Virus record (IMG/VR): IMGVR_UViG_3300029264_000529
Span: 1 to 45,570 of that record
Strand: one strand, 5' to 3'
Origin: a virus
DNA length: 45,570 nt
A model generated the notes under the pieces. That model worked only from the letters and a program-made list of their open reading frames with translations. It had not been told where the DNA came from and ran no database searches. The translations under genes and the position numbers were made by a program. Positions 1 through 45,570 of this stretch are shown piece after piece (position 1 is the stretch's first letter; the number at the start of each line of letters is the position of its first letter).

Positions 1-1773
1 TCATGCGACCGCGCCTTGATCAAAAAGGCTGCTGGCCGCAACATTGGCACGAACGAGGGCGGCGGCCAAAGGAGGGCAAACGCTATTGCCACATTTGGCG
101 ACCTGCTGGGATTTTGGCAGCTTGAAACCGTCGCTGTCTTTGTCACCAATCAGGTGGCTATCAGGGAAGCCCTGTGCGCGGTAAAGTTCGCGCGGGGTCA
201 ACATCCGCAAGCCGATATCAACAATCTGGTATGATTCCCCTTTGATCGTGACCAGGCCAAAGCGGTCACGCGATGTGACCGTGCCCATTGGGTCGTCTGC
301 TCTTTGGCCTTCACCCGTGCCGTAATATTTCAGCAAAAACGCTTTGACGTGCCCGATATGGTTGCCGCCAGCCGTGACGGTCGGCACCGGGTCCGTGACT
401 GCCTGTCCGTGTTGGCAGGTGCCGCGCAACTTAACGAGGCTTGATGCGCAAATAGCGGTCTTTCCGGTGCCGCCTGCTGTGATGGTATGGGTTGGGTCGT
501 TGGCGGCCTGGCCGATACTGCTGCCAAATTGCCGGTCAAGATGTGCGGCGATAACACCTTGCGGGTTTGCGGTCCCCGGGCGGGCCATTGCGCCGCCGCT
601 GGTCACGGTATGCACGGGCTCGTTCGTATCATAGCCAGTCGATCCGTTGCGGAATTTTGTGATATGTGCAACCGCAAGGCCCTGCTGTGATCCGGTGGTT
701 GTGACTGTTGATACCGGGCTTTCGAGGCTGCGGCAATCGGCGCTTGTATTGTTGTGCTGGACCATAACTGTTGCCCCAGCCATTACGGTGCCGATAGGGT
801 CGGTAAGGTGTTGCCCCGCGCCGTTTTGATTAAACCGTGTGATGTATGGTTGTACCAGCCCGTGACCATCACGCGCTGCGGTGACCGTCAAAAACGGATC
901 GCCCAGGCTTTGCCCGCGAAAATGGTTCCCGCCGTGATTTACCGTGACGATAAACGGGTTCGGATTATCAAAGACGAATTTTTGCAAGCCGCGCGCGATG
1001 CGTTGCATAGTCTTATCAGCCAGCGGGCGTTTCAGGCCGCGTTTTTTGGCTTCTGCCGGGTCCATAAAGATCGAGTGGCAGGGTAAATCCCAGTCGATGA
1101 TATCGGCGGCAACCGGCCAAGGTTTCAGGCGTTTCTTTTTGACAGCTTCTGATTTTGGGTCGCCATGCGTCGGTTCGGGCCAGACAATATCTTTACCGTC
1201 GCACCTTGCAATCACGAACAACCTTTTGCGAATTGTCGGAACGCCATAATCGCAGGCACGCAAAACCCTGAATTCGATCTTATAGCCCCGCCGTTCAAGC
1301 TGGGTTTTCCAATGCAGGAAGGTTTTGCCCCTGCGGGTTTTGCAGGGTTTCCCGTTCGCGTCCAGCGGTCCCCAGTCGGCAAATTCCTCGACATTTTCCA
1401 GCATGATCACGCGGGGGCGGACCTTTGCCGCCCAGCGAATGACAACCCAAGCCAGCCCGCGAATTTTCTTGCTGCGCGGCTTTCCTCCTTTGGCTTTGCT
1501 GTGGTGGGTGCAATCGGGGCTAAACCATGCCAGCGCAACCCGGCGGCCCTTGCAGACCTGTGCCGGATCGATCGCAAAAACATCCTCGCAAAAGTGCTGC
1601 GTGTGCGGATGGTTTGCCTGGTGCATCATCACGGCTTCGCGGTCGTGATTGATGGCGATATTCACAGGGCGGCCTAGCGCCATTTCAATGCCTGTGCTGG
1701 CGCCGCCGCCGCCGGCGAAGTTATCGACAATGATTTCAGTGTCGAGGTGCCATTGTGAGGTAAAATGGTTCAT
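1..1773 (-). CDS. C5 cytosine DNA methyltransferase with repeat-rich target recognition region
   Basis: Probable phage DNA (cytosine-5) methyltransferase, 590 aa, transferring methyl from SAM to cytosine. Motif I FAGGGGAS lies near residues 19-26, catalytic motif IV SPDCTHHS near 85-92 (PDC rather than the usual PPC), motif VI ENV near 126-128, motif VIII GVPTIRKR near 177-184, and a motif X-like KCGNSV near the C-terminus. Between motif VIII and the end are seven copies of a G-Q-x3-(D/E)-P-x2-T-V-T unit, making the protein longer than a minimal enzyme. The start at 1773 overlaps the upstream stop as ATGA; the frame stays open upstream to 1821 but inside the previous gene. The specificity cannot be read from sequence. 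It is last in the leftward early operon and its stop lies at the window edge. Confidence 0.93.
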   Translation of the reverse strand: MNHFTSQWHLDTEIIVDNFAGGGGASTGIEMALGRPVNIAINHDREAVMMHQANHPHTQHFCEDVFAIDPAQVCKGRRVALAWFSPDCTHHSKAKGGKPRSKKIRGLAWVVIRWAAKVRPRVIMLENVEEFADWGPLDANGKPCKTRRGKTFLHWKTQLERRGYKIEFRVLRACDYGVPTIRKRLFVIARCDGKDIVWPEPTHGDPKSEAVKKKRLKPWPVAADIIDWDLPCHSIFMDPAEAKKRGLKRPLADKTMQRIARGLQKFVFDNPNPFIVTVNHGGNHFRGQSLGDPFLTVTAARDGHGLVQPYITRFNQNGAGQHLTDPIGTVMAGATVMVQHNNTSADCRSLESPVSTVTTTGSQQGLAVAHITKFRNGSTGYDTNEPVHTVTSGGAMARPGTANPQGVIAAHLDRQFGSSIGQAANDPTHTITAGGTGKTAICASSLVKLRGTCQHGQAVTDPVPTVTAGGNHIGHVKAFLLKYYGTGEGQRADDPMGTVTSRDRFGLVTIKGESYQIVDIGLRMLTPRELYRAQGFPDSHLIGDKDSDGFKLPKSQQVAKCGNSVCPPLAAALVRANVAASSLFDQGAVA

Positions 1774-2879
1774 GCGACATCCCTCTGTTGCGCGATAGCT
1801 GGCCATTCGTTGTGTTCGCACCCGTCAAGCAGGCGGCCTGATGCTTTCTTTGTTTTGCGTTTTGCGAAAACAACACGCTCTCCATGGAAGCCGTGTCCGC
1901 CTTCCAAATTCACATACCGTTCGTTGCTATTTTGTGGGTTGGGGCAGGCGCGCCAATCGAGGTCGTCTTTGTCACGGTCATAAATTGTTTGCCATGCGCC
2001 CCATTGCTTAAAGAAAAACGGGGTGCTAGCGGCTTTACACTGGTCGCGCAATCCGCGTGCCCAGTCCGGGTGCATCGGTCGTGCGTTGCGCCCGCTTTCT
2101 CCGCCGGCGATTACCCAATCCAGTTTTGCGCCAAAAATGCCTCCGATATTGTCGTAAGCGTCAAGAGCGGTATCGGTAAGTCCGTCGATAATCAGCCTGA
2201 CGCCATCGTGATACCCACCGTCAAGGCTCGTCAGATCGACCGGGCCGAGTAGCGGTTCCGCACTGATGAACCGCACGGCGGCTGGTGTTTCAAGAAGGAT
2301 GGGGACGCGGTCGTTGGCGGATGTTTGATCCTCGACACTGGTTCCGATCCAGACGTTTGGCAGGGGGAACGGCATGTTGCAAACATCTGGATCGCAATCA
2401 TGTCCGCCCGAATGCAGATTCCCTGTTATTCCTGCTGCGATATGTCCGCATTTGTGTCGCGTGAAATGCTTCTGGAAATAGGTATTCATACGTTCTGGAC
2501 GCTTGGTCAGGATGATGAACGTGTGCTGTAGGCAAAGAGCCATAACGGCGAACACCTGGTCGATCCAGTCGTCACTGTAGTGGCGCAAGAAAAGGTCAGT
2601 CTGGCTGCATACAAATACGGTGCGCGGTTTCTTCCAGTGTAACGGTTGGATAAGCCTTTTTTCGTCAAGGAACACCTGGACCTTGTTGGCATCCTGCGCG
2701 GCATACCTGATGGGATTTTTGAAGCGCTTCTGAAAGGTTTCAGCATAGCAGTTTTTACAACCTGCCGAGACCTTTTCGCAAAAATGACCGGTACCGCCGG
2801 TTTCCTTGTTCTTCGCGCGAAACGGGTTCCAGCTTTTGCCTTGGGTGCCGGGCCGTTTGGTCCATTCAATCTTTGTCAT
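1770..2879 (-). CDS. DUF5131 / phage Gp37-Gp68 family protein (three-Cys motif)
   Basis: This 369-aa protein matches the phage Gp37/Gp68 (DUF5131) family. The N-terminus has WNPF followed by a cysteine cluster in FCEKVSAGCKNCYAE (residues ~33-47), and later a block with GTSVED and FISAEPLLGPVDL, then WVIAGGESGRNARPM near the C-terminus. These blocks are typical of the family. The cysteines resemble an iron-sulfur cluster site, so radical-SAM-like chemistry is often suspected, but the reaction is not known to me. It overlaps the methyltransferase (ATGA) and the ASCH gene (4 nt), so the three are translated together. The TcmP partner protein often found with this family is not seen in the window. 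Confidence 0.88.
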   Translation of the reverse strand: MTKIEWTKRPGTQGKSWNPFRAKNKETGGTGHFCEKVSAGCKNCYAETFQKRFKNPIRYAAQDANKVQVFLDEKRLIQPLHWKKPRTVFVCSQTDLFLRHYSDDWIDQVFAVMALCLQHTFIILTKRPERMNTYFQKHFTRHKCGHIAAGITGNLHSGGHDCDPDVCNMPFPLPNVWIGTSVEDQTSANDRVPILLETPAAVRFISAEPLLGPVDLTSLDGGYHDGVRLIIDGLTDTALDAYDNIGGIFGAKLDWVIAGGESGRNARPMHPDWARGLRDQCKAASTPFFFKQWGAWQTIYDRDKDDLDWRACPNPQNSNERYVNLEGGHGFHGERVVFAKRKTKKASGRLLDGCEHNEWPAIAQQRDVA

Positions 2880-3268
2880 GATGCCTTCGCTTTCAGTGCG
2901 GTCAGGTCAATATCAGGTGTGAAAAATCCCAATTTTCCCTTGCACGGCGTAAAGGGCAGGGCGATGGGGTTGCGCAGAACAAAGCCGTAGCGCCCCTGGA
3001 ACCATGTGCTTTGTGCTGCGGGGGCGGTATGGTCGATGCAATCAGCGATTTCGACCGTGCCTACAATGCCGCCAAGGTGGCATTCCGGATGCTGTATGAT
3101 AAATTTGCGCTGTTCGTGGATATAGCCATCGAACTTGGCTGATGCGTGGATCAGGACCGGCCCACGATAGTGTGTCTGCCAGTTCCGGTTTTCGATGTCT
3201 TTGCCGTCATAAAGAATATGGTGGCACCACGGCTGGCGGATCGATAGGGCTTTTGCCGGGAATGTCAT
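2876..3268 (-). CDS. ASCH domain protein
   Basis: A 130-aa single-domain protein. The opening KALSIRQPWCHHILYDGKD, then ENRNW, YRGPVLIHASAK and the later GIVGTVEIADC block are the usual order of an ASCH-domain (PUA-like beta barrel) protein, covering nearly the whole length. ASCH domains are thought to bind RNA or modified nucleotides, and some members are amidohydrolases acting on modified nucleosides. Here the gene is coupled by 4-nt overlaps to the DUF5131 gene downstream and to a 166-aa gene upstream. That suggests a role beside DNA or nucleotide modification, which is inference. Confidence 0.87.
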   Translation of the reverse strand: MTFPAKALSIRQPWCHHILYDGKDIENRNWQTHYRGPVLIHASAKFDGYIHEQRKFIIQHPECHLGGIVGTVEIADCIDHTAPAAQSTWFQGRYGFVLRNPIALPFTPCKGKLGFFTPDIDLTALKAKAS

Positions 3269-3765
3269 TGCTCATCCCCGCAATTTTTGGGCTGTCGCGG
3301 GGCGGATTGGCAAATTTTCAGGAATTCAGGGCGACCGTTCCTGTCGGTCAAAATGTCGGTGATTTCCCAAATTGCCAGCGTTTCATCTTCGTCTTCGGCG
3401 ATGTTGTGGTGCATGTCATCGGCGAGGGTCGAAACGGCGTTGGCATAACGTGGTCGGCCAGCGGCGTAGGCGGCATCCAGAGGGTTATCAAATGCGCAGG
3501 CTTCATGTCCGCCGGGTGTGATAACCAGGTATTTAAAGCCAATATCAAGGCCGAGTTCATATTTACTGCATTCGGTCCAAATATCATTTGGATGCCCGAT
3601 TGTAATGACTGCCCGGTGTCCGTGCGACGTTGTGATTATGGCGGTTTCACCACCCTGTTTTGTGGGTTCGATGTAGGTCAAGATGTAGGGTTGGCCCGTG
3701 ACAATTTCCGGGTGGCCGGGGAATTTGGTTTTTGCGTAGCGTGTCATGGTCATGGCCTCGTTCAT
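3265..3765 (-). CDS. hypothetical phage protein, 166 aa
   Basis: No family recognised. The protein is soluble, with beta-rich content in the first half (YILTYIEP, AIITTSHGHRAVITIG) and an acidic stretch AEDEDETLA near residue 120. The ATG at 3765 overlaps the stop of the preceding 30-aa microprotein (ATGA), supporting coupled initiation. An internal ATG at 3747 has a GAGG 8 nt upstream and is an equally good start, giving 160 aa. It sits in the tightly coupled leftward operon. Confidence 0.75.
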   Translation of the reverse strand: MNEAMTMTRYAKTKFPGHPEIVTGQPYILTYIEPTKQGGETAIITTSHGHRAVITIGHPNDIWTECSKYELGLDIGFKYLVITPGGHEACAFDNPLDAAYAAGRPRYANAVSTLADDMHHNIAEDEDETLAIWEITDILTDRNGRPEFLKICQSAPRQPKNCGDEQ

Positions 3766-3854
3766 TTGGTCAAAATGGCTAACCAGATCAGGACCTGAAA
3801 AATGATGATCCAGTCGATCCGGTCGATTAATTTTTCAAACTGTTCTTTGGTCAT
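3762..3854 (-). CDS. 30-residue single-pass membrane microprotein
   Basis: A very small open frame encoding 30 residues, starting MTKEQFEKLIDRIDW and ending with a hydrophobic helix IIIFQVLIWLAIL followed by TK. Its ATG at 3854 overlaps the stop of the upstream gene as ATGA, and its own stop overlaps the ATG of the next gene as ATGA. It therefore sits exactly between two real genes with no spare bases. A charged amphipathic N-terminus followed by one membrane helix is typical of phage membrane microproteins. The function is unknown; a role at the inner membrane is inferred from the hydrophobic segment only. Confidence 0.72.
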   Translation of the reverse strand: MTKEQFEKLIDRIDWIIIFQVLIWLAILTK

Positions 3855-4552
3855 GCCGTCTCCGCTTCCCGCGCCCATGCGGCACTGGTCACAGTCATGC
3901 TGGCATCGAGCGGGGTAAGGCCCAGACAGCGATTGATTGCCTTGGTCAGGCGTGTGGCGTGGTATTTGGTCAGGCGCGGCGCGATCAGGGTGCTGTGGTC
4001 GCGGACTTCGCCTTTGTCATCGCTAACGGATGCAATGTGATACCAGCCGTTGTTGGTATTTTGCTGGCTGGTAAATGCAAGACTGGTTTGGTGGCAATCC
4101 TGAATTTCGTGCGCTTTTTTCAGTTCGTCCGGGAATGCATCGTCTGACAGCTTTTTCAGGATGATTTTGGCTGTGGCGGATATCCGGGCAATCTGCCCAT
4201 CCGAAAATGGATCCTGCTGCGATTGAATTTCGTGCAACCAGTTGTAGCTGTCATAGGTCATCGCTTTGCGCACCATGCAACCGGTATATCCTGCATTCAG
4301 GCTGGCGATTTTAAACGTTGTGATCAGCCATTTCAGGCTGTCGTCGCCAAGAGTGTATTCACAAGCGATGGCGATGGCATCGAACAGATCGTGCATATAG
4401 GCGTTAGCATCCGTATGCATCGCCAGTTCGATGATTTGCGGATAATCGCCGTTTTGTTCTTTTTGGGCCTGTGCCTGGATATCCTGATAACTCAATTCGG
4501 AATCGGTAAAGATATTGGCAGTGCAAAGCCCGCATTTTGACGTGTTGGTCAT
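3851..4552 (-). CDS. hypothetical phage protein, 233 aa
   Basis: No family recognised. The N-terminus has a CGLC pair (residues ~6-9) that may bind metal. The rest is mainly helical and the C-terminus is rich in alanine. The start at 4552 (MTNTSKCGLC) has an AAGG-type ribosome site about 8-11 nt upstream. The frame remains open upstream to 4801, but that part overlaps the 63-aa gene and a structured intergenic region and reads as low-complexity Arg/Pro sequence, so I rejected it. Its stop overlaps the microprotein start. Confidence 0.78.
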   Translation of the reverse strand: MTNTSKCGLCTANIFTDSELSYQDIQAQAQKEQNGDYPQIIELAMHTDANAYMHDLFDAIAIACEYTLGDDSLKWLITTFKIASLNAGYTGCMVRKAMTYDSYNWLHEIQSQQDPFSDGQIARISATAKIILKKLSDDAFPDELKKAHEIQDCHQTSLAFTSQQNTNNGWYHIASVSDDKGEVRDHSTLIAPRLTKYHATRLTKAINRCLGLTPLDASMTVTSAAWAREAETA

Positions 4553-4585
4553 GGTTTCGCCTTTTGGGTGCTGTTCACGTTGCGA

Positions 4586-4643
4586 AGGATGGCGGGCGGC
4601 GTGGGGGATGCACGCCAGCGGGGGAGCGGGTGCCCGCCATCCT
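4586..4643. repeat. nested perfect inverted repeat in an operon gap
   Basis: AGGATGGCGGGC (4586-4597) pairs perfectly with GCCCGCCATCCT (4632-4643), a 12-bp stem. Inside it, GGCGTG (4598-4603) pairs with CACGCC (4611-4616). It lies in the 106-bp gap between the 63-aa gene and the 233-aa gene of the leftward operon. There is no T-run on either side, so it is not a classical terminator. It may be an mRNA-stabilising or processing hairpin, or a REP-like element. Confidence 0.75.
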
Positions 4644-4658
4644 GCGGAACGAGGCGGC

Positions 4659-4850
4659 CTAAGCCGCGTCATCCTGATTGGTTGCGCGCTTGCAAATCTG
4701 GCGCAAAAGCGTTTCCTGATCCGGGCTGTTAGCAAACATTTTGCTATGCGTTGCATGGTCGCGAAGGGCTTTGCGCAGGGCGACTGCACCATTGATTTCA
4801 ATGGTCAAAAGCATTTCATCGCCGCGCATGTTTTCGGTGTCGATGGTCAT
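4659..4850 (-). CDS. hypothetical phage protein, 63 aa
   Basis: A small protein of unknown function. It starts MTIDTENMRGDEMLLTIEI and has a helical, charged centre (ALRKALRDHATH). The ATG overlaps the stop of the upstream HD-hydrolase gene as ATGA, which supports it as a translated member of the operon. An internal ATG (MLLTIEING) could also serve. After its stop lies the strongly structured 106-bp gap. Confidence 0.7.
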   Translation of the reverse strand: MTIDTENMRGDEMLLTIEINGAVALRKALRDHATHSKMFANSPDQETLLRQICKRATNQDDAA

Positions 4851-5425
4851 GCTGCTGCCCCTTTGATAGCAAGGGCTGGCAGGGCAATTTGCAGTCGGTT
4901 GGCCAAAAGGTGCCGCGCCTCATAAGGCGTTAACGGGGTGATTTTTTTCACGCCGGTATCTACGCAACCGGCCAGAAAAACCGGCGTGTACATCAAATCG
5001 CGGCTTTCACTTACCAGCATGATGTTGTCGGCCCGCTTCACCTGTCGCGCGATATGGTCCGGCACGGGGTATTGCAGCCCTGCGGCTTGGTGAATGGCTG
5101 CGTCAAAGCGATCGCGAATACGGTTATAACTTTGCGCGCCTTCGTGGGTTTCTTCCCGCATGGCCTGTTTAAGCGGTGTCGCCAGATCGTTAACAAACGC
5201 TTCATGGGCATCGTGTATCAGGGCGTAGGGCACGGCTTCGGCGTCGTCCGCCACCAGGTCGGCTACTGCAACGCTGTGTTGCGCAACGGAATAAAATTCG
5301 CGGGTATGGCCGGTAAAGCGGCAAATCTGACTAAGGGCGTGGCAGATGTCGGGCCAATAAATATCGTTAGCCGTGGGGGTCAAAAGGCTTACTTCGCGAC
5401 CGGATGCGGTCTGTATGGTTGTCAT
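4847..5425 (-). CDS. HD-domain phosphohydrolase, YfdR-like
   Basis: This 192-aa protein carries HD-superfamily metal-binding motifs in order: FYSVAQHSVAVADL (first His, residues ~44-57), ALIHDAHEAFVNDL (HD pair, ~68-81) and the later KRADNIMLVSE (distal Asp, ~127-137). That is the pattern of 5'-deoxynucleotidase-like HD hydrolases such as YfbR and prophage YfdR. The likely reaction is dephosphorylation of deoxynucleoside monophosphates, tuning the dNTP pool during phage replication; substrate is inferred from family. Its neighbour at 5486-6433 is YfdQ-like, the same pairing as in E. coli CPS-53. Confidence 0.88.
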   Translation of the reverse strand: MTTIQTASGREVSLLTPTANDIYWPDICHALSQICRFTGHTREFYSVAQHSVAVADLVADDAEAVPYALIHDAHEAFVNDLATPLKQAMREETHEGAQSYNRIRDRFDAAIHQAAGLQYPVPDHIARQVKRADNIMLVSESRDLMYTPVFLAGCVDTGVKKITPLTPYEARHLLANRLQIALPALAIKGAAA

Positions 5426-5455
5426 AACAGTTAACCTGTGATTGCTGGGTGAGGG

Positions 5456-5478
5456 TGCCCGGCCATACAGACCGGGCA
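5456..5478. repeat. 7-bp intergenic hairpin
   Basis: TGCCCGG (5456-5462) and CCGGGCA (5472-5478) form a perfect 7-bp stem with a 9-nt loop in the 60-bp gap between the YfdQ-like and YfdR-like genes. There is no T-run in the direction of transcription, so it is more likely an mRNA structure than a terminator. Confidence 0.6.
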
Positions 5479-5485
5479 GGGCTGT

Positions 5486-6433
5486 TTATTCGTGCCGACC
5501 GTAGAAAACAGGCAGTTCGGTTTTTTCGCGGACCTTTTCGGCGGCTTCGCGAAAGGCGTGGTCCAGTACGATTTCACTGCGATGGAGCATGAATTTCCAT
5601 TCCACCTTGCCGCCCGATTTTTTAAAGCGCAGGCGCACCGGAATCAGATAGCTGGGGCCGTTCTTGAAAACCGGAATGTTGATCACGAACAGGTCAGGCA
5701 CTTTTAACTGCCCGCCAGTGCTGTCCTTGTGTTCGGTGCTGAAAGTTAGCGACATTTCACCGGTTGACAGCCGTTGGGTGCTTTCCAGCTTTTCTTCGGT
5801 GCGAATTTCAAGGCCGCGCGACAATTCCATCAGGCTTGACGGACCACAAAGGCGCGATTGCAGCGATGCAATCAGGTTGGTCAGGTGTTTTTCAAAGTCG
5901 GTCAATTCCGGTTTTTGGCCGATTTCCGGGGGTGCGGCGACTTCGGTAATATGATCTTCAAGAAATTCGGCAAAGTCGCTTTGCGCCATCAGTTTGTCGT
6001 TTACACCGTGCCACGCCTTCCATTCATCCGAGAGCGGAAAGCGATAATGCGCCTTATGCCCCATAAAGCGGGCGTGGCTGTCATCACCGGTTTGCGGGTC
6101 GTGATAATCAAACACTGATGTGATTTTAAGGTCGCCGCCTGTGCTGGCTTCGTTAACGGCGAATACCGCGCTGAAAGGCGATTTGAACCGGTTGGTAATG
6201 TCAATAAAGCTGTCCAGGTCCAGCATCGCGCTATCGCCTTTGCGGCGTTCGGGATGCTCGCGAAATTCATCGATCAGCTTTTTTAGTGATTGGATGCCCC
6301 GGCCTTCCGGCATGACGATGGCCGGGGCATAGACGCCTTTATGCAGAATGTCGATAAATGCGTGATCGCTGTATTGGCGTACCAGGTCGTGCGCGGCGTC
6401 AATTTCCGTGCGTGTTGGGGTGTCGGTATCCAT
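5486..6433 (-). CDS. DUF2303 (YfdQ-like) phage protein
   Basis: This 315-aa protein matches the DUF2303/YfdQ family by its blocks: YAPAIVMPEGRGIQSLKKL near residues 30-50, a central YHDPQ, and a C-terminal region with RLRFKKSGGKVEW. The family is common in early regions of temperate phages next to YfdR-type HD hydrolases, as here. Biochemical function is not known. It is followed by a short hairpin-bearing gap and then the HD hydrolase in the same operon. Confidence 0.88.
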   Translation of the reverse strand: MDTDTPTRTEIDAAHDLVRQYSDHAFIDILHKGVYAPAIVMPEGRGIQSLKKLIDEFREHPERRKGDSAMLDLDSFIDITNRFKSPFSAVFAVNEASTGGDLKITSVFDYHDPQTGDDSHARFMGHKAHYRFPLSDEWKAWHGVNDKLMAQSDFAEFLEDHITEVAAPPEIGQKPELTDFEKHLTNLIASLQSRLCGPSSLMELSRGLEIRTEEKLESTQRLSTGEMSLTFSTEHKDSTGGQLKVPDLFVINIPVFKNGPSYLIPVRLRFKKSGGKVEWKFMLHRSEIVLDHAFREAAEKVREKTELPVFYGRHE

Positions 6434-6475
6434 TTTTACGGTCTTTCCTGTTTTGGTTGGGTTTGTTGTCCGGGG

Positions 6476-6829
6476 TTAAACGGCACGGGTTTCGGCGGCG
6501 TTTACGTCGCTGAACATGTCGCGCTGGCGGGGGTTTTGACGACAAAGCTGGTTCTTGCCATCGCTCCACATGATCGATTGCGATCGCGGCGATTTAGGCA
6601 GGGTGATGTCGTTATTGGCGGTGATTTGTATGACGCCGCCTTTAAGCTTAACGTCAATTTTCAGTTTCAGGCTCGCAGAAGGGCTGCCGCCAAAAGACAG
6701 AACATGGTTGTTAAGGGTTTCAACAATTTCGCCGATCTGTTTGGTTAAATCGGCATTCAGGCTGCCATCTTCGAGGGTCGCGATAAGCTGGCTGAAATTG
6801 TTGATTTCGCCGTTATTGTGCTGGGCCAT
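6476..6829 (-). CDS. hypothetical phage protein, 117 aa
   Basis: No family recognised. The sequence begins MAQHNNGEINNFSQLIATL and contains a regular beta-rich central part (LKLKIDVKLKGGVIQITANND). The ATG at 6829 is preceded by GGAG at about 9 nt. A GTG at 6868 overlaps the preceding stop and would add 13 residues; I prefer the ATG. It sits just upstream of the YfdQ-like gene, a usual place for a small phage accessory protein. Confidence 0.75.
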   Translation of the reverse strand: MAQHNNGEINNFSQLIATLEDGSLNADLTKQIGEIVETLNNHVLSFGGSPSASLKLKIDVKLKGGVIQITANNDITLPKSPRSQSIMWSDGKNQLCRQNPRQRDMFSDVNAAETRAV

Positions 6830-6864
6830 AAGCTGGGCTCCGGTTGGTTTGTGTGGTGGGTGTT

Positions 6865-7146
6865 TCACGCCGCACCCGGTGCGGGTGGCGGTGTAAAAAT
6901 CGAATGGGTGTGAAGGTCGCGCCGTGTGATCCAGCCGGCCTCCTTGCCGTTATCCGGCTTGACCAGAATTTGTCCGTTGGGCAGGGCGACAATCACCTGG
7001 CCATCGCAAAGCTTGTGGTCGCGGTAAAACATCACGCTGGACCCTGCGGCGGGCAGGCAGGCCGTCGGGATGGTTTTGCGGATCGGGATAAGCCGCGGCT
7101 GCGGGTTTGTTGCGCGCACCGGGAAGGTGAAAACATCTGCACTCAT
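6865..7146 (-). CDS. hypothetical phage protein, 93 aa
   Basis: A small basic protein without recognisable family. The core GSSVMFYRDHKLCDGQVIV and the following GQILVKPDNGKEAGW look like a short beta-barrel fold. Its start overlaps the stop of the 69-aa gene by 4 nt. The C-terminus is Pro/Ala-rich and runs into the start region of the next gene. Confidence 0.72.
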   Translation of the reverse strand: MSADVFTFPVRATNPQPRLIPIRKTIPTACLPAAGSSVMFYRDHKLCDGQVIVALPNGQILVKPDNGKEAGWITRRDLHTHSIFTPPPAPGAA

Positions 7147-7352
7147 GCGGATTTCCTTTCTTCGGGCTGGGAATGTTCGGCGATATAGGCAAGGGCGCTG
7201 GCGAGGGCATCGACAAGGCTTTGCGCATCGGCACGTTCAACCGTGATGCGAGTTTCGCCGTAAAGGATGCTGATGGAATAGGTGCCGGGCATCGCGTGAT
7301 TGACCCGGACCACCGGGACGCAATCGACATTGGTGGTAATGATGCCAGCCAT
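7143..7352 (-). CDS. hypothetical phage protein, 69 aa
   Basis: A small protein starting MAGIITTNVDCVPVVRV at 7352, where the ATG shares one base with the preceding TGA (TGATG). It has a beta-hairpin-like centre (YSISILYGETRITVE) and a helical end. The longer frame up to 7514 overlaps the upstream membrane gene and is not supported. Function unknown. Confidence 0.72.
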   Translation of the reverse strand: MAGIITTNVDCVPVVRVNHAMPGTYSISILYGETRITVERADAQSLVDALASALAYIAEHSQPEERKSA

Positions 7353-7606
7353 CACGCACGCGCCTTGCCATCGCGGCCATTGGCGCGCGAACCGACGGTG
7401 CGGGAAATGCGGGTAGGGACACGACTGGCGCGCGCCCGGATCAGGCTGTCGCCCGGCGACATGATGCTGTAGGCCGCCATTAGCAAAACCAGCAAAAGCA
7501 TCATGGCTTGCCAACCCGGAAAATGCGGGTGCCCGAAATCGGCGATAAGATGGCCTGCACCGCGATCTATCGCGAGGGCAGGCGTATTTGGAAGGGAAAG
7601 AGACAT
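7352..7606 (-). CDS. small membrane protein, first gene of the leftward operon
   Basis: 84 aa with one clear membrane segment (WQAMMLLLVLLMAAYSIM, ~residues 32-49) and an Arg-rich tail that should stay cytoplasmic. AAGGAG at 7617-7622 lies 10 nt before the ATG at 7606. It is the first gene after the operator region, so it is expected to be expressed earliest. Function unknown. Confidence 0.72.
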   Translation of the reverse strand: MSLSLPNTPALAIDRGAGHLIADFGHPHFPGWQAMMLLLVLLMAAYSIMSPGDSLIRARASRVPTRISRTVGSRANGRDGKARA

Positions 7607-7625
7607 TTGGCGCGTTCTCCTTGAT

Positions 7626-7667
7626 CGGATAATGCGCCTATTGTCGGGTTAAAAACCGATTAGTCAA
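7626..7667 (-). promoter_or_regulatory. candidate leftward early promoter with operator in its spacer
   Basis: On the minus strand TTGACT (7662-7667) resembles a -35 box, and GACAAT/ACAATA about 16-17 nt further is a weak -10. The spacer contains the box GTTAAAAACCGATTA (7648-7662, plus-strand reading), which matches 13 of 15 bases of the box in the rightward promoter. It lies directly upstream of the 84-aa gene that opens the leftward operon. Confidence 0.5.
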
Positions 7668-7674
7668 TCGTAAA

Positions 7675-7702
7675 ATCGAATTTTATCGTATTTTAATTCG
7701 AT
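7675..7702. promoter_or_regulatory. operator-like palindrome ATCGAATT-N12-AATTCGAT
   Basis: Perfect 8-bp arms at 7675-7682 and 7695-7702, in an AT-rich stretch between the leftward operon and the S24-like gene. The sequence ATCGAATT recurs at 9022-9029 just before the rightward -35 box. It is a plausible repressor site. Confidence 0.5.
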
Positions 7703-7730
7703 ATTGTCGTGTCGGGGAATGCGAAACCCG

Positions 7731-8021
7731 CTATTTTTCAATGCTGTAGCGAATTGGAAAAATTGCCTTTATGGCGGAATTTTCAATATGCGTGGTTTCG
7801 TCGGGGTGATAGCGCCGCGCGCTGACGTGGTTTTGACCGATAGCCGCAATGTGGCGGATTTGGTATGACCCGTCTGCAAAAACGACTACGGCATGGTCGC
7901 CGCGCTTGACCTGGCGTGTGTTGATCGCGACCACAAGAGACCCCATGTCATATCGTGGTTGCATGGTGGTGTCGGTGGCTTTGAATGTCAGCTCTAATTC
8001 GATGTGGCACGAAACAGTCAT
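7731..8021 (-). CDS. stand-alone S24-fold (repressor C-domain-like) protein, no HTH
   Basis: 96 aa that align by eye with the C-terminal S24/LexA-type domain of phage repressors: TMQPRYDMGSLVVA matches the usual SMEPRY-GD-V block, followed by VKRGDHAVVVFADGSYQIRHI. The catalytic serine position is Thr, and the usual lysine position in the DGSYQIRHI block is Arg, so self-cleavage is unlikely. There is no DNA-binding domain. The start at 8021 has AAGG 7 nt upstream. It could be a truncated repressor relic, or an oligomerisation partner or antagonist of the full-length repressor next door. Confidence 0.65.
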   Translation of the reverse strand: MTVSCHIELELTFKATDTTMQPRYDMGSLVVAINTRQVKRGDHAVVVFADGSYQIRHIAAIGQNHVSARRYHPDETTHIENSAIKAIFPIRYSIEK

Positions 8022-8114
8022 CTGCATACCTTGCACTTTTGCAGCCGGGATCGCGGACGCGCGATCGGGGCTGGCGAGTTGATCGATAAACTCAAAAGTG
8101 GCATGGCTGTGTTT

Positions 8115-8177
8115 TTGCAGACGAAGGCCATGTTAGCGATAGGTGGTTGGGGAACCGCCTATCGCCCCTGTCTGCAA
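8115..8177. promoter_or_regulatory. nested palindrome between the two S24 genes
   Basis: Outer arms TTGCAGAC (8115-8122) and GTCTGCAA (8170-8177) are perfectly complementary. Inner arms GCGATAGGTGG (8136-8146) and CCGCCTATCGC (8155-8165) match at 10 of 11. The 252-bp gap 8022-8273 holds no convincing gene. With no T-run it is not a terminator; a structured RNA or operator is possible. Confidence 0.6.
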
Positions 8178-8273
8178 GCTAATACTTCGACGTTCAAACT
8201 GTCTACTATATTCAAGGGGTGGTGGTATCAGGGGTGATCATAACACCTTTTAGGATAGGTACTTAACCATCCT

Positions 8274-8942
8274 TTAATTTTCCTGTGTGCCAACGATGCG
8301 GTAAATATGCGCAATTTCACCGATAGAAAATAATTTATTTTCAGTACCTTGTGGTGCGTTGTAAAACTGTAATGTCAGGTTTCCCGCGCTATCAAGTGCC
8401 GCGACCCTGCCAATCAGAACGCCGCCGTCAGTCAATTCAAGCAGGGCGTGACGCCCCTGATTTACCGGCTGGCTGGGGTTGATATAAACCACATCCCCCC
8501 TGGTATAGCGTGGTTCCATGCTGGCATCGGGGACGTAGGCAGCAAAGGCATCAGGTACGCCCACGATGGGGTCAATCCGTTTGACGGTGCCGCGCGGTGC
8601 CTGGTGATTAAGCCGATATTTGCCATCCGGCCCGGTATAGCCAGCGATGGGCACCGGTTGTTCCTGCTGGCTTATGGGCTGGGTTTCAAAATGCGCCGGG
8701 GTGTTTGCGCCCATACTGCCGGGCGTGATGCCCAGCATTTCCTCAACGCTAACGCCCTGGGAATCCGCAAGTTTGCTGAATGTTTCCAGCCTGGGGGTGG
8801 TTTTGGTTTTCCCCTTTAAAAAACCGCGCAGGGTGGCTTCGCTTAACCCTGCACCGCGCGCAAACGCGGTCTGGTTCAAACCGCGATTTTTCATGAATTT
8901 GATAAGCGCGTCGCGCACCTGATCGTTTGTCAAGTTAGCCAT
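8274..8942 (-). CDS. CI-like repressor (XRE HTH + S24 domain)
   Basis: 222 aa. Residues ~7-60 form an XRE-type helix-turn-helix (LNQTAFARGAGLSEATLRGFL). After a linker with a cleavage-like IAGYTG (~98-103), an S24 domain begins at DASMEPRYTRGDVVYI (~139-154). The catalytic Ser (141) is present, but the expected Lys block reads GVLIGRV, so Gly/Arg replaces the lysine (~178). RecA-stimulated self-cleavage may therefore be lost or altered. The start at 8942 avoids a 13-residue extension. It is divergent from the Cro-like gene, as in lambdoid immunity regions. Confidence 0.9.
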   Translation of the reverse strand: MANLTNDQVRDALIKFMKNRGLNQTAFARGAGLSEATLRGFLKGKTKTTPRLETFSKLADSQGVSVEEMLGITPGSMGANTPAHFETQPISQQEQPVPIAGYTGPDGKYRLNHQAPRGTVKRIDPIVGVPDAFAAYVPDASMEPRYTRGDVVYINPSQPVNQGRHALLELTDGGVLIGRVAALDSAGNLTLQFYNAPQGTENKLFSIGEIAHIYRIVGTQEN

Positions 8943-9008
8943 CGTCTCGCTTTCATTTGCTGGGGTAAACGCAGGGTACACCGATTGGCGTCGTTATCTG
9001 TATCGCAA

Positions 9009-9062
9009 AATAATCCGATAAATCGAATTGACATCGCGTTAAAACCCGATAATGATGACGCC
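9009..9062 (+). promoter_or_regulatory. rightward promoter with operator boxes
   Basis: TTGACA (9028-9033), a 17-nt spacer, and AATGAT (9051-9056) form a good sigma-70-like promoter. The spacer holds GTTAAAACCCGATAA (9038-9052); a second AATCCGATAA box is at 9012-9021. Both share the core AANCCGATWA with a box at 7653-7662. A start codon follows at 9063, so the mRNA would be nearly leaderless. Confidence 0.6.
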
Positions 9063-9296
9063 ATGAACACAGTTGATGATGTCATAGCCCGCATACGGCG
9101 CTTTGTTTTGCAAAACAACATGACCAAAAGCCGGTTTGCACTTCAGTGCGGCTTGCAGGTCGATGTTACGCGCAAAATGTGGGATGCGGACTGGAACCCG
9201 ACAATCGCAACCCTGCGCCAGCTTGAAAAACCTATTCCTGCTGATTTTCAGGTTTCGGCGAATGATCCGGGCTGTCCGGGTGAGAAGGCGGCGTAA
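9063..9296 (+). CDS. Cro-like HTH protein
   Basis: 77 aa with a compact helix-turn-helix (MTKSRFALQCGLQVDVTRKMW, residues ~20-40). It is divergent from the CI-like gene and first on the rightward transcript, the classical place of cro. The very short distance between the candidate -10 and the ATG implies a short or absent 5' leader. Its C-terminus (65 nt) overlaps a minus-strand gene tail to tail. Cro function is inferred from position and the HTH. Confidence 0.7.
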   Translation: MNTVDDVIARIRRFVLQNNMTKSRFALQCGLQVDVTRKMWDADWNPTIATLRQLEKPIPADFQVSANDPGCPGEKAA

Positions 9297-9462
9297 AAAC
9301 GCCATTGTCGTCTTTTTTATATCCGGCCCGTTTTAACATTTGTTCGGCAACTTCCCGGTCTTTTGGGTCGCTGCTGTTGCGCAGGGTTTCAACGGCGTCC
9401 TGAAAGTCCTTTGTTGCTTCTTTCAGGGCTGCCAGCCGGGTTTCGCGCTCTTTTGTGTTCAT
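9232..9462 (-). CDS. hypothetical protein, 76 aa
   Basis: A highly charged, helical protein (MNTKERETRLAALKEATKDF) with a Pro-rich tail. GGAG lies about 12 nt upstream of the ATG at 9462. It is convergent with and overlaps the Cro-like gene, so the two transcripts are antisense at their ends. Function unknown; the coding call rests on the ribosome site and regular composition. Confidence 0.55.
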   Translation of the reverse strand: MNTKERETRLAALKEATKDFQDAVETLRNSSDPKDREVAEQMLKRAGYKKDDNGVFTPPSHPDSPDHSPKPENQQE

Positions 9463-9548
9463 GGTGATTTTTGCTCCGTTGCTGTGCTGTCTTTATGGCC
9501 CTTCCGGCCTGTGTGCGGCAACTCCCAAAACAGGGAAGTTTGATAGCC

Positions 9549-9932
9549 ATGCCTTATATCCGCCCCGAAAACAGCTTTGCCGGTGCAACCACCACGGCGA
9601 TTAATGCCGTGGGCGGTGAAATCCTTTCCGATGCCTGTGGCGTTTCCTTTTCCCGCCTGCGCCAATGCGCCAATCCGATGCGGTCTGATGTGATCAGCCT
9701 GCAAGCCGCGCTGGATGCTGATATCGCGGCGGCCCGCGCCGGGGCAGGGTGCCCGCATTTTGAAGTTTACGCCGCCCGCCTGCATGATGCCGGGGCTATT
9801 ACCGGCTTTGCCGATGAACGCGCCGGGCTGCGTGCCCTGATCAAATCCATTGCGACACTACTGCGCGAATGTGCGGACCGCATGACAGCGGCGATCGAGC
9901 CGAAACCCCGTTTGTGCGGGGTGGCGGCATGA
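9549..9932 (+). CDS. hypothetical phage early protein, 127 aa
   Basis: Alanine-rich, helical protein with no recognised family, beginning MPYIRPENSFAGATTTAINAV. The ATG at 9549 is preceded by GGGAAG at about 12 nt; the frame extends upstream to 9471 without good initiation signals. It overlaps the next gene by ATGA. Position at the head of the rightward operon suggests an early regulatory or replication accessory role. Confidence 0.7.
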   Translation: MPYIRPENSFAGATTTAINAVGGEILSDACGVSFSRLRQCANPMRSDVISLQAALDADIAAARAGAGCPHFEVYAARLHDAGAITGFADERAGLRALIKSIATLLRECADRMTAAIEPKPRLCGVAA

Positions 9933-10417
9933 TGGCTTATCTTTCTGACCGCTGCCGTATCGAACTGGCCTTACCTGCTGAAATGCTGGACCCGGTGGTT
10001 CGGGTTTTGTTGAAACGCGGAATTAACGCCGATGATGACAAATGCCTGGACCTGATTAAAAGCGCCATACAGGAACCGTTCGCAGGTGTTGATCCGGTCA
10101 AGCGTGCCAAGCTGCAAAGGCGTGTCACGGCTTTGCGGTTGGAACTGCTAGCGCCTTATGAAAAGCGCCCGATCGTGCTGGTATTTCAAATGCTAGTGAT
10201 GTGGCTTCGCGATATGCTTGAAGATGGCACCCTTGACCTTGTCGATGGGTCCGACTTTGCGCTTGCGATGGATGATTTGATCGCCCGTGTCATTCAGCAT
10301 GAAGAACTGATCGTTAAAACCCAAAAATCCGCAATCAAGAACGCCCGCAAGCTGCGGCGCCTTCTTGAAAAACGCGGCTATTACGCGGGCCGTTCGGCGC
10401 GCCAGGTGGCGGTATGA
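9929..10417 (+). CDS. hypothetical phage early protein, 162 aa
   Basis: Helical, charged protein of unknown function. The ATG at 9929 overlaps the previous stop (ATGA); a second ATG directly follows at 9932. The C-terminus is basic (KSAIKNARKLRRLLEKRGYYAGRSARQ), suggesting nucleic-acid contact, though this is only composition. It is followed by a minus-strand cargo gene. Confidence 0.7.
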   Translation: MMAYLSDRCRIELALPAEMLDPVVRVLLKRGINADDDKCLDLIKSAIQEPFAGVDPVKRAKLQRRVTALRLELLAPYEKRPIVLVFQMLVMWLRDMLEDGTLDLVDGSDFALAMDDLIARVIQHEELIVKTQKSAIKNARKLRRLLEKRGYYAGRSARQVAV

Positions 10418-10434
10418 TTTTGTTAAAACCGAAA

Positions 10435-11037
10435 TTATTCCGCCTGATTGTCGCTTGTTTTGTGATGCGCGATTTTGGCGGGCAGCGTGAAAATATAGGT
10501 CAGAACAAGTTCGGTGAAATGCTTCATCTCTTCGGCTTGTTCTGGAGTGTATTCGTCTTCGTGCGTTGCACTGTTTCCGGATTTTCTGATGTGATGTGCC
10601 CAATCAGAAATGTCTTTGGTGATTTCGTTGTTCGCGGCTGCTTTTTTAATAACCTCATTAAAACTCCCTTTATAACTGGCGAATTTCTGCCCCAGACCGA
10701 TTTCAAGGGCCTTGCGGAACATCATGCCAGCGGCATCTGGGTTTTGACCAAGGTTATCCAAGCCTTGTTTGTAATACCGTTCAACGTTCGCTGGAAGGTG
10801 AGCCGGTATAGCGCGCTTAATCTCAGGGTAAATTTGTTCAATCTCACCAGCAAGAGAACTCGCAACAATTCCTTCTCTGCATTTAGGGCAAATAAACAGG
10901 TGCGTGCATCTAAATTCAATTTCTTGGAGCGCAGGTCCTTTCCTAATTTGATATTCGTAAGATCCTCTGCGTGTAAATGCAGCGATTTTAATGCCGCAAT
11001 GCGGGCAGTCATGCTCTATTACTTCCGTAGCTCGCAT
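10435..11037 (-). CDS. DUF4145-domain protein with zinc ribbon (cargo gene)
   Basis: 200 aa. The N-terminus has a zinc-ribbon-like arrangement CPHC (residues 11-14) and CPKC (50-53). The C-terminal half matches DUF4145: the AAGMMFRKALEIGL helix (~102-115) and the IRKSGNSATHED motif (~150-161) followed by long helices. DUF4145 domains occur in many prophage and defence-associated proteins, but the activity here is unknown. It is transcribed against the replication operon from its own promoter-like sequence, and the GC content looks lower than neighbours, as expected for a moron. Confidence 0.83.
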   Translation of the reverse strand: MRATEVIEHDCPHCGIKIAAFTRRGSYEYQIRKGPALQEIEFRCTHLFICPKCREGIVASSLAGEIEQIYPEIKRAIPAHLPANVERYYKQGLDNLGQNPDAAGMMFRKALEIGLGQKFASYKGSFNEVIKKAAANNEITKDISDWAHHIRKSGNSATHEDEYTPEQAEEMKHFTELVLTYIFTLPAKIAHHKTSDNQAE

Positions 11038-11068
11038 GTTATTTACCTCACTTTAATTGAATTCAAAT

Positions 11069-11097
11069 ATTGTGATTTAACTTCCCATCTGGTGCAA
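11069..11097 (-). promoter_or_regulatory. candidate promoter of the DUF4145 gene
   Basis: Minus-strand TTGCAC (11092-11097), a 17-nt spacer and CACAAT (11069-11074) give a plausible sigma-70 promoter directly upstream of the gene, which also has a GAGG ribosome site. This supports independent expression in the lysogen. Confidence 0.45.
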
Positions 11098-11120
11098 GCT
11101 CTTCGTGTGGGAAGGGCCGT

Positions 11121-12281
11121 GTGGTGCTGAATTCTATTCCTCAGTTTGTTCTTGAAGATGTTCTCTCTCGAACGGATTTAGTAGAGCTGGTGGAAAAGTC
11201 CGGCGTCAAACTGGCGAAGTCTGGCTATGAATATCAGGGGCTGTGCCCGTTTCATTCCGAACGAACGCCATCCTTTACCGTGCGGCCCGACAAGGGCTTT
11301 TGCCATTGTTTCGGCTGTGGGGCGCACAAGGACGCAATCGGTTATTACACAACGGTTTACGGGCGCAGCTTTATCGAGGCCGTCAAGGATCTTGCCTGGC
11401 AGGCCGGGGTGGATCTTTCGCCATATGTCGGACGCGCGGAAAGGCCCGTAACCCCGCCCAAGCCCAAAATCGCCAGCCGGGCCGATGAACAGGACCGCGA
11501 AAGCGAAACCAATAAACGACGCAAGCGCGGTTATAAAATCTGGCAATCTGGCGGGCCGTTGGCTGGGTCGGATGGTGAAACATACCTTTCGCAAAAACGC
11601 TGCATTAATCCTGATCTGTTTTTGCAGAACGGGGTGCATCGCTTTCATGGTGATTTGCCGTTCTGGTACATGGCGTGCGGGGCGAAAAAGCCGGTAAAGG
11701 TCTGGTCTGGCCCGGCCTTGCTGTCTGTCATGTGCTATATCGACGGGCGTTTCGCGGCCTGCCATGTCACATGGATCGACCTGGCGCAACCAAAGGGCCG
11801 GTTGGTACTTGCCGCGCCTGATGACGCCGATAAAAAGCTGAATACCAAGCGCGTGTTTGGCGACCCGAACAAAGCCGCCATGCGCCTGTCAAAGCCGGCC
11901 TTCACAATGGTCACGGGCGAGGGGCTGGAAACCACCTATTCCGCCATGCAGGTATCTGGCCATGCCGGATGGTGCAGCTATTCACTCAACAATCTGGTTG
12001 GCTCTGCCGTGATGGATGCCAAGGGCGAACGTCACCCGTTTGATGGCCGTCGCCGCCTGCCATCTGTGGTGCCCGACATGTCGCGCCCGGGCATGATTTT
12101 ACCGCCAGAATGCCGCGAACAAATCCTGCTGGGCGATGGTGATACCAAAGACATGCACATGCTGCGCGCCAAACTGGAACGCGGCGCGCGCCGCGCCAAT
12201 CAGTCCGGCATTGTGGGGCGGGTTTCCATGTCGCCAGTTGGTACGGATTTTAATTCGTTGCTGATGGGGGAGGCTGGTTAA
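11121..12281 (+). CDS. DNA primase (CHC2 zinc finger + Toprim)
   Basis: 386 aa. The N-terminus is a DnaG-type CHC2 zinc finger: CPFH (residues 42-45) with CFGC (63-66) and a following GRSFIEAVKDLA helix. The C-terminal half is Toprim-like, with TGEGLETTYSA carrying the acidic residue and a later LLGDGDTKD carrying the second acidic pair. It should synthesise RNA primers at the phage fork together with the helicase at 16419. The start is GTG (11121 or 11124) behind GGGAAGGG. Its end overlaps a convergent membrane-protein gene by 4 nt. Confidence 0.92.
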   Translation: MVLNSIPQFVLEDVLSRTDLVELVEKSGVKLAKSGYEYQGLCPFHSERTPSFTVRPDKGFCHCFGCGAHKDAIGYYTTVYGRSFIEAVKDLAWQAGVDLSPYVGRAERPVTPPKPKIASRADEQDRESETNKRRKRGYKIWQSGGPLAGSDGETYLSQKRCINPDLFLQNGVHRFHGDLPFWYMACGAKKPVKVWSGPALLSVMCYIDGRFAACHVTWIDLAQPKGRLVLAAPDDADKKLNTKRVFGDPNKAAMRLSKPAFTMVTGEGLETTYSAMQVSGHAGWCSYSLNNLVGSAVMDAKGERHPFDGRRRLPSVVPDMSRPGMILPPECREQILLGDGDTKDMHMLRAKLERGARRANQSGIVGRVSMSPVGTDFNSLLMGEAG

Positions 12282-12904
12282 TGGGCTGCCATCAACGCCT
12301 TTGTGATGAAATGCGCGTGAATGTCCGAAATGCCATCATTAAGGATCGTCAGTGCTGTTTCCAACATGAAGGGGTGTTCGACGAGCACGCCGATCGGTAC
12401 GTCGTCATCGTTGTATACGGTAGATGTACTTACCTTTGCTTGTTCCAGTATCGGAATAACACCGCAAAGCGTTTCCAGATGTTGCGAAAGATCAATGGGA
12501 AGTGCGTTCGGAAAGCGGGCCGCTTCATCAGTGAGTTTTATAACTTTAGCAAGATCACCAATGTTTGTTCCAGAAATTGTTTGCTGAAAATTATTTCCCA
12601 AAAGCCTTCCGGTGATTTTCGCTGCCGTTATCAGGTCGTTCATATGAATAACTTGAAAGATATATGCGTTACGATTTTCCGTAGCTCTTCTGTGATCTGT
12701 TGCGGCCTTGTAGGCAAGCCAACCACCCGCCAGCCCGAATATTCCGGCGAGCAGAGTTTCCCATTGCAGATCGGTGAACTGCTTGCCGTACAGGGCGCCA
12801 ATCAGAAAGGCGATAACGGCAACGCCGCTAATGACAATGGCGTTCAGCCAATCGCTGTCTTTTTTAACCACCTGATTTCCCCAAAAATTTCTGTCCCGCG
12901 CCAT
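12278..12904 (-). CDS. two-helix membrane protein (cargo gene)
   Basis: 208 aa with two N-terminal membrane helices (NAIVISGVAVIAFLIGALY ~21-39 and LLAGIFGLAGGWLAY ~51-65), then a helical cytoplasmic domain with no known family. A prophage membrane protein of this layout (helix pair, Trp-Glu-x-Leu-Leu entry, coiled helix after) is also found at 13664-14317. It is antisense to the replication operon, inserted between the primase and methyltransferase genes. Function unknown; superinfection exclusion would fit but is speculation. Confidence 0.72.
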   Translation of the reverse strand: MARDRNFWGNQVVKKDSDWLNAIVISGVAVIAFLIGALYGKQFTDLQWETLLAGIFGLAGGWLAYKAATDHRRATENRNAYIFQVIHMNDLITAAKITGRLLGNNFQQTISGTNIGDLAKVIKLTDEAARFPNALPIDLSQHLETLCGVIPILEQAKVSTSTVYNDDDVPIGVLVEHPFMLETALTILNDGISDIHAHFITKALMAAH

Positions 12905-12953
12905 TTTTCACTTTTCATCACCGGGCGGTCAAGCTGCCTGAAAGGGGTGGCTT

Positions 12954-13646
12954 ATGTCTGATTGCACCAAGAAAACCAGCATCGGGGCTGCATTTGTTGG
13001 CGGGAAGTCTGCCAAGGGCGGTTCCGGCGAGCGGCATAAGGACGATTTTTACCCGACGGAAATTGAAGTTTTCGAGGGGTTGTTTCGCCGCTTTCCACAT
13101 TTGCGCGGGCGCAAGATTTGGGACCCGTGTTGCGGCAATGGCGTAACCGATCGCGTGATGCAATCACATGGCTGTCAGGTGATTGCCACTGATCTTGTCT
13201 ATCGGGGATATGGCACCGGCGGCGTTAATTTTCTGTCGCAATACCGGCCCCGTGCCGATACCGCCATTACCAATCCACCCTTTGCCAACAATTTCCCGGC
13301 CCTGTTTGTTGAACATGCGATGCGCCTGCATTTGGCGGAATTCTGGCTGTTGCTAAAATCCACCTGGCAACATGCGGGCAGCCGCTTGCCCTTGCGTCGC
13401 CGTTATACCCCGAAATGGAAAATCGAACTGGCCTGGCGGCCTGATTTTAATGGCAAGAAAAACCCGGTGATGGAATGCGCATGGTTTGGCTGGTCGCGCG
13501 ACTGGACCCAGCCTTACACCATGCTTGATGTTATCGAAAAACCGAATATGGGAAATCTTGACCTGTTCGGTGTTTCGCATTCGGCAAGTGAGGCTGCAAA
13601 GCCCCAGGCGCGTGCCAATGATAACAGTCAGTTTGGGTTGTTATGA
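12954..13646 (+). CDS. DNA methyltransferase, NPPF-type (adenine-N6 or cytosine-N4)
   Basis: 230 aa, class I SAM-dependent fold. SAM-binding motif I is WDPCCGNG (residues 56-63) and the catalytic motif is NPPF (107-110), typical of exocyclic amino methyltransferases on DNA. There is no restriction partner nearby, so it is probably an orphan protecting phage DNA or regulating phage genes. The sequence downstream of NPPF (HAMRLHLAEFWLLLK) follows the usual pattern. The target site cannot be predicted. A minus-strand operon lies directly downstream in convergent orientation. Confidence 0.85.
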   Translation: MSDCTKKTSIGAAFVGGKSAKGGSGERHKDDFYPTEIEVFEGLFRRFPHLRGRKIWDPCCGNGVTDRVMQSHGCQVIATDLVYRGYGTGGVNFLSQYRPRADTAITNPPFANNFPALFVEHAMRLHLAEFWLLLKSTWQHAGSRLPLRRRYTPKWKIELAWRPDFNGKKNPVMECAWFGWSRDWTQPYTMLDVIEKPNMGNLDLFGVSHSASEAAKPQARANDNSQFGLL

Positions 13647-13663
13647 AGCAGGGCGCTGTAAAT

Positions 13664-14317
13664 TCACGTTTGGTTTTTGAAGTTCATGTGCAAGCGCCTT
13701 ACATGTCCGGTGCAGCTATTGATAAGGTGAAGCTGTTGTTCCGTCTTTTCGAGGTCAATGTCCTTCTCTCCCTGCCGGGATGCCGTAATTGTGCCTTTTA
13801 CCCATTCGATTGCGTTAAGAGCGCGCGCGATTTCAGTAGTTGTTTTGTCTACTTCCGCAATCAGTCCAATGTTATCGGGGGACGTGCGGGGAATGCTGTC
13901 AAGGTAGTCGATCAGTTCGTGGTGGAATTCCGCCAGCGATCCAAGATGCGGTTCAATATTTTGTTGCAGCTTCAAGATTGCTGTCTCTCTAGTGTGGAAC
14001 ATGATTATAAAACCGCCGTGCACAGGAACCCGCCAAGGTTTCACGCGCTCTATCTTTCTGATTATTTTGTGCAGTTCGTGGGCAAGAGCCGTGGTGTACC
14101 TTTTTCTTTCTGCCACCTTGTCCAGGTGCCTCTGGTATTGAAAAAGAATAACTGCAAGCAGGCTACCAGCAAACGCACCAATCAGGCTTTGCCATTCTCT
14201 AAGCCATTCCATAAAGCCGCCCTGCGATGCGCCCATGCCCCAAAAACCGAAACAAAGCAGGGCAAGGATGGGGATTTTAATAAAGACCCAAGCGGGCAAC
14301 CATTCGCTGATTTTCAT
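13664..14317 (-). CDS. two-helix membrane protein, third gene of reverse cassette
   Basis: 217 aa with membrane segments near residues 10-30 (VFIKIPILALLCFGFWGMG) and 43-60 (SLIGAFAGSLLAVILF), followed by a charged helical domain (HLDKVAERKRYTTALAHEL). Same layout as the protein at 12278-12904. It follows the SWIM gene by 9 nt in the minus-strand cassette. No family recognised beyond prophage membrane protein. The cytoplasmic part could sense or bind something while anchored; this is inference. Confidence 0.72.
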   Translation of the reverse strand: MKISEWLPAWVFIKIPILALLCFGFWGMGASQGGFMEWLREWQSLIGAFAGSLLAVILFQYQRHLDKVAERKRYTTALAHELHKIIRKIERVKPWRVPVHGGFIIMFHTRETAILKLQQNIEPHLGSLAEFHHELIDYLDSIPRTSPDNIGLIAEVDKTTTEIARALNAIEWVKGTITASRQGEKDIDLEKTEQQLHLINSCTGHVRRLHMNFKNQT

Positions 14318-14326
14318 GGATGTGCC

Positions 14327-14662
14327 CTAGCGCCGCATCGCGCCAGCAAGGTCTTTCTTGGCCCTGGCAAGCTGCTTTTTGGCCGCGTCGGCAATACGTT
14401 CGGCATCGATGACGCGCTGATAAGCGGTTTCAATATCGGACCCGGCAAGCAGTTCTGCCAGTCTTGGCAATTCATGTTCGTTATCGCTGACAAGCGCCTT
14501 GATTTCGCCATTCATCAACCAGAACCGATGTTTGCAATATTGTCCGCTTTGTCCGGCGGCGCAGGTGCAATAGGCATTCAAATTATTGTCGCTGACCTTC
14601 TCAAACGTGACCCGATAGGGTTCGATCTGGCTGCCTTGAACCAGAAAAACAAGTTTGTGCAT
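14327..14662 (-). CDS. SWIM-type zinc-finger protein, second gene of reverse cassette
   Basis: 111 aa. Residues ~31-46 read YCTCAAGQSGQYCKHR, which fits the SWIM zinc pattern CxC...CxH. SWIM domains bind DNA or proteins. The remainder is a helical, Ala/Arg-rich tail (AERIADAAKKQLARAKKDL). The ATG at 14662 follows a GTG at 14665 that could also start it. It sits 24 nt after the 273-aa gene and 9 nt before the membrane gene, so the three look co-transcribed. Confidence 0.75.
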   Translation of the reverse strand: MHKLVFLVQGSQIEPYRVTFEKVSDNNLNAYCTCAAGQSGQYCKHRFWLMNGEIKALVSDNEHELPRLAELLAGSDIETAYQRVIDAERIADAAKKQLARAKKDLAGAMRR

Positions 14663-14686
14663 CACGATGTCTTTCGTTTTCGGCGG

Positions 14687-15508
14687 CTAAATGTCTTTGA
14701 GTTTGGTGAATGTAATACCCAGATGTTTGACAAACTCGGACTGGGTCATTTTATGCCTGGTTTTGTCGATGATTTTTGGCTGACCACACACATTACCGGT
14801 ACGCAGGTTGTATTCGTAAAATTCAACTGTACCCTCTGCCATTATTCCGGTGTCATTGTTGAACTTGTCAGGAATGGCGTGTTCAATCTGGATCATGCGG
14901 CTGGCTTTATCCCAGCCGCCTTCATGGTCGTAAAATGTGTGGCCTGTGCCAAAGCTGTAAATAGCCGGATTACCATGTTTCCAGTAACGCGGGATGCGGG
15001 TGTATTCCTGTGTCTTGGTGCCTTTATTCAGTCTTTTGGACCATTCCGGCGATTGCATTACATCCATCATGCTGTCGTAAATATCGGTTACGATATAGCC
15101 GGATGTCGTCATTTTCTTATCTTTGTGGATTTTATAATAGCTATGCGATCGCGGCGGCCAAACCGGCGGCGGGGTCCAGTTATTTTCGTTTGCCAGTGCG
15201 ACGAAATACTCGGTTGGCGTTACGGTGCTGATTTCATCTTTGCCGCTTATGCTTGTGATTGTCGCAAGGCTGATTTTAAGCGGTATGCGGCTTTGAGGAT
15301 CATTTGCAATGATGCGTACAAACTGCCCGCCTTGCGCGGTTTCTTCATATTGCAGTTTGGTTATGATGGCATCATGTTCGGGCCAGTCACCGTCGTTGGT
15401 GATATAGGCAATGCGAACATGCAGCCGCAATTTATCAGCAATCGTGATGGTTTTCTTTGCTTTGAATTTACTGTCGTCGGGTTCGATAATTGCGGTTTCG
15501 TCTTGCAC
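14687..15508 (-). CDS. hypothetical protein, 273 aa, first gene of reverse cassette
   Basis: No family recognised. The start is GTG at 15508 with a strong GGGAGG 5 nt upstream. The first third is beta-rich (ITIADKLRLHVRIAYITNDG, then a FVRIIANDPQ block), resembling a small beta barrel. The middle contains a conserved-looking aromatic part (WTPPPVWPPRSHSYYKIH) and the end has TQSEFVKHLGITFTKLK. No membrane segment or signal peptide. It leads a three-gene minus-strand operon against the replication genes and directly abuts the immunity-RNA leader. Confidence 0.7.
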   Translation of the reverse strand: MQDETAIIEPDDSKFKAKKTITIADKLRLHVRIAYITNDGDWPEHDAIITKLQYEETAQGGQFVRIIANDPQSRIPLKISLATITSISGKDEISTVTPTEYFVALANENNWTPPPVWPPRSHSYYKIHKDKKMTTSGYIVTDIYDSMMDVMQSPEWSKRLNKGTKTQEYTRIPRYWKHGNPAIYSFGTGHTFYDHEGGWDKASRMIQIEHAIPDKFNNDTGIMAEGTVEFYEYNLRTGNVCGQPKIIDKTRHKMTQSEFVKHLGITFTKLKDI

Positions 15509-15551
15509 CGATGCCTCCCGTTATTGGTCTCCCCGGCGGTATATTCAAGAT

Positions 15552-15570
15552 TCCTGATTGCAGGAGTCAA
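15552..15570 (-). promoter_or_regulatory. candidate promoter/operator of the reverse cassette
   Basis: Minus-strand TTGACT (15565-15570) resembles a -35 box; the adjacent perfect palindrome TCCTG-ATTG-CAGGA (15552-15565) lies where a repressor would block it. No convincing -10 is seen. It is upstream of the 273-aa gene. Confidence 0.4.
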
Positions 15571-15619
15571 CGCGAAAAACCTTTTTGCGTGTAATATTAA
15601 CATCTTCCCTCAACCAGCC

Positions 15620-15648
15620 TTGACGAGCGTTTCCACCAGGCGTATGTT
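15620..15648 (+). promoter_or_regulatory. promoter of the immunity-RNA leader
   Basis: TTGACG (15620-15625), a 17-nt spacer and TATGTT (15643-15648) make a plausible sigma-70 promoter, placing the transcript start near 15655. It precedes a structured leader and the helicase operon. Confidence 0.55.
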
Positions 15649-15676
15649 TTCAGGACTTGCATCATTGGTGCGGGTA

Positions 15677-15853
15677 GCTGCGGCAAAATCCGCAGCCGGG
15701 ATTGGCGTCCCGCTTGTTACACGGCGTCCGAACCGCGCCAAATATCTATTTGCGCGGTTTTCCTATGGTCGGGCGCGTGGGAGGGCTTTCGAGCCCGCCG
15801 CACCGTGTAGCGGTAACGCCAATCCTGCGCGTCCGGCCACCAGGGATTGGCGT
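15677..15853 (+). ncRNA. P4 CI / P1 C4-like immunity RNA leader
   Basis: A structured leader with three matching parts. A: GGATTGGCGT (15699-15708) and TACACGG (15718-15724). B: CCGTGTA (15803-15809) and ACGCCAATCC (15816-15825), perfectly complementary to A. C: GGATTGGCGT (15844-15853) and TACACGG (15878-15884), identical to A, with the second part inside the ribosome site of the gene at 15894. A-B pairing encloses hairpins at 15731-15759 and 15783-15796 (GGGCT-TTCG-AGCCC). A further hairpin lies at 15677-15696. B can pair with A or C. The same arrangement (seqA-seqB-seqC) governs P4 immunity, and C4 RNA of P1/P7 blocks translation in this way. Ash/Icd-like peptides are often annotated over such RNAs; reading frames here show similar fragments (AAKSAAGIGV). 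Confidence 0.78.
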
Positions 15854-15875
15854 CTCCGGCGGCTGGTTAACCCAG

Positions 15876-15893
15876 TTTACACGGAGGTTCACC
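15876..15893 (+). promoter_or_regulatory. ribosome site inside RNA target C
   Basis: TACACGGAGG (15878-15887) contains both the seven bases complementary to RNA segment B (15803-15809) and the GGAGG Shine-Dalgarno, 6 nt before the ATG at 15894. Pairing with B would occlude translation initiation. Confidence 0.7.
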
Positions 15894-16205
15894 ATGTCTG
15901 ATCATGGTCGCGGGCGGATTCTGCCCGATTATTCCCAAAATATACAATCTGCCATCGCGAATTTATCGCGTGTGGTTGCTCATGAATTTGGCATAGACCG
16001 GCCATTAAGTGCGCCTGTCGCTGCGCCGCTTTGCGACCCTGTCGCCGCGATCATCCTTGGCCGTATTGCCGATGATCTGGAGGATGTTACCACCCACCTT
16101 GACCCCGATTTCACGCTTGACCGTGAGGGCACCGAATGGGCGCGTAAAAAACTCGAAAAAGCCATCGCCGATTTGCGCTTTATCCAGACCGGGCGGGGTG
16201 TGTGA
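15894..16205 (+). CDS. hypothetical protein under RNA control, 103 aa
   Basis: Begins MSDHGRGRILPDYSQNI at 15894 behind GGAGG. It is helical and acidic (DDLEDVTTHLDPDF), with no recognised family. The reading frame is open further upstream to 15702, but that part is the structured RNA and is not believed to be coding. The gene is the first translated after the C4-like leader, so it may be the ant/epsilon-type target of the immunity RNA, or simply a leader gene of the replication operon. It overlaps the next start as TGATG. Confidence 0.72.
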   Translation: MSDHGRGRILPDYSQNIQSAIANLSRVVAHEFGIDRPLSAPVAAPLCDPVAAIILGRIADDLEDVTTHLDPDFTLDREGTEWARKKLEKAIADLRFIQTGRGV

Positions 16206-16417
16206 TGAAAATGCCGGTTGTTCTACCTTGCGATGTGAAGGGGTGCGAACGGGCTGGCAGTCACATCATGGTTAACCATGGCCGATGGTGCGGAAAGCAC
16301 ATTCCCCCCGAATTTTACCGGCACAAGCGTATTGCCGAGGGCACCGAAGCCCCCGATGAACCGATTGGCGACATCCCCGCTGATCAGCGTAAACCAAAAC
16401 AGGGAAAGTTATTGTGA
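16205..16417 (+). CDS. small putative zinc-binding protein, 70 aa
   Basis: 70 aa with a cysteine/histidine pattern C-x4-C...H...C-x2-H in the first half (CDVKGCERAGSH then WCGKH), which suggests one zinc site. The tail is Pro/Lys-rich. Start at 16205 shares its A with the previous TGA; a GTG at 16202 is also possible. It lies one base before the helicase start region, so it is translationally linked to replication. Confidence 0.7.
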   Translation: MKMPVVLPCDVKGCERAGSHIMVNHGRWCGKHIPPEFYRHKRIAEGTEAPDEPIGDIPADQRKPKQGKLL

Positions 16418-16418
16418 A

Positions 16419-17915
16419 ATGACAGATAATCACATGGATACAGGGCAGGAAACCAGCACCGGGTTTGAGGTGGCAAAGCAAATCATCAATGGTGCCAAGG
16501 TGGTCGGTATTGATGGTGTTAAACTCGATCCCGATGAAGTCATGTATGACGTTCACGCGATGAATGAATATTATGCGCTGGTGATGATGGGCGGGAAGCC
16601 GATGATTTTGGAGGAAAATTTCAAGCGCGGGGAATTTCCGGTCGAGGATCGTTTGGGGTTGATGCCGGTAGATGCGTTTCATGCGTGGTTTGCCAATCAG
16701 GAACAGCGCATTTCCAGCGAAAAAAAGGTTTCATGGTCAAAATTGTGGTTTCGAGACCCGGAGCGCCGCCAATATCGCGGGGTTTCGTTTGCGCCGGGCA
16801 CGTCAACGCCATCGGGAATTTATAACCTGTGGCGCGGGTTCAGCCTGCGGGCAGATTATGAGGATTGTGCGAAAAAGTGCGATATTTTCCTTGATCATGT
16901 GCGCACCAATATTGCGGGCGGGAACGAAGAACATTTCAGGTTCATCATGGGCTGGGCGGCGCATATGCTGCAAAAACCGACGGAACGGGCCGGGGTGGCT
17001 GTGGTTTTGCGCGGCGGGCAGGGCAGCGGCAAAACGCTGTTCGGGCAGACCCTTGGCCGGTTGATAGAAGATCATTACGCGCTGGTCGATGATCCGCGCT
17101 ATGTGGTGGGGAACTTTAACGCCCACCTGGCGTCTACGTTGCTGTTGCAGGCTGACGAGGGATTTTGGGCGGGCGACAAGCACGCCGAAGGCCGGTTAAA
17201 GGGCCTTGTCACGTCCGATTATCACATGATCGAACGCAAGGGCGTGGATGCTTTTCGCGTTAAAAACTACGTTCATTTGCTGGTGACGTCTAACAATGAC
17301 TGGGTGGTGCCTGCGGGGCACGACGAACGGCGATTTGCGGTGTTTGATGTATCCAATAACAGCCAGCAAAATCGAAATTATTTTGGGGAAATGATCAAAC
17401 AGCTTGATGATGGCGGGTATGAAGCGTTACTTGGGTATCTGCTTTCATTTGATATTGATAGCATCAGCTTATGGGATATTCCCAAAACAGCGGCATTGGC
17501 CGACCAAAAACTGTCCAGTCTTTCTATCGAGGAATCGTGGTGGCTGGTGTGTTTGCGGCGGGGGCATGTCACATTTCAGAGTGACGGGGCGCAGCATTGG
17601 ATGCCATACTTGCCCAAAGCGGATGTGTACGGCAATTACCTGCAATGGGTGACACAACGCGGGCGGCGGTTTCCGCTCACCGAGGAACAGTTTGGCAGGC
17701 GATTAATGCGCGTGTGTCCGGGTATTTCGGCGGGCAGGCGGCGATTTGATCAAGGGGCGCGGAAATATGTTTATCAGTTTCCGCCGCTAGAAGAATGCCG
17801 CCGGTTGTTTGCTGAAATGATCCGTACCGATATTGATTGGTATGACGGTGATTTCGATGATCAGGATGTCGCGCAGTCTGGCCCTGATGCTGATTTTTCG
17901 GCCACGGAACTATGA
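16419..17915 (+). CDS. SF3-type replicative helicase / primase-helicase family protein
   Basis: 498 aa. The C-terminal half carries a helicase core: Walker A GGQGSGKT (residues 199-206), Walker B-like LLLQADEG (241-248), sensor LLVTSNN (287-293) and an arginine pair HDERRF (301-306), matching the DUF5906/primase-helicase family. The N-terminal 150 residues (MYDVHAMNEYYALVMMGG) are the usual lead-in of this family and lack an obvious primase active site, so the separate primase at 11121 may supply priming. GGGAAAG precedes the ATG. A putative origin follows. Confidence 0.9.
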   Translation: MTDNHMDTGQETSTGFEVAKQIINGAKVVGIDGVKLDPDEVMYDVHAMNEYYALVMMGGKPMILEENFKRGEFPVEDRLGLMPVDAFHAWFANQEQRISSEKKVSWSKLWFRDPERRQYRGVSFAPGTSTPSGIYNLWRGFSLRADYEDCAKKCDIFLDHVRTNIAGGNEEHFRFIMGWAAHMLQKPTERAGVAVVLRGGQGSGKTLFGQTLGRLIEDHYALVDDPRYVVGNFNAHLASTLLLQADEGFWAGDKHAEGRLKGLVTSDYHMIERKGVDAFRVKNYVHLLVTSNNDWVVPAGHDERRFAVFDVSNNSQQNRNYFGEMIKQLDDGGYEALLGYLLSFDIDSISLWDIPKTAALADQKLSSLSIEESWWLVCLRRGHVTFQSDGAQHWMPYLPKADVYGNYLQWVTQRGRRFPLTEEQFGRRLMRVCPGISAGRRRFDQGARKYVYQFPPLEECRRLFAEMIRTDIDWYDGDFDDQDVAQSGPDADFSATEL

Positions 17916-17937
17916 CAGGTGACGTGCGCCTTTATTC

Positions 17938-18189
17938 TTGTCCCCCCAATGTCCCTACTTTTTTAGTGCGCGGGGGACGGAAAAACCTTGGTTTTACAAG
18001 GCCGGTCCCAATTGTCCCCAATGTCCCAAGTTGCGTACATATGTATGTGTAGGCGCGTATATACATATATTACATATACATAGGTTATATGGGATACATA
18101 GGACAACAAATATAAACACCTGAAATTAAACAATAAATCAACTCCGCTTTGTCCCATGGAATTTTAAACAATCAGGACAATGCCGGGAC
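17938..18189 (+). other. candidate replication origin (TGTCCC repeats and AT-rich region)
   Basis: The 295-bp gap after the helicase holds no gene. It has TTGTCCCCCCAATGTCCC (17938-17955) and a near copy TTGTCCCCAATGTCCC (18012-18027), plus another TGTCCC at 18150-18155 and reverse-type GGGA/GGACA motifs at 18091-18105 and 18174-18189. Between them lies an AT-rich stretch of alternating purine-pyrimidine (18037-18090). Repeats beside an AT-rich region next to a helicase gene resemble an iteron origin. Confidence 0.5.
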
Positions 18190-18210
18190 GGTTTAAAAGG
18201 CAGGCAAAAA

Positions 18211-18858
18211 ATGAACCGCGAACAGCTTCTGAAACCGCTAAAGCCGATTGGCATTGAAGGCTTGGTAAACTGGGCCTTTGGCGTTCAATGGATTGGCAAA
18301 CGCCGCGTTTCGGCCAATGACGATACGGGGTTGATGCCGGAATTTCGCATGATGCAGCGGTTAACCGCTTCCTACGAGGAACGCATTGCCGGTTCTGGCG
18401 CGGTGCCGGTTGCCAATGACGAACAGCACCCGCAAGCGATGGCGCTGTATCGGGCTTGGTTGGGGCTTTGGGATGTTTCTGACGACGCCGCCGAAATTGT
18501 TCGCTCATGGGGTGAGGTTTGCGGGCGGCCTGACTGGTATCCTGACGGGGTGGAGCGGTTTGTGCCGGTGCTTGATGCGCAAGGTCAGCCGGTTCCGGCC
18601 CGCGATCACAATCGCAATCTTGCGAAGGCAAGCTGCAAGGTGGAATGGGTTGGACATTCCGAAACCGTTGTGTCAATGGCGCGGGCTGAATATCTGATGT
18701 GGTGGCAGGCTCTCTCGGTTTTGCAGTTGGATATGCAGGATTTTGCCGATAATTCGCCCGCTGACTGCATCTATCGCATAACGGGCGCAATGCCCCCGCA
18801 ATCGCCTTGGTTGGCTGGGGATGCAAAAAAAGCACCCAAGGACGAAAAAGCCGCTTGA
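18211..18858 (+). CDS. hypothetical phage protein, 215 aa
   Basis: No family recognised. It opens MNREQLLKPLKPIGIEGLVNW; mid-region WDVSDDAAEIVRSWG and end VVSMARAEYLMWW are Trp-rich and helical. It is the last gene before a cluster of three terminators that separates early from late genes. That is the place where phages often keep late regulators (Q-like antiterminators), but no sequence support for that role is seen. Its ribosome site is AAAAGGCAGG upstream of 18211. Confidence 0.7.
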   Translation: MNREQLLKPLKPIGIEGLVNWAFGVQWIGKRRVSANDDTGLMPEFRMMQRLTASYEERIAGSGAVPVANDEQHPQAMALYRAWLGLWDVSDDAAEIVRSWGEVCGRPDWYPDGVERFVPVLDAQGQPVPARDHNRNLAKASCKVEWVGHSETVVSMARAEYLMWWQALSVLQLDMQDFADNSPADCIYRITGAMPPQSPWLAGDAKKAPKDEKAA

Positions 18859-18893
18859 CCTACGCAGGGAAATTTGACACCCTACCCGAGACG

Positions 18894-18930
18894 AAAAACG
18901 CTCGCACGGTATCACCGGCGGGCGTTTTTG
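18894..18930 (+). terminator. rho-independent terminator 1
   Basis: AAAAACGCTCGC (18894-18905) pairs with GCGGGCGTTTTT (18918-18929), one G-T pair, followed by T-run. Confidence 0.8.
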
Positions 18931-18951
18931 TTTTGCCCTAATGCTGTTGTG

Positions 18952-18980
18952 AAACGCCCTGGTGCATGCCGGGGCGTTTT
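18952..18980 (+). terminator. rho-independent terminator 2
   Basis: AAACGCCC (18952-18959) and GGGCGTTT (18972-18979) form a perfect 8-bp stem ending in TTTT. Confidence 0.7.
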
Positions 18981-19053
18981 GCGTTGGGCCTTATGGAGGC
19001 TGGTCATGTAACGCTTTCTCGTTTTTTCCCCGAATACTCCCTGATGAAACTGC

Positions 19054-19092
19054 GGCCCATACCGGATCAAACCGGCTGGGCCGTTCTTTTTT
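19054..19092 (+). terminator. rho-independent terminator 3
   Basis: GGCCCA-TA-CCGG (19054-19065) pairs with CCGG-C-TGGGCC (19072-19082), followed by GTTC and six T (19087-19092). The rest of the 18859-19192 gap holds nothing convincing. Confidence 0.75.
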
Positions 19093-19192
19093 GGGTGCTG
19101 ACATGGGCGGCAGCGTGCGCGGGCAGGGTCTGGCGTGTCCCCTGCGGAGCAACCCGGCGCTGCCGTCCTTGTCAGCATCGAAAGGCAATGCC

Positions 19193-19405
19193 ATGCAACC
19201 AGATTTGGCGGATACCCGGCCAAAGCCGGATGGTGATTACGGCGCGGATGATGATAACGCCGGGCCGGAATGCTTGACCTGCGGCAATTCTGATCCCGCA
19301 ACCATTATGTCGGTTCGCATGATGGGGGTTGGTAGCGCATACCGTGCGGCAATCTATTGCACCAAGTGCGGGGCCCGCTGGCACCGCCACATTATTCGCG
19401 GTTAA
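19193..19405 (+). CDS. small zinc-ribbon protein, 70 aa
   Basis: 70 aa starting MQPDLADTRPKPDGDYG at 19193 with AAAGG 9 nt upstream. It has two CxxC pairs (CLTC ~27-30 and CTKC ~57-60), a zinc ribbon. The frame extends upstream but runs through terminator sequence and is not supported. It sits between the terminators and the terminase genes; small zinc-ribbon proteins in this place are common in temperate phages, function unknown. Confidence 0.65.
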   Translation: MQPDLADTRPKPDGDYGADDDNAGPECLTCGNSDPATIMSVRMMGVGSAYRAAIYCTKCGARWHRHIIRG

Positions 19406-19489
19406 CAACATCGCGGGTCCTTCCCGGAACCTTACCGCGAACGGGTAAAGCAACGCGTTTGTATTCGCTCCGTTTGCAGGTTTTTCAAA

Positions 19490-19550
19490 GCCTTAACTAC
19501 TTAACTTCGCCTTAACTAGCATTGTTAAGAAACATCAAGTCTGGTTAATC
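19490..19550. repeat. TTAAC repeats upstream of small terminase
   Basis: GCCTTAACTA occurs at 19490-19499 and 19509-19518; TTAACT at 19501-19506; inverted GTTAAG at 19524-19529; GGTTAATC at 19543-19550. They lie in the 176-bp gene-free gap just before the terminase small subunit, where cos or terminase-binding sites lie in lambda-type phages. Confidence 0.5.
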
Positions 19551-19581
19551 GATCCTGTAACTGACGGTATCTGGTGGTGAA

Positions 19582-20223
19582 ATGGCATCAAGTTCTGACG
19601 TTGTTTCAAAATCCGAATTCGCCAAACTGATTGGCGTCTCAAAGGCGCGGGTGTCGCAGTTGATCAGTGAGGGCAAGATTTCAGGGGAAGCCCTTCGTGG
19701 TGATGGCCGGTTGGCAAAGATCGTGGTGGCGGTAGCGACGGGGCAACTGAAGGCGACGCTGGACATTGACCAGCGGGCGGCAAATGGCCGGGCCGATCTT
19801 TCTGCCGATGATCCGGTATTTGATGGCCTTTCATCGGGCAGCAATGAAGCTTCGCCCCGGACGCTGACAACGGATGATCTCTACAAACAGGAACGGTTGC
19901 GTAAACTCCAGCACGAAAACGAGGAACTGGAAGAAAAACGCCGCGAAAAGAAAGGTCTATACGTACGATCCGATGCAATGCGCTCTACCGTGTTGCGGCA
20001 TGTCGGCGCGATGATTGACGGGATTGAAGCTGATCTTGGACAGTGGGCCGAGGAACTGGCGGCGGAAACCGATGGTTCTATCAAAAAAATAAAACACATT
20101 CTGCGCACCCAATTTAGGGAAACGCGCACGAAGCTGGCGCGACACAATCGCGAACTGCAAAACGAACTTCCTGAATATCACGAGGAAGCCATAGGCAGCG
20201 AGGATGACGCCGGCGCGTCCTGA
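19582..20223 (+). CDS. terminase small subunit (Nu1-like)
   Basis: 213 aa. N-terminal winged helix-turn-helix (FAKLIGVSKARVSQLISEGKI, ~13-33) for DNA recognition, then an acidic linker and a long charged helix (LYKQERLRKLQHENEELEE, ~96-114), as in Nu1-like small subunits. It should bind the packaging site and recruit the large subunit, which begins 12 nt downstream. The identity is from this architecture and neighbour order. Confidence 0.82.
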   Translation: MASSSDVVSKSEFAKLIGVSKARVSQLISEGKISGEALRGDGRLAKIVVAVATGQLKATLDIDQRAANGRADLSADDPVFDGLSSGSNEASPRTLTTDDLYKQERLRKLQHENEELEEKRREKKGLYVRSDAMRSTVLRHVGAMIDGIEADLGQWAEELAAETDGSIKKIKHILRTQFRETRTKLARHNRELQNELPEYHEEAIGSEDDAGAS

Positions 20224-20234
20224 TTGGAAACGCA

Positions 20235-22181
20235 ATGGCAATTGTGCTGCGACATCCTGATTATCTGGTCACAGATACGCTGGCGAGAATTCTGGTTCCG
20301 CCGCCGCCTGTAGATCTGAATAAATGGGCTGCTGAAAATGTATCGTTCGGATCTGATAGCCCTTTTCCCGGCCCGTGGAATGGAGACCTGTTTCCGTTTT
20401 TCAAGGAAATTCTAACCGCGCTTGGCCCCGAAGATCCTTGTCGCATTGTAACGCTGCGAAAATCAGCGCAGATCGGCGGTACTATTCTGGCGCAAGCATT
20501 CATGCTTGGTACGTCGCTTCAGGACCCCGGATTTTTTCTGTATGTGCATCCAACAGAAAGCAACGCATCGCGCTGGGCAAAGACAAAATTGCGTCCGATG
20601 ATTATGAAAATCCCGGCGGCTATGCGGGAATTTTCATACGGGCGTAACGAAGGGACATGGGATTACATTGAACGCCGCGACATGCGCGGGGGTATACAGG
20701 TTTCAGGGGCATCATCTTCAGCCAGTCTGTCGATGATTTCAATGAAACGCCAGGTACAGGACGATTTGGCAAAATGGGAGAATGACCCGATTGCTGGCGA
20801 TCCTGAAGTTCTGGCAAATTCTCGTTCCCAGGCATTTGAGGAAGCCAAACTTTTTAAAAACTCGACGCCTCTTGTATGGCCGGGGTGCCGTATTACCCGA
20901 AACTTTCGGGCAGGTTCGCAGGAATATTATCATGTCCCTTGCCCAGGATGCGGTCATATGCATCCGCTTGCATGGGAAAATTTTGTTGTCGATCATGAAA
21001 ATCCGGCCAAGTCACACTTTATCTGCCCTGCAGAAGGATGCGTTATCGAACAGCGTCATCGCAGGGACATGGTTAAAAACGGCAAATGGGTGGCGGAACA
21101 TCCCAGCCGCAAACCGACGCATCGCAGTTTTCATTTGTGGTCTGCTTACGCGCCATTGATGTCATGGCAGCGAATTGCCGAGGACGTGATCAGGTCAACG
21201 GGCGATCCGGATTCAGAAAAAACGTTTTTTAATGATGTGTTGGGATTGCCCTATGAAGTCCAGGGTGAAGCGCCACCATTTGAAGAACTGAAAAAACGGG
21301 CGGACGAAACCGGACATCGTCGGGGTGTCATTCCATGGGGCTTTCCACTTCTGACCCTTGGTATTGACGTGCAAGGGGATCGTCTTGAATGGCATCTTCA
21401 GGGGTTCGGTCCTGATTTGCGAAAGGCTACGATTGAATACGGCAAGGTCGATGGGTTTATAGCCGATGAACAAACCCGTAAACGACTTGATGACCTGATC
21501 AAATCAACATGGCCCAACGCTGCTGGCAATCGTATCGCGGTTGATATGGTTGCGATAGATGGTAACGCCTATACCGAGGATGTATTTGACTGGGCCAAAA
21601 GTCATGCCCGAACAAAGGTTATGGTTATTCGTGGCCGACGCGGAGAAACCGCACCGCTGATTGCAGAAGTCAAAGAAGAAAGGGATCGCAAAGGCCGCAA
21701 GAAAAAGCGGCGAGGGCGTCCATTTTACAATCTGTGTGTTAGCAAGTTCAAACTTTCACTGTATCGCAACCTTGAAAAGACTGACCCGCTCCAGCGTGGT
21801 TATGTGGCCCTTGCTGCAGGCTTTGAAGATGATTGGTTCGAACAATACACATCGGAAAAACGTGTTGCAAAACGGTCAAAAACCCTTGGTGCGCCGCCTG
21901 AATATGCTTGGGTCAAGGCGGATGGCGTTCGCAATGAAGTGCTGGACACAGCAATTTACGGCGAGGCTGCAGCGATTACCAAAGGTTGGCGCGATATGCC
22001 ACCTGAAACATGGGATCGCATGACCCGTGAACGAGAGACGAGGCCGGAAACGGGGCAGCTTGATATAGAGGATTTGCTTCTGAATAGTCCGCCGCCGCCT
22101 TCCAAGCCAGAAGAACCGGCGAATGAACTGAAACCGGCCATGTCTCCGGCAAGGCGACGGGCCCTTAAATATGCGAGTTGA
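20235..22181 (+). CDS. terminase large subunit (lambda GpA family)
   Basis: 648 aa, normal for GpA-type large terminases. Adaptor and ATPase: LRKSAQIGGT (~74-83) is the deviant Walker A, and QDDLAKW (~175-181) the Walker B region. A zinc-finger-like insert CPGCG...CPAEGC is near 235-270. The nuclease part includes LGIDVQGDRLEW (~372-383) with its metal-binding Asp, and the end is basic. It cuts concatemers and drives DNA into proheads; membership of the GpA family suggests cos packaging. Confidence 0.95.
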   Translation: MAIVLRHPDYLVTDTLARILVPPPPVDLNKWAAENVSFGSDSPFPGPWNGDLFPFFKEILTALGPEDPCRIVTLRKSAQIGGTILAQAFMLGTSLQDPGFFLYVHPTESNASRWAKTKLRPMIMKIPAAMREFSYGRNEGTWDYIERRDMRGGIQVSGASSSASLSMISMKRQVQDDLAKWENDPIAGDPEVLANSRSQAFEEAKLFKNSTPLVWPGCRITRNFRAGSQEYYHVPCPGCGHMHPLAWENFVVDHENPAKSHFICPAEGCVIEQRHRRDMVKNGKWVAEHPSRKPTHRSFHLWSAYAPLMSWQRIAEDVIRSTGDPDSEKTFFNDVLGLPYEVQGEAPPFEELKKRADETGHRRGVIPWGFPLLTLGIDVQGDRLEWHLQGFGPDLRKATIEYGKVDGFIADEQTRKRLDDLIKSTWPNAAGNRIAVDMVAIDGNAYTEDVFDWAKSHARTKVMVIRGRRGETAPLIAEVKEERDRKGRKKKRRGRPFYNLCVSKFKLSLYRNLEKTDPLQRGYVALAAGFEDDWFEQYTSEKRVAKRSKTLGAPPEYAWVKADGVRNEVLDTAIYGEAAAITKGWRDMPPETWDRMTRERETRPETGQLDIEDLLLNSPPPPSKPEEPANELKPAMSPARRRALKYAS

Positions 22182-22184
22182 TCA

Positions 22185-22403
22185 ATGGCGACCAACCAAG
22201 AAATGCAGGCCGAACTCGCACAGCTAGAAGCAAGGCGGTCGCAACTAATCTCCGAAGATTGGGTTAGTGGCGTCGGGTCTAACGGTCGATCGGTGCAGTT
22301 TGGTGACCGCACCAAACAGCTTGAAATGATCGACCGTCGCATAACCGAATTGAAGCTGTCGCTTGGTAAAGTCAGGCGCGGATATATGGTAGGTCGAAAA
22401 TGA
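22185..22403 (+). CDS. gpW-like head-tail joining protein
   Basis: 72 aa, the size of lambda gpW (68 aa). The arrangement is an N-terminal helix (EMQAELAQLEARRSQL), a short beta part with DWVSGVGSNGRSVQF, and a second helix (LEMIDRRITELKL), matching gpW. It lies between terminase and portal genes as in lambda and overlaps the portal start by 4 nt. It should stabilise packaged heads and form the platform for the tail. Confidence 0.82.
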   Translation: MATNQEMQAELAQLEARRSQLISEDWVSGVGSNGRSVQFGDRTKQLEMIDRRITELKLSLGKVRRGYMVGRK

Positions 22404-24031
22404 GTAATCCGGTCACAATCCTTGGCGTTGATGGCCTGCCGCTGAAAAAGTCGGCATCGTCATTTTCTGCGCCACGATATAGTGGAGGCGGTTCTATTGG
22501 TGGTACGTTGGCGGGCTGGTCGCCGAGATTGCGTGCTGCTGATGACCGGATTTCATCGGGTCGTGATCGCATGGTTGCCCGTGTGCGTGATCTTGTTGAC
22601 CGTAATGGCTGGTTATCTGGCGCGGTTCAGCGTCAGGTTGATGAAGCTATCGGGGCAAATTTTCGGTTTAACTGGAATCCGGATCTGCAGGCGCTTGGGC
22701 TTGATCGTGACTGGGCCAAGGAATGGGTTGCCCAAACCGAAAACGCTTTTCATAACTATGCCAACGATCCGCGTCGTCCGCTTGACGCTGGTAATCGGTT
22801 AAGTCTGGCTGGATTGCTTGGCTTGGCATTTCGTCACAGGATGAGCGAGGGGGATGCTGTTGCTCTTGTTCATTGGTTGCCCAGGCGACCAGTAGAATAT
22901 TCAACTGCGATCCAGATTGTTGACCCAGACCGGCTGTCAAACCCGTTTGGTCAGTTCAACAACGAAACATTGCGCAACGGAATTGAAATTAACGGGTTTG
23001 GTGCGCCGGTGGCCTATCACTTTCGGAGCCGGCATCCGAATGACCCTTGGGCAATCCAAAATCAGAACTGGGTAAGGGTGAATGCCCGAACCAAATGGGG
23101 GCGTTCCCGTGTACTCCACTTCTTTGAAATGGAGCAGGCTGGGCAAACCCGTGGCCGTGGCTTGTTGGGTCCGGCTATTGAAAAATTGAAAGTAGCAGAC
23201 GATTACGAGCGTTCGGAACAGGAAGCGGCTCTGATCAATGCCATTTTTGCCGCCTTCATCGAAAGTCCGTTTGACAAAACGATCATGGATGAAGTGACCG
23301 AGGACGAGGATACAATTTCGCGCTATCAACAGGAGCGTGCGGAATTTGCAGAACGTAATCCAATTCTGTTTGGTGGTTCAAAAGTCCATCGTTTGTTTGC
23401 TGGTGAAAGTTTCAATTTCAACCATGGAAACCGCGATAACGCGGCATTTCAGGGTTTCATATCCAACGCTTTGCGCCATGCAGCAACGGCTCTTGGTCAG
23501 TCCTATGAAGAATTTGCAAATGACTGGTCAGGCACAAATTATTCGTCTGCCCGTGCCGCGATGTTGAAATCGTGGAAGTTCTTAACAACCCGGCGAGGTC
23601 ATTTCGCAAACGGATTTGCCACGCCAATTTTTGCGTCATGGCTGGAAGAACATTTAAGCCTGGGCAAGGTTAATATACCAAACGGAGTTCCTTCATTTTG
23701 GCAAAACCCCGCGGCTTGGTGTCGCGGTAGCTGGATTGGTCCCGGTCGTGGTTGGGTGGATCCAGTCAAGGAAGCTAATGCTTCACAAATCCGTATGGAG
23801 GCCAATCTTTCGACGTTGCAAACTGAAGCAGCGGAGCAGGGGGCCGATTACCGTGAAATCCTTGACCAGCGGGCGCGTGAACGTGACGAATTTGATGAGC
23901 GCGGCCTTAGCTATCCTGGTGATAGCCAGACACAGGTTGCCTACACTGAAAATCAGGATGGTGACATCGTGAGCGCCCATGTATCAAAACTTGAAGATAT
24001 TGGCCGCCGCGCCTTGATGCGGAGAAAATAA
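22400..24031 (+). CDS. portal protein (lambda gpB family)
   Basis: 543 aa, usual for lambda-family portals. Recognised by the N-terminal ARVRDLVDRNGWLSGAVQRQ block, the central HWLPRRPVEYSTAIQIVDPDR and RGRGLLGPAIEKLK, and the C-terminal AGESFNFNHGNRDNAAF and FANDWSGTNYSSARAAML blocks. It forms the dodecameric DNA gate of the prohead. It starts inside the gpW-like gene and is followed by the protease. Confidence 0.95.
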   Translation: MSNPVTILGVDGLPLKKSASSFSAPRYSGGGSIGGTLAGWSPRLRAADDRISSGRDRMVARVRDLVDRNGWLSGAVQRQVDEAIGANFRFNWNPDLQALGLDRDWAKEWVAQTENAFHNYANDPRRPLDAGNRLSLAGLLGLAFRHRMSEGDAVALVHWLPRRPVEYSTAIQIVDPDRLSNPFGQFNNETLRNGIEINGFGAPVAYHFRSRHPNDPWAIQNQNWVRVNARTKWGRSRVLHFFEMEQAGQTRGRGLLGPAIEKLKVADDYERSEQEAALINAIFAAFIESPFDKTIMDEVTEDEDTISRYQQERAEFAERNPILFGGSKVHRLFAGESFNFNHGNRDNAAFQGFISNALRHAATALGQSYEEFANDWSGTNYSSARAAMLKSWKFLTTRRGHFANGFATPIFASWLEEHLSLGKVNIPNGVPSFWQNPAAWCRGSWIGPGRGWVDPVKEANASQIRMEANLSTLQTEAAEQGADYREILDQRARERDEFDERGLSYPGDSQTQVAYTENQDGDIVSAHVSKLEDIGRRALMRRK

Positions 24032-24033
24032 GG

Positions 24034-25347
24034 ATGTCTGTAATCTTTGCGAACCTTTGGGGGCGGCTGATTGGCCGCCCCCTTATTGTTACGCCCGAGG
24101 GCGCGCGGCAACTGACAGCCTATTTGATGTCCCGGTCAAATTATGGTGGCGGGCAGATCATTGAAAATGATGCGATCCACAATATTACTGACCTTATGGC
24201 GGGCGTCGGTAACGCCAAGGCGATGTCTGATCATACTGACCAGTTTTACCGGGTTATGGATGGTGTTGCGATCATCCCCATTCGCGGCACGCTAGTGCAT
24301 CGACTTGGCTTGAACCCGTATTGCGGCATGACCGGATATGACGGTATTGCCCGAAAAGTCGACCAAGCCGTATCCGATGCATCGGTCAAAGGGATTATGC
24401 TTGAAATCGATAGCCCGGGTGGCGAGGTTTCCGGCGTTCTCGAGCTTGGTGAAACAATCAGGGCGGCTCGTGACAAAAAGCCGGTTTGGGCTGTCGCGGA
24501 TGAAAGCGCCTATAGCGCTGCATACTGGATTGGATCACAGGCAAACCGGTTGCTTGTCCCCAAGACAGGGGGCGTTGGTTCGATCGGCGTCATCACGATG
24601 CACGCCGATTATTCTGAACATATGAAATCGGAGGGCGTGAAAGTCACGATTATCGCGGCTGGAACGCATAAATCTGACGGAAACCCTTTTGAACCATTGC
24701 CGGAAGATGTGCGTTCGCGTGTTGCAGCTGATGTCGAGGCAACACGTCAACTGTTTGCGCAAGAGGTTGTAAGCGGAAGGCCCGATCTTTTGATCGGGGA
24801 TGTTCTCGCAACCGAAGCGCTTTGTTACTCCGCCGATCAGGCGGTTGAAATTGGGCTTGCCGATGCTGTGCAGTCCAGTAAGTCGGCTATGGCCGATTTT
24901 ATTGAAAAGCTGTCCGTCCGGACAGTTATTGGCCCCATTCAAAGCAAAGGTGCTTCTGAAATGCCTCCTGAAATCAATGACCGCCCGGACGCAAATGATC
25001 CGGGCGAAACTGTAATCCCCGCCGATGACGACAAGATTGCGGTAGCTGTGGCGGCGGCGGTAGCTGCCGATCGTAAACGCTCTGTCGCCATCATTGGCAG
25101 CAAAGAGGCTGCAGGTCGAGAGGGGCTTGCTAGCTCTTTGGCTTTTGAAACTGACCTGTCTGTCGATGCTGCTGTTGCAATGCTGGCAAAGGCGCCATCC
25201 GCCCAAAGTAATCCCTTGTCGGCTGCAATGGAAAGCGAGCCGAATTCGGTTATCGGTGATGAACCCGAACCGGGGAAGGGGCCAAGCAAGGTTGAAAAGT
25301 TTGCTGCGAATTTCGCGGTAATTTCTGGTCGTAAGTTGAAAGGCTGA
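24034..25347 (+). CDS. S49 family head maturation protease (lambda gpC-like) with C-terminal scaffold
   Basis: 437 aa. The S49/SppA-like protease region spans ~70-300: the IDSPGG block (~125-130), catalytic Ser in ESAYSAAYW (Ser161) and Lys in GTHKSDG (Lys213). In lambda the C-terminal part of gpC is also translated separately as the Nu3 scaffold. Here a Met at residue 310 (24961), after AAAGG, begins an acidic, alanine-rich 128-aa tail (DDDKIAVAVAAAVAADRK) that would suit a scaffold. The tail ends in basic ISGRKLKG. Confidence 0.92.
   Translation: MSVIFANLWGRLIGRPLIVTPEGARQLTAYLMSRSNYGGGQIIENDAIHNITDLMAGVGNAKAMSDHTDQFYRVMDGVAIIPIRGTLVHRLGLNPYCGMTGYDGIARKVDQAVSDASVKGIMLEIDSPGGEVSGVLELGETIRAARDKKPVWAVADESAYSAAYWIGSQANRLLVPKTGGVGSIGVITMHADYSEHMKSEGVKVTIIAAGTHKSDGNPFEPLPEDVRSRVAADVEATRQLFAQEVVSGRPDLLIGDVLATEALCYSADQAVEIGLADAVQSSKSAMADFIEKLSVRTVIGPIQSKGASEMPPEINDRPDANDPGETVIPADDDKIAVAVAAAVAADRKRSVAIIGSKEAAGREGLASSLAFETDLSVDAAVAMLAKAPSAQSNPLSAAMESEPNSVIGDEPEPGKGPSKVEKFAANFAVISGRKLKG
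24961..25347 (+). CDS. candidate internal start for scaffold protein (Nu3-like)
   Basis: In-frame ATG inside the protease gene, with AAAGG 11 nt upstream, producing the 128-aa C-terminal part of the protease (MPPEINDRPDANDPG...). The length and position match lambda Nu3, which is made from an internal start of gene C. Internal initiation is inferred and not proven. Confidence 0.45.
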   Translation: MPPEINDRPDANDPGETVIPADDDKIAVAVAAAVAADRKRSVAIIGSKEAAGREGLASSLAFETDLSVDAAVAMLAKAPSAQSNPLSAAMESEPNSVIGDEPEPGKGPSKVEKFAANFAVISGRKLKG

Positions 25348-25351
25348 TGCA

Positions 25352-25693
25352 ATGACCTTAACGACATCCACCCCTGAAAACCTGATTGCAGGTGATTACC
25401 CCCTGGTAACAGAACCGGAAACTATCGCTGCCAATCAGGTATTGAAGCGAGGTGCGCTTCTTGGACGAAACACGGTAACGAAAAAACTGCACCTGTGTGT
25501 CGCCGCTGCCGAGGATGGCACTGAAAACCCGGTTGCGGTTCTTGTCGCGGCGATGGATACCACCGGCGCTGATGCCGATGGCCCGGTTTATAAAACCGGT
25601 ATTTTTCACTTTAGCGGGCTTGAAGTCGGTGCCGGTTGGGATAAAGAAACCCTTCGTGCGGCACTCGATAATGCCCCGCTGTTTGCCATTTAA
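25352..25693 (+). CDS. head decoration protein (lambda gpD-like)
   Basis: 113 aa, matching lambda gpD in length (110 aa), order and sequence blocks: LIAGDYPLVTEPETIAANQ, VLKRGALLGR, NPVAVLVAAMDTTGA and the final LRAALDNAPLFAI. It trimers on the expanded capsid and stabilises it. The gene lies between protease and major capsid genes as in lambda. Confidence 0.92.
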   Translation: MTLTTSTPENLIAGDYPLVTEPETIAANQVLKRGALLGRNTVTKKLHLCVAAAEDGTENPVAVLVAAMDTTGADADGPVYKTGIFHFSGLEVGAGWDKETLRAALDNAPLFAI

Positions 25694-25706
25694 GGCGGGG
25701 TAGGAA

Positions 25707-26726
25707 ATGGATATCTATTCAACAACTGAATTGCTTGGCGTTCTTCGTCAGTTTGAAGCGCCGGACATGTTAATTCTTGACCGGTACTTTCCGGGTTACG
25801 TCACGTCCACCACATCCGAAATTGCGATGGACAAGATTATTAAGGGCAAAAAGCTGGCACCGTTCGTGCTGCCAACGGCAAAAGCCAAAGCTGGAATTCG
25901 CGAAGGTTTCAGCACGATGACCTTCGCGCCGGCCACCCTCAAGCCGATGGATATTGTGGATCCTGAACGCCTGGTCAAGCGTATGGCTGGCGAGGCAATT
26001 GGTTCCGGCTCTCTCGATCCTGCTGCCCGTCGTGATGCGATTATTGGCGATATTCTGCTTGATCATCGGGATCGTATATCCCGCCGTATGTTGTGGATGG
26101 CATGGCAGGCTTTGCGTACTGGTAAAGTGATTGTCGAAGGCCCGGAATATCCATCGATGACGGTTGATTACAACCGTGATCCGTTGCTGACCAAGGTGCT
26201 GCTTGCGGCTGCGAAATGGTCAAATGAGGATGCTGATATCATCGGCGATCTTGAAGACTTTGCAGCTGATATTCAGGACAAGTCAGGTGCTGTTGTGACG
26301 GAAGTTTTCATGTCGCCGACGGTCTGGAAATCTGTTCGTAAAAATCCTGGTATTCTTGCTTTGCTTGATAACCGTCGCGCGACAAGCAGCGTGGTGGAGT
26401 TGGGCCCGTCGTCTTCAAAGGTTGTGCGGCAGGTGGGGCAAATTGGTGATTTTACATTCTATGTCTATGCCGAAACCTACGAAGATGATGATGGCAGCAC
26501 TGTGCCTTATATTGGTACAAACGAAATTGTCATGACCGGACCGGCAATTGAAGGCACCAAAGCTTATGGCGCTATCCTTGATAAAGGGGCGGGTTATCAG
26601 CCGCTGGATATTTTCCCGAAAATGATCGAGGAAGAAAATCCATCGATTGAATCAGTGTTGACGCAATCACGTCCCCTTATCGTTCCCGGAAACATCAATG
26701 CGTCGCTTTCTGCGACGGTGCTGTAA
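25707..26726 (+). CDS. major capsid protein (lambda gpE family)
   Basis: 339 aa, the normal length for gpE-type capsids (341 aa in lambda). Recognised by YFPGYVTSTTSEIAMDKI, LAPFVLPTAKAK, FAPATLKPMDIVDPERL and the C-terminal QPLDIFPKMIEEENPSIES / SRPLIVPGNIN blocks. It assembles the icosahedral HK97-fold shell. Confidence 0.95.
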   Translation: MDIYSTTELLGVLRQFEAPDMLILDRYFPGYVTSTTSEIAMDKIIKGKKLAPFVLPTAKAKAGIREGFSTMTFAPATLKPMDIVDPERLVKRMAGEAIGSGSLDPAARRDAIIGDILLDHRDRISRRMLWMAWQALRTGKVIVEGPEYPSMTVDYNRDPLLTKVLLAAAKWSNEDADIIGDLEDFAADIQDKSGAVVTEVFMSPTVWKSVRKNPGILALLDNRRATSSVVELGPSSSKVVRQVGQIGDFTFYVYAETYEDDDGSTVPYIGTNEIVMTGPAIEGTKAYGAILDKGAGYQPLDIFPKMIEEENPSIESVLTQSRPLIVPGNINASLSATVL

Positions 26727-26737
26727 GGGTGGGCGTT

Positions 26738-27103
26738 ATGGCGATTAAAAAAGTTGCAGTCGTCCCGGTCGTTACATTGGAAGGTCGGGACAAGAAAACG
26801 GGTAACCGGTTTGTTTATCTTTCCGGGGAACCTGTTGAATTGCCATCATCCGTTGCTGATGGCCTGATCAAAGATGGCTTGGTGCATTTGGCTTCCGATT
26901 TATTCAAGGCAGCGCCAGAAGCCGAAAAGGCGACCGTTGATCGTCTTGTGACAGTGATTGAAGGACTGGCAGACGAGGACTTTCTTGCGGATGGCCGTCC
27001 GTCCGTCGAAGCGCTGGAACTTGCAACCGGCCTTGAAGTGTCTGGAAAGCAGCGGGATATCGCCTGGGAAAAGTATCAGGAAACTGTAAATAGCGGGTCC
27101 TGA
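26738..27103 (+). CDS. hypothetical head-region protein, 121 aa (position of FI)
   Basis: It starts MAIKKVAVVPVVTLEGRDKK at 26738; a GTG at 26729 is possible. The first half is beta-rich with a RFVYLSGEPVELP block, and the C-terminal half is helical and Ala/Asp-rich (LADEDFLADGRPSVEALELATGL), a HeH-like pattern. Lambda FI sits at this position after the capsid gene, but I see no sequence match to it. A terminator follows. Confidence 0.75.
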   Translation: MAIKKVAVVPVVTLEGRDKKTGNRFVYLSGEPVELPSSVADGLIKDGLVHLASDLFKAAPEAEKATVDRLVTVIEGLADEDFLADGRPSVEALELATGLEVSGKQRDIAWEKYQETVNSGS

Positions 27104-27125
27104 TACAGACCCAAAATACCGATTG

Positions 27126-27154
27126 AAAGCCTGCCCTTCGGGGCGGGCTTTTTT
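27126..27154 (+). terminator. rho-independent terminator between head and connector genes
   Basis: AAAGCCTGCCC (27126-27136), a TTCG tetraloop and GGGCGGGCTTT (27141-27151) followed by T's. It lies inside the structural operon and would lower expression of downstream tail genes compared to the capsid genes. Confidence 0.88.
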
Positions 27155-27169
27155 CTTTTGGGGTAGGTG

Positions 27170-27490
27170 ATGATTGATTTTGACCGGTTTTTGAATCAGC
27201 CCGTTGCGAAAGCATTCGGGCAGGTGGCGACTGTACGCCACCAAAGCGGGCAGGTTAGCACAATTGACAAGTTCGACTATCGCCAAAACGCCCATTCAGG
27301 TGACCTTGGCGGCGATGCGGATGTTCAATTTTTTGACTATAGCGGAGAATTTCGCGCCGGCATTGTGCCCGTTACGCACGGGGATTTCATCGATGTGACG
27401 GGCCAGACCTTTACGGTCGACACGGTTGACCCGGATGATACTGGCTGGGTTACGGTCGGCCTTATCAAGGGCGAGGTTCGCAATGTCTGA
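27170..27490 (+). CDS. head-tail joining protein (lambda FII-like)
   Basis: 106 aa. The C-terminal VTHGDFIDVTGQTFTVD and VDPDDTGWVTVGL match the RGDTL / F.VD.VSPDD layout of lambda FII, and the N-terminus (FDRFLNQPVAKAFGQ) is the expected helix. Size and position also agree. The ATG at 27170 follows GGGGTAGG. It would cap the portal-gpW stack and accept the tail. Confidence 0.75.
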   Translation: MIDFDRFLNQPVAKAFGQVATVRHQSGQVSTIDKFDYRQNAHSGDLGGDADVQFFDYSGEFRAGIVPVTHGDFIDVTGQTFTVDTVDPDDTGWVTVGLIKGEVRNV

Positions 27491-27974
27491 CTGGCAAACG
27501 CGATCTGATCTGATGGTTGATTTGCAGAACCGCATCAAAATGCTGGTTCCAAATGGCAATGTTGTTATTGGCCGGCTGATGGAAGTTTCAGCCGATATCC
27601 TGCCTGCCATCTCAATCTACTCACCTACCGATGACATGGTCCCGATGGGGTCAAGCTGGCAGTTTGCGGCGAATATTTCGCTATCGTTTGAGGTGTTGCA
27701 GTCGGCCCATGAAGGTTGGTGCCAAGCAACCGAAAGCCTGACCGTCCAGATCATTACCGGTCTTTGTGCATCGACGGAATGGCGCAGCTACTGGCAGTCG
27801 CCACCATCATTTGCCACCAAACAAACCGTACGGGGTGACTCCGGGCATTCTTTGGTTGGCGAAATTACCACCATTGCCGGTGAATTACGCCGCAAACGGG
27901 TGTCGCGGCTGGTCGCGGGTCTGCTTGAAGGCATCGATCTTACTTTGGAGCGTGAAAATGAAAGTCCAGATTAA
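27483..27974 (+). CDS. tail terminator-like protein (Mu gp37 position)
   Basis: 163 aa. The centre ILPAISIYSPTDDM followed by LSFEVLQSAHEGWC resembles the beta strands of lambda GpU-type tail terminators. It lies where Mu gp37 (DUF1834) lies, right before the DUF2635 and sheath genes. It would end tail-tube growth. The start (MSDWQTRSDL) overlaps the FII-like gene by 8 nt. Family assignment is moderate. Confidence 0.65.
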   Translation: MSDWQTRSDLMVDLQNRIKMLVPNGNVVIGRLMEVSADILPAISIYSPTDDMVPMGSSWQFAANISLSFEVLQSAHEGWCQATESLTVQIITGLCASTEWRSYWQSPPSFATKQTVRGDSGHSLVGEITTIAGELRRKRVSRLVAGLLEGIDLTLERENESPD

Positions 27975-28194
27975 CCCCGGCAAAACTGTCGAGGGCAAGC
28001 CGTTGCGGGTTTTTAACCCCGTGCGCCGGGAATTTTTTCCTGGCGGTGAATTTGAATTGTCCGATCAGGATCTGCGCAATCCCGAAATCCGCCGTTTGCT
28101 GCCCCCGGTATCGGGTGGTGGTATTTCCGGTGGTGTTTTTGGCGATCTGGTGGTGGTGGCCAATGCCGCGCCCGCCAAAAAGGCAAAGGAATAA
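27958..28194 (+). CDS. DUF2635 family tail protein (Mu gp38 position)
   Basis: 78 aa starting MKVQINPGKTVEGKPLRVF, the short beta-rich form of DUF2635 proteins, with a Gly/Ala-rich tail. It lies directly before the sheath gene and overlaps the preceding gene by 17 nt, as in Mu-like tail modules. Function of the family is not known. Confidence 0.72.
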   Translation: MKVQINPGKTVEGKPLRVFNPVRREFFPGGEFELSDQDLRNPEIRRLLPPVSGGGISGGVFGDLVVVANAAPAKKAKE

Positions 28195-28197
28195 ACA

Positions 28198-29709
28198 ATG
28201 ACCATTCCAAACGAGGCATTTAACCAGGTGCCGATTAATACGCGGGTGGCTGGTAGCTATTTTGAAATTGACGGGTCGCGTGCATCGGGCTTTGTTGCCA
28301 ACCATACCGCGCTGATCATTGGGCAAAGCCTTGCGGCTGGTACGGCGGATGATGATGTTGCGGTTCTGGTTCCTGGTACGGGGGAAAGCGCAGGCGCACT
28401 TTTTGGGGCTGGCTCCATCCTGGCCATGATGGTTTCCGCCTTTCGCGAAAATAACCCGACGATGACGCTCTACGCTTTGCCAATGGCCGACCTGGAAGCC
28501 GGTGTTAAGGCCAGGGTCGATGTTACCATTACTGGAACGGCAACCGAAAACCGCGCTTTGCCGGTATATATCGCCGGCAAACGCGTGTTTGTGCAGGTCG
28601 CGGTTGGGGATACGGCAACGAATGTTGCAACCGCAATGGCGACGGCCCTGAATGGGGTGCCTGACATGCCCGTGGTGGCAAGTTCAGCTGCTGGTGTTGT
28701 CACCCTGACGGCAAAAAACGCAGGGGAAGTCGGCAACGATATCCGCTTTATGGTTGCGGTGCGCGGTATCATGTCTGGGGAAAAAGTGCCGACCGGGCTT
28801 GCGATTTCTGCCCCTGATGGCGGTTTCCTTTCCGGTGGCTCTGGCAACCCGGACGTTGCCGGGGCTCTGTCCGCCATCGGTTCGCAGGAATTCAATTATA
28901 TCGGTGTGCCCTGGACGGATGGCGCGACCATCGATGCCCTGTCTACCTGGCTGGAAACCAAACAGGGGGCTGGTGGCGAGGTTGACGTAAAGGCGTTTGC
29001 TGGTCGGCGCGGTACGCTGTCTGAACTGGTGACGTTTGGCACGTCACGTAACGATAAATTCGTGTCGGTGATTGAAAGTTATGATGCCCCGATGCCTGCC
29101 TGGGCACGCGGCATGCGCTATATGGGCCAGGCATCGGCCAAGCTGTTCAATCACCCGGCCCGGCCCCTATATGGTCTGGAACTGATCGGCGAAATGGCGC
29201 CACCGGAAAAAAGCCGCTTTGGCTGGGTTGATAAAAACACCCTGCTGTTTTCCGGCATCTCGGTGACGGATGTTTCGGCGGATGGCAAGGTGCGCATCAA
29301 CATGCCTATCACGCTTTATCAGACCAATCAGTTTGGCGACCGGGATGCGTCGTGGTTGCTGATTAATACGGTCGCACAGCTTGGTCGTATTCGCGACGAG
29401 ATGCAAAACGTGATTGACAGCCGGATTATGGCGCAACGCCCGATGCTGGTGGATGATGGCACGGCAATTGACGAGGCGATCGCCCATGTCACGCCGAAAT
29501 CGGTCAAGGCGACCTTGGTTGCGCATTATGCGTATTTGCAGGGTTTGGGATTTGTCGAAAACCTTGATGAATTCCAAAAACGCCTGCGGGTCGGCAAGTC
29601 GGCAACCGATTCCTACCGGATGAATGCCATTTATCCGCCCGATTTGTCGAACCCGCTTTACGTGCTTGCAACGCAAATCGCGTTCGAGCTTGATTTCCGC
29701 AACTATTAA
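28198..29709 (+). CDS. contractile tail sheath protein (Mu gpL-like)
   Basis: 503 aa, the size of Mu gpL. Recognised by the N-terminal VPINTRVAGSYFEIDGSRA, the GFVANHTALIIGQSL block and the C-terminal sheath core (DGTAIDEAIAHVTPKSVKATLV and the terminal FELDFRNY). It forms the contracting outer tube, so this phage is a myovirus despite its lambda-like head. Confidence 0.94.
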   Translation: MTIPNEAFNQVPINTRVAGSYFEIDGSRASGFVANHTALIIGQSLAAGTADDDVAVLVPGTGESAGALFGAGSILAMMVSAFRENNPTMTLYALPMADLEAGVKARVDVTITGTATENRALPVYIAGKRVFVQVAVGDTATNVATAMATALNGVPDMPVVASSAAGVVTLTAKNAGEVGNDIRFMVAVRGIMSGEKVPTGLAISAPDGGFLSGGSGNPDVAGALSAIGSQEFNYIGVPWTDGATIDALSTWLETKQGAGGEVDVKAFAGRRGTLSELVTFGTSRNDKFVSVIESYDAPMPAWARGMRYMGQASAKLFNHPARPLYGLELIGEMAPPEKSRFGWVDKNTLLFSGISVTDVSADGKVRINMPITLYQTNQFGDRDASWLLINTVAQLGRIRDEMQNVIDSRIMAQRPMLVDDGTAIDEAIAHVTPKSVKATLVAHYAYLQGLGFVENLDEFQKRLRVGKSATDSYRMNAIYPPDLSNPLYVLATQIAFELDFRNY

Positions 29710-29723
29710 TCGGGGGCCGTGCA

Positions 29724-30080
29724 ATGGCAACTTTGGCGGGCCTGCAGGCCCTTAACGTCAACGGTGCGGCTTTCGCCGTGGCGGAGACAGGATCGTATAA
29801 CCTTGGTGGCAAAACCCGCGAAAACATCGCGGGCGGCGGCAAGGGATCGGTTGGTTTTTCACAAAAAGGCCGTGCTGCTTTTATCGAGGTGGAGGTTTTT
29901 CTCGATGAAGGGCAGTCGGCATCTGATCTTGATGTGCGGGGTGGTGAAATCAAGCTGGAATGTGCTGACCGCACCGTCATTCTTTCACCGGGCACCTTTG
30001 TTGGTGACCTGAATGTTGATGCCTCCAAAAACAGCCTGACGGCGCGTTTTGAAGGCAATTCCGCAAGGGAGATTTCATAA
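29724..30080 (+). CDS. tail tube protein (Mu gpM-like)
   Basis: 118 aa, typical for Mu gpM. Beta-rich with VNGAAFAVAETGSYNLGGK and FIEVEVFLDEGQSASDL, the usual blocks of the phage tail tube (PF10618-type) family. It is placed right after the sheath and forms the inner tube through which DNA passes. Confidence 0.9.
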   Translation: MATLAGLQALNVNGAAFAVAETGSYNLGGKTRENIAGGGKGSVGFSQKGRAAFIEVEVFLDEGQSASDLDVRGGEIKLECADRTVILSPGTFVGDLNVDASKNSLTARFEGNSAREIS

Positions 30081-30612
30081 TGTCAAATCCTGTTAATGGC
30101 GTTGACGTATTCGATGTTGATGAAATTGATATCGATGACTTTGTCGAAGATGGTGAACATGGAAGTAAGGTCTTGCGGCTGGAATATCCGTTTTCTGTCA
30201 CGCTCAAGGATGGCAAAGAAACGATAACTGAAAATGTCGAACATCTCGAATTCCGCCGTCCCCGGGGTATCGATATGGAAAAGCTTGATCGCATGGGCGA
30301 AGCTGCTTCTTTGAAGGATATTCGCGGCTTTGTTGCTGGTCTTGTCATTGAGCCTAAAGGTATCAGTAGCCAGAGGATTGGCGATCTCGATGCCTTTGAT
30401 ATGATGCGTGCGACGAAAGTCTGTTTCGGTTTTTTCCCCAAACCCCGATCGGTGAATACCGGGTCGTCGTAAAGTACCTGGTCACCCGGTTTGGCTGGCT
30501 GCCTGGTCAAATTCACGACATGCCGCTTGATGACATCATTCTCGCTATTGAAGCGATGATCGAAGATGCGGAGCGGCAAGCAAAAATCATTGAAGGCACG
30601 AGCAATGGCTAA
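30080..30612 (+). CDS. tail assembly chaperone with -1 frameshift (Mu gp41-like)
   Basis: The short form (30080-30472) has 130 aa (VEHLEFRRPRGIDMEKLDRMG). At 30430-30436 the in-frame heptamer T TTT TTC is a classical -1 slippery site. Slipping there produces a 177-aa protein ending at 30612 with GEYRVVVKYLVTRFGWLPG and DDIILAIEAMIEDAERQAK, a recognisable second chaperone domain with no start codon of its own. Contractile and long-tailed phages make two chaperone forms in this way to assemble the tube around the tape measure, which begins at 30605. Confidence 0.85.
30430..30436 (+). promoter_or_regulatory. -1 ribosomal frameshift slippery heptamer
   Basis: T TTT TTC in the zero frame of the chaperone gene (codons GGT TTT TTC). 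Shift to the -1 frame keeps both tRNAs paired and opens a 58-codon extension. Followed by CCCCAAACCCCG and GC-rich sequence that may aid pausing. Confidence 0.78.
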
Positions 30613-32314
30613 AAACTATGTCGTGAGCATGGTCCTGAATGCGCGTGAAAACGCATCCGGGCCGGTCAGGCGCGTGCAGGGAATGCTTGCATCCCTGCGC
30701 GCGCGGGCAGCGGGCCTTTCCCGCGCGATGGGCTTTCATCGCATTACCGATGGTTTCCGGCGTCTTGGGCAGTCTTTTGCCGGGCTGCGGAGCCATATTT
30801 CCGGTGTGGGTGCCGGTTTGCTGGGGCTGGCGGGCATCGGGCTGGGGGGCGGGCTTCTCGCCTGGATCATTCATGGGGCGGGTGAGGCCGATGAAATGGC
30901 GAAATTCAGCCGTCGCATCGGTATTTCGATCGAACAATTGCAGCTTTGGCAGCATGCCGCCAATCAGGCTGCTGGTATGACCAACGAGGGTCTACAAACA
31001 TCGTTTCGCGATCTGACCAAAAATATCGGTGATGCTGCAAATGGCATGGGCCGTGCCCGGCCCGTATTTGAAGCCCTGGGCGTTAGCGTGCGTGACGGGC
31101 AGGGCAATGTGCGCGGCCTGAACGAGATTTTGCCGGAATTGCAGGCGGCCTTTCGCAAAATCCAGAACCCCGCCCTGAAAACATCGGCGGCAATGAAGCT
31201 GTTCGGGGAATCCGGAGCGAAAATGGCCCTGTTGCTTGAACAACCCCAGTCCGAAATGGACCGGTTGTTTAAGGATATGGAGCGTCTGGGCGTTATCACG
31301 ACGCAAACGGCTACGGATACCGAAGCCTATAACGACGCGATGGACAGTTTTGGTAAGTCAATCACCGGTGTTCGTAACGGGCTGATGGGCCAGTTGATGC
31401 CAGTGCTAACCCCGTTAATCAAACGGATGACGGATTTTATTGCCACCATCCGCCCGCAAATTGTCGAGCGGCTGGGGGCGGCAATTTCGGGTGCCGCCAC
31501 AACCATGATGGGATGGTTTGAAACGGTAAACGGCGGGGCATCGCCCGCCAGCAAGGCGTTTGAAAGCCTGATGCAAACCGTTAGCGGCGTGATCGATACT
31601 ATTGGCGGTTTGGTCGATATGGTAGGGGGTTGGAAAAATGCGGCCCTTGCCATGGCCGCCATCATGGCAGGTCCATTTATTGCCAGTGTGGTGTCGGTTG
31701 GGGCAGCGTTTGCACAATTGGGCTGGTTAATTGCCAGTAACCCGATTGTTCTGGCCGCCGGTCTTGTTGCCGGGGCCGTATATGCGATTTACGACAATTG
31801 GGATGGTATCGCTTCGTATTTTACCACCAAATTTGACAATGTGGCGGCGGCGTTCAAAACCGGATTTATTGACGGCATTATGGGGTACATGGAGGAATTC
31901 AACCCCTTCGCATTGCTCTATGACGGCTTTACCGGGCTGGTCGAATACATTACCGGGTTTGACCTGGCCAGCATCATCAAGGAAAAAATTCAATCAATGG
32001 TGTCAGTTCTGCCCGATTGGGTGGTCGATAAAATCGGCCTGTCGGTCAAACCGGAAACACCCGAACCGGACAAAGCCCCGGCACCGTCATCGGCACCCCA
32101 GCCGGACCTTGCCAGTGCGGCTAATGCAGCCCTTGACCGGCGCGGGGCGGCCAGCCAAGTGGCGATGATGCCGCCGGCGGCACCGGAGGGTAAAATCGTG
32201 ATCGAACTAACCGGGCCCGGTGCCGATGGGGCGCAGATCAAACAAAACCGTTCGCGTGGTATCAGCCTTGAAACGACATTGCGGCGAGGGCCGAGTTTTG
32301 CGGGGGCGGGGTGA
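30605..32314 (+). CDS. tail tape measure protein
   Basis: 569 aa. Alpha-helical with a hydrophobic membrane-like centre (GAGLLGLAGIGLGGGLLAWI ~70-90 and a stretch near 360-395), as in tape measure proteins. AARIRRAAGLS-like N-terminal repeats and the TP901-like region EADEMAKFSRRIGISIEQLQLW support the family. Its length sets tail length and predicts a rather short tail. It starts inside the frameshift extension (8-nt overlap). Confidence 0.9.
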   Translation: MAKNYVVSMVLNARENASGPVRRVQGMLASLRARAAGLSRAMGFHRITDGFRRLGQSFAGLRSHISGVGAGLLGLAGIGLGGGLLAWIIHGAGEADEMAKFSRRIGISIEQLQLWQHAANQAAGMTNEGLQTSFRDLTKNIGDAANGMGRARPVFEALGVSVRDGQGNVRGLNEILPELQAAFRKIQNPALKTSAAMKLFGESGAKMALLLEQPQSEMDRLFKDMERLGVITTQTATDTEAYNDAMDSFGKSITGVRNGLMGQLMPVLTPLIKRMTDFIATIRPQIVERLGAAISGAATTMMGWFETVNGGASPASKAFESLMQTVSGVIDTIGGLVDMVGGWKNAALAMAAIMAGPFIASVVSVGAAFAQLGWLIASNPIVLAAGLVAGAVYAIYDNWDGIASYFTTKFDNVAAAFKTGFIDGIMGYMEEFNPFALLYDGFTGLVEYITGFDLASIIKEKIQSMVSVLPDWVVDKIGLSVKPETPEPDKAPAPSSAPQPDLASAANAALDRRGAASQVAMMPPAAPEGKIVIELTGPGADGAQIKQNRSRGISLETTLRRGPSFAGAG

Positions 32315-32342
32315 TTGACCGGCATGTTATTGCCGGTCAATC
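32313..32342. repeat. perfect 12-bp hairpin overlapping the tape measure stop
   Basis: GATTGACCGGCA (32313-32324) and TGCCGGTCAATC (32331-32342) with a TGTTAT loop. It overlaps the stop codon and marks the boundary before the FkbM cargo gene. No good T-run follows. The remaining AT-rich gap to 32512 has no convincing gene, only a 21-codon open frame at 32445-32510. Confidence 0.7.
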
Positions 32343-32512
32343 TATTCCTTATCGTGAATATGCTGGAGTTTATTGTGACAATCTAGGTGGGTGCATTAGA
32401 AAAATGTGCTGTTCATCATCATCAAAAATCTATAATGAATTGTTATGCCTGTTCGTTTTGGGGCGAATTCTGGTGATGGCCTGAAAGCTGATTTTTCACG
32501 GGGTGGTTAGAC

Positions 32513-33448
32513 GTGCGTTTGCGGAAAAAAATAAAAAAGATTATTAATTTAATTAAAGGAATTCCATCCTTCAATTTTAAATCATTTTGTAAACTGTTTG
32601 TGCTGGCGTCCGTTAGGCATGCGCCACAAGTTGTTGTTGTTAAAACAAAAAGTGGTTATATATCGGGATTAAAGAATGACTTTTTATTCCGTCTGGCTGT
32701 CGAAAAGGGGACTCATGAGGTTCATTTTTTAAATGTTGTCAATTCCCTTTTGAAGCCCGGAAATGTTGCTATTGATCTTGGCGGCAACATTGGAACGCAT
32801 TCAATTACCATGTCTAATATGGTTGGTGAAGGAAGGGTTTATACTTTTGAACCCCAGTCACTAACCTATTCTATACTGCAAAACAATATATTATTAAATA
32901 AATGCAAGAATGTAGTGACTTATCGGTTTGCCTGTTCGGATGTTGATTATCAAACAATATCAATGCAGCCATTCAGTTATGAAGGTGAAAACGTGAATAA
33001 CGGTGCCTTGCGCGTGGATAACAAGCATTTCATAGGTGATTTGGCGCTGACAAGAACAATTGATAGTTTCGATTTCGATAGTTTGGACTTTATAAAAATC
33101 GATATTCAAGGGTCAGAAGTAAGAGCTTTGAGGGGAGCTAGTAAAACGATTTCAAAATTTAAACCATATATGTTTATTGAAATCGAGCAGCAATATCTTT
33201 TGGAAATGGGGTCATCGTCAAAAGAGTTGATTGAATTGATCCTCTCGTTTGGCTACGCGCTTTACAGAATAGAGACTGATTATCCTTGTGATCATATATG
33301 CGTGCCTATAGAAAAAGTGGAATATTTTGAACGCGATATCATTCCTGCGATGAATTTGAAGTTATCGCCCAAGATATTCGGCATCACAGTCGATCTTGTT
33401 TTTGAAAACAAAAAATCTCAAAATTACACGAAAATTGAAACTGCATGA
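32513..33448 (+). CDS. FkbM family SAM methyltransferase (cargo gene in tail operon)
   Basis: 311 aa. SAM-binding DLGGNIGTHSITMSNM (~86-101), VYTFEPQ (~107-113), and the FkbM block FIKIDIQGSEVRALRGA (~195-211) and PYMFIEIEQ are all present. FkbM enzymes methylate sugars or small molecules, so a role in cell-surface glycan modification or capsule change is possible. The gene is visibly AT-rich compared to flanking tail genes, starts with GTG, and is inserted between tape measure and minor tail genes, which indicates recent transfer. Confidence 0.9.
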   Translation: MRLRKKIKKIINLIKGIPSFNFKSFCKLFVLASVRHAPQVVVVKTKSGYISGLKNDFLFRLAVEKGTHEVHFLNVVNSLLKPGNVAIDLGGNIGTHSITMSNMVGEGRVYTFEPQSLTYSILQNNILLNKCKNVVTYRFACSDVDYQTISMQPFSYEGENVNNGALRVDNKHFIGDLALTRTIDSFDFDSLDFIKIDIQGSEVRALRGASKTISKFKPYMFIEIEQQYLLEMGSSSKELIELILSFGYALYRIETDYPCDHICVPIEKVEYFERDIIPAMNLKLSPKIFGITVDLVFENKKSQNYTKIETA

Positions 33449-33505
33449 TAGCGATTATCAGGCTTGGTTAGTCGCTGATATGTCAGGTGTCTGCGAGGGT
33501 TTTCC

Positions 33506-34318
33506 ATGCTTGATCTCGTTTATTCTGATGATATTGACGGCGTGATTAAAAAGCTGACCGACCTTGAAAAAACCCAGGTTCCTTTTGCGATGTCAAAGGC
33601 TATCAACCGGGTGGTTTTTGATGCCCGTGATCAGATTTTGTCCGATATGGGGCAGCGTTTTACAGTGCGTGAGCGTGCGTTAAAGGCGAAAGGAGGCGGT
33701 CGCAGGCCGTTGTTTTTGAACCTTAGCAACCGAAAGCAGCGCGATATTCATGCTATCATTGGCACCCCGCTATGGTTTCTTGAAGATCAGGAAACGGGCG
33801 GTGTCCGCCATAAATCGTCGGCGTGGTTGCCTGCGGCGGGCGCGCGCACCGGGCAGCGCGAAACAGGCAAAATATCGCGCAAATTTACCCGTGAGAAGGT
33901 GCGCGATCAGGTCGCAAAAAAGGCACCATCGCGGCGGCGGCGTTCAAAAACCAACCCTGTGCCTGATGCCCCGCAAACCCCGTTTATCGCGACCATGAAA
34001 AGCGGTAAGCGGGGTGTTTTTATTCGGCGCAGCAAGAAAAAGCGCACACCGATTTCGCTGCTTTATACAGTAAATGACAGCGTGAAAATCGCCCCGCGCT
34101 GGAAGTTCGGGGAAACGGTACAGCATCTAAGCGACAAGCGCCTGCGGGCCTATTTTCTGCAGGAACTGGAAGCTGCAATGGCGTCCTCGAAAAAGGGCCC
34201 GCTTAAAAGCTGGTATGTGACGCATTTGCTGGAAAGCGAAAAACCGTCTGATGTTGGTTTTGCATCGGGCGGGCTGGAGCAGCTTAAATCCGTAGGGTCA
34301 CCCATTTCAGGAATGTAA
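33506..34318 (+). CDS. minor tail protein (gpZ-like)
   Basis: 270 aa. It starts with a helical MSKAINRVVFDARDQIL block after a tail-like lead, then a basic centre (KKAPSRRRRSKTN, IRRSKKKRTP) and a C-terminal helix. This is the shape of prophage minor tail protein Z family members, which act in tail completion. Identity is moderate; position between the tape measure and Mu gpN-like gene fits a tail role. Confidence 0.6.
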   Translation: MLDLVYSDDIDGVIKKLTDLEKTQVPFAMSKAINRVVFDARDQILSDMGQRFTVRERALKAKGGGRRPLFLNLSNRKQRDIHAIIGTPLWFLEDQETGGVRHKSSAWLPAAGARTGQRETGKISRKFTREKVRDQVAKKAPSRRRRSKTNPVPDAPQTPFIATMKSGKRGVFIRRSKKKRTPISLLYTVNDSVKIAPRWKFGETVQHLSDKRLRAYFLQELEAAMASSKKGPLKSWYVTHLLESEKPSDVGFASGGLEQLKSVGSPISGM

Positions 34319-34323
34319 TTGTT

Positions 34324-35547
34324 ATGTTCGATGATGAACTGCGCGAAGGCAGCTTTCGCGGGGTGCCTTTTGTCGTGCGCGATCGCTCGCGAGGGTCAGG
34401 CCGTCGTGGCCCGACGGTCGAGCGGCCCAATCGTGACGATGCACAATCGCAGGATCTTGGCCGGAAAGTCCGGGTTTATAATATCAATGCGCTGGTCATG
34501 GCATCGGACGGGTTTAGCGACCGCGACCGGATGCTTGCTGCCCTTGAAAAACCCGGTCCCGGCACCTTTGTTGACCCGTTTGGCGGGGTCAATGCCGAAC
34601 GCTGGGTCAAGGTGACGGATTACCGCGAAACCCAGTCCTTTGACCAGGGCGGGGTGGCACAATTTGCCATCACGTTCGAGGAAGTGGATGAAAACGAGGA
34701 ACGCGGTTTTACCCGTGGTCTGGTTGATACGTCGTCTACCCTTGCAAAGCGGTCATCGGCTTTGGCATTGGCTGCGAAAAACGCCTTTATCCGGTCCTAT
34801 GTCAGTGATGGCATGCCCGGCTTTGTCCGGCAAGGGGCGGCAAATGCGATTGCCATTGTGACCGACCAGGTGGGCGGGCAGGTTTTTACCGCGCTTGGTG
34901 TGACATCCACCATGTCCGACGCGATTGAAAAAATCGGTTCGGTGGGTTTGAGCGCCATTTCGGGCGGGGGTGTCGACATCGCCGATGGCTTGCAAGCCGG
35001 TTTTTCCATGCTATCGGGTGCTGTGCCAGACCTTGATGATGGCCTGAACGGGTTTTTGTCGCTGGGTGGGTATGACGGCCTGGTATCGCCCGCCCCGGCG
35101 GTAACAGGCACGCGGATTATCGAGGCAACAAACACATCGGCAATCGGTAGTTTGGTGCGGCGTACGGCGATTTCGGCGGCGGCGGAATTGCTGCCGAAAT
35201 ACAGTTTCGTTTCATACAATCAGGCACGCGACATTGCCGAAAAGTTTGTCGGTGTGATTGATGCCGAAATGGACCGGGCCGGGGGCATCGACCCCGGGCA
35301 GGCTGATAACGGCGTTTTTGCCGCCCTGGCCGATTTGCGGCCCGCCGTGATTGAACATACCCAGTCCGAGGGATCGGGCAAGGCGCGGGTGATTAGCGAT
35401 ACCCCGTGGCGCAGTGAACCGGCCTTTGTCACCGCGCACCGCCTTTATGGTGATGCGACCCGTGCTAGCGAAATTATTGCCCGTAACGGCACCAAACACC
35501 CCAACCAGATTGCGGGTGGCAGCGCAATCGAGGTTCTTGATGAATGA
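34324..35547 (+). CDS. DNA circularisation / baseplate hub protein (Mu gpN-like)
   Basis: 407 aa. N-terminal DNA_circ_N domain: GSFRGVPFVVRDRS and the GRKVRVYNINALVMASDGFSD block, followed by FVDPFGGVNAERW. In Mu this is tail protein N, which links tube to baseplate. The C-terminal half is an Ala/Gly-rich helical domain. It overlaps the gpP-like gene by 8 nt. Confidence 0.88.
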   Translation: MFDDELREGSFRGVPFVVRDRSRGSGRRGPTVERPNRDDAQSQDLGRKVRVYNINALVMASDGFSDRDRMLAALEKPGPGTFVDPFGGVNAERWVKVTDYRETQSFDQGGVAQFAITFEEVDENEERGFTRGLVDTSSTLAKRSSALALAAKNAFIRSYVSDGMPGFVRQGAANAIAIVTDQVGGQVFTALGVTSTMSDAIEKIGSVGLSAISGGGVDIADGLQAGFSMLSGAVPDLDDGLNGFLSLGGYDGLVSPAPAVTGTRIIEATNTSAIGSLVRRTAISAAAELLPKYSFVSYNQARDIAEKFVGVIDAEMDRAGGIDPGQADNGVFAALADLRPAVIEHTQSEGSGKARVISDTPWRSEPAFVTAHRLYGDATRASEIIARNGTKHPNQIAGGSAIEVLDE

Positions 35548-36637
35548 TGAAAAGCCGGAAATCCTGCTGGATGGCGTGATTTACAATGACTGGCAAAAAT
35601 GCGCCATCAACCTGTCCATCGACGATATTGCCGATACCTTTGCCGTGACCGCGACTGAATTTCGCCCCGATCATGGCGACGCCTTAAAGGCGGTTGTGCG
35701 CTATGGCAAAGAAACCATCCTGACCGGCCATATCGAAACAATCGATATTTCAACTGTGCCCGATCAGGAAGGCGTGCGGCTTTCGGGTCGGTCCAATGCC
35801 GGGGATCTGGTGGATTGTTCGGCGATTGTGCCGGGCGGGGAATTACGCAAGCTAACCCTGTTGGAAGCGGCAAGGGTGCTGTGCAAACCGTTTGGCATTG
35901 CTGTTCGCGCCCTTGTCGATACCGGTGCGGCGTTTGATAAAATCAAGGTGGAACAAGGCGAGAGCGTTTCGCAGGTGCTGGACCGCATTTGTCGCGAACG
36001 GGGCTTAAATGCCTGGTCAGATGGGGATGGCGGCATTGCGCTAGGCCGCCCCGGTTGGGGCCGGGCGCAAACCAGCCTGCGTATGCGGTTTACGGATGGC
36101 GGGCAGCTTCGCCGCGATAACAATATTATCGAACTTTCCTCAACCCTTACCCTGTCGAACCGTTTTGATCGCTTGATCATGCGGAGCCAGGCGGTCACCA
36201 GCGATACGGATTTCGGGCTTGGCGCGGCGCAACCCGAGGCGACCGCGCACGATCATGCGGTTGCGCGATACCGGCCCAAAATTCTGACGTCGGACGGGGC
36301 CGGAACAGCCGGGGATTTGCAAAAGCGCGTGGATTGGGAAGTTGCCCGGCGTGTCGGGAAATCAACATCGGTTCGTTACACGGTGGAGGGCTGGCGGCAG
36401 GTCGCTGGCGGTGATTTGTGGCGTCCCGGCCTGCTGGTATCGGTGGTCGATGAACCGACAAACATCAATAGCGACATGCTGATTACCGCTGTCTCGCTGA
36501 CGCTTGACGAGGACAAAGGCGGTTATCGCGCCAGTCTTGACCTTGAACCGCTCGCGGCATGGCTGCCTGCGCCCACTATTTCAAAGGCCGCTGGCGGTGC
36601 GCAATACGAGGCGCTGCGCCGTGCTGCACGGGGGTAA
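35540..36637 (+). CDS. baseplate hub protein (Mu gpP-like)
   Basis: 365 aa. Starts MNDEKPEILLDGVIYNDWQK. It has the LysM-like/hub pattern of gpP: FAVTATEF, the central IKVEQGESVSQVLDRICRERG and WSDGDGGIALGRPG, and a C-terminal SVRYTVEGWRQVAGG. gpP is the Mu counterpart of gp27/D hub proteins. It lies between gpN-like and gp45-like genes as in Mu. Confidence 0.88.
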   Translation: MNDEKPEILLDGVIYNDWQKCAINLSIDDIADTFAVTATEFRPDHGDALKAVVRYGKETILTGHIETIDISTVPDQEGVRLSGRSNAGDLVDCSAIVPGGELRKLTLLEAARVLCKPFGIAVRALVDTGAAFDKIKVEQGESVSQVLDRICRERGLNAWSDGDGGIALGRPGWGRAQTSLRMRFTDGGQLRRDNNIIELSSTLTLSNRFDRLIMRSQAVTSDTDFGLGAAQPEATAHDHAVARYRPKILTSDGAGTAGDLQKRVDWEVARRVGKSTSVRYTVEGWRQVAGGDLWRPGLLVSVVDEPTNINSDMLITAVSLTLDEDKGGYRASLDLEPLAAWLPAPTISKAAGGAQYEALRRAARG

Positions 36638-37251
36638 TGATGTTAAATGACCTGTTGGAACGGTTAACGCGGCGTGTTGAAAACATGCTGTTTCGGGCTG
36701 TTGTGCGCTATGTGCGATTGTCCGAACAGGGCGGGGCGCGCGTGGCGCAGGTGGCAGGCCGTGCCGGTGAAACGCCTGATGATGTGACGGTCATGCTGCC
36801 CTATGGCTTTGACCATGTGCCATTGCCCCTTGATGCAAATGGCAAGGGGGCCGAAATGATTGCGCTGATGGTGGAGCGCAACCTGGTGGTGGCTCTGCCT
36901 GCAATGGACCGGCGGCACCGGGCGCAATCGGGCGCATCGGAAAACGGTGAAATATCGCTCTATGATGATCAGGGGCAACGCATCACGTTAAAGCGGGGCC
37001 GTAAGGCACTAATTGAAACCGATATTTTGCATATTGTTGCCGCCAATAAGGTGATTATCACTGCCCCGCTAGCAGAATTTTCCGGCAATGTCACCATTGG
37101 CGGCAATCTGACTGTTGCGGGCGATATCACCGACCAGACAGGGGTAGGTAATGCCCGAACCATTGCCGGAATGCGCGAAACCTATAACGGGCATGACCAT
37201 GCCGAAAATGATAATGGCGGCCCCACCGGCACCCCAAATCAGGAAATGTAA
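36637..37251 (+). CDS. baseplate assembly / spike protein (Mu gp45-like)
   Basis: 204 aa. OB-fold part with VRYVRLSEQGGARVAQV and PDDVTVMLPYGFDHVP, then a beta-helical end (FSGNVTIGGNLTVAGDITD) and a final NGHDHAEND metal-binding HDH-like motif near the tip, as in Mu gp45 spikes. It makes the membrane-piercing trimeric spike. Start at 36637 shares a base with the upstream TAA. Confidence 0.88.
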   Translation: MMLNDLLERLTRRVENMLFRAVVRYVRLSEQGGARVAQVAGRAGETPDDVTVMLPYGFDHVPLPLDANGKGAEMIALMVERNLVVALPAMDRRHRAQSGASENGEISLYDDQGQRITLKRGRKALIETDILHIVAANKVIITAPLAEFSGNVTIGGNLTVAGDITDQTGVGNARTIAGMRETYNGHDHAENDNGGPTGTPNQEM

Positions 37252-37253
37252 AT

Positions 37254-37745
37254 ATGGCCGATTATGCCTATACCGACCTTGCTGTGCGGTTCGATGAAAC
37301 GCGCAAGCGGTTTGATTTGCAATTGGTTGATGGTGTTTCTTCATCTTTTAAAACCGATCACGGGCTTGAAACCGCCGTGATTGCCAGCCTGTTTACCGAC
37401 CGCCGCGCGCGCGATGATGACGCGGTGCCCGATGGCGACCGGCGCGGGTTTTGGGGCGATGCCTGGCCGGTCATTCCCGGCCTGAAAGTCGGGTCGCGAT
37501 TATGGCTTCTCGATCGCGAAATCATTACCCCGCAAACCATCGCCCGGGTGCGCGAATATGGCAGCGAGGCTTTGCGATGGCTGACTGATAATGGCTTTGC
37601 GCGGTCGGTCACATTTGAGGCGTTTCGCGACCGTGACGCGGGGCGTTGGGTCATTTCGGCGCGGGCCTCAATCGAGCGGCCCGATGGCCAGCTTTTTGAG
37701 CGCCGCTTTGCCAATATCTGGAACTGGATGGATCAACAGAAATGA
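37254..37745 (+). CDS. GP46 family baseplate protein
   Basis: 163 aa with the gp46/GpW-gp25-type arrangement: a LVDGVSSSFKTDHGLETAVI block, SLFTDRRARDDD, and FWGDAWPVIPGLKVGSRLWLL, typical of Mu gp46. It forms a wedge part that joins sheath and baseplate. The following gene overlaps by 4 nt. Confidence 0.92.
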   Translation: MADYAYTDLAVRFDETRKRFDLQLVDGVSSSFKTDHGLETAVIASLFTDRRARDDDAVPDGDRRGFWGDAWPVIPGLKVGSRLWLLDREIITPQTIARVREYGSEALRWLTDNGFARSVTFEAFRDRDAGRWVISARASIERPDGQLFERRFANIWNWMDQQK

Positions 37746-38836
37746 CCAGCAAGCTGACCGGCTTTTATACCCCGGCATTCCCGGATCTGCGCAATCAGGC
37801 AAAGGCGGCCTATGAAACCCGGCTGGGGCAGGGTGTGACTACCGGACAAGGGCCGATTGCCGCCATGCCCTATATCGACGGTATGATGGCATTTGGTGCC
37901 TATGGCTATATGGATTACGTCGCCGCGCAAACGATGGTGCTGTATGCCGAGGGGAAAAATCTTGACGGGCATGGCTTTACCTACGACATGTCGCGCCAGC
38001 CTGCCACCCGTGCGGGCGGCATTGTTACCTTTACCGGCTTAACGGGGGCCACGCTGGATGCCGGGCAAATCGTTAAAAGTTCGGCGGGCGCGCAATACCA
38101 GATCAAGGATGGTGTCACGCTGGTGGCCGGGCAGGCGGTTGCCACGATTACGGCGATTGATCCCGGTGCGGCGGGCAATCTTGCGGCGGGCAGCATTTTA
38201 ACGCTGGTTTCGCCGGTTTCGGGTGTGGACCCAACCTGTATCGTCGGCGTGGCTGGCTTGGCCGGCGGGGCCGATGCCGAACAGGATGGCCGCCCGGGCA
38301 TTCGCGAATTTTACCGGGGCCGGATTTTGGATCGTATCCGCAAACCGCCACAAGGCGGGGCGGGGTATGACTACGAAGCCTGGGCGCGGGAAGTGCCCGG
38401 CGTAACCCGGGTTTGGGTGTCGTCGCGTGAAATGGGTGCTGGCACCGTCACGGTACGTTTTATGATGGATGTCGTGCGTGCCGATCAGGGCGGCATTCCG
38501 CAACCCGGCGATGTCGCGATTATGCAGGATTACCTTGATGAACGCCGCCCGGTGAATGCCGATGTGTTTGCCGTGGCTCCTATTGGCGTGCCGCTTGATT
38601 TAACTGTGACGGGGCTTGACCCGGACACGCCTGCTGTGCGCAAGCAAATTGCGGCAGAATTTGCAGATATGCTCTATCGTCGTGCGGTGCCAGGCGGCAC
38701 CATCGGCCTTGACTGGATCGGCGAGGCCGTATCCGTCGCGGCGGGCGAAAACCGTCATCGGCTGACCAGCCCTACCGATGATATTGACCACGCAACCGGC
38801 CAAATTGCCATTTCCGGGGTTATTACCTATGACTGA
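37742..38836 (+). CDS. baseplate J / gp47 family protein
   Basis: 364 aa. Baseplate_J blocks are clear: ATRAGGIVTFTGLTGATLDAG, AVATITAIDPGAAGNLAAG, LVSPVSGVDPTCIV and GYDYEAWAREVPGVTRVWV, with the C-terminal IGEAVSVAAGENRHRL. It is the main wedge component. Overlaps the gp48-like gene. Confidence 0.94.
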   Translation: MTSKLTGFYTPAFPDLRNQAKAAYETRLGQGVTTGQGPIAAMPYIDGMMAFGAYGYMDYVAAQTMVLYAEGKNLDGHGFTYDMSRQPATRAGGIVTFTGLTGATLDAGQIVKSSAGAQYQIKDGVTLVAGQAVATITAIDPGAAGNLAAGSILTLVSPVSGVDPTCIVGVAGLAGGADAEQDGRPGIREFYRGRILDRIRKPPQGGAGYDYEAWAREVPGVTRVWVSSREMGAGTVTVRFMMDVVRADQGGIPQPGDVAIMQDYLDERRPVNADVFAVAPIGVPLDLTVTGLDPDTPAVRKQIAAEFADMLYRRAVPGGTIGLDWIGEAVSVAAGENRHRLTSPTDDIDHATGQIAISGVITYD

Positions 38837-40655
38837 TTATGATGACCGGCTGGAAGCCTATGCCGAGACGGCGGCGGCGGCCCTGCCGCCCGGTGCCTTT
38901 TGGCAGGGATTTCGGGATTACGACGGTACTGGCCGCGACCTTTTGCGCGCCAAGGCACAAACCTGGCTGGATGTAGACCTTGCCGCCGAACGGCTGATCG
39001 CCGAAAGCCAGCCGGGCCGTGCATCCGAAATGCTGGCCGATCACGAAACACAAGTCGGTTTGCCCGATTGCTGCTTTCAAACCCTGAATGTCAATATCGA
39101 GGATCGCCGTAATGCCGTGCTAACCCGCTATCGGGCGCAGGGCGGCCAACGCCCGCAATATTTCATCGATCTGGCAAAAATCCTTGGCTATGACGTGACC
39201 ATCACGGAAAGCCGCCCGTTTGTCTGCGGCCTAAGCGAAATCGGCGGGGATTCATCCGGTGCGGCCCCGGTCACGCGGTTTGATACCATCGGTGCGGATC
39301 GCTTTTCGTGGAAAGTGGTGGTGCCCGAACCGCGCGTAACCTGGTTTCGTTGTGGCTCTGGCGTGCTGGGGCAGGATGCCCTTGCCACCATCAACCGCGC
39401 GGATGATCTTGAATGCCTGCTTGCCAGGTATCAGCCTGCACAACAGGATTTAACGGTTTCCTATCGCGGCATCCCGGAACCGATTATAGATATCGACCTG
39501 CGTAATGGCCTGCCTGCGGGGTGGCAGTTCACCCGTAACAGCTTTGCAAGTTATGTGAATGCCAGTGGTGAAATTGCGCAGGCTGGTATCGATGAATTGC
39601 GGGTTCAGCATGATCCGGTTTCGTTGAAAACGTTGGGTGGGTTGATTGCGGGGCAGCGTCAAAACGTTGCTGAAAATAGCAATACGGCGCTTGGCGGAAC
39701 TCGTTTTTCTTCCGGTGGAAATCGCGGATTTGCGTATAGTTCAGGTTTACCCTTCCCATTTGATGTTTGCGGCTATGTTTCAAAAGCTGTATCAGGCCTT
39801 TCATACTTGTATCACCAGCACATTGCACCAGTTGCTGGTAAGACTTACAGTTTCAGGATTAGTGTGCGTTATGAAGATGGAAGAGATATTGCATCTGAGT
39901 TTGGTGCCCCTAGCGTAGAGAATTCACCGCTAAATCCATTTACGTTTGTAATTTATGGTGGGACGCGCACATGGAACACACTTAACAAAATATTTCATGC
40001 AGATGGTTCAGTAACCCTGTGGAGTACTACTACGCCTAGCACCAGTGATATTCGCGGCTGGGGTGTCCTTATTCGTGACACACACAAATCTGTCGCGTCT
40101 AAACTGCTTGTAACAGCTTTTCAAATTGAACCGGATGCAACATTTCCGTCGTCTTATATGCCAACTGGTGCAGCTGCATTTACCCGCGCCGCCGACTCCC
40201 TGAAAATTCCGCTGTCCAGTGTTGCTGGATGGCAAGACGGAGAACCCTTTGAAGTCACGGTGAGCGGTTGGACTGCGGAGGGAATTGGGCCTGTATCTCA
40301 AAATATGGTGTCGATTGATGATGGGTCATCGGCGAACTTAATAACGGTGTATCGGGATAGTGCCAGAATAATAAGGCTTGCTGTTTTATCTGATGGTGAC
40401 ATGCAAGCACCAATTGCTGGGCCTGCGATTATCGGTAAGCACCATCTCGAAATCACTGCCCACATCGAAATCAACAATTTCTGGTTTTCAGTGTCAGTCG
40501 ATGGCGGTGCAGCGATTACATACGGTCCTGATACTTCCGGCACCATACCCACCGGCCTAACCACAATCGTTATTGGCGACCGGTCAGATGGATTGCGCAC
40601 CTTGTTCGGCGAAATCGAAAAATTCAAGCTGCGCTTTTTATCAACACCTGCCTAG
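38829..40655 (+). CDS. gp48-like (DUF2313) baseplate protein fused to a receptor-binding-type domain
   Basis: 608 aa, about three times longer than Mu gp48 (~190 aa). Residues ~1-210 are DUF2313/YmfQ-like (YAETAAAALPPGAFWQGF, QPGRASEMLADHE, RYQPAQQDLTVSYRG). From ~215 on the sequence is a second module: FTRNSFASYVNASGEIAQA, then LKTLGGLIAGQRQNVAENSN (a repeated tail-fibre-type theme), and a C-terminal jelly-roll/LamG-like part (PAIIGKHHLEITAHIEI). The composition and codon use change at the join. The fused part may bind the host surface. Confidence 0.85.
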   Translation: MTDYDDRLEAYAETAAAALPPGAFWQGFRDYDGTGRDLLRAKAQTWLDVDLAAERLIAESQPGRASEMLADHETQVGLPDCCFQTLNVNIEDRRNAVLTRYRAQGGQRPQYFIDLAKILGYDVTITESRPFVCGLSEIGGDSSGAAPVTRFDTIGADRFSWKVVVPEPRVTWFRCGSGVLGQDALATINRADDLECLLARYQPAQQDLTVSYRGIPEPIIDIDLRNGLPAGWQFTRNSFASYVNASGEIAQAGIDELRVQHDPVSLKTLGGLIAGQRQNVAENSNTALGGTRFSSGGNRGFAYSSGLPFPFDVCGYVSKAVSGLSYLYHQHIAPVAGKTYSFRISVRYEDGRDIASEFGAPSVENSPLNPFTFVIYGGTRTWNTLNKIFHADGSVTLWSTTTPSTSDIRGWGVLIRDTHKSVASKLLVTAFQIEPDATFPSSYMPTGAAAFTRAADSLKIPLSSVAGWQDGEPFEVTVSGWTAEGIGPVSQNMVSIDDGSSANLITVYRDSARIIRLAVLSDGDMQAPIAGPAIIGKHHLEITAHIEINNFWFSVSVDGGAAITYGPDTSGTIPTGLTTIVIGDRSDGLRTLFGEIEKFKLRFLSTPA

Positions 40656-40687
40656 ATCGCGTATTTCTAGTCTAAAATCCAGCACAC

Positions 40688-40714
40688 AAGGCCCGGTTTT
40701 CCGGGTCTTTTTTT
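40688..40714 (+). terminator. rho-independent terminator before fibre genes
   Basis: GGCCCGG (40690-40696), TTTT loop, CCGGGTC (40701-40707) then seven T's. Separates the baseplate genes from fibre genes. Confidence 0.82.
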
Positions 40715-40738
40715 ATTCCCGAACGTTAGAGGTTTGTC

Positions 40739-41449
40739 ATGCAATATATCCCCCCGATGAACGGGGATTTGAGCAATCCTGACCGGTCCTATGTCAACGC
40801 GGACCCTGCCAATGGTGTTGAGGGGTCTCGCCCTTCGGCGCAGGCCATTGAACATCCGATCCGTGAAATCGTCAAAGTGATCATGGATGCGGGTCTTGAT
40901 CCCGATGGCAATGACCTTACCCAGCTTTCCGCCGCGATTACGGCTATGATTGCCGGTGCCATCGGTGCTTTGCCGCCTGCTGATACCTTGCCTGTCGGTT
41001 CTGTTATTCCGGCGCTGGGCACAACGCCATTGCCTGGTACGTTGCTTCTCGACGCCAGTATGCCGTTGCGCGCGGATTATCCTGCTTTGTGGGCATACAT
41101 CCAGACCAGCGGTAATCTGATTACCGAAGCCAACTGGAACGAGACAACATCCGGTTCGTTTTCTTCGGGGGATGGCGCTACCAATTTCCGCCTGCCCGAT
41201 GCTCGTGGTGTCGAATTGCGTGGTTTTGATGGCGGGCGCGGGTTCGATGCGGGGCGCGTATTTGGCACCTATCAGCCTGATGAAATCAAGGCGCATACGC
41301 ATAGCTATATAGCCGATCTTACGCCTCGAAGTATCTCGCTTAATGATTATGCTGGTTACACCGGGCGCAATACAGGTACGACGGGTTCGACTGGCGGTCC
41401 TGAAAACCGGGTTAAAAACATCACCGTCAACTGGTGCATTAAGTATTAA
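40739..41449 (+). CDS. tail fibre protein with tail-collar domain
   Basis: 236 aa. The C-terminal half is a tail-collar type domain: LPVGSVIPALGTTPLPGTLLLD, FRLPDARGVELRGFDGGRG, EIKAHTHS and the closing GGPENRVKNITVNWCIKY, typical of fibre tips. The N-terminal part (SNPDRSYVNADPANGVEGS) matches the common fibre start. It likely recognises the host cell. Confidence 0.92.
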   Translation: MQYIPPMNGDLSNPDRSYVNADPANGVEGSRPSAQAIEHPIREIVKVIMDAGLDPDGNDLTQLSAAITAMIAGAIGALPPADTLPVGSVIPALGTTPLPGTLLLDASMPLRADYPALWAYIQTSGNLITEANWNETTSGSFSSGDGATNFRLPDARGVELRGFDGGRGFDAGRVFGTYQPDEIKAHTHSYIADLTPRSISLNDYAGYTGRNTGTTGSTGGPENRVKNITVNWCIKY

Positions 41450-41460
41450 AGGTCAAACCT

Positions 41461-42150
41461 ATGAAAATTTATACTTATAACCCACGCAACGGGGTCTTTT
41501 TGGGTGCTGTACTCGCGCAAAAAAACCCGAAACGCGAGGGTGAATTCCTGATGCCTGCCTGGGCGACCGATATTGCCCCGCCCGATCCAGTTGCTGGCAT
41601 GGTCGCCGTTTATGATTCCGATGGTGCAACCTGGTCCCTGATCGCGGACCATCGCGGGGAAACGGTTTACAATACCGAAACCGGGGCGGCTTTCGTGATC
41701 GATGAACCGGGTAATATTCCCGATGGCCACACGGCGCTTGTGCCACCATCGCAGGATGCCACCTGGGACGGCGCGGCATGGCAAATGCCAGCCCCGACCT
41801 ATGATCAGCTTTTTGCCGCTGCGGCCAGTCGTCGTTATCGTGCGGAAACGGGCGGTTGTGTCTGGAATGGTTGGGTCCAGGCCACCGATGATCGCGGGCA
41901 GGCCAAATGCATGGCCGAATTGCAGGCGATTAATGAGGGCTTGCGCGCGGATGGCGATGGCTGGAAATTTGCGCACGGGTTTGAAGCCCTGACCAATACA
42001 GAAATGCGTGATCTGGTCGTTGCGGTTCGCGCCCATGTGGCGGCCTGTTACGAAGGCGAGGGGATTATTCGGGCCGAAATTGCGGACGGAACCATCACCA
42101 CCCTTGACGATGTGGAAAACTGGCCGAATTGGCCGGGGGTGGCGGCATGA
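41461..42150 (+). CDS. DUF4376-type tail fibre assembly protein
   Basis: 229 aa. The C-terminal part (RRYRAETGGCVWNGWVQATD, then AKCMAELQAI) is the DUF4376 pattern found beside tail fibres, and the N-terminal half (VYDSDGATWSLIADHRGET) is the fibre-assembly type domain. It probably helps fold or attach the fibre upstream. The start of the next gene overlaps its stop as ATGA. Confidence 0.82.
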   Translation: MKIYTYNPRNGVFLGAVLAQKNPKREGEFLMPAWATDIAPPDPVAGMVAVYDSDGATWSLIADHRGETVYNTETGAAFVIDEPGNIPDGHTALVPPSQDATWDGAAWQMPAPTYDQLFAAAASRRYRAETGGCVWNGWVQATDDRGQAKCMAELQAINEGLRADGDGWKFAHGFEALTNTEMRDLVVAVRAHVAACYEGEGIIRAEIADGTITTLDDVENWPNWPGVAA

Positions 42151-42575
42151 TTTATCTGGCAATTCTGCTATCGGCCATCATGTATCGCATGCCCCGCGGC
42201 GGCGGGCTGGGGCCGGGGCGTTCCTCGCTGGGCTCCAGTATTTGGGCTTTGCTGTCCGGGGCCTTGTTCGCGGTTTCGCTTAACACCTGGTACGGTTTGC
42301 TTGTTGGCCCGTTGCTGTTTTTAGGCGATGCGCCGGGGTGGTCGCGCTGGTGGCCAACCGGGAAAAACCCCAGTGTGGTTTATCTCTCGCTGCGCGGGCT
42401 TTTGCTGCTTAATCCGTTCATGGGCGTGATTTATTTCGGATTTCATCGATGGCGTCATCACTTGCCGCGATATGGCCGTTTTATTGATGGCTGGACCGCA
42501 TATTCCGAACTCGCTTGCGGGCTAATCACGGCAACGGCCTGGGCGCTTGTTCTTATGGCTTTTGGCGATCCCTGA
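42147..42575 (+). CDS. polytopic membrane protein, 142 aa
   Basis: Hydrophobic throughout, with about four membrane segments (IYLAILLSAIMY, SSIWALLSGALFAVSL, YGLLVGPLLFLG, SELACGLITATAWALVLMAF). No family recognised. It is the first of the lysis cluster, coupled to the fibre assembly gene by ATGA. It may be an accessory to lysis or a membrane-acting cargo gene. Confidence 0.72.
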   Translation: MIYLAILLSAIMYRMPRGGGLGPGRSSLGSSIWALLSGALFAVSLNTWYGLLVGPLLFLGDAPGWSRWWPTGKNPSVVYLSLRGLLLLNPFMGVIYFGFHRWRHHLPRYGRFIDGWTAYSELACGLITATAWALVLMAFGDP

Positions 42576-42602
42576 TTGCCCCGAATAACTGCAATCTCTG
42601 TG

Positions 42603-42634
42603 GCTGCCCTCGATATCGTCGGGCGGCTTTTTTT
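42603..42634 (+). terminator. rho-independent terminator before the holin-like gene
   Basis: GCTGCCC (42603-42609) and GGGCGGC (42621-42627, one G-T pair) followed by seven T's (42628-42634). The next ATG (42635) begins right after the T-run. Confidence 0.82.
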
Positions 42635-42979
42635 ATGGCTGCGGACATTGGGGGCAGCGTGTTTGACAAACCGCCACACGAAATTGATACGGGCTGGCTA
42701 TCGGTTTTAAAGCTGTGGGGCGCGATCCTGCCTTTCTCGCTTTATGCCCGGCTGCTTTATCACCGCTATCTGGTCAGCAAGGGGCACCGCAAGTTTTGGA
42801 GTTGGGATTTGTTGTGGGAAGTCCTGACCGCCGGATTTTGCGCGGTGATGTCGGCCGGGGTTGCCAGTTACCTGAAACTTGATATCGGCACGGCCTGCGG
42901 TGTTGCCAGCTTCCTTGGCTGGCTGGGCCCGCGCGGCCTGCAAGTCCTGATTGCCGATTTTCGTAATACCAAAAAATAG
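42635..42979 (+). CDS. holin-like protein (LydA-type)
   Basis: 114 aa with membrane segments near residues 27-45 and 60-100 (LLWEVLTAGFCAVMSAGVAS and ACGVASFLGWLGPRG). The ending GWLGPRGLQVLIADFRN resembles LydA/superfamily III holins. A GTG at 42659 with a GGGGG at 42650-42654 is a better ribosome site, because the ATG at 42635 lies directly behind the terminator T-run, so the protein may be 106 aa. Holins open the inner membrane for the lysis enzyme. Confidence 0.72.
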   Translation: MAADIGGSVFDKPPHEIDTGWLSVLKLWGAILPFSLYARLLYHRYLVSKGHRKFWSWDLLWEVLTAGFCAVMSAGVASYLKLDIGTACGVASFLGWLGPRGLQVLIADFRNTKK

Positions 42980-42996
42980 CAAGCGAGGTTCATAAA

Positions 42997-43221
42997 ATGA
43001 TTGATGTTGCTTTGTCGGGCATCGCTAACCGGGGGCTTATTGCCCTTTTGGGGTTTCTTTTTATCTGGGTGGCATTGCGGTTGCTGGACCGGGTATCGGG
43101 CTTTGATTTCAATAAATGGATTAACAATGATGAAAACCGTGATCAGGTTGGCGCTTATCTGCGTTGGCGTCTTGCTGCCTTTTGCTTCGTCTTCGGCCTC
43201 ATCGTTACCTTTTCTGCATGA
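42997..43221 (+). CDS. small two-helix membrane protein (second holin or antiholin candidate)
   Basis: 74 aa with two membrane helices (GLIALLGFLFIWVALRLL ~13-30 and RLAAFCFVFGLIVTFSA ~58-74). Its 3' end overlaps the transglycosylase gene by 95 nt in another frame. A second small membrane protein next to a holin is typical of antiholins. No family recognised. Confidence 0.65.
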   Translation: MIDVALSGIANRGLIALLGFLFIWVALRLLDRVSGFDFNKWINNDENRDQVGAYLRWRLAAFCFVFGLIVTFSA

Positions 43222-43702
43222 TCTGAAATTCAGACAGGTAACGGCCCTCTATATGCCGGGCGTCGATTGGCGGCTTTTGAAGGCGCAATGCTATCAGGAA
43301 AGCCGCCTGATTCCTGATGCGGTTTCGCCAGCTGGGGCCATGGGCCTTTGCCAGTTTATGCCGGCCACCTGGCGCGGCATCATCGGGCAGGCCAAATTGC
43401 CGCCCGATGCGTCTGCCTTCGCCCCCCGGCTGTCCATCGAAGCCGCCGGGTTTTATATGGGAAAATTGCGCGCTGAATGGTCAAGCCCACGCCCGGAATG
43501 GGATCGGCATAGTCTGGCACTGGCCAGCTATAACGCCGGGTTGGGGCACTTGCTGACCGCTCAACACAAATGCAATGGGGCGGTACTTTATAGCCGTATT
43601 ATTCCTTGTTTGCCTGCTGTGACGGGGCGGCATAGCGCCGAAACAATCAACTATGTCACCAGCATCTGGGGTTGGTTCGACAAGATGAAAAAAGGGTGGT
43701 GA
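43127..43702 (+). CDS. secreted lytic transglycosylase endolysin
   Basis: 191 aa. A Sec-type signal peptide (KTVIRLALICVGVLLPFA then SSSASS) is followed by an SLT domain: the catalytic Glu in CYQESRLIPDAVSPAGAMG and then LCQFMPATW, with the later ASYNAGLG motif. It cleaves peptidoglycan glycan strands during lysis. With a cleavable signal peptide the enzyme would reach the periplasm by the host Sec route, and the holin would trigger or speed lysis. Start ATG at 43127 or 43130. Confidence 0.9.
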   Translation: MMKTVIRLALICVGVLLPFASSSASSLPFLHDLKFRQVTALYMPGVDWRLLKAQCYQESRLIPDAVSPAGAMGLCQFMPATWRGIIGQAKLPPDASAFAPRLSIEAAGFYMGKLRAEWSSPRPEWDRHSLALASYNAGLGHLLTAQHKCNGAVLYSRIIPCLPAVTGRHSAETINYVTSIWGWFDKMKKGW

Positions 43703-43704
43703 AA

Positions 43705-44091
43705 ATGGGATTTGCCACATTGCTGCGGTTTGCCTTGGCGAATTGGCGGCTTATTTTGATCGGCGGCGGGGTTATCCTCGTCGCCGGTTTTTTATGGTCC
43801 TACCAGGTGCGGCTTGCTAATGCGCGGGCCGATGCGGCGCAAGCCAAATATCAAGCGCTTGCCGATGCCAACATGGCCAATTTGCAAACCATCGCACAAA
43901 TGCAGACGGATCGTGCAATGGCCGATGCCGCTATTGTTCGCGAACAGGCGCGGCGGATGCAGGCCGAAACCAAGTTTTCAGAACTGTTAAAGGGGGTGAA
44001 TGATGCGCCGATTGATGGTTGCGTTGGGCCTGCTGTGCGCGGGGTTTTTGACCGCTTGCGCAGCGACACCGCAAGTGGTGACGCGGACTGA
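43705..44091 (+). CDS. i-spanin (Rz-like)
   Basis: 128 aa with one N-terminal membrane helix (WRLILIGGGVILVAGFLWSY) followed by a long coiled-coil periplasmic region (ANARADAAQAKYQALADANM...), the classical i-spanin architecture. The outer-membrane spanin gene starts inside it in another frame, as for lambda Rz/Rz1. It fuses inner and outer membranes at the end of lysis. Confidence 0.82.
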   Translation: MGFATLLRFALANWRLILIGGGVILVAGFLWSYQVRLANARADAAQAKYQALADANMANLQTIAQMQTDRAMADAAIVREQARRMQAETKFSELLKGVNDAPIDGCVGPAVRGVFDRLRSDTASGDAD

Positions 44092-44278
44092 ATTTGTAAA
44101 GCAGGATGTCCCGGCATCATTGCTTGCCTGTGACGATCGGCCTGCCGTTCCAGTGGCTCCTGTAACCGATCAAAAAGTCGGGCGGTATATTGTCGGGTTA
44201 TTATCTGCGCATGATGATTGCAAGGGCAAGCTGGATGCCGTGCGGGGGTTGGCGGCAAGGTGGGCGGAAAATCAATAG
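44000..44278 (+). CDS. o-spanin lipoprotein (Rz1-like)
   Basis: 92 aa with a lipoprotein signal: MVALGLLCAGFLTAC, the lipobox LTAC at Cys20. AAGGGGGTG precedes the ATG at 44000; ATG 44003 is equally good. It lies in the +1 frame of the i-spanin gene over 92 nt and continues beyond it, as in embedded/overlapping spanin pairs. It anchors in the outer membrane and binds the i-spanin. Its 3' end overlaps the integrase stop by 7 nt. Confidence 0.85.
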   Translation: MMRRLMVALGLLCAGFLTACAATPQVVTRTEFVKQDVPASLLACDDRPAVPVAPVTDQKVGRYIVGLLSAHDDCKGKLDAVRGLAARWAENQ

Positions 44279-45570
44279 GCGACCTTTTTTATCCACCTGT
44301 ATTTCTGCTCAAGACTTGCGCCATCGCCGTAGCTTGGCCGGTGGAATTTATGGCCCATAAGATCGGCCTGGATGCGGTCGGGTGCCTCTGCTTTGGTCAA
44401 GGCATCCTGAAAGCTGTGACGAAGTGAATAAACGCTGTGGTCGTCGCTTTCGCGCAAATCATTGTCGGTCAGGTGACGATTTGTATTCGCGCTTAATTGG
44501 GTGGGTTTGTTGCGATAATCAATAAAGCCTTTGGGAACAAGTTCCTTGAAGGCATCAAGCGCAACGCCAGCCAGCGGCAAGGTGCGCGGTCGATACATTG
44601 TTTTCAGGCTTCGTTCACTGTTTTCCCTGATGTGAAAATGGGGAATGTCGGCATTCAAAACGATGTCGTCCGGGGCCAGCCCCGCCAGTTCCGCCGGTCC
44701 TGCGCCTGTATTGACGATAATCATAATCAGGGCACGGCATTCCGGGTGCAGGCTTTTCAGCGCGCCAGGTGCGAGAATGCGAGTGCGAATAAAATCAGAC
44801 GAGTAGGGTGGCCGCGTGTTCTTTTTCTTTTCGCGAAATCGCAACCGTGCCAATGGGTCATCAAGCCCTAATTGCAGGCCCTCGTTGACCTTCTCGAATA
44901 TTTGATGAAGATGCCCAAAATCCTTGTTGGCGCTATTAATCGTCATATTTTCGGTTTCGATGCGATCCCACCACCAATCCCGAAATTTAAGAGCATCCGA
45001 CCGCGTGATTTTCCCTAATTCCGGGTCGCCTGTGACATCCCCCCAGTTTCGGACGGCTTTAGCGCGCGGATTTTTCCAGCGCCGAATCTGTTCGTCATTT
45101 TTATCAGCCAGCCAGTCGCGTGTCAGTCTGACGAATTCTTCGAGCGCGTCTGTCATTGTAATGGCCGGCGCATTTGCACCCCCGGCAAGCGCCGTTACCA
45201 CGGCTTTCTTTTCAATCCCGGCTTTTTCGATCTTTTCCAGTCGCGCCAGCACATCTGTCGTGCTGGCTTCCCGTGCGATCTGGTCGGCTGGTTGATAATC
45301 AAACCCCATGGACTGGGCGATTTTGACAGCAGAGTCGTATTGATCTTTAGCTTGATCCTGATGCCCGAATTTGATGATCGAATGCCAATATTGTTCAATA
45401 TCGCGGTGAACAATATCGCGTCGGGAAAGGGCTGTTTTCAGGTCGGATGTTTTAAGCGAGATACGGACAAAACCTGTGCCTAATGCCATCGATACGTCTG
45501 ACGGCTTGCGGCGATAATAATAATATCTGCCATTCCGCAACAGTAAATATTGGTGCCCGTTCTCTGCCAT
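44272..45570 (-). CDS. tyrosine integrase
   Basis: 432 aa. The N-terminus (HQYLLLRNGRYYYYRRKP) is the DUF6538-like arm-type region of prophage integrases, and the C-terminus has a catalytic domain: K323 (SLKT), R384 and H385 (YSLRHSF), H407 (LMGH) and the nucleophile Tyr414 (PSYGDG). The first catalytic Arg position reads NTGAGPAEL, with Gly291 in place of Arg. The ATG is the very last codon of the window, so the upstream region and attP are not visible. It should insert and excise the prophage. Confidence 0.93.
   Translation of the reverse strand: MAENGHQYLLLRNGRYYYYRRKPSDVSMALGTGFVRISLKTSDLKTALSRRDIVHRDIEQYWHSIIKFGHQDQAKDQYDSAVKIAQSMGFDYQPADQIAREASTTDVLARLEKIEKAGIEKKAVVTALAGGANAPAITMTDALEEFVRLTRDWLADKNDEQIRRWKNPRAKAVRNWGDVTGDPELGKITRSDALKFRDWWWDRIETENMTINSANKDFGHLHQIFEKVNEGLQLGLDDPLARLRFREKKKNTRPPYSSDFIRTRILAPGALKSLHPECRALIMIIVNTGAGPAELAGLAPDDIVLNADIPHFHIRENSERSLKTMYRPRTLPLAGVALDAFKELVPKGFIDYRNKPTQLSANTNRHLTDNDLRESDDHSVYSLRHSFQDALTKAEAPDRIQADLMGHKFHRPSYGDGASLEQKYRWIKKVAY

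Follow-up and report, generated by a model that had tools for sequence, protein, structure and literature searches.

A C4/P4 CI-type antisense RNA module before the primase-helicase operon of a temperate myophage, and sRNA-Xcc1 as a probable C4-type RNA

The window, by which we mean the whole 45,570-nucleotide stretch analysed (IMG/VR record IMGVR_UViG_3300029264_000529), carries upstream of its primase-helicase gene a leader that, judged from its sequence, is very probably an antisense immunity module of the C4/P4 CI type. Taken alone this module is a further case of a known C4 kind, and the larger result is the sRNA-Xcc1 (RF02221) of its relatives. We consider it highly likely that the C4-type antisense immunity RNAs have in this family a second branch, a mobile and fast-changing A-B-C cassette that swaps with C4 before the same gene and would silence phage antirepressors, phage replication operons and, where it travels with symE, a toxin, because the two families exchange slots, each sRNA-Xcc1 pairs with its own A and C segments, compensatory changes are present and antirepressor genes are among the targets.

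The phage is a temperate myophage of about 45 kb with relatives in Thalassospira, encoding an integrase, a CI-like repressor, a gpA-type terminase, a tail sheath and a baseplate; the sheath gene bears out the contractile tail proposed in an earlier note on this DNA. The helicase of the window has close relatives in viral contigs and in two genomes of Thalassospira, and the host is therefore probably Thalassospira or a near relative. The CI repressor reported in the earlier note is present at 8277–8981, with HTH and S24 domains, and a small ORF divergent from it reads by eye as a Cro-type protein. The two layers of immunity which that note envisaged would not be new, since P1 already combines C1 with C4. 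Its further suggestion, that such a module is out of the ordinary for an alphaproteobacterial phage, is only moderately borne out: sampling detected C4 in 4 of 337 alphaproteobacterial genomes and in 5 of 29 from Thalassospira.

The leader module and its operon

A sigma-70-like promoter (TTGACG-17-TATGTT, 15620–15648, plus strand, as are all parts of the module) was located by a consensus scan, with the leader transcript expected to start near 15655; its equivalent in L002, a relative with a helicase 97% identical to that of the window, is TTGATT-17-TAGCTT in the same place. Downstream lies an isrK-like leader RNA (15677–15764), the equivalent of the P4 seqA RNA and of Gifsy-1 IsrK, which matched Rfam RF01394 at 60.7 bits (cut-off 50), followed by the C4 antisense RNA, or segment B (15761–15844), which matched RF01695 over the full model length (1–87) at 64.6 bits (E 1.9e-11), above the curated cut-off of 45. 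As positive controls, P4 CI and P1 C4 scored 74.9 and 68.8 bits on the C4 model, and P4 isrK scored 60.8. The model of the c4-a1b1 target family (RF03163) gave 37.6 bits in the window, under its cut-off of 46.7, as was also the case for P4 (44.1). A blastn search of the module against named phages gave no match.

Segments A, B and C lie where the earlier note had placed them, and B is complementary both to A and to C in the 10-bp and 7-bp parts that it described. Within A, a1 (GGATTGGCGT, 15699–15708), which sits in a hairpin, is complementary to b1, and a2 (TTACACGG, 15717–15724) to b2. In B, b2 (CCGTGTAG, 15803–15810) occupies the loop of the second hairpin and b1 (ACGCCAATCC, 15816–15825) lies 3' of that hairpin. 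Segment C presents c1 (GGATTGGCGT, 15844–15853), complementary to b1, and then c2 with the ribosome-binding site (TTACACGGAGG, 15877–15887), complementary to b2; the c2 core (TTACACGG, 15877–15884) runs into GGAGG (15883–15887), with the ATG at 15894 six bases on, and the second part of C therefore takes in the ribosome site of the gene at 15894, as had been proposed. The UUCG tetraloop hairpin is likewise there (GGGCU-UUCG-AGCCC). Between A and B, a terminator-like hairpin (AACCGCGC...GCGCGGTT, 15731–15761), recognized in the sequence and the isrK alignment, is followed by only four T, and it was not called by a terminator scan because the T run is short. By the GGW rule derived for processing starts in Acinetobacter (PMC5320573), GGT at 15767 is the probable site at which RNase P would cut out the C4 RNA. 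A plus-strand open frame of 752 aa (13643–15901) crosses the leader and overlaps a minus-strand gene (14687–15508; ribosome site GGGAGG), of which it looks like a shadow.

The observed score of the ordered two-part match was reached in 1 of 5000 dinucleotide shuffles for the A region and in 9 of 5000 for the C region, and the leader (15655–15900) folds with A paired to B at z = -4.5 against shuffles. The same pairing method recovered the A-B-C sites of both P4 and P1 (in P4, b2 CCTGTGAA with TTCACAGG and b1 TTCTCAC with GTGAGAA). The Rfam and folding checks that the earlier note had proposed thus both favour its central claim of a P4 CI/P1 C4-like antisense RNA before the helicase operon, with C4 and isrK above their cut-offs and the A-B-C sites intact.

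The predicted direct target gene, ORF103 (15894–16205), begins MSDHGxG and has no Pfam or PHROG match. Its end is overlapped by a Cys/His-rich small ORF of 71 aa (16202–16417), conserved in close relatives, and behind this lies the primase-helicase (DUF5906, 16419–17915; PF19263 1.8e-22, PHROG DNA primase 2.8e-49). A replication primase/helicase in the operon downstream of C4 is the mark of P4-type immunity, and small ORFs followed by primase/helicase is the P4 gene order. No antirepressor domain, the mark of the P1 type, was found by Pfam or PHROG in ORF103, ORF71 or the helicase.

An arrangement as in P1 is nevertheless conceivable, in which ORF103 itself is the true target, as an unrecognized antirepressor that would neutralize the CI-like repressor, and the replication genes are affected only secondarily. 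ORF103 falls into no known family, which leaves room for it to work as an antirepressor beyond being the first gene of the replication operon; C4 and sRNA-Xcc1 usually precede antirepressor genes in Thalassospira and elsewhere, and ORF103 has its MSDHGxG start in common with those behind C4 in Thalassospira (L208 and L209). We regard this arrangement as unlikely, since ORF103 has no antirepressor domain and the operon runs directly on into the primase-helicase. Moreover, ORF103 and the Bro-N antirepressors of L208 and L209 are alike in the first ten or so residues only (15894–15930 in the window), which fits recombination at the module border; this limited likeness suggests that recombination of the cassette takes place shortly after the start of the target gene.

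In the sequence, the promoter leads into A within the isrK-like RNA, then the hairpin, the C4 RNA and finally C, which spans the ribosome site where the replication operon begins. On the preferred P4-like reading, by analogy with P4 and P1, this leader would be transcribed constantly in the lysogen and the C4 RNA would be cut out of it by RNase P. The C4 RNA would then pair with nascent A, favouring early termination, and with C, masking the ribosome site of ORF103; with that site hidden, the untranslated transcript would end before the primase-helicase, probably through Rho as in P4. An incoming phage of the same allele would be silenced in trans and one of another allele would not, and the CI-like repressor would work alongside, at promoters of its own.

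Alleles of the A, B and C segments

Despite its near-identical helicase, L002 has wholly different b1, a1 and c1: its b1 TTGGTCGAG is matched by TCGACCAA in A and by CTCGACCAA in C, as against b1 ACGCCAATC with GATTGGCGT in the window. L208 and L209 keep the b1 of the window and differ in b2, where CCGTTTG goes with CAAACGG at A and C, as against CCGTGTA with TACACGG in the window. The covariation in homologues for which the earlier note called is present in these three-way compensatory changes. Over 40 loci, the fit of B to its own A averaged 15.4 versus 12.1 in cross pairs, and that of B to its own C 14.0 versus 11.1, differences reached in 0 of 20,000 permutations in each case. The score was the two-part ordered match, a score for the longest run only having separated own from cross pairs weakly; the A region of the window entered this set shortened and the dinucleotide-shuffle test in full. 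Such concerted change is, at the level of sequence, the pattern expected of heteroimmune alleles, for which P1 and P7 are a precedent (PMC5320573), and the natural alleles would predict which phages exclude each other.

These comparisons bear on two other readings of the repeats. That they are a decayed or non-functional C4 remnant might be suggested by relatives from which the module is wholly absent, yet in the window the stems, the loop and the two pairing sites are all complete, and from one allele to the next the three sites vary together; we consider a remnant very improbable. More improbable still is that the repeats arose by chance or are DNA sites, such as operator or origin repeats, and not RNA. 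Short inverted and direct repeats do occur near phage origins, and the window holds two further exact copies of GATTGGCGT, at 8983–8991, just before the CI-like gene, and at 19629–19637. A DNA-site origin is at odds with the Rfam covariance match, the fold z-score, the homology to P4 and P1 and the compensatory changes at single positions, and nothing in relatives corresponds to the copy that precedes cI. Because the repressors of relatives lack it, that copy is taken as chance, which probably holds for both extra copies; cross-talk between A and the cI mRNA through 8983 was considered and rejected, no match being found near the repressors of relatives with other alleles.

In L004, L005 and L006, neither C4 nor sRNA-Xcc1 was found upstream of the same helicase, which shows that the replication operon can be under other regulation; the slot in L005 is taken up by an unrelated gene on the opposite strand. 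Distant helicase homologues (33–38% identity) had neither C4 nor sRNA-Xcc1.

sRNA-Xcc1 in the same slot

In L003, L007 and L009, whose helicases are 77–85% identical to the window helicase, sRNA-Xcc1 and not C4 fills the slot, at 65–70 bits (L003, 5159–5243; L009, 5165–5249). A near-identical replication operon thus has C4 upstream in some phages and sRNA-Xcc1 in others. Similarly, a Bro-N antirepressor 84% identical between two Thalassospira genomes stands behind C4 in L208 and behind sRNA-Xcc1 in L214, and sRNA-Xcc1, like C4, was found in 5 of the 29 Thalassospira genomes. These natural swaps point to the sRNA-Xcc1 family as a C4-type RNA.

The sRNA-Xcc1 RNAs of L003, L007 and L009 carry A and C segments of their own, and those of L210–L214 and L051–L130 likewise behave as C4-type A-B-C RNAs, mostly before antirepressor genes. 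Across 64 viral and 32 other loci, pairing with own A and own C exceeded that of cross pairs (0 of 20,000 permutations each). The viral set comprises distinct loci taken from the matches listed for a 24-base pattern from the sRNA-Xcc1 core, which occurs in at least 120 viral contig stretches; among these 64, exact 6+6 matches were present at A in 46 and at C in 41, versus 3.7% (A) and 2.8% (C) of cross pairs. Three-way compensatory changes are present as well: in seven related sRNA-Xcc1 modules, substitutions at single positions are matched across all three segments, A, B and C (b2 TCTGGA, TCAGGA or TCTCGA with TCCAGA, TCCTGA or TCGAGA, respectively), and both sides had changed in 6 of 15 pairs for A-B and equally for B-C. 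Shuffles reached the A-B values in 0 of 500 and the B-C values in at most 1 of 500, and versions slid out of register paired at 26–60% versus 95–96% in register.

Of 349 Pseudomonadota genomes sampled, 53 carried sRNA-Xcc1, 37 of them with a score above the curated cut-off, and there were up to nine copies per genome. Viral copies mostly precede antirepressor genes. Among the matches listed, 55 downstream proteins were scanned, and the N-terminal domains found were KilA-N (12), Rha (9), AntA (9), Bro-N (8), ORF6N (5) and P22_AR_N (4), giving up to 47 of the 55 with an antirepressor domain, provided that the domains do not overlap. In the named phage Rac-SA53, sRNA-Xcc1 (78.1 bits) lies directly before the annotated ant gene. 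Elsewhere the following gene is sometimes symE. SymE toxins account for two targets among the genomes, and the RNA is complementary to the ribosome site of each. In L021 (1501–1836) and L039 (minus strand), sRNA-Xcc1 lies directly before symE-type toxin genes with complementarity at their ribosome sites, and here the same cassette would probably serve in an antitoxin-like way. In each of three Thalassospira contigs, two modules lie 11–14 kb from one another, and one of the two precedes a Bro-N antirepressor (G662 contig C6, 246912 and 259490; G675 contig C126, 11161 and 22271; G676 contig C9, 22780, which is C4, and 36338, which is sRNA-Xcc1); these are probably two RNA circuits in one prophage.

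L009 has sRNA-Xcc1 only, with no C4 match at E<=1, and sRNA-Xcc1 would therefore work like C4 yet stand outside the Rfam C4 family. In the Rfam tables sRNA-Xcc1 is without a clan, whereas C4 has one. The two share their junction layout, but no connection between them came from the Rfam C4 model or from a usable joint model, and the likeness may reflect homology or convergence; a covariance model built for sRNA-Xcc1 from an RNAalifold structure was poor (10 pairs) and was not used. Hairpin I of sRNA-Xcc1 (columns 18–45 of alignment A4) contains a strongly conserved AAUACAA ... ACCCGnAAGGGG AAUA, absent from C4, which may bind a protein.

C4 itself is on record in proteobacteria and phages (PMC2864571). 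sRNA-Xcc1 was reported as an 88-nt Xanthomonas RNA whose target was not known there (PMC2996969), and recent views have treated it as a virulence sRNA, vesicle cargo or a symE-side oddity: in Xylella it is vesicle cargo with predicted plant targets (PMC12189769), and with symE it forms an integron cassette, 'a divergent regulatory mechanism' (PMC12444791). No link between sRNA-Xcc1 and C4 was found in these three papers; the original RNA Biol 2011 study lies outside this coverage and may mention one earlier. Reading sRNA-Xcc1 as C4-type would give it concrete targets, namely the ribosome site of the next gene.

Comparison with known systems

The sRNA-Xcc1 of close relatives shares with the window module its slot, its three-way-junction layout, the position of b2 in the loop of hairpin II and of b1 in the 3' linker, its own A and C, and a target ribosome site. 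It differs in being a separate Rfam family with a shorter closing stem and the conserved AAUACAA internal loop in hairpin I, and it was published as an integron-encoded, trans-acting sRNA. The Group 1 C4-like sRNAs of Acinetobacter baumannii (PMC5320573) have the C4 fold and the GGW processing start in common with the window; they are multi-copy sRNAs with many genomic copies and no assigned target, whereas the window holds a single intact phage module. In the isrK-orf45-anrP region of Salmonella Gifsy-1 (PMC4825925), an isrK-like leader with a hairpin terminator is likewise followed by a processed RNA, a first small ORF and then the regulated gene, but the targets there are antirepressor/antQ and IsrK is described as activating in trans.

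C4-ant of P1 and P7 belongs to the same C4 family, its a'/b' segments pair with one target upstream and another downstream, the first small ORF has its ribosome site covered and the phage also encodes a protein repressor; in the window, by contrast, the target is a replication operon with no recognized antirepressor. P4 (CI RNA, seqA and seqC) has both Rfam families, isrK and then C4, arranged as in the window, the same two-part pairing to A and C, with C over the ribosome site, and a primase/helicase in the silenced operon. P4 is a satellite phage, whereas the window is a full 45-kb myophage that encodes a CI-like repressor and structural genes of its own; its T run after the first hairpin is weaker, and ORF103 and ORF71 stand where P4 has other genes between CI and alpha. 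The window adds a clean and very probable P4-style immunity switch in a tailed phage, probably of a marine alphaproteobacterium.
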